NCBI GenBank assembly: GCA_023957775.1
Contig: JAMLGR010000023.1
Location: 1-32,704 of the forward strand
DNA length: 32,704 nucleotides
Reading direction: 5' to 3'
DNA from: Fimbriimonadaceae bacterium
GTDB lineage: Bacteria > Armatimonadota > Fimbriimonadia > Fimbriimonadales > Fimbriimonadaceae
Shown: piece by piece, positions 1 to 32,704 of the stretch
How positions within the stretch are numbered: position 1 is the first letter of the stretch
Layout: every line of letters starts with the position of its first letter
The notes under the pieces: generated by a model
What the model was told of the DNA's origin: nothing
The model's database searches: none
The model's input: the letters and a program-made list of their open reading frames with translations, nothing else
Translations under genes and position numbers: made by a program

Positions 1-70
1 GACTACCGCTCCGTTGCGCAGAGCGGACGAGGACTTCCACCTCGCTGGTTGCGCGCGCTCTCGCGCGCAC

Positions 71-145
71 TGCCACGCCCGCTGGACGGGCGTGCGTTCA
101 TGTTCGCAACTGATGTCTCGGCACGCCCGCCAAGCGGGCGTGGCA
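71..145. repeat. Inverted pair of REP-like palindromes downstream of atpC
   Basis: Two palindromic units, 71-96 and 120-145, match each other at 23 of 26 positions when one is reverse-complemented. Each folds into a GC-rich hairpin: stem cacgcccg/cgggcgtg at 74-81/87-94, and cacgcccgc/gcgggcgtg at 122-130/134-142. Two further perfect hairpins lie just before them: ccgctc/gagcgg at 6-11/21-26, and tgcgcgcg/cgcgcgca at 50-57/62-69. The head-to-head arrangement behind the end of an operon resembles a REP/BIME-type intergenic element. It may stabilise or terminate the atp transcript. No T-tract follows, so a classical intrinsic terminator is not shown. Confidence 0.6.
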
Positions 146-178
146 CCCAAGGGCATTCCCGCCACGCGCCGTGAGGGG

Positions 179-586
179 CTAACCGCCCTTGGCGGCGCGA
201 ATCCGGTTCATCGCGCGTTCCAGCTCTTGGCGCGCCTCTCGGGACGTCGTCCCCGAACTCTCGCCGCGGAGGGCTTTGCGGGCTTCCTCCAGCGCGTGCT
301 CGGCGCGCGCGAGGTCGATCTCGCTCGCGCGCTCGGCGGCGTCGGCCAGGATCGTCACCTTCGCACCGGTCACCTCGGCGAACCCGCCGCTGACGGCCAC
401 GGTGTGGCGCTGGCCCTGCATGTCCTCATACTCGATGAGCCCGGCTTTCAGCGCGGCCACCATGGGCAGGTGCCCATGGAGCACGCCGAAATAGCCCTGC
501 GCGCCCGGAGCGATGAGGGTGGTGACGTCGGTCTCCACCACGGACCGGTCCGGAGCGACGATCGAGAGCGTGAACGCGTTCGCCAT
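179..586 (-). CDS. atpC: ATP synthase F1 epsilon subunit
   Basis: This 135-residue protein is the epsilon subunit of F1Fo ATP synthase. It sits on the central stalk with gamma and can inhibit ATP hydrolysis. The N-terminal beta-sandwich is recognisable: the start motif FTLSIVAPDRSVVE, then IAPGAQGYFGVLHGHLPMVAALKAG, the loop that normally reads G..G..GILPGHAPL. A C-terminal helical hairpin of about 45 residues, rich in Ala, Glu and Arg (EIDLARAEHALEEARKAL), follows. Length is normal for the family. The ATG lies 2 nt after the atpD stop, so the two are almost certainly cotranscribed and translationally coupled. Downstream is the hairpin cluster, and no further atp gene follows. Confidence 0.97.
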   Translation of the reverse strand: MANAFTLSIVAPDRSVVETDVTTLIAPGAQGYFGVLHGHLPMVAALKAGLIEYEDMQGQRHTVAVSGGFAEVTGAKVTILADAAERASEIDLARAEHALEEARKALRGESSGTTSREARQELERAMNRIRAAKGG

Positions 587-588
587 CC

Positions 589-2234
<1,646 letters not shown>

Positions 2235-2298
2235 ATAGTCGGTCCTCGCTAAACAGAAAGACCCCTGATGCCGTCTGTACTTTTGGGGAGGATTACTG

Positions 2299-3555
2299 CT
2301 GCATCACGACCGAGGGGAGTTCGATCGCGCGTTGCGTCTCTTGGACGAACGGTTGGGGGTCTTCGAAGGCTCATTCGAGGCTGGGGCGGCACGCGTCGTC
2401 TGTGGCGGATGGGGTGTTGCCCGCCCGCACGTCGCATCCGTTCTCGAGGAACTCCAGACGCGCGGCCGGGTGACCTTGGTCGCCCACGCGCGCCCCGCCC
2501 GTTGGCGGCTCAACGGGCCCCGCGGCAACCCGTCGGATTCGCTGGGGCGCCGCCACGCGGCGTACTACGATGGATTCTGCCGTCGGGCACGTCCCCACTT
2601 CAGCGGCCGGCACCAGCAACGATGGCTCGATCGCTTCGAACACGAGGTGCCCAATCTGCGCCAAGCCATCCGCTGGTCCCTCGAGCACGGTGAGGCCGAT
2701 TGGGCCCTCGGCATCTCGGTGGCAAGCTTCGCGCTCTGGTTCAAGCGGGACATGGCGACCGAGGGCCTCGAGTGGACGACCCGATCGCTCGACGCGTTCG
2801 GAGACGCGCCCGATCCGCTCCGACTCGACGGCCTCAACGCCGCCGGCATGCTCCACACCGCCGTGGGATCGTCTTCCGAAGGCCGGCGCGTCCTGCTCTT
2901 GGCGCTCGAGCTTGCCTGGGCCTTGGGCGAGCCCGCGGCCGAAGCCGCGGTGCTGAGCAACTTGGGCATCACGTTCCGGGACGAGGGGGATCTCGACGAA
3001 GCTCGAAAGTCCCTGAGCGGAGCGATTGCGCTTTGGCGCCAACTCGGCCAGGATGGGCGACTCGCCAACAGCCTTGTGAATCTCTCGGCGGTGCTCATCG
3101 CTCAGAACCGCGAACGGGAAGCCGCCCCGCTTCTGGCCGAGGCCGAGACGATGTACAACCAACTCGACGATCCTTGGAGCCGCGCGATGGTCGGGTTTAC
3201 GCTCGCGGATCTGGCGATGCGAAACGGTGAGATGGCTCGCGCGCGCGCCGAGCTCGCGGAGTCGATCCGTACCTTCAAACACTTGAAGGACCACCGGGGC
3301 CTCGCCGTCTGTTTCAAACTGCTTTCCGGGTTGGAAGCGACCATCGGCCGCTATCGTCGAGCGGCCATCCTGTTCGGCGCCGCCGAATCCGCCCGGAGCG
3401 CGGCCCAAGTCCAGATCGCCGCGATCGAACTCGCCCCTTTGATGCAGACGGTCGAGGAGGTCCGAGAGATCCTGGGCGAGGAGCAGTACGACGACGCCTG
3501 GACGCACGGGAACGAGCTCGCGCTGGCCGACGCCGTGGCCTTCGCCCTCGAATAG
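2299..3555 (+). CDS. TPR protein resembling the C-terminal half of an AfsR/LuxR-type ATPase regulator
   Basis: About 418 residues. The start of the protein (RLGVFEGSFEAGAARVVCGG, then a winged-helix-like stretch and RRHAAYYDGF) matches the region that follows the NB-ARC ATPase in large AfsR/LuxR-type regulators. TPR-like helical repeats follow, for example AAVLSNLGITFRDEGDLDEA and SLVNLSAVLIAQNREREA. The end is the family signature ILFGAAESARSA ... ILGEEQYDDAWTHG. No DNA-binding or P-loop domain is present; an in-frame TGA at 2266 closes the frame. I prefer a CTG start at 2299, because GGAGG lies exactly 7 nt before it; TTG at 2332 is the alternative. It may be a free-standing sensor or scaffold protein, or a remnant of a larger gene. 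Function unknown. Confidence 0.7.
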   Translation: MHHDRGEFDRALRLLDERLGVFEGSFEAGAARVVCGGWGVARPHVASVLEELQTRGRVTLVAHARPARWRLNGPRGNPSDSLGRRHAAYYDGFCRRARPHFSGRHQQRWLDRFEHEVPNLRQAIRWSLEHGEADWALGISVASFALWFKRDMATEGLEWTTRSLDAFGDAPDPLRLDGLNAAGMLHTAVGSSSEGRRVLLLALELAWALGEPAAEAAVLSNLGITFRDEGDLDEARKSLSGAIALWRQLGQDGRLANSLVNLSAVLIAQNREREAAPLLAEAETMYNQLDDPWSRAMVGFTLADLAMRNGEMARARAELAESIRTFKHLKDHRGLAVCFKLLSGLEATIGRYRRAAILFGAAESARSAAQVQIAAIELAPLMQTVEEVREILGEEQYDDAWTHGNELALADAVAFALE

Positions 3556-3575
3556 CGGGCGAGCACCCCGGTTAT

Positions 3576-3591
3576 TGCGGATTTTGTCGCA
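3576..3591. promoter_or_regulatory. Second related palindrome, after the TPR gene
   Basis: tgcggattttgtcgca is the sister of the palindrome at 2219-2234. It extends to a 6-bp stem attgcg/cgcaat with an 8-nt loop and is followed by a short T run. It could be a second operator copy or a weak intrinsic terminator of the upstream gene. A further half-like copy, tgcggtttcttgc, begins at 3605. Confidence 0.3.
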
Positions 3592-3837
3592 ATCTTTTAA
3601 CGAATGCGGTTTCTTGCTCTTTCATTGCTTTAGGCTATGACTTATGCAACGCGAACGCTTTCGAGATCGGCGCCTCAGCTGCCACGAAGACGTGAGGGCG
3701 GCCAACCGCATTCGCGCGACGACGTTCGTTCCGTGCGACGCGATGGCATCGTCCGAACGCCGCAAGTCGCCCGGACGCAAACGAGACCCGAAAACACGCC
3801 GTCCATGACGTTTGGCCACGAATCCGGGACCCAAGTG

Positions 3838-3843
3838 TATAAT
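3838..3843 (+). promoter_or_regulatory. Probable -10 box of pspA
   Basis: A perfect TATAAT lies 36 nt before the pspA ATG. No good -35 lies 16-18 nt upstream; the nearest, TTTGGC at 3811, is about 21 nt away. No sigma-54 -24/-12 pair is visible here, unlike the enterobacterial psp operon. Confidence 0.4.
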
Positions 3844-3879
3844 GCCCGTTGACTCCTGAAGGGGTCTCGGAGAGGATGG

Positions 3880-4704
3880 ATGGGACGATTTTTTCGCTGG
3901 CTGAAAGCCCTGTTTAACCGCGGCATGGACAAGCTCGAGGATCCCGAGATGATGCTCGACCAGGCCAAGCGGGACATGCAACAGACGCTGAACTCGAATC
4001 GGGAGAAGGCCGTCCAGGCGATCACCCAGAAGAACCGTCTCCAGATGATGGTCGACGAAGCGACCAAGAAATCCGAGCAGTTGGAGTCCCAGGCCACGAT
4101 GGCGCTCCGCCAAGGAAACCGCGACCTCGCTCGGCAGTTCATCCGTGAGAAGGCCAACGTGGACGCCACCCTCGGCACGCTGCAGGGTTCGCTCGTCCAA
4201 GCGACGCAAGCCGTCGAGGCCGTCAAACTCGCGATCAAGCGCCAAGAGGAAGAGACGCGCAAGAAGACCGCGGAAGCGCTGGCGATGAAAGCGCAGTGGA
4301 AACAGGCCCAGATCCAGAACTCGATCTCGAAGGCCCTCGAGGGGCTGACCTTCGAGAACCAGCTCGAGTCGTTCGGGGCCGCCGCGGACCGCATCCGCGA
4401 CGCCCAAAGCGAGGCGGCCGCCCGTCAGGAGATGATGGCGAGCAGCATTCAGGGCAAAGTGATCGCGATGGAGGATCAGGCCCTCGACTACGAGGCCGAA
4501 GAGCAGCTTCAGAAGCTCGAGGAGCGGCTCGGCATGCGCGAAACGCCCCAGACGGCCGCGCCCGAAATCCCCGAAACGGTCCAAGTCAGCGAGGGCGACG
4601 CGCCGGTTCCCTCGACCGAAGCGCAACCCGACGTGGCCACGCCTTCCGAGATCGACTCCCAACTGAGCGAGCTCGAAAAGCGCATTCAATCCAGCGACGA
4701 ATAA
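3880..4704 (+). CDS. pspA: PspA/IM30 (Vipp1) family membrane-stress protein
   Basis: 274 residues of almost uninterrupted coiled coil, the hallmark of PspA/IM30 proteins. These bind stressed inner-membrane lipid and assemble into ESCRT-III-like rods or rings. The start MGRFFRWLKALFNRGMDKLEDPEMML has the family's amphipathic first helix and the DPE motif. Long heptad stretches (KKSEQLESQATMALRQGNRDLA) follow. Residues 215-250 are an acidic, Pro-rich linker, and the last 20 residues form a short extra helix (SEIDSQLSELEKRIQS). The ATG at 3880 follows GGAGAGG closely. The gene stands alone: no pspB, pspC or pspF nearby, so regulation must differ from the enteric system. Confidence 0.92.
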   Translation: MGRFFRWLKALFNRGMDKLEDPEMMLDQAKRDMQQTLNSNREKAVQAITQKNRLQMMVDEATKKSEQLESQATMALRQGNRDLARQFIREKANVDATLGTLQGSLVQATQAVEAVKLAIKRQEEETRKKTAEALAMKAQWKQAQIQNSISKALEGLTFENQLESFGAAADRIRDAQSEAAARQEMMASSIQGKVIAMEDQALDYEAEEQLQKLEERLGMRETPQTAAPEIPETVQVSEGDAPVPSTEAQPDVATPSEIDSQLSELEKRIQSSDE

Positions 4705-4718
4705 CGGCCCCTACCAGG

Positions 4719-4747
4719 TTGACAGCCCACCCCCCCTCTGGTACACT
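4719..4747 (+). promoter_or_regulatory. Strong sigma-70 type promoter for speDE
   Basis: Consensus TTGACA (4719-4724), a 17-nt spacer and TACACT (4742-4747). It starts only 15 nt after the pspA stop. Transcription should begin near 4754, leaving about 260 nt before the speD start codon. It is the best housekeeping promoter in the window. Confidence 0.75.
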
Positions 4748-4753
4748 CGGCAC

Positions 4754-5015
4754 GCGTCACGGGGCTTCCGTGAGGCGGCTGCGGCGGTCGGCTTCGTCAG
4801 AGGCGCGCCCGCCAAGGGAGAGATCCTGTCGCAGTATTGAGATGAAGCAATTTGGGGTATTCGGAGTGCGGCCTGATCCGTACAGGGTTTGGAACGCGTT
4901 CATCCTCCAGGGCAACCCGGAAGCGCGCCCCGCTTCGTTTCCGCACTCTTCGCGTGGTTTCTCGCATCAGCGCCCATCTGGTGTCTGCGCATGGTCCTTT
5001 GTGAGGTTCGCTTGA
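4754..5015 (+). promoter_or_regulatory. Long structured untranslated leader of speDE
   Basis: About 260 nt separate the predicted transcription start from speD. The 5' end forms a tight hairpin, tcacgg/ccgtga (4757-4762 and 4768-4773), and GC-rich complementary tracts follow (ggcgg...ccgcc around 4774-4813; the self-complementary gaacgcgttc near 4893). A 57-codon frame (ATG 4842, TGA 5013-5015) ends directly against the speD TTG, but it has no nearby ribosome site and unremarkable codon use. A leader this long before an S-adenosylmethionine decarboxylase gene may be a metabolite-sensing element. I do not recognise a known riboswitch class in it. Confidence 0.45.
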
Positions 5016-5621
5016 TTGTCCCAAGTTCTTCTTCTCGTTTCACTTAGCGTCGTCTTTGCCGCGCTCACGCTCCGCCAGGGCGATTCGGCCCAGCCTTGGT
5101 GGGTACGCCTCTTGGAACGCCTGCGCCCGCGCGCCGCCGTCGCCGAACCCGTCGTCTCGCACGAGTCGGGCTGGACGCTGATCCACTGCGACGACGCCGA
5201 GAGCTTCAACGCGTGGCTTGGCCGGGACGAGGAGGGGTTGCCCACGAAGCCGGGAGAGGAGCCCTCGCTCGGTTCCCACCTGCTCGTCGAACTGTTCGGT
5301 TGCGAGTCCAAACTCCTGGAAGAGGAGCGCACGGTGGGCGACGCGATGCGCGAGGCGGCCGTTCAGAGCGAGGCGACCATCGTCGCCCAGTCGTTCCACG
5401 AGTTCAAACCGTGGGGAGTCTCCGGCGCCGTCATCATCCAAGAGTCTCACTACACCATCCACACGTGGCCGGAACACGAGTACGCGGCCGTGGACCTCTT
5501 CTACTGCGGGGGCACCGTGCTCGTGCACAAGGCCGTCGAAGTGCTCGAACGGCGCTTCCGTCCCAAACGGATCAAGTTCCTCGTCGTCCGCCGCGGCCTG
5601 CAAAGCGAAGTGCACAAGTAA
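5016..5621 (+). CDS. speD: S-adenosylmethionine decarboxylase proenzyme with hydrophobic N-terminal extension
   Basis: The enzyme decarboxylates S-adenosylmethionine to give the aminopropyl donor for polyamine synthesis. The core (residues ~85-200) has the class 1B pattern: GSHLLVELFGC, then IQESHYTIHTWPEHEYAAVD and LFYCGG. Self-cleavage should occur between E143 and S144, making the pyruvoyl group on S144. H149 and C164 sit at the expected +5 and +20 positions. The protein is 201 residues against ~120-130 usually. The extra N-terminus begins with a 19-residue hydrophobic segment (MSQVLLLVSLSVVFAALTL) followed by basic residues, which looks like a membrane anchor or signal. TTG at 5016 is the only upstream start, since a TGA immediately precedes it; TGAGG lies ~9 nt before it. 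Confidence 0.92.
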   Translation: MSQVLLLVSLSVVFAALTLRQGDSAQPWWVRLLERLRPRAAVAEPVVSHESGWTLIHCDDAESFNAWLGRDEEGLPTKPGEEPSLGSHLLVELFGCESKLLEEERTVGDAMREAAVQSEATIVAQSFHEFKPWGVSGAVIIQESHYTIHTWPEHEYAAVDLFYCGGTVLVHKAVEVLERRFRPKRIKFLVVRRGLQSEVHK

Positions 5622-5623
5622 GC

Positions 5624-6553
5624 ATGCACTTCTCCCAAGCCACCGGCATGACGATCGCCGAGACGCACACGTCGGCGGCAACTTGGTTCTTCCAGGTCGA
5701 GAAGATGATTCTCGAGGGTCGCACGAAGTACCAGACCTACCAGATCGCCGAAGTGCCGCGATTCGGTAAATCGCTCTTCCTCGACTACAACATCCAAACG
5801 TCGCTGATGGACGAGCACATCTTCCACGAGTGCATGAGCCAACCCGCGATGGCCCTCCACCCCCACCCGCGCAAGGTCGCGGTCTGCGGCGGCGGCGAGG
5901 GAGCCACCTTGAGGGAGGCCCTGGCCCACAACACCGTGGAAGAGGCCGTGATGATCGACATCGACGAGGAGCTCGTCGACATGGTCAAGGAGCACATGCC
6001 CGAGTGGCACCAGGGCGCGTTCGAGGACCCTCGCACGACGCTCCTGCACCAGGACGCGCGGGCGTACCTGCGCGACCACCGGGGCGCCGGATTCGACGTT
6101 GTCCTCAGCGATCTGCCCAACCCCCACGAAGACGGACCCGGGCAGATGCTGTTCACCAAGGAGTACTTCCAAATCTGCGCCGACGCAATGGCCGACGACG
6201 GGGTGTTCGCCATGCAGGCCGGCTGTGCAAACATGAACTACCCCGAATGCATGGCATGCTGCATCAAGACCCTCGAGAGCATGCGCGAGACGTTTCCCTA
6301 CGTGCGCGGCTACTGGGGCATCGTCACCACGTTCTTCATGCCTTGGGGCTTCGTCCTGGCCAGCAAGAAGCACGACCCCGCCGCGCTCGACGAGCAGGAG
6401 ATCGCCAGGCGGTTTGCCCAGCGGGGAGTCCACACACGCTACTACACGCCGCGCTTCCACGACGCGGTATTCGCGCTCCCGGACTACATGCTCGAAGCCA
6501 CGGCCCACGCAAGGATCCTGACGGACGCAGAACCCTTCGTCTGGACAGCGTAA
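5624..6553 (+). CDS. speE: Polyamine aminopropyltransferase (spermidine/thermospermine synthase family)
   Basis: 309 residues. It transfers the aminopropyl group of decarboxylated S-adenosylmethionine to an amine acceptor. Visible motifs are YQTYQIAE, DEHIFHE, the cofactor loop VAVCGGGEGATLREAL (89-93 GGGEG), MIDIDEELVD, and the catalytic D163 in SDLPNP. Spermidine synthases usually read GGGDG and D-S-[ST]-D-P. The GGGEG loop, DLxxP, GPGQMLFTKEYF and MQAG motifs and the YVRGYW segment look closer to plant ACL5/prokaryotic thermospermine-type synthases as I remember them. The acceptor (putrescine, spermidine or agmatine) is therefore open. ATG at 5624 lies 2 nt after the speD stop; an in-frame ATG at 5648 is a second possibility. 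Confidence 0.9.
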   Translation: MHFSQATGMTIAETHTSAATWFFQVEKMILEGRTKYQTYQIAEVPRFGKSLFLDYNIQTSLMDEHIFHECMSQPAMALHPHPRKVAVCGGGEGATLREALAHNTVEEAVMIDIDEELVDMVKEHMPEWHQGAFEDPRTTLLHQDARAYLRDHRGAGFDVVLSDLPNPHEDGPGQMLFTKEYFQICADAMADDGVFAMQAGCANMNYPECMACCIKTLESMRETFPYVRGYWGIVTTFFMPWGFVLASKKHDPAALDEQEIARRFAQRGVHTRYYTPRFHDAVFALPDYMLEATAHARILTDAEPFVWTA

Positions 6554-6611
6554 CCGGCCCGCAACGCAGCACGCGCGGCACGTTTGGGGGCCCTCAGACG
6601 TCAAGAGTGAA

Positions 6612-7106
6612 GTGAGACGACTCTGCGCACTCCCCCTTGCCCTGATGGCTCTCTTCGTCATCGGCTGCGGTCCCAAGGAGGAACCGGCACCCGCGACCGA
6701 TGCGGGCGTGTCGGCCTCGTCGCCGCCCGAGGCGGCGCCTCCCGTCGCAACGACCGAGACGCCCGCCGACGAGTCGGGATGGAGCACATCCCTCGACGAG
6801 GGGCTCGCCCAAGCCAAGAAAGAGGGCAAGATGGTGCTCGTCGATTTCAGTGCCGAGTGGTGACCGTCGTGCCAGCAGTACGCCCGTGAGGTGTTCCCCA
6901 GCGACAAGTTCAAAGAGAAGGCCGCCGACTTCGTCCTTGTGAAGATCGACGTCGACCAGCAAGGCGAGCTCGCCTCGAAGTACGAGGTGTCCGGCATTCC
7001 CGACATCATCTTCCTCGCTCCCGACGGCACGGTCAAGCACCGAGCCCTGGGATTCCGCGGCACCGAGGGTCTCATCCAAGAGATGGACAAAGCCAAAGCG
7101 CTCTGA
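6612..7106 (+). CDS. Thioredoxin-fold lipoprotein, probable selenoprotein (UGA at residue 84 read as Sec)
   Basis: 164 residues if the in-frame TGA at 6861-6863 is read as selenocysteine. The N-terminus is a lipoprotein signal ending in the lipobox VIGC (lipidated C19), and a Pro/Ala/Thr linker follows to about residue 57. The thioredoxin domain reads KMVLVDFSAEW-U-P-S-C-QQYAREVF, then VLVKIDVDQQGELASKY and the cis-Pro site SGIPDIIF. The TGA is precisely at the first Cys of the normal W-C-x-x-C motif; the frame then continues without a break for 80 residues of good thioredoxin sequence. A decayed gene would not be expected to be interrupted just there. A SECIS-like hairpin follows. Start is GTG at 6612 with a weak ribosome site. 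Likely role: extracytoplasmic thiol-disulfide or peroxide reduction. The gene ends at a strong terminator. Confidence 0.88.
6861..6906 (+). promoter_or_regulatory. Candidate bacterial SECIS element overlapping the Sec codon
   Basis: Immediately after the UGA the mRNA can fold. A basal stem gtcg (6866-6869) pairs with cgac (6902-6905). An apical stem acgcc (6880-6884) pairs with ggtgt (6890-6894), including one G-U pair, around the 5-nt loop cguga. The loop starts 21 nt after the UGA and has a G in its second position, which fits the published spacing (about 16-37 nt) and loop rules for bacterial SECIS elements. The middle of the helix is poorly paired. This is a hand fold, not a computed one. 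Confidence 0.55.
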
Positions 7107-7111
7107 GCGCG

Positions 7112-7144
7112 AAGGACCGCGCCCAGCCCCTGGGCGCGGTCCTT
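7112..7144. terminator. Strong hairpin terminator between converging genes
   Basis: A perfect 15-bp stem (7112-7126 against 7130-7144, aaggaccgcgcccag/ctgggcgcggtcctt) with a 3-nt loop lies between the selenoprotein gene (plus) and the DUF1501 gene (minus). Its outer ends are A/T and give a short T run on both strands, so it probably terminates in both directions. Confidence 0.8.
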
Positions 7145-7145
7145 T

Positions 7146-8468
7146 CTATTGGACCACTCCCAAAGCCTTGGGCGTATGGCCCGGAAAGACCGCCGCAAGG
7201 TTCGTGGAGCGCACCCGTTTGTCCAAAATCTCGGCGAGCACGTCGCGGTAGTCGGTCGTGACGCGCAGGTCTCCCACCTCGTCCAGCTCGTGGGGCTCGA
7301 GCCCAGGCCACTTCGCGTGCACCCTGCCCCCCTGCGTGCCGCCGCCGAGGACCGTCATGACCGAGCCTCGGCCGTGGTCCGTGCCGAGTCCGCTGTTCTC
7401 CTGAAGGCGTCGCCCAAACTCCGTCATCACCACGACGGTGGTCCGGTCGAGGGCGGGCCCGAGATCCTTCGCGAAGGCGGCAAGGGAGTCGGAGACATCC
7501 GTGAGGCCGAGCGCCATGTAGCCCGTGCTGCTCCCTTGGGCGACATGCGTGTCCCAGCCGCCGCGATCGAGGAACGCGACCTCGAGTCCCACGCGGGCCT
7601 TGGCGAGGAACGCCACCTGGCGAAGCCCGCGTCCGAGCTCGGAGTCGGGATACGCCGCTCCGCTCTCCGGCTTGTAGTGCGCCGGGTCGAGTCGGTTCAG
7701 TGTCTCCAGCAGCTTGAACGTCTCGACCCCCGCATCGACGATCGGATCGCGGAGCTGGTCCTGGTACAGGCGGGTCAGCGTTTGGCGAAGACGGCCGCCG
7801 CGGTTTTCAGGCCCCTCGGGGAGTCTCAGCCGGAAATCGGCCAAAGACTCGAGCGCCATTGCGCTCGTCGCGCCTCTTAGCGAGTCGGGCATGACGCTGG
7901 AGAACGCTACGGCCCGGAGCGGGCTCGCCCCCTTTTGGGGCCTCGCATCGAGGTGGCGCGCCAGCCACCCGCTCGCAATTCCTCCCCGGATGTTCTCGTT
8001 GCCGCGCTCCATCGCCGCCATCGCCTCGAAGTGGGAACGTGTGTGATCGCCCGAGCCGCACGCGTGCACGAAACCCAGGCGGCCCTCTCGGTAGAGCGGA
8101 AGCAACGGTCCCATCGCTGGATTCAATCCGAAGAATCCGTCCAGGTCAAGAACCCGGTCCGCCTTCGGGGCCGTGCGGTCCGTGGCGCGAGCCAAGGCCA
8201 AGGTCGGCCGTGCCCGATGGTACGCGTCCGCGCCCACCGGTGCCACCATGTTCATGCCGTCGGCCCCTCCCCGAAGGAAGACGACGACCAGCAGGTCGCC
8301 GGTTGGGTCCGGCTGGTCTCCCAGGGAAAGGTCCGCCAGCGCCGTGCCGCGGGCGGCCCACCAGACCGCCGCAAGCGCGCCGCCGCCAAGCAGGGCCCGA
8401 CGACTCACCGCAGGAGTCCAATCCCCTTCGCACGTCCACCGTTCGTCAAACCGTTTGTTCATCGCCAT
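7146..8468 (-). CDS. DUF1501 family protein with Tat signal
   Basis: About 440 residues of the DUF1501 family, whose fold is related to sulfatases/alkaline phosphatases and whose function is unsettled. A twin-arginine signal is clear: SRRALLGGGALAAVWWAARG at residues 22-41, so the folded protein should be exported by Tat. Family motifs include VVVFLRGGADGMNMVAP near residue 60, FGLNPAM, FVHACGSGDHTRSHFEA, FLDRGGWDTHV and VVVMTEFGRRLQENSGLGTDHG, the last two carrying metal-ligand-like Asp/His residues. ATG at 8468 has GGAG at 5 nt; ATG at 8462 would give a classic ATGA overlap with the upstream DUF1800 stop. DUF1501 and DUF1800 genes are habitual neighbours and probably act together at the cell envelope. 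Confidence 0.9.
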   Translation of the reverse strand: MAMNKRFDERWTCEGDWTPAVSRRALLGGGALAAVWWAARGTALADLSLGDQPDPTGDLLVVVFLRGGADGMNMVAPVGADAYHRARPTLALARATDRTAPKADRVLDLDGFFGLNPAMGPLLPLYREGRLGFVHACGSGDHTRSHFEAMAAMERGNENIRGGIASGWLARHLDARPQKGASPLRAVAFSSVMPDSLRGATSAMALESLADFRLRLPEGPENRGGRLRQTLTRLYQDQLRDPIVDAGVETFKLLETLNRLDPAHYKPESGAAYPDSELGRGLRQVAFLAKARVGLEVAFLDRGGWDTHVAQGSSTGYMALGLTDVSDSLAAFAKDLGPALDRTTVVVMTEFGRRLQENSGLGTDHGRGSVMTVLGGGTQGGRVHAKWPGLEPHELDEVGDLRVTTDYRDVLAEILDKRVRSTNLAAVFPGHTPKALGVVQ

Positions 8469-9958
8469 TGAAACTCCGGCGAGGCGAGGCAGAGAGCTGC
8501 GGTTTCCCGAAGGGCGCGCTCCGGTTCCATCCCCTGCACATGTTCGTTCAAGCGCTTGTAGAGGCCTCGGTTCGGCAAGCGCTTCGACGCGAGGAACCGT
8601 TCGATCGCGCGGTCGCTCGGATCCACGCCGCCTCCATAGGCGGCCCAATCGACCTGTGTGCCCCGCAACCCGATGGTCGCCACCTCGAACGCGAAGTTCC
8701 ACCGCGCGAGCATCGAACCGGTCCAAGCCGAAACCTTGTCGGGATAGCCGTCGGGCATCGGCCACTCGTAGAGCCCTTGGCCCATCTGGTCGAGATGCTG
8801 CAGCACCGCCGGCCCGGCGTCGGTCTCCGCGCCCAGGGCCCGCATGCCGGACGCGACGAAATCGAAAGGCCGCTTGGCGATGGGTGGAGAGTCGAGGAGC
8901 TCCTGCGACGCGAGGATCGGCCGCAGCATCGAGCGGATCTCTCCCCCGGTCTGCCGGTAGATCGACGCCACGCGGTCGACCCATTCGCGTTTCTCGCCGC
9001 CCAGGAAGTACCGACACAGCTTCGACGCGACGAAGTGCGCGGTCGCGGGATGGTTGGCGAGAATGTCGAGCACGCGCTCGCCCGCCAGTTGGCCCGCGGG
9101 GATGCGCTGCCCATTCCACTCCACCTCCGCCGCCGGGTCCTTGACCGTCGGGATGGTCGTTCCCAGCACGCGCTTCGGGCTTGCGTTGTCATGAAGGCCC
9201 GGGTCGAATCGGAAGCGCCCTTTGGGATGCAGGAACCGCGTCTCGATGGTCCACCCCGTCAGGCAGCGCGCCACCTCTCGCACATCGTGCTGCGTGTACC
9301 CACCATGAACGCCCAGGGTGTGCAACTCCATGAGTTCGCGCGCATAGTTCTCGTTGGGGACGCCTTTTCGGTTGACCTGGTTGTCCAGGTAGTTGAGCAT
9401 GGCGGGGCTGTGCGCCGACGCGCGGACGAGATCGGGAAACTTGCCCAAGGCATGCGCCCGCACAACCTTGAGCTGGTCAACCGCCATGTAGTAGGCGCCG
9501 TAGTGTTTGCGCGAGTAGATGTTGAAGTGGTTGGTCCAAAGGTCCACCATGCGCTCGTGGAGCTGGTTCCGGCCGTAGACGGCCCGCAAGAGCGCCGCTT
9601 GCTGAAGCTGGCGGACGACCGCCTCCTCCTTCAGATCGCTCAGTTCGAGCGCGTCGAGGTTGAGGACGTCGAGGCTCGCCAGGCGCACTTGGAGCGCCGG
9701 GTCTTCGGACTCTTTGGCCATCAGGGCGTCGTCCACGTAGGCGGAGATCCCGATGGACGCAACGCGCGCGGGATCGCCTGGCGCGGCTCCGAATGCGACC
9801 CGGTTCAAGAAGCGCGCGATGGGCCGCACGTCGCCCTGCGGAAGGGGGGCGTCGGGCTGTTGCCCCCCGGCGAGGCGCCGGGCGACCCGACCGCAGCCGG
9901 CCGACGCGACGCCGGCCGCCGCCGCGAGTCCGAAGAAGTCGCGGCGCGTCACATTCAT
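8459..9958 (-). CDS. DUF1800 family protein with Tat-type signal
   Basis: 499 residues of DUF1800, a helical secreted family of unknown biochemical function that is co-encoded with DUF1501. The N-terminus MNVTRRDFFGLAAAAGVASAGC combines a twin-arginine motif with a Cys at position 22, so it could be a Tat-exported lipoprotein. Typical motifs are IARFLNRVAFGAAPGD, RMVDLWTNHFNIY, NENYARELMELHTLGV, YTQHDVREVARCLTGW, and RYFLGG in the C-terminal half. The ATG at 9958 overlaps the stop of the preceding membrane-protein gene as ATGA. The order of transcription is membrane protein, DUF1800, DUF1501. Confidence 0.9.
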   Translation of the reverse strand: MNVTRRDFFGLAAAAGVASAGCGRVARRLAGGQQPDAPLPQGDVRPIARFLNRVAFGAAPGDPARVASIGISAYVDDALMAKESEDPALQVRLASLDVLNLDALELSDLKEEAVVRQLQQAALLRAVYGRNQLHERMVDLWTNHFNIYSRKHYGAYYMAVDQLKVVRAHALGKFPDLVRASAHSPAMLNYLDNQVNRKGVPNENYARELMELHTLGVHGGYTQHDVREVARCLTGWTIETRFLHPKGRFRFDPGLHDNASPKRVLGTTIPTVKDPAAEVEWNGQRIPAGQLAGERVLDILANHPATAHFVASKLCRYFLGGEKREWVDRVASIYRQTGGEIRSMLRPILASQELLDSPPIAKRPFDFVASGMRALGAETDAGPAVLQHLDQMGQGLYEWPMPDGYPDKVSAWTGSMLARWNFAFEVATIGLRGTQVDWAAYGGGVDPSDRAIERFLASKRLPNRGLYKRLNEHVQGMEPERALRETAALCLASPEFQWR

Positions 9959-10473
9959 TGCCACATCTCCGCGCTCTCGGCCCGAACCGGGGCAGCCCGC
10001 TTCAGGGTCGCCAGCGTTCCGGCTCCGAGGGCCACGAGCAGCGCGATCGGGGCGATCCCAAACCACCCGAGGACCGGCAAGATCCCCGAGAGCACCAGAA
10101 TGCCCGCTCCTCGCACCAATGCGGCGAACGGCGAGAGGTCGGGGTCCATTTCGCGGATGCGCCTCGCCGCGGTGCCGGCGACGCCTGCGCCGCCCACCGA
10201 GGCGACGAACAGGAGCACGACGTAGAGAACGGTCCCGAGCAGCTTCAACAAGGGAACCGGCGAGGCGACCAGTGCGAACGACACCACTCCCAGCGTGAGG
10301 GCCACCAGGAGTCCGACGCCGAACGACCGCCAAGGGTGCTCGATCTCGCGCTCGGCCCGCTCGGCCGCCTGGCCGAACAGCAGAGAGCAGCCGACGACGA
10401 GCGCCCAGATCGAGGCGCAGATGCCAAGAAGCCCTCCCACCGCAGCCAATGCATCGCCAATCGTAATACCCAT
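9955..10473 (-). CDS. Four-helix integral membrane protein, unknown
   Basis: 172 residues, mostly hydrophobic. Four membrane segments can be read: residues ~5-30 (IGDALAAVGGLLGICASIWALVV), ~49-70 (SFGVGLLVALTLGVVSFALVA), ~74-98 and ~120-155. A short charged loop (GQAAERAEREIEH) lies between the first two. I do not recognise the family. ATG at 10473 is preceded by GGAGG at 5 nt, so the longer open frame upstream is not used. The 4-nt overlap with the DUF1800 gene says the three genes form one operon, so it may be a membrane partner for the exported pair. Confidence 0.75.
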   Translation of the reverse strand: MGITIGDALAAVGGLLGICASIWALVVGCSLLFGQAAERAEREIEHPWRSFGVGLLVALTLGVVSFALVASPVPLLKLLGTVLYVVLLFVASVGGAGVAGTAARRIREMDPDLSPFAALVRGAGILVLSGILPVLGWFGIAPIALLVALGAGTLATLKRAAPVRAESAEMWQ

Positions 10474-10601
10474 CTCATCCTCCGGGGCGCGGACGTGCGC
10501 CCACCTACCAATACTCAGAAGACTCGCCAAGGGTTGTCGACGTCCCAGGACCTGGCAATCGTGCCAAGCTCCCGCGTCGATCCGGGATAATGGAGCCGCC
10601 A

Positions 10602-11327
10602 ATGGGCCGACTCGTTTCAACGCTCGACCGACGCCTCTATCCCGACCACTCGGAACGGGGCATCCACGCGCACTTCCGGAACCGCATTCTCTCGCGGCTC
10701 ACACCGGACTCGGTGATGCTCGACTTGGGCGCGGGCAGGGGATTCCGACCCGCGATGGACTTCCGGGGATGTGCCGCCCGGATCTGCGGTGTCGACCTCG
10801 ACCCTTGCGTCTTGGAGAACCCGTGCCTGGACGAAGCGAAACTGTTGGACAGTCCCACGTTCCCCTATCCCGACGCCACGTTCGACGTCGTGGTCAGCGA
10901 CAACGTGCTGGAGCATCTGGACGACCCCGTCGTCGTGTTCCGCGAGGTGGCGCGGGTTCTGAAGCCCGGGGGCCTGTTTCTCGCGAAGACCCCCAACCGA
11001 TGGCACTACGTTCCCGTACTGGCGACCCTCACCCCCGACGCGTTCCACAAGTTCTACAACGAGCGTCTTGGGCGGAAGGCCGAGGACACCTATCCCACCC
11101 GCTACCGCGCCAACTCGGCCCGGGCCGTGCGGCGCATCGCGGGCGAGGCCGGCCTCGAGGTGGTTGAAGTGGAGCACTTCGAGGGTCGGCCCGACTACCT
11201 TCGCATCAGCGCGCCCACGTATGTGGCCGGGTGGCTCTACGAGCGGGTCGTGAACGCATCCACCCTGCTCCGCGGCGTGCGGCTCGTCCTAATCATCGAA
11301 CTTCGGCGGCCCGAAAATCACTCTTAG
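10602..11327 (+). CDS. Class I SAM-dependent methyltransferase (type 11)
   Basis: 241 residues. The Rossmann-fold motifs are in order: motif I VMLDLGAGRGF, acidic loop GVDLDP, motif IV region FDVVVSDNVLEHLDDP, and motif VI LKPGGLFLAKTPN. A methyl group from S-adenosylmethionine is transferred to an unidentified small molecule. The C-terminal part (FHKFYNERLGRKAEDTYPTRYR) resembles methyltransferases found among glycan and lipid genes. ATG at 10602 has GGAG exactly 6 nt upstream. An ATG at 10590 is also in frame, but it overlaps a possible -10 (GATAAT, 10586-10591). The gene is divergent from the DUF1800 operon. Confidence 0.85.
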   Translation: MGRLVSTLDRRLYPDHSERGIHAHFRNRILSRLTPDSVMLDLGAGRGFRPAMDFRGCAARICGVDLDPCVLENPCLDEAKLLDSPTFPYPDATFDVVVSDNVLEHLDDPVVVFREVARVLKPGGLFLAKTPNRWHYVPVLATLTPDAFHKFYNERLGRKAEDTYPTRYRANSARAVRRIAGEAGLEVVEVEHFEGRPDYLRISAPTYVAGWLYERVVNASTLLRGVRLVLIIELRRPENHS

Positions 11328-11392
11328 CGAAGGGAAACCATGCGGTACCCTAAAAAACCGCTGCGCGCCAACGCAGCTTTGGAGCGACGACG

Positions 11393-11728
11393 ATGATGTT
11401 TCGCAAGATCTACTGGGTGACGGAGCAGTTCTCCGAGAACTCCTCGCGGGTGACAGGTATCTACACCTCGATTCCCGACTTGATCCGATCTGGACTCCGG
11501 TGGATCGACAGTCCTTCCAAAGAGATGCAGTTCCGGCTCACGCTGGTCAAACTCGATTCCGACAAAGGCCCTTTGGGGGAGTGGGTCTCACCCCATTTCA
11601 ACGGCCTTGTGGACGATCTCCACGCATTCGTGAAGACCGATGAGTTTAGAATCGAAGAGATCCAGCGCCTCGACGAGGCGCTGGATCTCTTCATGTCGGT
11701 GGAGTCCCGAGGTCTGGCCGCGGACTAG
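11393..11728 (+). CDS. Conserved-looking 111-residue protein, unknown
   Basis: A small soluble protein (MMFRKIYWVTEQFSEN...) with a mixed alpha/beta pattern and no signal or membrane segment. I do not recognise the family. GGAG at 8 nt before ATG 11393 supports translation; ATG 11396 is also possible. A hairpin gctgcg/cgcagc (11360-11365 and 11372-11377) precedes the ribosome site. Two oddities: a perfect 18-bp inverted repeat lies inside the coding sequence near the 3' end (11654-11692), and the stop TAG sits in the palindrome CTAG, which also supplies the stop of the converging lipoprotein gene. Confidence 0.7.
   Translation: MMFRKIYWVTEQFSENSSRVTGIYTSIPDLIRSGLRWIDSPSKEMQFRLTLVKLDSDKGPLGEWVSPHFNGLVDDLHAFVKTDEFRIEEIQRLDEALDLFMSVESRGLAAD
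11654..11692. repeat. Perfect 18-bp inverted repeat inside a coding region
   Basis: Bases 11654-11671 are the exact reverse complement of 11675-11692, with a 3-nt loop (gac). The DNA encodes EEIQRLDEALDLF in the 111-residue protein, so the sequence is coding and palindromic at once. The hairpin lies about 35 nt before the stop of this gene and just beyond the end of the converging gene. It could serve as a transcription block or RNA-stability element for the minus-strand transcript. No T run follows on either strand. Confidence 0.85.
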
Positions 11729-12750
11729 CCGCCCGCCGCGGCCGGCGCGGGTGCCTCGGCCCCCTTGGGAACGTCGGCGGCGCTCGCCTTCTTCAGCTCT
11801 TCCATGGCCTTGTCCCAGGGCGCTTTCAGCGTCGGGTCGTCGACCTTGATCTCGCTCGACTTGATCTTGTCGGACATCCGCTTGTTCAAGTCGACGGCCT
11901 GACTGCCGCGCTGCTGGGCGAGCTGGCGTCGAACCAGCTCCTTGCGGGGCTCGTCCATGTTGATCGGCTTGGCAGGCGTCTTCTTCTGGATGTAGAACTT
12001 CGCCCAGCCGTCGGTCAGCTTCAGCCAGTCGGAGACTTTCAGCTCATCCGTCTTGTTCACGAGGGTCTGCAGCTCCGGCGGCAGCTGGCCGATCCTTCTC
12101 TCTGGGAAGCGCGCCTGATCCTGGCGGGCGTTGGGAATCTCACTGAGGCGCTGGGCGACGGACAAGAACGGCTGTCCGGTCGCAAGCTCCTTGTCCACCG
12201 CGGCCTTCGCCGCATCGGTCTTCACAAAGATCCACTGCATATCGGCGAGAGCCGGGTCCATGAACATCTGCTTGTTGTTGGCGATGTACTTGTCGACCTC
12301 GTCCTTCGTGATCGTGATGCCTTTGCTGAGCAGTTTCTCGCGAGCCAGGCTGACCAGGATGCCCTCCTTGAGGTCCTGAATGGACGTTCCGTCCGCCGTT
12401 CTCTCCTTGATGAAGTTGGGGTTGAGTTTCTTCTGGAACTCCAGCTCCGCGAGCACGTCCTGCTCGGTGGGAGCCACACCCTCGTCTTTGGCGAGCTGGA
12501 TGAGCACCTTTCGCGCCACAAGGTCCTTGAGGGCCTGGAACGCCAGGCTGCCAGCAACCTGCGCCTCAACCGCTCCGGTCGGAGTCACAACGGTGACCGT
12601 GTTCTTCGTCTCCAGATACTTGTGGAAATCCTCGGCGCTGATCTTCTCGCCGTTGACGACCGCAAGCTCGCCACCGCCGCCGCGGCCGCAACCGGCGACG
12701 AACAAAGCCGCTAGTGATGCGGCGATACCAAACAAAATCGTTTTCTTCAA
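11725..12750 (-). CDS. SurA/PrsA-like peptidyl-prolyl isomerase lipoprotein
   Basis: 341 residues. A lipoprotein signal ends in the lipobox FVAGC (Cys21). The N-terminal region matches the SurA-N/PrsA chaperone pattern: VVNGEKISAEDFHKYL, then LKDLVARKVLIQLAKDEGV and EFQKKLNPNF. The middle (MQWIFVKTDAAKAAVDKELATGQPFLSVAQRLSE) is the parvulin-type rotamase domain, though several usual active-site positions look weak. The tail is Ala/Pro-rich. Such proteins help fold exported proteins outside the cytoplasmic membrane. TTG at 12750 is chosen because GGAG lies 7 nt upstream and the signal peptide begins there. A consensus sigma-54 promoter precedes it (12832-12848). Its stop overlaps that of the converging 111-residue gene. 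Confidence 0.88.
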   Translation of the reverse strand: MKKTILFGIAASLAALFVAGCGRGGGGELAVVNGEKISAEDFHKYLETKNTVTVVTPTGAVEAQVAGSLAFQALKDLVARKVLIQLAKDEGVAPTEQDVLAELEFQKKLNPNFIKERTADGTSIQDLKEGILVSLAREKLLSKGITITKDEVDKYIANNKQMFMDPALADMQWIFVKTDAAKAAVDKELATGQPFLSVAQRLSEIPNARQDQARFPERRIGQLPPELQTLVNKTDELKVSDWLKLTDGWAKFYIQKKTPAKPINMDEPRKELVRRQLAQQRGSQAVDLNKRMSDKIKSSEIKVDDPTLKAPWDKAMEELKKASAADVPKGAEAPAPAAAGG

Positions 12751-12831
12751 CCTAAGGCTCCTCGTAATAGTGCGGGGGTTAGCATACCTTCGCCCCTCCG
12801 GGGCCCCGCTTTCATGGGTTAACGCCTTGGG

Positions 12832-12848
12832 AGCAACAATCGTGCCAA
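12832..12848 (-). promoter_or_regulatory. Consensus sigma-54 promoter for the PPIase lipoprotein gene
   Basis: Read on the minus strand, the sequence is TTGGCACG-ATTG-TTGCT. This matches the sigma-54 (RpoN) consensus YTGGCACG-N4-TTGCW at every position, with GG and GC 10 nt apart. Transcription would start near 12821, leaving a 71-nt leader with the GGAG site before the TTG start. No convincing sigma-70 promoter is seen here (TATGCT at 12786-12781 lacks a -35). RpoN and an activator would have to be encoded elsewhere. Confidence 0.6.
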
Positions 12849-12859
12849 GGGTGAGGTTT

Positions 12860-12876
12860 CCGGGGGCAAAACCCGG
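12860..12876 (-). terminator. Hairpin after the sigma-factor operon
   Basis: A 5-bp GC stem (ccggg/cccgg, 12860-12864 and 12872-12876) with a 7-nt loop lies 10 nt past the last gene of the FliA operon and just before the sigma-54 promoter. No T run follows, so terminator function is tentative. Confidence 0.3.
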
Positions 12877-12885
12877 TAGGGGGCG

Positions 12886-13092
12886 TCACACCGCCAAATC
12901 GAGCGTGTGGGGGTCGTCGGGGTCGTCCGACTCCAGAACAAGCGCCTCGGGCTCGTCTTCGACGTTCTCGAGTTCGAGCACGTCGTCCCGTGCATCGCGT
13001 CGGGCGTCCCGACGCCGGTCCCCCGCGCGGCGCGCCACGCTTGGAGGCTGCACGGCCGGAGTGGCCGGCACGATGCGATCGATGTCGCCCAT
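12886..13092 (-). CDS. Small acidic/basic protein following the sigma factor, unknown
   Basis: 68 residues. The N-terminal half is basic with RR pairs (VARRAGDRRRDARRDARDD), the C-terminal half strongly acidic (ELENVEDEPEALVLESDDPDD). It is likely disordered. I do not recognise a family. ATG 13092 lies 4 nt after the sigma-factor stop, with AGGA overlapping the stop codon, so coupled translation is likely. By position it could be an accessory to the sigma factor, as small proteins next to sigD/fliA genes often are, but there is no sequence proof. Confidence 0.6.
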   Translation of the reverse strand: MGDIDRIVPATPAVQPPSVARRAGDRRRDARRDARDDVLELENVEDEPEALVLESDDPDDPHTLDLAV

Positions 13093-13096
13093 CGTC

Positions 13097-13876
13097 CTAG
13101 CGGACCGGGACCCCGCCCTCCTGCTGCATGAAGTTGCGCAACCGGGTCATGGCCTGGGTGTGCAGTTGGTAGACGCGGGACTCGCTCACACCGAGCACCT
13201 TGCCAATCTCTTTGAAGGTCAGGCCTTCGAAATAGTAGAGTGCGACCACGAGCCGCTCGCGCTCGGGCAGCTTGTCCACACCGGTGGCCAGTTGCCGCCG
13301 GACCTCGCGTCCCTCGACCTCGCCCTCCGGGTTCGCGTTCTCGTCGACGATCAGCTCGACAAAGTGGATGTGGTCGTCGCCGTCGCCCGTGGTCAAGATG
13401 TCGTCCAGGCTGTACACATTCGTGCGGCCCATGCGCACCATCAGCTCCGACACGTCTTGCTGGCTCATCTGCATGGTCTCGGCGATCTCGTGGTCGGTCG
13501 CCGGTCGGCCCATCTTGGTTTCGAGCGCCATCATCGTGCGATCGAGCGCCTTGAGCTTCTCTCGAATCGATCGCGGGACCCAGTCCTCGTCGCGCAGCAT
13601 CTCCAAAATCGCGCCACGGATCAAGGCGATGGCGTACGTTTCGAACTTGACGTCGCGCGTCGGGTCGAACTGATCGACGCTCTTGATCAAACCGATGACG
13701 CCCGCGCCGATCAGGTCTTCCCGATCCAGACCGCCGGGAAGGCTCGTGACGAGGCGGCCCGCCGTGATCTTGACGAGGTACGAGTAGTGGTTGATGAGGT
13801 GCGCGCGCGCCTCCGGGTTCTTGTAGACCTTGAAGTCCACCCACGATCGCTTGAGCTGCTCTGGCGACAACGGCAT
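13097..13876 (-). CDS. fliA: FliA/WhiG family RNA polymerase sigma factor
   Basis: 259 residues with all the sigma-28-type regions. Region 2: DREDLIGAGVIGLIKSVDQFDPTRDVKFETYA then IRGAILEMLRDEDWVPRSIRE, the core-binding and -10 recognising part. Region 3: LETKMGRPATDHEIAETMQM. Region 4: LTFKEIGKVLGVSESRVYQLHTQA, the helix-turn-helix for the -35. The family drives flagellar/chemotaxis or developmental genes; no flagellar gene is in this window, so the regulon cannot be told. GAGGAAGG precedes ATG 13876. It sits between a 59-residue membrane protein and a 68-residue protein in the same direction. Confidence 0.93.
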   Translation of the reverse strand: MPLSPEQLKRSWVDFKVYKNPEARAHLINHYSYLVKITAGRLVTSLPGGLDREDLIGAGVIGLIKSVDQFDPTRDVKFETYAIALIRGAILEMLRDEDWVPRSIREKLKALDRTMMALETKMGRPATDHEIAETMQMSQQDVSELMVRMGRTNVYSLDDILTTGDGDDHIHFVELIVDENANPEGEVEGREVRRQLATGVDKLPERERLVVALYYFEGLTFKEIGKVLGVSESRVYQLHTQAMTRLRNFMQQEGGVPVR

Positions 13877-13924
13877 AATTCCTTCCTCAATCTCCCTGGC
13901 CGCACCCTCTGGGCGACCAAGCGC

Positions 13925-14104
13925 TTACTCTGGCCCGTGCGGTTGAATCCTCACTGTAAAGAACACGTACCATAGCTGAGTCCCAATCAAACCCAGCAAA
14001 AATGCGAGGCCCGCACGCCAAAGGCATGTAATGGGATCGACCTGGGCGAGAATTCCCGCCGCCAAGGCCACCAGACCTGCCAATCCCGCTACCACCTTTG
14101 CCAT
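13925..14104 (-). CDS. 59-residue two-helix membrane protein upstream of the sigma gene
   Basis: A short gene easily missed. The protein begins MAKVVAGLAGLVALAAGILA and has a second hydrophobic stretch after CLWRAG (LAFLLGLIGTQLWYVFF), ending IQPHGPE. Two membrane helices joined by a short loop are plain. GGAG lies 9 nt before ATG 14104. The stop (TAA, 13927-13925) is 48 nt before the sigma-factor ATG, so the genes are probably cotranscribed. The family is unknown to me. A role as membrane anchor or sensor for the sigma system is only a guess. Confidence 0.65.
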   Translation of the reverse strand: MAKVVAGLAGLVALAAGILAQVDPITCLWRAGLAFLLGLIGTQLWYVFFTVRIQPHGPE

Positions 14105-14211
14105 CGACGATTGCTCCGTCTCCCTCGGGGCTACTCTCTAATCCTGGCGATCTTGCGGGCCCTCTGCAGGGCAACCCTCGCAGTTTCTGAGAGGTTTTCG
14201 GGCTCGGGAAC

Positions 14212-14973
14212 CTAAAGCGGAATGCGAAGGCCGTCGTAAGCCAGTTCGATTCCGTCGGGCAAGATCGCGTTCGTGGCATGGTGATCGTAGTCGTGGCTGA
14301 GATGGGTGAAGTACGTTTTTCGCGCGGCGAGCCGCTGGGCGACCTCGATCGCCTTCTCAAAGTGGAAGTGGTTCGGGTGCGGTCGCTTGCGCACCGCGTC
14401 CAACACCAACGTTTCCAACCCCTGAAGGTGCGCCTCGGCCTCCGGGGGGATCTCCCCCACGTCGGTCACGTACGCGAAGTCGCCCACCCGCAAGGCAAGG
14501 ACGGGCCACGGCCCGTGAACGACGCAGAAAAGCTCGATCTCGAAGCCGCACGCGTGCAGGACGAGAGGCGCGTCCCGCAGGTCGAAGCGTGGCACCTCAA
14601 CGTCGGCCTGCAGGGGTTCGAACGCGTAAGCGAAGATGCGGCGGATGTCCTGCTGGTACCTCGGAAGGGTGTAGATCGGCATGTCGCGCTTGCCGACGAT
14701 GCAGAAGGAACGCAGGTCGTCCATCCCCATGACGTGGTCCGCATGCGTGTGCGTGAGGATCACGGCGTCCACCATCCGAACGTGCTCGCGAAGGAGTTGG
14801 AGCCGCAACTCGGGCGGACAGTCCACCAGGACGTTGCCCCCCTCGCCCTCGAGCAGCAGCGAACAGCGGGAACGGTGGTTCTTCGGCTCGGCAAGATACG
14901 CCTCGGGGTACTCCACGCCCAACATCGGGACCCCGTTGCTCGTCCCCGAGCCCAAGATCACGGCCGTGGCCAT
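14212..14973 (-). CDS. MBL-fold metallohydrolase, PhnP-like
   Basis: 253 residues with the metallo-beta-lactamase fold. It begins MATAVILGSGTSNGVPMLG, close to PhnP-type phosphodiesterases (cyclic phosphate cleavage). The metal motif is THTHADH near residue 75, followed by HFHFEKAIEVAQRL and the C-terminal FTHLSHDYDHH; VTDVGEIPPEA supplies another ligand region. SRCSLLLEGEGGNVLVDCPPEL is the usual second strand pair. The natural substrate is uncertain: PhnP acts on phosphoribosyl cyclic phosphate, but no phn genes are present. The ATG shares one base with the upstream gene's TGA (TGATG). Confidence 0.85.
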   Translation of the reverse strand: MATAVILGSGTSNGVPMLGVEYPEAYLAEPKNHRSRCSLLLEGEGGNVLVDCPPELRLQLLREHVRMVDAVILTHTHADHVMGMDDLRSFCIVGKRDMPIYTLPRYQQDIRRIFAYAFEPLQADVEVPRFDLRDAPLVLHACGFEIELFCVVHGPWPVLALRVGDFAYVTDVGEIPPEAEAHLQGLETLVLDAVRKRPHPNHFHFEKAIEVAQRLAARKTYFTHLSHDYDHHATNAILPDGIELAYDGLRIPL

Positions 14974-15581
14974 CAGAGTTCGCCGGAGCGCTTGAGCACT
15001 TCCGCTGCGATCAGCGCGCTGGGCACGTCCGAGTACTGCGCGACGCGCTCGATGCACCGCGCAAAACTCCGCTCGCCCGGCTCGTCGTACTCGCCCTGGT
15101 CCCGACGCGCGCTGGCCACGATCTCAATGGCCTCCTCGAGGAAACGGGCCCGGTTTTGGGGCAGCGACTTGTTGCTCATGGCCGCGTAGCGGCGGCTCAG
15201 CTGCTCGTAGACCTGTTCCCAGTTGCTGCGGGCGGACATCTCCGCGCGCATCTTCTCGAGCGCAGCTTCCTGGAGTCGGCGGGCTTCGGCGTCGCGACGC
15301 TTGACCGCCTCGTAATCCGCCGGCTCGACGCCGTCGATGATGCGCAGGGTCACCGGCGCGTTCATCCGCTCGGCGAATCCGTTTTCGATCAGGCGCTTCG
15401 TGTGCGCCATTCGGAGGTGGCCCGCAAGCTCCGAGTCGTTGTGCGGCAGACCCATCACCAGCACACCGTCCTCCAGAACCAAGGGCTTGCAGGCGTTGAG
15501 CGCCGACCAGACGCCGACACCCGTCACCGCGTTGCGGACCTCCGGCAACACCTCGCTCCAAATCTCTGCCAAGTCCGCCAT
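14973..15581 (-). CDS. Protein with a DnaA domain-I-like N-terminus
   Basis: 202 residues. Residues 5-80 (AEIWSEVLPEVRNAV...LEDGVLVMGLPHND...LRMAHTKRLIENGF...APVTLRIID) follow the pattern of DnaA domain I, the protein-contact domain of the replication initiator. The AAA+ and DNA-binding parts of DnaA are missing. A Glu/Arg-rich helical stretch (VKRRDAEARRLQEAALEKMRAE) and a helical C-terminal half follow. It might bind partners of DnaA or DnaB-type proteins. ATG 15581 directly follows a TATAAT box, so the mRNA may be leaderless; the open frame further upstream lacks coding character. Confidence is high that it is a gene, moderate for the domain. Confidence 0.65.
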   Translation of the reverse strand: MADLAEIWSEVLPEVRNAVTGVGVWSALNACKPLVLEDGVLVMGLPHNDSELAGHLRMAHTKRLIENGFAERMNAPVTLRIIDGVEPADYEAVKRRDAEARRLQEAALEKMRAEMSARSNWEQVYEQLSRRYAAMSNKSLPQNRARFLEEAIEIVASARRDQGEYDEPGERSFARCIERVAQYSDVPSALIAAEVLKRSGEL

Positions 15582-15588
15582 CCGCCAG

Positions 15589-15594
15589 ATTATA
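15589..15594 (-). promoter_or_regulatory. -10 box placed for a leaderless transcript
   Basis: TATAAT on the minus strand ends 7 nt before the A of the ATG at 15581, so transcription would start at or next to the start codon. No Shine-Dalgarno sequence is present between them. The -35 is poor. Confidence 0.45.
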
Positions 15595-15610
15595 GACGGG
15601 CCGCGTACGG

Positions 15611-16123
15611 CTAGCCCTCGACAGCCCGGGCCGGCTGGAAGATGCTGATCCAATCGCCTTGGACCGTCGCGGTGCCGGTCATCCCCTCGCCGAGCATCGA
15701 GAAGACGGGGTACGCGCACTGAAGCTCCCGCGCGGCACCGTTCTCGAACCGGACGCGCGCAAAGAACCGGATCCCCGGGTAATCGGGATCGAAATCGCTG
15801 AACATCATCTCCGAGGTCCCGGGCATCAGCGCGTACCTGGCCAGAATCCGGACCCTTGCAAACTCGGGTTCGGCGGAACGCGCCCGACGGTTTCTCCCCA
15901 GCCCCCACACCAGCGCGAGGATCGCGCAGCCGAATCCCAACAGGATCGAAAGGGCCGCGAAACCCGAGAGGATGAGCAGCGAAGGGTCCTTGCCTTGCGA
16001 GTTCGCCATGCGGAGGGCGCCTCCGCCCATCAGCATCACGAAGCCGATCGCACCCAGTCCGACCAAGCCGAACGCCGCGAACACCAAACAGCCGATCGCT
16101 TTTTCGCGTTGCTCGTCCGTCAT
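15611..16123 (-). CDS. Membrane protein with two helices and a soluble C-domain, unknown
   Basis: 170 residues. A short cytoplasmic start (MTDEQREKA) is followed by two membrane segments (IGCLVFAAFGLVGLGAIGFVMLM and LLILSGFAALSILLGFGCAILALVWGLG). A basic stop-transfer (RNRRARS) and a ~80-residue beta-rich domain come next (VRILARYALMPGT ... GIRFFARVRFENGAARELQCA ... FSMLGEGMTGTATVQGDWI). I do not recognise the family by name. The ribosome site GGAGAGG, 9 nt before the ATG, lies inside a 9-bp hairpin (16133-16158), which may restrict translation. Confidence 0.75.
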   Translation of the reverse strand: MTDEQREKAIGCLVFAAFGLVGLGAIGFVMLMGGGALRMANSQGKDPSLLILSGFAALSILLGFGCAILALVWGLGRNRRARSAEPEFARVRILARYALMPGTSEMMFSDFDPDYPGIRFFARVRFENGAARELQCAYPVFSMLGEGMTGTATVQGDWISIFQPARAVEG

Positions 16124-16132
16124 GACTCGACG

Positions 16133-16158
16133 CCTCTCCTCTAAGTACGGAGGAGAGG
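16133..16158 (-). promoter_or_regulatory. Hairpin that would hide the ribosome-binding site
   Basis: On the minus strand cctctcctc (16158-16150) pairs perfectly with gaggagagg (16141-16133) around an 8-nt loop. The second arm is the Shine-Dalgarno sequence of the 170-residue membrane protein gene. The structure could act as a translation switch (thermometer-like), or simply as the terminator hairpin of the RNase gene upstream; there is no T run. Confidence 0.45.
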
Positions 16159-16184
16159 GCCGGTTCGATGCCCCGGACGCCCGA

Positions 16185-18005
16185 TCAGGTGACGCTGCGC
16201 GAGGGTGCGGGAGCGCCGGGCAGGATCACGTCTGCGACGGCGTAGGAGCGGCGGATGTCGTGGATGCACACCTTGGCGCGGTGGCCGATGTACTCGGCCC
16301 CATCCAGAAGCTCGATGTAGTACCCATTGTCGGTCCAGCCGACCACCTTGTTCGCGTTCTCGAACGCGGAGCGGCGCACGTTGCACTCGAGCACCTGGGC
16401 CCGGCGAAAACCCATGTATTTCCGGTCAAACTCCTCGATGGTCCCCGAGTGGATCTCGTACTCCTCGTACTCCATGTCGAAGTTCGCGCGGATGTAGATT
16501 CCCCGTCGCATCTCGTGCTCGAGCTCTTCCGAGTTCTCGCCGTCCGCACCGATCAGCGCCTCCACGACGGACGGGTGGCACTCGATCAGGAATGCGTTTC
16601 CCGGCTCACCCACGCGCCGCCACAGGTCGCGCTCGATCCACAGGGAAACGGTCTCCTTACTTGAAATTCTTCCCTGCCCCAGGCACATCGGGCACACGTC
16701 GGAGATCGCCTCGGTGACGGACTCTCCCGTCCGCTTGCGCGTGATCTCCACGAGGCCAAGAGAGGAGATGCGGCCGACCCGGGTGCGGGCCCGATCGCGC
16801 GACAGCTTGTTCGTGAACGCCGTGAGGACCTTTTTGCGGTCGTCCGCGGACTCCATGTCGATGAAGTCGATCACGATGATGCCACCCATGTCGCGCAACC
16901 GCAGTTGGCGGCAGACTTCGTCCGCCGCCTCGAGGTTCGCCTTGACGATCGTCTCGTTGAGCGACGTGGTGCCCACCTGCTTGCCCGTGTTGATGTCAAT
17001 GGCGGTCAGGGCTTCCATCTCGTCGATCACGAGATAGCCGCCCGACTTCAGCCACACCTTGTGCTGCAGCAGACGGTCCAGCTCGCGCTCGATTCCAAAG
17101 GCGTCGTACACAGGTTCGTCGCGATCGTACATCTCGATGCGGTCCCGCAACTTCGGGGACACGATGCCGGCGACGAGATGGACCTTCTCGTACTCGTCCG
17201 GGTCGTCGATGATCAGACGATCGATCTCGTCGTCGAACAGGTCCCTCACCGTGCGGTAGAGAAGCGTCTGGTCGCGATGGACGCACGCCGGCGCGCGTTG
17301 CCGCTTGGCCGCGCGCAGCACGTTCTGCCACTCGACCTGGAGGAAGTTCACGTCCGCGGCCAGCTCGGCTTGGGTGCGCCCCTCGCACTCGGTGCGCATG
17401 ATCAGGCCGAACCCCTCGGGCACGATCGCGTCGCCGACGCGGCGCAGGCGCTCGCGCTCGGAACGATCCTCGATCTTCCGGCTCACCCCGACCTGCTTGG
17501 TCTCGGGCATCAGCACGACGTAACGGCCCGGCAGGGCGATGCGCGTGGAGACGCGGGCCCCTTTGGTGCCCCGGGGACCCTTGGTGACCTGGACCATCAC
17601 CTCCTGGCCGGACTTGAGCAGGTCCTTGATCTTGCGGCGCCGCAGTTCGCTGCGTTTGAGCGAAGCAGGGCTGTTGTCGCCCAGAGGCTCGTCGGGCAGG
17701 ATATCGGCGACGTAGAGGAACGCGTTCCGCTCCAAACCGATGTCCACGAACGCGGCGTCCATGCCCGGGAGCACGTTCTGCACGATGCCCTTGAAGATGC
17801 TGCCGACGACGCGTTCCTCGCGCTCGACGCGGTACTCCATGAGTTCGCCGTTCTCAAGGATGGCGATCCGCGTTTCGCGGTTGCTGCAGTTGACGACGAT
17901 CTCGACGGTTGTGCGACCGTTGGTCGCGCTGCGCGAGCGTGTGGAGCTTTCGGGCTTTCGCCTCGCGCGGCTCCGAGTCGCGCCTTTTCCTGAATTGTTT
18001 CTCAA
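16185..18005 (-). CDS. rng: Ribonuclease E/G family endoribonuclease
   Basis: 606 residues. Cuts single-stranded RNA in rRNA maturation and mRNA decay. Order: a basic, disordered N-tail (~35 residues), S1 RNA-binding domain (VVGSIFKGIVQNVLPGMDAAFVDIG), 5'-sensor/RNase H-like region (IALPGRYVVLMPETKQVGVS), and the DNase I-like catalytic part with D337 (LTAIDINTGKQVG) and D380 (VIDFIDM). These are 43 residues apart, as D303 and D346 of E. coli RNase E are. The zinc-link CPMCLGQGR follows. The C-terminus ends in a TRAM/S1-like module (VVGWTDNGYYIELLDGAEYIGHRAKV) not typical of short RNase G. TTG at 18005 is chosen: AAAGGA lies 6 nt before it. Frames upstream overlap the promoter and fmdB. Confidence 0.93.
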   Translation of the reverse strand: MRNNSGKGATRSRARRKPESSTRSRSATNGRTTVEIVVNCSNRETRIAILENGELMEYRVEREERVVGSIFKGIVQNVLPGMDAAFVDIGLERNAFLYVADILPDEPLGDNSPASLKRSELRRRKIKDLLKSGQEVMVQVTKGPRGTKGARVSTRIALPGRYVVLMPETKQVGVSRKIEDRSERERLRRVGDAIVPEGFGLIMRTECEGRTQAELAADVNFLQVEWQNVLRAAKRQRAPACVHRDQTLLYRTVRDLFDDEIDRLIIDDPDEYEKVHLVAGIVSPKLRDRIEMYDRDEPVYDAFGIERELDRLLQHKVWLKSGGYLVIDEMEALTAIDINTGKQVGTTSLNETIVKANLEAADEVCRQLRLRDMGGIIVIDFIDMESADDRKKVLTAFTNKLSRDRARTRVGRISSLGLVEITRKRTGESVTEAISDVCPMCLGQGRISSKETVSLWIERDLWRRVGEPGNAFLIECHPSVVEALIGADGENSEELEHEMRRGIYIRANFDMEYEEYEIHSGTIEEFDRKYMGFRRAQVLECNVRRSAFENANKVVGWTDNGYYIELLDGAEYIGHRAKVCIHDIRRSYAVADVILPGAPAPSRSVT

Positions 18006-18081
18006 TGCAAATCCTTTCTGGACCCGGCCCTTTCGGGCGCAGGCGTGGGGCGTCTTGTTCGCCCCGACAGCGGTCATCTCC

Positions 18082-18087
18082 ATTGTA
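18082..18087 (-). promoter_or_regulatory. Probable -10 box of the RNase gene
   Basis: TACAAT on the minus strand, with a weak TTCGAC at 18-nt spacing (18111-18106). It gives a leader of about 70 nt to the TTG start. It overlaps the in-frame ATG at 18083, which argues against that codon as the start. Confidence 0.4.
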
Positions 18088-18123
18088 CCAAGACGCACGG
18101 GACGGGTCGAACGGAGCGGACGG

Positions 18124-18129
18124 TAAGAT
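18124..18129 (+). promoter_or_regulatory. Probable -10 box of the fmdB-like operon, leaderless spacing
   Basis: TAAGAT ends 6 nt before the ATG at 18136. No ribosome-binding site lies between them, so the message would begin at the start codon. The -35 is not convincing. Confidence 0.35.
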
Positions 18130-18135
18130 GGGTCG

Positions 18136-18465
18136 ATGCCGGTTTTTGAGTTCCGCTGCGAGGATTGCGGCAAGCGGTTCAACGCCCTCATCGGGATGAC
18201 CGCGGAGTCCGACGACGAAGCGTGTCCGCACTGCGGATCCGCAAAAACGCGCAAGCTGGTGAGCCGCTTTGCCCGCGTGCGGTCCGAGGACGATCGCATC
18301 GACGCCCTGGCCGACCAGTTGGAGACGATGGGCGAGCCGGACAGCCCTTCGGAGATGCGCCAGATGGTGCGCGAGATGGGCAAGGCCATGGACGAGGACA
18401 TGGCCGACGACATGGAGGAGATGTTCGAAGCCGACATGGCCGGCGAGTTGGAGGACGACGTCTGA
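18136..18465 (+). CDS. FmdB-type zinc-ribbon protein
   Basis: 109 residues. The first 45 form the FmdB/regulatory zinc ribbon: [18 protein letters not shown], then [18 protein letters not shown], with two CxxC pairs that should bind one zinc. The rest is a very acidic Met/Asp/Glu-rich helix ([22 protein letters not shown]). The family is widespread and was named from a putative regulator of formamidase genes; its general function is unclear. It leads a four-gene overlapping chain (fmdB-like, tdk, HAD, queA), and its stop TGA overlaps the probable CTG start of tdk. Confidence 0.88.
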
Positions 18466-19046
18466 GACGCCCCGGCCAGCTCACGGTCATCTGCGGATCG
18501 ATGTTCGCCGGCAAATCGGAGGAGCTGATCCGCCGCGCCCGGCGCGCCCTCTACGCCAAGCGCACCGTTCAGGTGTTCAAACCCGCGATCGATTCCCGAT
18601 ACGACGAGTCGAGCGTCGTGACGCACATGGGCGTGAAACACAGCGCCGTGCCGGTGCGCTCCGTGCGCGAACTGGAATCGAACATCGATCCCAAGACGCA
18701 GATCGTGCTCATCGAGGAGGCGCAGTTCTTCGACGCCTCGCTGGTCGATCTCGCCGTCCGCCTCGCGGACGAAGGGCGGGACGTCGTGCTCGCGGGGCTC
18801 GACCAGGACTTCCGGAGGCAGCCGTTCGGACCGATGCCCCAACTGCTCGCCGTGGCCGATGAGGTGGTGAAGCTCCGCGCGATCTGCATGAAGTGCGGCG
18901 CACCCGCCAGCCACACGTTCCGCGTGATCGACGGCAAGCCCGCGCACAAGGACGACCCCATCATCCTCATCGGCGCGACGGAGAGCTACGAGGCGCGCTG
19001 TCGAGAGTGCTACTCCCTCCGGGGGACACGCAAGGCGCGTCCATGA
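18462..19046 (+). CDS. tdk: Thymidine kinase (type II), probable CTG start
   Basis: 194 residues. Phosphorylates thymidine with ATP in the pyrimidine salvage pathway. The P-loop is GSMFAGKS (residues 12-19), the catalytic acid lies in IEEAQFF (E86), and the zinc site uses CMKCG and CREC near the C-terminus. The conserved N-terminal strand [12 protein letters not shown] begins only seven residues into the protein, and no ATG, GTG or TTG lies in frame just upstream. CTG at 18462 has a perfect GGAGG exactly 7 nt before it and overlaps the fmdB-like stop as CTGA, so CTG initiation is likely. Confidence 0.93.
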
Positions 19047-19750
19047 CGATCACGCTCGACGCGGCCGGGACGCTCATCGACGTCCGGTGGAACCCCGTCG
19101 CGTTTGCGATCGAATGCGCCCACGAAGTGGGCCTATCGATCGAGGACGACGCGGCGGCCTCCCTTTACGACCACCTTCTCCGATCCCGTTGGGGGCACTA
19201 CCGGGAGCTCAATCTCACCCGAGACCCCGACACGTGCGACGAGTGGTGGCGCGCCCTCACGCGGGAGTGGCTGGCTCGGCTCGATCAGGACCCCAGCCAG
19301 GTGGAGCCCTTGACGCAGGTGGTCATGCGCCGACTCTACACCAAGGGAAGCGAGGTGTTCCGCCTCTACGACGACACGATTCCCGCCTTGGAGGCCCTTC
19401 GGGCGGCCGGCCACCGGCTCGCCATCCTGAGCAACTGGGACTACTCCCTCCACCGCGTGGTGGCGATGCTCGAGATCGAAGGCTACTTCGACCTCGTGGT
19501 CGCCTCCCTCGAGGAGGGGCCCGAAAAGCCCGATCCCGAACTGTTCCGCATCACGCTGGACCGGCTCGGCGCGAAACCGGCGGAGGCCCTGCACGTGGGA
19601 GACAACCCGGTCGACGACCTGCGGGGCGCCCAGCAGTTCGGCATGGGCGCGATCCTCCTCGACCGCGCCGCGATCGATCCGGCGCCCCCCATCGTGCGAT
19701 CCCTGCTCGACGTTCCGCTTCTCGCCGGTAACTCGCATGAGGCCTCTTGA
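19043..19750 (+). CDS. HAD-superfamily hydrolase (subfamily IA)
   Basis: 235 residues. Motif [11 protein letters not shown] gives the nucleophile Asp, although the usual second Asp of DxDGT is replaced, as in HDHD3-like members. The helical cap covers ~15-100. Motif II is ILSNWD, motif III the Lys of GPEKPDPE, motif [15 protein letters not shown]. It is a phosphatase for an unknown small phosphorylated metabolite. The missing second Asp could reduce or alter phosphatase activity. ATG 19043 overlaps the tdk stop (ATGA), and the 3' end overlaps queA by 14 nt. Confidence 0.88.
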
Positions 19751-20741
19751 CTACGACCTGCCGGAAGACCGCATCGCCCAGCGACCGCTCGCCGATCGCG
19801 CGGCGTCGAAGCTCCTCCACCTCGACCCGTCGTCCGGACGCGTCGCCCACCTGGCGTTTCGGGACGCCCCCACCCTCCTTCGCGAAGGGGACCTGCTCGT
19901 CCTCAACGACACCCGGGTGACGGCGCTGCGCCTGATCGGTGCCAAGCCCTCCGGCGCGCAGGTCGAGTTCTTTCTCCTTCGCCCGGCGGGCCAGGACCGG
20001 TTCGAAGCGCTCGTTCGACCGGGAAGAAAGCTCCGACCCGGCGCGACGGCCGAGTTCGAGGGCGGCATCACGGGCCGTGTCGAGGCGCTTCTCCCCGACG
20101 CGCGAAGGCTGGTCTCCCTCCACCACCCGCGGGGCTTGGACCGGGCCTTGGAAAGCGTCGGGCGCGTGCCGCTGCCGCCCTACATCCACGAACTCCTCGA
20201 CGATCCCGAGCGCTACCAGACCGTGTATGCGCGCACCCCCGGCAGCACGGCCGCGCCCACCGCCGGGCTCCACTTTACGGACGCGATCCTCGAGGCGATC
20301 GAAGCGCGTGGCGCCTCCATCGCGTTCGTCACGCTCGACGTGGGCTTGGACACGTTCCGCCCCATCCAGGCCGACGACCTCGACGACCACCCGATGCACG
20401 GCGAGCGGTGCGCGGTTCCCGAAGCCACGGCGGAAGCGGTGGCCGCCTGCAAGGGGCGCGTCGTCGCCGTCGGGACCACCTCGGTGCGCACTCTCGAGAC
20501 CTTCTCGAAGGGACCCCGCGCGATCGAGCCGGGCGAGGCGGTGTCTCGGCTCTTCATCCGGCCCGGCTACCGATTCCTGAGCGTGGACGGCATGTTCACG
20601 AACTTCCACATGCCCCGCACGACGATGCTCTCGATGCTCGCCGCGATGGCGGGCGAGGAGAATGTGCTTCGCGCCTATTCCGAGGCCCTGGAAAACGGTT
20701 ACCGGTTTTTGAGTTTTGGCGATTCGATGGTCCTTCTCTGA
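19737..20741 (+). CDS. queA: tRNA preQ1(34) S-adenosylmethionine ribosyltransferase-isomerase
   Basis: 334 residues. Builds epoxyqueuosine on tRNA by moving the ribosyl part of S-adenosylmethionine onto preQ1. The N-terminus [32 protein letters not shown], the PTAGLHFT motif and the C-terminal MFTNFHMPRTTMLSMLAAMAG are typical. Length is normal. It is the fourth gene of the fmdB-like operon. The other queuosine genes (tgt, queG/queH) are not in the window. Confidence 0.96.
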   Translation: MRPLDYDLPEDRIAQRPLADRAASKLLHLDPSSGRVAHLAFRDAPTLLREGDLLVLNDTRVTALRLIGAKPSGAQVEFFLLRPAGQDRFEALVRPGRKLRPGATAEFEGGITGRVEALLPDARRLVSLHHPRGLDRALESVGRVPLPPYIHELLDDPERYQTVYARTPGSTAAPTAGLHFTDAILEAIEARGASIAFVTLDVGLDTFRPIQADDLDDHPMHGERCAVPEATAEAVAACKGRVVAVGTTSVRTLETFSKGPRAIEPGEAVSRLFIRPGYRFLSVDGMFTNFHMPRTTMLSMLAAMAGEENVLRAYSEALENGYRFLSFGDSMVLL

Positions 20742-20817
20742 CCCCCCGCCAGGGGCATTTCCGCTCGATTTTATGTAAACTATCCCGACCGCACCGCCTT
20801 GCGAAGGAAATCCCATT

Positions 20818-21402
20818 TTGAGAACCAACGAGTTTGATCCGCTGGCCTACATCGAGAGCGCTTTTCTCGATACGGAAAAGAAGAAGCCGGAGGACCTGCC
20901 CAGCCCGGAGCTAGACGAATCCTTCCCCACGCTGAAGGACTACGTGGACGGCGATGGCCGGAGCAACGGCAAACACGCCGCGCCGGACGAGGCGGAGACG
21001 GAGAAGGCGCCGCGGTTCCGGAAGACCACGATGAGCGCCCCGCGCCCAAGGCGCGCGAAAAAGCAGACGGCCCGCTCGGTGGACCCCGAACTGCAGGAGA
21101 CGTGGGAGACTTTGCCCAAGAGCATCGAGTTCCTCACCAGCTTCTTCGACGACGCGGTGACCGCCAACTACTACCGCGGCGAATTCAAGGAGTCGCGCAA
21201 GGAGCTGATCCGAAGGCTTCTCGATCCCGAACTCACCCTTGAGGAGACGAGCCGCCTGCTCGGCGTGTGCCCGGCCACCGTGCGCCGCTACACCAACCGC
21301 GGCTGGCTCCAGCACCACCGGACCAAAGGCGGCCAGCGCCGATTCCGGCTCAGCAACGTCGTCCGCTTCGTCGATGCCCACGGGCGCTTCCCCGAGGCGT
21401 AA
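20818..21402 (+). CDS. MerR/excisionase-type helix-turn-helix protein
   Basis: 194 residues. A long, charged, probably disordered N-terminal part (residues 1-85, with PRPRRAKKQTAR as a basic patch) leads to a helical segment. The C-terminal helix-turn-helix of the MerR/HTH_17 kind follows: LTLEETSRLLGVCPATVRRYTNRGWLQ followed by the wing GGQRRFRLSNVVRFVD. It should bind DNA; targets are unknown. TTG at 20818 has AAGGA 9 nt upstream. It may be cotranscribed with the glycosyltransferase 3 nt downstream, whose promoter-free start suggests an operon. Confidence 0.82.
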   Translation: MRTNEFDPLAYIESAFLDTEKKKPEDLPSPELDESFPTLKDYVDGDGRSNGKHAAPDEAETEKAPRFRKTTMSAPRPRRAKKQTARSVDPELQETWETLPKSIEFLTSFFDDAVTANYYRGEFKESRKELIRRLLDPELTLEETSRLLGVCPATVRRYTNRGWLQHHRTKGGQRRFRLSNVVRFVDAHGRFPEA

Positions 21403-21405
21403 GCC

Positions 21406-22599
21406 GTGGCTGGCGACGCGCTCCGCATCGCCCTGTTCTCCGACAGCACGCTTCCCATCCTGAACGGCGTCGCGGTCAGCATCGACGCACTCGTGCGCGA
21501 GATGCGCAACGCGGGCCACTCGGTCCACGTCTACACCGCGGCTTTTCCCGGATATCGCGATCCCGATCCGAACACGTTCCGCTTTCCGGCGTTCGAAACC
21601 CCCTGGTCGAAGGGCTACCCCGTGGCCACGCCCCCCTACTACGGGATGCTGCACCGGTTCCGGAAGCACGCGTACGACCTGATCCACACGCACACGCCCG
21701 GCCCGATCGGACTCGTGGGACTCCGCTGGGCCCAGTCCCACGAGATTCCGATCGTCTCGACCTACCACACCCTTTACGACCGGTACGCGCACTACATCCC
21801 GCTGTTCCCTCGCCGGTACGTGCGGCACAAGATCGCCAAACACACGAACTTCTACTACAACCGGGTGGACCATGTGATCACCCCGAGCGCCGCGGCGCTC
21901 CGCTGGCTGCGGCGGCACTCGGTGCGCACGCCGGCCTCGGTCATCCCCACAGGGGCCCCTCCCCGCGCCATGCACGACCGGGCGGAAACAAGATCGAAAC
22001 TCGGGATTCCCGCCCAGCAACGCATGCTGCTCTACGTGGGGCGGTTGGCTCGCGAGAAGAACCTCGGGCTCCTGTTCGACATGGCGTCCCTCGCGTTCGA
22101 TCAGGACCCCTCGCTGCGGCTGTGGCTCGTCGGCGACGGCCCGTACCGTGGCGAGGCGACCACGATGGCGCGCCGCGCGGGCGTCGGCGACCGCGTCCAC
22201 TTCGTCGGGGAGGTGGCCCGCAACGAGGTGGACCCGTACTATGCGGCCGCCGATCTGTTCGTGTTCAGCTCGATCACCGAGACGCAGGGCCTCGTCGTCC
22301 AGGAAGCCGGCACCTACGGGCTTCCCGCGGTAGTGGTCGGCGGCGGCGGTGCGAGCGCCGGCGTCGTGGATGGGCAGAACGGTTTCGTCGTGCGGAACGA
22401 ACCGCGCGAAATGGCCGAGAGGGTGTTGGAGATCTTCGCCGACGAGCCTCTGCACGCGCGCCTGTCCGAAGGGGCGGTTCGCCTCGCGCGGCAGTACGGT
22501 TCCGAGGCGATGGCGGAGAAGGTCGTCGCGGTGTACCACCGCGCGATGGAGGCCCGGTCGCGCGAACGGGTCCGGGAGAACGACATTGTCCTCGCCTGA
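21406..22599 (+). CDS. GT4-family glycosyltransferase
   Basis: 397 residues with the GT-B fold. The N-terminal half has IALFSDSTLPILNGVAVSI and DLIHTHTPGPIGLVGL; the C-terminal half has LLYVGRLAREKNLGLLFD, LWLVGDGPYR, FVGEVARNEVDPYYAAADLFVFSS and the nucleotide-sugar site TETQGLVVQEAGTYGLP (E-x7-E). This layout is common to GT4 enzymes making glucosyl-diacylglycerol or related glycolipids and mannosides. The donor and acceptor cannot be read from the sequence. Start is GTG with GAGG 8 nt before it. The 3' end overlaps the next membrane protein by 14 nt. Confidence 0.9.
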   Translation: MAGDALRIALFSDSTLPILNGVAVSIDALVREMRNAGHSVHVYTAAFPGYRDPDPNTFRFPAFETPWSKGYPVATPPYYGMLHRFRKHAYDLIHTHTPGPIGLVGLRWAQSHEIPIVSTYHTLYDRYAHYIPLFPRRYVRHKIAKHTNFYYNRVDHVITPSAAALRWLRRHSVRTPASVIPTGAPPRAMHDRAETRSKLGIPAQQRMLLYVGRLAREKNLGLLFDMASLAFDQDPSLRLWLVGDGPYRGEATTMARRAGVGDRVHFVGEVARNEVDPYYAAADLFVFSSITETQGLVVQEAGTYGLPAVVVGGGGASAGVVDGQNGFVVRNEPREMAERVLEIFADEPLHARLSEGAVRLARQYGSEAMAEKVVAVYHRAMEARSRERVRENDIVLA

Positions 22600-23527
22600 A
22601 TCCCGTCGCTCGGGGCTTCCCCAGTTCTTCGCGGCGCTGGGCGTGCTCGTGCTGCTCAACGTCGGCCTCGGGTACCTGCCGCTCCCGGGCGACGCCGTCG
22701 TCTTCGTCGAGGTGCTGGTGGGCATCGTGTTCATCGCGCTGCCGATCCTGGGCCTGTTTCGCGCCGCGGACCACCCGTGGACGCCTCGGCTGGCGGGGAC
22801 CTTCATCGTCCTCGGGCTGGCGCTTCATCTGGGGCTTGGAGCGTTGGCGCGGGGAGGCGCACTGGGCGTGGGCCTGGCGCCCGCGATCGCGCTGGCCCTC
22901 TCGCAAGCGGGCCTCGTCCTGTGGAGCGCGGGACTCGGCGCGCTTCTGGCAACGATCCTCAAGGACAAGAACCTCCTCCTCCCGGTCTCGCTGTTTCTCG
23001 CCGCGTTCGACCTGTTCTTGGTCTTGACGCCCATGGGATTCACCCAGAAGCTCATGCAGGCGCAGCCGGAGCTGCTGCCGTCGATCGGATTCGCCATTCC
23101 CAAGATCCAGGAGAATCCCGCCTACGGCCCCGTCGCGGCCACGGCCTACGTCGGGCCGGCGGACCTGCTCTTCATGGGCATGTTCTTCGTGGCGTTGTTC
23201 CGCTTCCAGATGCGGGCGGCAGAGACGTTTCGGTGGCTGATCCCCACGCTGCTGGTCTACATGGGCATCGTGCTGTTCGCCGGGCCGCTTCCGGCCCTGG
23301 TGCCGATCGGTCTCTGCATCCTGATCGTGAACTGGAAGGAGTTCAAACTCAACCGGGAGGAGTGGGTGTCGACCGGCATCGTCGCGGCGATCGGCGCCGC
23401 GATCGTCATCTGGGGGGCGACGCAGCAGCCAGCGCGGCCTGCTGGGCCTTCGCCGCAGGCGATCGTCCCAGGGTATCCAGCACCTCCAGGCTCGCTTGGG
23501 CCAAGAGCTGAAGGTCCACCCCGGTAG
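22586..23527 (+). CDS. Polytopic membrane protein, unknown
   Basis: About 313 residues and seven or eight membrane segments, for example FFAALGVLVLLNVGLGYLPL, VVFVEVLVGIVFIALPILGL and LLFMGMFFVALFRF. I do not know the family. TTG at 22586 has GGAG at 7 nt and starts the conserved-looking part. The gene is translationally coupled to the glycosyltransferase, so it may help in lipid or glycan handling. The last ~40 codons (Pro/Ala/Gly-rich) overlap the 3' end of the convergent HMG-CoA-lyase-family gene by 122 nt; the true end may have been extended by loss of an earlier stop. Confidence 0.75.
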   Translation: MSSPESRRSGLPQFFAALGVLVLLNVGLGYLPLPGDAVVFVEVLVGIVFIALPILGLFRAADHPWTPRLAGTFIVLGLALHLGLGALARGGALGVGLAPAIALALSQAGLVLWSAGLGALLATILKDKNLLLPVSLFLAAFDLFLVLTPMGFTQKLMQAQPELLPSIGFAIPKIQENPAYGPVAATAYVGPADLLFMGMFFVALFRFQMRAAETFRWLIPTLLVYMGIVLFAGPLPALVPIGLCILIVNWKEFKLNREEWVSTGIVAAIGAAIVIWGATQQPARPAGPSPQAIVPGYPAPPGSLGPRAEGPPR

Positions 23528-24305
23528 CAATGCCGCTGCGCTCGAGGAAGTAAACGAGGTCCTCGGTGGCGAGGTTTCCACCCGCCCCGGGGGCGTACGG
23601 GCAACCTCCCAGACCGCCCGCGCTCGCGTCGAATGCGCGAACCCCCGACTCGAGCGCCTCGGCGACGTTGGCTACGGCCGTCCCGCGCGTGTCGTGGAAG
23701 TGGTAGGCGATCTTGTCGATCCCGATCTCCGCCGATACGGCCTGGGTCAAAACGCGCACCTCGGCGGGAACGGCCACGCCGATGGTGTCGCCGAGGCTGA
23801 CCTCGTCGCACCCCAGGTCGAGGAGCGCGCGGGCCACCCGAACGGTCGCGCCAGGCTCGACGCGGCCCGCGTACGGACACTCGAAGGCCGTGCTGACGTA
23901 GCCCCGCACCCACCCATCGGGAACCGCCTGCCGAAACTTGGGGACCAGTTCGCGAAAGGCGTCGAGGGAGCCTGCGATCGTCGTGTTGATGTTCCGCTCG
24001 GTGAACGCCTCGCTCGCCGCCGTGAACACGGCAATGGCCCGCACCCCGCACGCCAGCGCCCGTTCGAGCCCCTTGGCGTTGGGAACGAGCGCCGAGCAGC
24101 GGGGCCCGTTCGGAAGCTGCGGCCAGAGATCGGCGGCATCCGCCAACTGGGGAACCCATTTGGGAGAGACGAAGCTGGTCGCCTCGATCTCCTGCAGGCC
24201 GCTCGCCGCCAGGCGCTCGATGAACCGCCGTTTGACCGGCGTGGGGATCGGCGTCGCCTCGTTCTGGAGGCCGTCGCGAGGGCCAACCTCGAGGATGCGG
24301 ATCAA
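23406..24305 (-). CDS. HMG-CoA lyase family protein
   Basis: 299 residues of the HMGL-like TIM barrel. It probably cleaves 3-hydroxy-3-methylglutaryl-CoA to acetyl-CoA and acetoacetate, the last step of leucine breakdown. Start motif LEVGPRDGLQNE and the metal-ligand His in AYHFHDTRGTAVAN are visible. The signature with the catalytic Cys is GLGGCPYAPGAGGNLATEDL. TTG 24305 overlaps the TGA of the biotin-carrier gene as TTGA. The location after a biotin carrier and an E2 fits leucine or similar catabolism. The C-terminal 40 codons overlap the convergent membrane protein. Confidence 0.9.
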   Translation of the reverse strand: MIRILEVGPRDGLQNEATPIPTPVKRRFIERLAASGLQEIEATSFVSPKWVPQLADAADLWPQLPNGPRCSALVPNAKGLERALACGVRAIAVFTAASEAFTERNINTTIAGSLDAFRELVPKFRQAVPDGWVRGYVSTAFECPYAGRVEPGATVRVARALLDLGCDEVSLGDTIGVAVPAEVRVLTQAVSAEIGIDKIAYHFHDTRGTAVANVAEALESGVRAFDASAGGLGGCPYAPGAGGNLATEDLVYFLERSGIATGVDLQLLAQASLEVLDTLGRSPAAKAQQAALAAASPPR

Positions 24306-24742
24306 GCGGTCGGCGCCTCCTCGACCAACACGAGCAACGCCCCCTCGGCCACCTGTTCGCCGGCCGCGACCGCCAGCTTCGCGACTACGCCGTCGAACGG
24401 CGCCGCGTACGTCTGCTGCGTCTTCATCGCTTCGAGGACCAGCAGGCGCTGCCCCTTCGCAACTTGCTCGTCCTGCCGCACGAAGACCTCGACCACCTGC
24501 CCAGGCATCGGGGCGTGCATCTCGCCGCTCGCGTGCTGGAGCGCCTGCCGCGCGCGGCTGGGTTTCTCGACGAGGAACTGCCTTCCCCGAAAGCTGACGT
24601 GGACCGAGTCGCCCACGCGCACCGACGCGGCGGTGAACGTTCCTTCGGGGGTCGGCACGATCCAGCGATCGCCCAGGCGCCGGGGGGGTGTGGCGGGACG
24701 GTTGGGCAACTCGACCTCGACCCCGTTGACGAGCCGCTTCAC
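24302..24742 (-). CDS. Biotin carboxyl carrier (biotinyl-domain) protein
   Basis: 146 residues. The C-terminal 75 form a biotinyl domain with the attachment motif EAMKTQQ (biotin on Lys; EAMKM is the usual form) and flanking GQVVEVFVRQDEQVAKGQ. The N-terminal part (VPTPEGTFTAASVRVGDSVHVSFRG) looks like the acyl-CoA carboxylase BT-type linker domain. It should carry carboxybiotin for a carboxylase of the methylcrotonyl-, propionyl- or pyruvate-type. The catalytic subunits are not in the window. GTG 24742 overlaps the upstream stop as GTGA. Confidence 0.85.
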   Translation of the reverse strand: MKRLVNGVEVELPNRPATPPRRLGDRWIVPTPEGTFTAASVRVGDSVHVSFRGRQFLVEKPSRARQALQHASGEMHAPMPGQVVEVFVRQDEQVAKGQRLLVLEAMKTQQTYAAPFDGVVAKLAVAAGEQVAEGALLVLVEEAPTA

Positions 24743-25464
24743 AACGCCCCCACGGGGCCCTGCCGCGTCGCACGGAACCGGCGCGCCGCGTCTACGAAAC
24801 TGGCGAAAAGCCGCTGGGTGGCAGGGTCTTCCGGCGTACGCTCCGGGTGCCATTGGACGCCGACCAGCCACGGCCGATCGTCCGCCTCGATCGCCTCGAC
24901 CACGCCGTCCTCCGCGCGGGCGACGACGCGAAGACCCGCGCCGGGATCGCCGCACGCCTGGTGGTGGAAGCTCAACCCCGTCACGTGCTCGACCCGGACG
25001 ATGCTGTGGAGGAGCGAGTCCGTTTCGATGGGGCAAGTGCCGGGGTTTCCGCCCGCGTGACCCTCGTGCCCAACGAGATCCGGGATGTGCTGGACGATTC
25101 CGCCTCCGCGAACGACGTTGAGGAATTGGCACCCGTAACAGATGCCGAGGATCGGCACTTCGGCGGCGAGCGCGTGGAAGAGCGCCTTCTCGCCGGCGAA
25201 CCGGGCGGGGTCCTGCAGTTCGGCCTTCGGGTGCGTGGGTTGCCCGAATTCGCGCCCGTCGATGTCGTAGCCGCCGGGGATCAGCCAGCCGTCGAGCAGG
25301 GGAGCGATCTCGGCCATCTCGGCCTGCGGCGGAATCAAGAGGGGCACGCCCCCCGCGGCCGCCACGCGCTCGGCGTAGTTCCAGTTCAGGGACAACGTGC
25401 CGCGCGAACGGCCGTTCTCCGGTTCGTGGCGACACTCGACCGTGATCCCGATGATCGGCTTCAT
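24739..25464 (-). CDS. Class I glutamine amidotransferase-like hydrolase (peptidase C26)
   Basis: 241 residues of the gamma-glutamyl hydrolase/PuuD-like C26 family. Nucleophile C109 is in GICYGCQF, and the His-Glu pair is in VQWHPER. WLIPGGYDIDG is the usual oxyanion-strand motif. PuuD cleaves gamma-glutamyl-GABA in putrescine breakdown; the natural substrate here is not known. ATG 25464 starts 2 nt after the E2 stop, with no Shine-Dalgarno, so translation probably depends on coupling. A link to the speDE polyamine genes at 5 kb is tempting but not shown. Confidence 0.88.
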   Translation of the reverse strand: MKPIIGITVECRHEPENGRSRGTLSLNWNYAERVAAAGGVPLLIPPQAEMAEIAPLLDGWLIPGGYDIDGREFGQPTHPKAELQDPARFAGEKALFHALAAEVPILGICYGCQFLNVVRGGGIVQHIPDLVGHEGHAGGNPGTCPIETDSLLHSIVRVEHVTGLSFHHQACGDPGAGLRVVARAEDGVVEAIEADDRPWLVGVQWHPERTPEDPATQRLFASFVDAARRFRATRQGPVGAL

Positions 25465-25466
25465 CG

Positions 25467-26663
25467 TCACAAGGAGATCAGGGCGTCGATGGTCTCGACG
25501 TTCGTGCGAACCTCGTTCAGGAACTCCGCGCCGCCAACCCCGTTGATCAGCCGGTGGTCGATCGTGAGCCCCAGGTTCACCAGCCTCTTGAGGCGGATCT
25601 CCTCGGTCTCCGAGTCGAGTCCGTTGTAGCTCTCGCCAAGGAACAGGGTCGCCACGCCGGGCGGGACGACGACCGGCACCGCCTCGCGGATGTTGTGGGC
25701 CTGCATGTTGGTGAGGCTGATCGTGACGCCCTCGTGCGCCTGGTCGTGGCCATTGCGCGCCTCGGCGATCCGCTCGCGGCACGTGGTGGCGAACGTCTTC
25801 CAGTCCAAGGTGTCGGCGTCCTCGACGACGGCCAGGACCAGCTCGTCGCCGGGAAGGGCGACGGCGATCCCCAGCGACGCGTGGTCGTACGTACGGATCA
25901 CGGAATCCCCGACCATGGTCGAGCGGAACTTCGGGTGGTTCGCCAAGGCCTTGGCGACGGCGAACGCGAAGATGGTGAAGGTGGACGGCTGGAAGTCGGA
26001 ACCGCTCTGCTTGATGCGCGCCCGAAGCCGCTCCACCGGCCCCCAGTTGGCGGCGACCGTCATCGTGCCCGGCACGACCAGCTGCGCCCCACGGACGAGG
26101 CGGGAGGAGAGCAGGCGTTGCTTGCCGCCCATCTCGACCTCGGTGAACGGCCCGGCCGCCGAGGTCGCCGCAGGCTTGGCGGCCGTCCCTCCGGCGCCAA
26201 GATACGCGTCGATGTCCTCGGGCATCAGCTTCGATCCGGCGACGGGAACGGCGGCCAGGTCGGCCTCGCTGAGGCCCTTCTCTTTGGCGTAGGCCCTCGT
26301 GCGGGGCGGAATCGTCAGGTTGCGTCCCGCCGCGCCGTCCGAAGCGGCCTTGCGCGGGGCGGATTGGGTTTCGGAAGATCCGGCGTCCGGGGAGCCGTGG
26401 CCCGCCACCGCTTCGGTCCCTTCGGCGACCTCCATCGTCGCCACCTCTCCTCCGATGGGCAGGATCGCGTCGACTTCTGCCAGCCAGTTGACGAGCGTGC
26501 CCTCGTAGGGAGACTCGACGTCCATGACGGCCTTGTCGGTCTCCATCTGGTAGATGGGCTCGTCGCGCTTGACGGCATCGCCGGGCTGCTTGAGGACGGC
26601 GACCAGGCGGGCCTCCTGGAGGCCTTCGCCGATCTGGGGAATTCGAACGGAGATGGTCGGCAT
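25467..26663 (-). CDS. 2-oxoacid dehydrogenase E2 (lipoyl acyltransferase) with Asn in the active-site motif
   Basis: 398 residues. Lipoyl domain with the attachment motif METDKAVMDVESP (residues ~41-53), a Pro/Ala/Thr linker, and peripheral-subunit-binding domain IPPRTRAYAKEKGLSEADLA. The catalytic domain ends in LTIDHRLINGVGGAEFL. The E2 family normally has HXXXDG; here H370 is kept but residue 374 is Asn (AAC, 25544-25542) instead of Asp. This Asp helps the trimer-active site, so the acyltransfer may be altered. It could be a pyruvate-, branched-chain- or acetoin-type E2; E1 and E3 are not here. Divergent from rplK. Confidence 0.88.
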   Translation of the reverse strand: MPTISVRIPQIGEGLQEARLVAVLKQPGDAVKRDEPIYQMETDKAVMDVESPYEGTLVNWLAEVDAILPIGGEVATMEVAEGTEAVAGHGSPDAGSSETQSAPRKAASDGAAGRNLTIPPRTRAYAKEKGLSEADLAAVPVAGSKLMPEDIDAYLGAGGTAAKPAATSAAGPFTEVEMGGKQRLLSSRLVRGAQLVVPGTMTVAANWGPVERLRARIKQSGSDFQPSTFTIFAFAVAKALANHPKFRSTMVGDSVIRTYDHASLGIAVALPGDELVLAVVEDADTLDWKTFATTCRERIAEARNGHDQAHEGVTISLTNMQAHNIREAVPVVVPPGVATLFLGESYNGLDSETEEIRLKRLVNLGLTIDHRLINGVGGAEFLNEVRTNVETIDALISL

Positions 26664-26797
26664 ACGCTCCTAGTTTGACACGGCGGAACGCGGCGCGTGC
26701 AGGAGTGCCGCCTCAACCGAGGTATCCTATCGTGCTGTGGTTCGAGATGACGCTTCCCCCTCTCTGCGAACCGACACACCGCAACCAGGATTAGAAC

Positions 26798-27223
26798 ATG
26801 GCTAAGAAGATCACCAGCGTCATCAAGCTCAACATCGCCGCCGGCAAAGGAACCCCGGCGCCCCCCGTAGGCCCCGCGCTGGGCCAGGCGGGCATCAACA
26901 TGATGGAGTTCCTCAAGAAGTTCAACGAGATGACCGCCCAGCAGATGGGCTTCACCCTCCCCGTCGAGATCAGCGTTTACGAGGACCGTTCGTTCACGTT
27001 CATCGTGAAGCAGCCTCTCACGACCGACCTGATCAAGCGTGCCGCAGGCATTGAAAAGGGCGCCGGCAACCCCAAGATGGAGACCGTCGCCACCCTCACG
27101 CGGGACAAGCTGCGCGAGGTGGCCAAACTCAAGATGGCCGACCTCAACACGACCGACGAGGAGATGGCGATGCGCATCGTGGCGGGCGCCGCCCGATCGA
27201 TGGGTGTGAAGATCCAGCAGTAG
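26798..27223 (+). CDS. rplK: 50S ribosomal protein L11
   Basis: 141 residues and a full match to L11: [38 protein letters not shown], then [19 protein letters not shown] and the C-terminal rRNA-binding domain. L11 with rRNA helices H43/44 forms the GTPase-associated centre. AGGA lies 7 nt before ATG. It is unusual here: rplA normally follows, and nusG and secE normally precede, but none of these is next to it. A small hairpin (gttccg/cggaac at 27230-27244) follows the stop. Confidence 0.97.
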
Positions 27224-27325
27224 CCTCGCGTTCCGCTTCGGAACACCCGATACGAAAAGCGTCCGTCGAGGCCGTAACGGATCGGACCGGTCACCCGTCC
27301 TACGAGTACTGATTCGATTGACGGA

Positions 27326-27922
27326 TTGAAGATGATGCGTGTTTGGACCTTGATTCTAGGCTTGGCGGTCGGTGTCGCCCTGGTTTCCGCCAGGGTTGGC
27401 GACGGCCCGGGCACGGAGTCCCATCTGCCCTCGCAGGCAGCAGCCGACCTGTTGCGCGACGCAACGGGCGCCGATGGGGCGTTCCTTGCCGCCGGCCTTG
27501 TCAAGGACACCTTCCAGCAGGACAACCTGGCGTCCCTGCTTCAGTACCCGACGGACCAGGTCGTTCTGGTTCAACTGACGGGCGCCCAGATTCGCCAGGC
27601 GTTCGAACGCACGCTGTCCCTGTACCCGCTTCCCAACACGAGCTTCCTTCAAATCTCCGGGTTTGAAGTAGAGTTCTCCAAGACCGCCGATGCGGGAAGC
27701 CGAGTCACGTCCGTCACCGCTTCGGGCTCGAAGCTCGAAGACGAGAAGACGTATTCGGTTGCCATGCCGTCCTCGCTTGGTCGCGGGGGTCTGGGGTACT
27801 TCAAAATATGGGACAAGTCCAAGATTACGAAGACGTTCGAGAACATGACGGTCGAAAGCGTGCTCAAAGGCAAGCGGTACGTCGAAACCGAGCCACGGTG
27901 GGTCGGCTCCTCGCCCTTCTAG
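27326..27922 (+). CDS. Free-standing 5'-nucleotidase C-terminal domain protein, secreted
   Basis: About 198 residues. After a signal peptide (VWTLILGLAVGVALVSA) the protein is only the C-terminal (nucleotide-recognition) domain of UshA/5'-nucleotidases: DGAFLAAGLVKDTF, YPTDQVVLVQLTGAQIRQAFERT, FLQISGFEVEFSKT, EDEKTYSVAMPSSLGRGGLG. The metallophosphoesterase domain that normally precedes it is missing, so catalysis by itself is not expected. It might bind a nucleotide or sugar phosphate. TTG 27326 gives the longest frame; ATG 27332 and 27335 are equally possible since no clear ribosome site exists. The 3' end overlaps the M28 gene by 25 nt. Confidence 0.78.
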   Translation: MKMMRVWTLILGLAVGVALVSARVGDGPGTESHLPSQAAADLLRDATGADGAFLAAGLVKDTFQQDNLASLLQYPTDQVVLVQLTGAQIRQAFERTLSLYPLPNTSFLQISGFEVEFSKTADAGSRVTSVTASGSKLEDEKTYSVAMPSSLGRGGLGYFKIWDKSKITKTFENMTVESVLKGKRYVETEPRWVGSSPF

Positions 27923-28815
27923 CGGGCGCCTCCCTCGCCACTTCGGCGTGCGCGCCTCCCTCCCCGCTGGAGTTCGACTCCGCCAAAGCGTGGTCCCACC
28001 TGATCAAGCAGTGCGACTTCGGGCCCCGCGTTCCCGGTACGGACGCCCACCTCAAAGCGCGCGACTACATCCAAGAGGCGATGAAGCAGTCGTGCGACAA
28101 CGTCCGCCTTCAAGAGTTCACCCACATCTGGTCGCAGACGAACAAGAAGGTCACGATGTGGAACATCCTCGGCGACCAGAACTGGAAGGACGCCAAGACG
28201 AGGGTCGTGCTGGTCGCCCACTGGGATTCGCGACCCTACGCCGACCAGGACCCCGGGAGCGCCAACCGATCCAAGCCCGTGCTGGGCGCGAACGATGGCG
28301 CCAGCGGCGTGGCCGTCCTGCTCGAGCTCATGCGCGTCCTGAAGGGCCGGCACCCCGATCTGGGCATCCTGTACCTCATGACCGATGGCGAGGATCTCGG
28401 TCCGGGCCTCGACGAGATGTTCCTCGGCGCCAGCGCGTTCATGAAGAGCCTTCCCGACCCGCGTCCGGAATACGGGATTCTGATCGACATGGTCGGCGTG
28501 AAGAACGTGCGCATCCCGATGGAGATGAACAGCTTCGGCTACGCGGAATCGCTCCTGCGAGATTTCTACGCGCACGCCCAGAAGATCGCGCCGCGGACGT
28601 TCCCGATGGTGTACGGACAGTTGATCGAAGACGACCACATTCCGATGAACAAGGCCGGGCTGCCGACGATCGACCTCATCGACTTCAACCACCTCGACCA
28701 CTGGCACACCGTCACGGACACCCCCGAGAACTGTTCGCCCGAGTCTCTGAGGGCCGTGGGGCAGACGCTCGAGAGCTGGCTGACCCAAGATCCTCCGTAC
28801 CGCTTCAAGCGGTAG
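27898..28815 (+). CDS. M28-family peptidase lipoprotein (glutaminyl cyclase-like)
   Basis: 305 residues. GTG 27898 opens a lipoprotein signal (GRLLALLAGASLATSAC, Cys in the lipobox), overlapping the gene before it. The M28 domain has VLVAHWDSRPYADQDPG, LGANDGASGVAVLLEL, MTDGEDLGPG, GILIDMVG and DFNHLDHWHTVTDTPENC, which supply the zinc ligands His/Asp/Glu. The HWDSRP..D pattern is closer to glutaminyl-peptide cyclotransferases and their M28 relatives than to aminopeptidases. It is either a secreted aminopeptidase or a glutaminyl cyclase. Confidence 0.87.
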   Translation: MGRLLALLAGASLATSACAPPSPLEFDSAKAWSHLIKQCDFGPRVPGTDAHLKARDYIQEAMKQSCDNVRLQEFTHIWSQTNKKVTMWNILGDQNWKDAKTRVVLVAHWDSRPYADQDPGSANRSKPVLGANDGASGVAVLLELMRVLKGRHPDLGILYLMTDGEDLGPGLDEMFLGASAFMKSLPDPRPEYGILIDMVGVKNVRIPMEMNSFGYAESLLRDFYAHAQKIAPRTFPMVYGQLIEDDHIPMNKAGLPTIDLIDFNHLDHWHTVTDTPENCSPESLRAVGQTLESWLTQDPPYRFKR

Positions 28816-28886
28816 GCTAACAGAGCGTCCAAAGTTTCACGCAGAGGGCGCAAAGTGGACTCTCTTTGACACCCAAGATCTAGAAC

Positions 28887-29564
28887 ATGCTCACTCCCTT
28901 TGACTGGCAAGAAGCGATCGGACACCGCGCCCAATTCGTCGAGGCTCGCCTCGAGTCGGGATCGCCCGTGCTCGCAGCGTCCCTGAACGAGGGCGTCTTG
29001 ATGCTCACCTACCGTCGCCAGGCGCGCAAGATCTACGAGATCTACGACCGGCTCGCATACGGCGCCATCGGCCAACAAAGCGACGTCGAGAACCTGCGGA
29101 TGGGCGCCATCGAGTTCGCTCACATGGAGGGATACAACCGCTCCACCCGCGACGTCACGATCCAGCGCGTCGTCACCGCGCTCAGCTCCCCGCTCAAGAA
29201 GACGTTCTCGGACTTCTCCTCGGCGCCCGTCGTCGCACGCTCCTTCTTCGCGCAGGTGTGCGAGTCGATTCCCGGCGATCGCTACTACATCGTGGATTAC
29301 GACGGGGACTACCAGGAGCGGACGCACTACGGGTTCGTCGCGGGCTCGAATCACGGAGCAGAGCGGATCAACAAGCAGATGAAGGCCCTGCGCTTTCGAC
29401 AGATGGGCGTCGAAGAGGCGCGCGAGGCCCTCCGCAACGCCTGGGCCCTTGGGATGGAGGATGGCGAGCGCTCGGTGAAAGAGCTCACGCGGGGCCTCAC
29501 CGAAGAGGTGGTCCTGCTCGAAAGGAACCCCAAAGGCGCCAACCGCTTCCGCATCGAGTTCTAA
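28887..29564 (+). CDS. 20S proteasome alpha-like subunit
   Basis: 225 residues that follow the actinobacterial proteasome alpha (PrcA) pattern throughout. WQEAIGHRAQFVEARLESGSPV is the N-terminal gate helix region. GVLMLTYR...RKIYEIYDRLAYGAIGQQSDVENLRMGAIEFAHMEGY matches the strand-turn and YDRLxxAxxG core, and YYIVDYDGDYQERTHYGFVAGS the following sheet. There is no processed N-terminal Thr, so it should be the non-catalytic ring subunit, as alpha is. Beta, ATPase (Mpa/ARC) and Pup genes are not seen here. It starts at ATG 28887 with little ribosome site, and the APH-type kinase gene follows 12 nt after it. Confidence 0.8.
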   Translation: MLTPFDWQEAIGHRAQFVEARLESGSPVLAASLNEGVLMLTYRRQARKIYEIYDRLAYGAIGQQSDVENLRMGAIEFAHMEGYNRSTRDVTIQRVVTALSSPLKKTFSDFSSAPVVARSFFAQVCESIPGDRYYIVDYDGDYQERTHYGFVAGSNHGAERINKQMKALRFRQMGVEEAREALRNAWALGMEDGERSVKELTRGLTEEVVLLERNPKGANRFRIEF

Positions 29565-29576
29565 GGCCCGCTTGCC

Positions 29577-30473
29577 ATGCCCTATTCCCCGGACTTGATC
29601 CGCACCCTGGCGAGGCGGCACGGGATCGAGGGCGAACCGGCGCTTCTTCCGTCGGGCGGCATGGTCAACGAGGCGTGGCTTGTGGGAGACGCGCACGTGC
29701 TGCGCATCGCCGTGGCCGAAGGGTGCGATGACGAGGCGGCCCGCGAAGAGGCCGTCATGCCCTTGGTTCTGGAGGCGGGCATCTGCGCGCCGAGGCTCGT
29801 CGGCTGCGACCTGAAGGTCGAGCACGCGCCGCGCCCGTACACGATTTGGGAACGCGCATCCGGCGTCCTCCTCGGTTACTGCAAGGACGATCCGCGAAGT
29901 TATCAACCCGCATTCACCGAAATCGGGCGACAAATCGCACGGCTCGGCCGAATCCTCCCGCCCCCCGACGTGCTCCCCCATCTGCGCCGCTGCAAACGTG
30001 GCGACCCGCGCCAATCGCTGCGGCGCGCCGTGGCGCGCGACCGGATCGGCTCGCGAGACGCCGACGAAATCGGTCGTTGGATCGAGGCCGTGCAACCGCA
30101 ACTCGGGCGGTGCAGGCGGCGCGTCCTCCTGCACCAGGACATTCACCCCTGGAACGTGTTCGTCGACCCCGAGACGCGCCAACTGACCGCGCTCATCGAT
30201 TGGGGGGACGCCGCGATCGGCGATCCCGCCTTCGAGTTCGCATCCATGCCCGTCTTCGCGTTGCCCGCCATGCTCGAGGGCTACCGCGCCGAGGGAGGTG
30301 CGCCGGACAAGGGCTTCGTCGCCCGGGCCCTTTGGAACGGCCTTTCCCTTGCCCTTTGGGAGATCCGCGAACTCGATCCCGAACTCTACGACCCTCGCTG
30401 GTGGCGTTTCGGACCCGATGGGTGGCCAAAGCTGCGCGAGACGATGTCCGAACTCTTCGGTATTGGTTTCTAG
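29577..30473 (+). CDS. Aminoglycoside phosphotransferase-type kinase
   Basis: 298 residues with the APH/choline kinase fold. N-lobe: PSGGMVNEAWLVGDAHVLRIAV. Catalytic loop: LHQDIHPWNVFVD, which is H-x-D-x-x-x-x-N. The Mg-binding Asp of the activation segment is in LIDWGDAAIGDP. It phosphorylates a small hydroxylated or amino compound, and there is no sign of an antibiotic-resistance context (no mobile element, normal composition). A second long frame overlaps it, but this frame carries the motifs. Confidence 0.85.
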   Translation: MPYSPDLIRTLARRHGIEGEPALLPSGGMVNEAWLVGDAHVLRIAVAEGCDDEAAREEAVMPLVLEAGICAPRLVGCDLKVEHAPRPYTIWERASGVLLGYCKDDPRSYQPAFTEIGRQIARLGRILPPPDVLPHLRRCKRGDPRQSLRRAVARDRIGSRDADEIGRWIEAVQPQLGRCRRRVLLHQDIHPWNVFVDPETRQLTALIDWGDAAIGDPAFEFASMPVFALPAMLEGYRAEGGAPDKGFVARALWNGLSLALWEIRELDPELYDPRWWRFGPDGWPKLRETMSELFGIGF

Positions 30474-30493
30474 ACGCAGGTAGCCTTCCCAGG

Positions 30494-31435
30494 ATGATCG
30501 GCGCCTGGCTCCTCGCATGGTCGTTGGTACTGTCCGGCTCCTTCGAGGCGGACCTCGCGCTCGCGCTTCGGGACTCCCCCCTCACGGGGACGGCCTTTCA
30601 CAGGACGGTCCTTGAGACGATGAAGGCCCACTCGCTGGTCGTTCCGTACAGCCGAAGCAAGCAGGGTCCCATCGCGCGGACACTGGTCGACGACTCGGCA
30701 CGGATCGTCTGGGGGAACGCGGGCTACAACCGCACGGGTTGCGATCAGTACGTGATTTGGCGGGAGAAGGAAGCGCTCCGCGTCCAGAAGCTACCTCGAC
30801 CCCAAGGAGAGGACTCCGACTGGGTTCTCTTCGAACCTCCGGTGCTCCGGGGCGACGAGCTCGTTCAGTGCGGCGATGCCTCCGCCGAAGGCAACTGGTC
30901 TCGGCCCAACGTCCGGATCTATGCCAATCAGGGCGGCAAGTGGGAGCTTGAGCAGTCTCTTTTTCCTGGGGACGCCATGTCCGCCCAGGGCACGACGTTT
31001 CTTCGACGGCATGGAACCATCGACCCGAACGTCGTCGTGTCGATGACACGCGTCTACCCGAAGTACCTCAATGCCGCCCATGTGGGGCCTCTCTTGATCC
31101 ACGACCTCCGATTCACGCGTTCGGCAAGCGCATTCAAGCAGACTCTGGACCAGAGGCGCGAGACACCACTTGCCACCCTCGAGGACCTCTCGCGAGCCTA
31201 CGTCGCAGACGACAAGCGCTCCTTCGACGCCCTCGTCCCACCGGCGCTTCGGTCCGCCATCTGGAACGTCCTCCTCGACAACCCGCGGGGAGAGCCTTGG
31301 GTGAGCACCACAAGCAACTTTGTCAGGGACGACTCACCGTCCCTTGTTCTTGGAGACACCCTCCAGATCGAGTTCGAGAAAAGGGGTAGTCGCTGGGTGC
31401 CGTCCAGCGTGAAACGACGGAAGAAGAGCCACTGA
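30494..31435 (+). CDS. Secreted protein of unknown family
   Basis: 313 residues starting MIGAWLLAWSLVLSGSFEADLA, a signal peptide. The mature part has mixed content: SRSKQGPIARTLVDDSARIVWGN, RVQKLPRPQGEDSDWVLF, a beta-rich middle and a Lys/Arg-rich tail (SSVKRRKKSH). I do not recognise it. The start is ATG 30494 with only AGG at 0-1 nt; the longer upstream frame lies under the kinase gene and is not coding-like. It ends 7 nt before the convergent GH16 gene. Confidence 0.65.
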   Translation: MIGAWLLAWSLVLSGSFEADLALALRDSPLTGTAFHRTVLETMKAHSLVVPYSRSKQGPIARTLVDDSARIVWGNAGYNRTGCDQYVIWREKEALRVQKLPRPQGEDSDWVLFEPPVLRGDELVQCGDASAEGNWSRPNVRIYANQGGKWELEQSLFPGDAMSAQGTTFLRRHGTIDPNVVVSMTRVYPKYLNAAHVGPLLIHDLRFTRSASAFKQTLDQRRETPLATLEDLSRAYVADDKRSFDALVPPALRSAIWNVLLDNPRGEPWVSTTSNFVRDDSPSLVLGDTLQIEFEKRGSRWVPSSVKRRKKSH

Positions 31436-31442
31436 TCCGGTC

Positions 31443-32201
31443 CTACGGTTTCCGCCAGACCCGAACCCAATCGACGATCATCCAGTCGGGCAGCGTCGCA
31501 TCCTGGATATTCCCCGCCCAGGAACCCACCTCGAGCGAGAGGATCAGGTACTCGGGCCGGCTGGAAACGACCACGCGGGCGTCCGACTTGGGCACCCACG
31601 TTTGCCTCCCATCCACGAAGAACCGAAAGCCCTTGGGCTCCCAAAGAACGCCGTAAGTGTGGAACTCCTCCGCGGGGCGAAGGTCTCCAACCTTGGCGCC
31701 GGTGCTCTTGTGCCGATCGCCGTAGCCGTTCCAGTGCAGGTTGTGCTGCACTTCCCCGCCACCCGCCATCCGCTGGTGAAACTCCACGATGTCGACCTCC
31801 GTGCCGCTGTTCGGGTCGTCGGGCGGGTTCCCCATCCCGTCGCAGTTCAGCCAGAAAGCGCCCCAGTGCCCCAGTTGCGTTTGGAACTGGATGCGCGCTT
31901 CGAAGTAGCCATACCGCGGCGCAAAGGTGCCGCGCGTCCAAATGCCTCCGGATTGGATCAAGGACTTCCCATCAGGCCCCGTCACGCGGCGTGTGGTGAT
32001 GTAACACTGTCCCCGGCCATCGAGCCGCGCCGCCTCGGGCACGTTCACGGCATCCCGCCTCGGGCCGAGCGCCCACGGCTTCCACTTGGTCTGGTCGATC
32101 CTCCATCCGTCGAACTCGTCGTGCCACGCCAGTTGGTAGCCGGGCATGGGTGCAGGGATCTGCGCCCCTTGGGCAGCGAGCATCATGCAGGCGGCGAGCA
32201 T
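31443..32201 (-). CDS. GH16-family glycoside hydrolase
   Basis: 252 residues. GH16 beta-jelly-roll enzymes cut beta-1,3/1,4-glucans or related polysaccharides such as laminarin or agar. The catalytic motif E-x-D-x-x-E is seen as TEVDIVEF (E135 nucleophile, D137, E140 acid/base). YQLAWHDEFDG and GYFEARIQFQTQLGHWGAFW are typical of the family, as are the C-terminal DWVRVW strands. A short signal-like N-terminus (MLAACMMLAAQGAQ) points to export. The substrate is not predictable. No Shine-Dalgarno precedes the ATG. Confidence 0.9.
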   Translation of the reverse strand: MLAACMMLAAQGAQIPAPMPGYQLAWHDEFDGWRIDQTKWKPWALGPRRDAVNVPEAARLDGRGQCYITTRRVTGPDGKSLIQSGGIWTRGTFAPRYGYFEARIQFQTQLGHWGAFWLNCDGMGNPPDDPNSGTEVDIVEFHQRMAGGGEVQHNLHWNGYGDRHKSTGAKVGDLRPAEEFHTYGVLWEPKGFRFFVDGRQTWVPKSDARVVVSSRPEYLILSLEVGSWAGNIQDATLPDWMIVDWVRVWRKP

Positions 32202-32220
32202 GGAGTCAGATTACTTGAGC

Positions 32221-32704
32221 CTACGCGTCCCGCAGCCGCGCCGCGCTCTCCTCGGCCAGCGTGTCGTTGATGAACGCCCCCGCGCACGCTTCGCTGCCCG
32301 CCAGGTACTTCAGCTTCTCGGCGGTGCGGTGCGGGGGAAGGAACTCCACGAAGAAACGCCCGCCCTCGTGCCCGCGCGGCGCGTGGTGCATCGCCATCAT
32401 GTACGGAAGCGAAAACCCGAACAGCCGGTCGTAGCGCCGCGCGACCTCGAGCAGCGCTTCAGCCAAGCCGTCGAGTTGGCGGGGGTCCATCGCTTCGAGC
32501 GTATCGACCGGTTCCAGCGGGACGACCCACACCTCGTACGGGTAGCGGGCGAAGTACGGCACCACCGTCACGAACGCCTCGTTGCGCCCCACCACGCGAG
32601 GCCCCCCAGCCTCCTCGTCCAACCACGCCTCCCACAAGGATCGCCCATTCTCCAGAAGGTGCGACCGCTCGTTCGAGACGCGGCGCGCAGCCGTTGGCGG
32701 CACG
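32221..32704 (-). CDS. galT: Galactose-1-phosphate uridylyltransferase, C-terminal part (cut by window edge)
   Basis: The visible 161 codons are the C-terminal half of GalT, which swaps UMP between glucose-1-P and galactose-1-P in the Leloir pathway. Clear motifs: PYEVWVVPLEPVDTLEAM, FGFSLPYMMAMHHAPRG and the end FFVEFLPPHRTAEKLKYLAG-SEACAGAFINDTLAEESAARLR. The frame is open to the window end, so the 5' part with the active-site HPH lies beyond. GH16 starts 19 nt downstream in the same direction. Confidence 0.93.
   Translation of the reverse strand, partial: VPPTAARRVSNERSHLLENGRSLWEAWLDEEAGGPRVVGRNEAFVTVVPYFARYPYEVWVVPLEPVDTLEAMDPRQLDGLAEALLEVARRYDRLFGFSLPYMMAMHHAPRGHEGGRFFVEFLPPHRTAEKLKYLAGSEACAGAFINDTLAEESAARLRDA

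Follow-up and report, generated by a model that had tools for sequence, protein, structure and literature searches.

Thioredoxin-fold proteins with selenocysteine (Sec) in the active site have been described in several forms. Sec thioredoxins (UxxC; PF00085, Table 1) and thiol:disulfide interchange selenoproteins with a UxxC motif (PF13098) are already catalogued (PMC13188914), and the Rcas_1661 family (NF041057) consists of thioredoxin-like selenoproteins that are lipoproteins, so that this combination has been catalogued as well. DsbH and the C-terminal domain of DsbD are, for their part, thioredoxin-fold disulfide reductases. Our search of the literature on Armatimonadota or Fimbriimonadaceae together with selenoproteins found nothing relevant. 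An earlier reading of a Fimbriimonadaceae locus from its sequence only had proposed a Sec redox protein tethered outside the membrane and considered it notable in this lineage. For the group, we found no selenoprotein description; as a type of protein, the locus is less surprising than that reading supposed, as UxxC thioredoxins and thioredoxin-like selenolipoproteins are known kinds.

The locus is located in a window of 32,704 nucleotides (the whole stretch of DNA analysed), which corresponds to contig C23 in a draft of 27 contigs; the genome measures 3.5 Mb, with 96.6% completeness and 1.5% contamination. The gene occupies positions 6612-7106 of the forward strand, from a GTG (6612) to a TGA (7104-7106). 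Translation revealed one sole stop in between, the TGA at 6861-6863, in the place of the first, attacking Cys of W-C-P-S-C, the thioredoxin WCxxC motif, exactly where the sequence-only reading had put it. If this codon is read as Sec, it provides the first position of a WUxxC active site, whose resolving Cys is encoded by the TGC at 6870-6872 on the same strand, and the product reaches 164 residues (VRRLCALPLALMALFVIGCG...MVLVDFSAEW-U-PSCQQYAREVF...VSGIPDIIFL...KAKAL). Inspection of the translation by eye showed a short basic start followed by a hydrophobic stretch and, ~20 residues in, FVIGC, which suggests a signal peptide (6612-6671, forward strand; VRRLCALPLALMALFVIGCG) with a lipobox-like FVIG/C. 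A comparable lipobox-like Cys occurs in most of the short homologues that we read. Third-position GC is high on both sides of the TGA (0.80 on the 5' side and 0.85 on the 3' side) and, therefore, coding character continues beyond it, in agreement with the functional-looking codon use that had been claimed for both flanks.

The assignment to the thioredoxin fold is based on profile matches above their cut-offs, the UxxC motif and a cis-Pro position occupied downstream of the TGA (GIP). The best Pfam match was Thioredoxin_7 (PF13899; 5.5e-18, 65.3 bits against a cut-off of 27), with Thioredoxin (PF00085; 2.4e-16, 60.1 bits against 23.5) and Thioredoxin_2 (PF13098; 1.3e-12) also detected. All three matches cover both sides of the TGA, which bears out the claim that thioredoxin sequence, including the cis-Pro, continues after it. 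In the PDB, the read-through protein matches numerous structures of thioredoxins and of protein disulfide isomerases. In NCBIfam, no curated selenoprotein family was matched above its cut-off: the Rcas_1661 (seleno)lipoprotein model gave 11.7 bits where 190 are required (E 0.14, chance level). The DsbD model yielded E 1.4e-16 but only 60.2 bits against a cut-off of 330, and the DsbH model E 1.7e-9 but 38 bits against 190. Scanning a collection of genome contigs with this protein retrieved distant thioredoxin proteins only.

A spermidine synthase gene (PF01564; 5096-6553) lies 58 bp upstream on the same strand, and a DUF1501 gene (7146-9119, reverse strand) lies downstream in convergent orientation. 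Between the two convergent genes, at 7111-7146 on the forward strand, a GC-rich hairpin of 16 bp followed by a T-rich stretch (fold of -32.6 kcal/mol, z -5.9) is probably a two-way terminator that both would share, as judged from its modelled fold; it was not among the hits of a simple terminator scan. Within the short flanks compared at the homologue loci, neither neighbour gene was matched.

The source genome encodes the complete set of genes for Sec synthesis and insertion that the sequence-only reading had proposed to look for (selA, selB, selC and selD): a tRNA-Sec with anticodon TCA (76.5 bits), SelA (505 bits), SelB (366 bits over its full length) and SelD (350 bits; contig C4, 95494-96399). 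The selD gene carries its own in-frame TGA (...VDCAG-U-ATKLGPSQL...), at CAG-U-ATK, the classic Sec site of SelD. SelD would thus itself contain Sec and, therefore, Sec would be needed to make Sec.

To place the internal TGA in an evolutionary context, we compared homologues from the source genome and 200 related genomes. Besides the window gene, 21 thioredoxin-domain loci contained an in-frame TGA, every one at the same codon (two in the source genome and the rest in 16 other genomes). Such a recurrence is far beyond what chance would produce across these sequences, in line with the argument that decay would not be expected to hit that one codon. The TGA-bearing homologues read have W-U-x-x-C, with the exception of one T-U-x-x-C. 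Across the homologues, the position of TGA 6861 is occupied by Cys, as in the nearest ones, or again by TGA, and those read had no additional stops or frameshifts, so that the homologue comparison came out as the sequence-only reading had anticipated. SelA and tRNA-Sec were both present in all 16 of the other genomes with TGA loci, against background frequencies of 106/201 (SelA match) and 105/201 (tRNA-Sec match); the hypergeometric probability of finding TGA loci confined to genomes with Sec machinery was ~2e-5, for genomes that are not fully independent because of their relatedness. The machinery and the conserved TGA codon together support the interpretation of this codon as Sec.

In the consensus for bacterial SECIS elements (PMC13188914, section 5), the loop is situated 16-37 nt after the UGA and carries a GU or GG close to where it begins. 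We predicted a hairpin of this type at 6880-6894 (forward strand), with a 5-bp stem (ACGCC/GGUGU) that starts 16 nt past the UGA and a loop (CGUGA) that starts 21 nt past it, both the loop spacing and the presence of a G within the first two loop positions agreeing with the consensus geometry. Among six Sec genes chosen for equal codon spacing, a choice that favours stem conservation, 90% of the cells in the comparative pair count were paired versus 37–50% when the stem was slid, and two pairs showed compensatory changes on both sides (C-G/G-C and A-U/U-A); 12 of 500 shuffles reached this result. The codon table pointed in the same direction: at the Arg codon of the loop, CGT was used in eight and CGG in two of the ten Sec genes with Arg there, and CGC in none, though these genes use CGC for Arg more often than any other codon, so that the loop retains the consensus G(U/G). 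The folding energy of the hairpin was no better than that of shuffled sequence (z 0.1 to 1.3) or of synonymous recodings, and the energy after the TGA in the 22 Sec genes taken together gave no significant signal against either control. Its value was -6.3 kcal/mol when folded locally, short of the -7.5 kcal/mol of the published model, and -10 kcal/mol for a 45-nt fold. An unconstrained comparison of hairpins between Sec and Cys genes reached only p 0.02, and an Rfam scan of the window gave no match. The predicted SECIS is, hence, a candidate supported by comparison but not proven, and energy alone does not single it out.

These data bear on other ways in which a TGA could occupy this position. 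A single nonsense mutation in a Cys codon, which would leave a truncated lipoprotein as the only product, requires just one base change from TGC or TGT, and Cys is indeed found at this position in the closest homologues. However, in such a pseudogene we would have to accept a frame with no other stop or frameshift, coding character that carries on, compensatory changes in the hairpin and 21 further loci with the same-codon TGA, only in genomes possessing Sec machinery; we consider it very improbable. Those same loci argue against a sequencing or assembly error at 6861-6863. The genome is a draft, probably metagenome-derived, in 27 contigs, and the TGA is known from one assembly of the species, but the error would have had to strike the very codon that is TGA elsewhere, and the Sec machinery would then be a coincidence, which brings this explanation close to negligible.

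The open frame beyond the TGA would fit any reading of the codon, including leaky read-through or an alternative code with TGA translated genome-wide as another amino acid. Nevertheless, selA and selB both terminate in TGA and have none internally, so that TGA acts as an ordinary stop in this genome without global reassignment, which we rejected on these grounds. Moreover, among the conserved genes read, internal TGA occurs only at redox Cys/Sec sites. Either version of this explanation appears extremely improbable.

We therefore favour, as highly probable, a lipoprotein with a Sec-containing (W-U-P-S-C) thioredoxin domain that would be Sec-decoded, exported, lipidated, anchored to a membrane and probably involved in disulfide reduction. 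The frame, motif, fold, Sec machinery and conserved TGA position are read directly from the sequences, and from them we infer the decoding of the UGA, the SECIS, that the protein is lipidated, and what its redox partner and substrate may be. Sec-tRNA(Sec), delivered by SelB bound to the hairpin just downstream, would decode UGA 6861, and the incorporated Sec would be the attacking residue of the thioredoxin domain. The protein would be exported and lipidated, with its anchor either in the cytoplasmic membrane, on the outward-facing side, or in the outer membrane. Outside the cytoplasm, it may act as a reductase or isomerase, probably reducing disulfides or oxidised protein thiols, with disulfide-bonded or oxidised exported proteins as the likeliest substrates. 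Its re-reduction probably involves a DsbD/CcdA-type membrane electron carrier, and the genome encodes a DsbD-type membrane domain at C1:175035, a putative partner. Very probably, then, a gene that annotation pipelines would label as truncated or as a pseudogene yields a redox protein of full length that contains selenium and is anchored outside the cell membrane. It would add a predicted extracytoplasmic Sec reductase to this bacterial group.

The source genome also encodes a fusion of a LolA-like domain with a Sec thioredoxin domain, in which the motif is WUTYC (L056:330-1361, contig C1), and similar LolA-like/thioredoxin fusions occur in relatives, with Sec or Cys. Its third predicted thioredoxin selenoprotein is secreted, has the motif WUGWC and shows a repeat-like pattern in its C-terminal half (L067:597-1415, reverse strand, contig C1). 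A second Sec lipoprotein, with WUGSC, was observed in a member of the order that belongs to a different family (L076, contig C198 of genome G096).

Parsimony on a tree of 61 domains indicated at least eight Sec/Cys changes, on a topology with few well-supported forks whose strongest branches are compatible with a single Sec origin. The window protein clusters with Cys lipoproteins of relatives (genomes G094, G092 and G017) and with a Cys paralogue (WCLNC) from its own genome and, because of this grouping, a Cys-to-Sec conversion in its line is the simplest reading of these sequences and a likely one. A wider scenario, which we consider less probable than not, is that in this order extracytoplasmic thioredoxin domains exchanged Cys for Sec, or the reverse, on repeated occasions, giving rise to exported Sec reductases (lipoprotein, LolA-like fusion and repeat protein) that may make up an extracytoplasmic redox system based on selenium. 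Since Sec and Cys forms coexist in the group, sometimes within one genome, Cys-to-Sec conversion and the birth of SECIS elements are directly comparable here.

Compared with the described systems, the window protein shares the thioredoxin fold with DsbH and the C-terminal domain of DsbD, though it falls far below both family cut-offs and, unlike DsbD, has no membrane domain. With the Rcas_1661 family it would share the character of a thioredoxin-like selenoprotein and, as predicted, of a lipoprotein, despite a match at chance level only. It resembles the PF13098 UxxC selenoproteins in fold class and motif, a likeness that need not reflect orthology. As in the PF00085 Sec thioredoxins, Sec comes first in the active-site motif of a thioredoxin fold, whereas here the domain is carried by a predicted exported lipoprotein, the motif is WUPSC and the best Pfam match is Thioredoxin_7.
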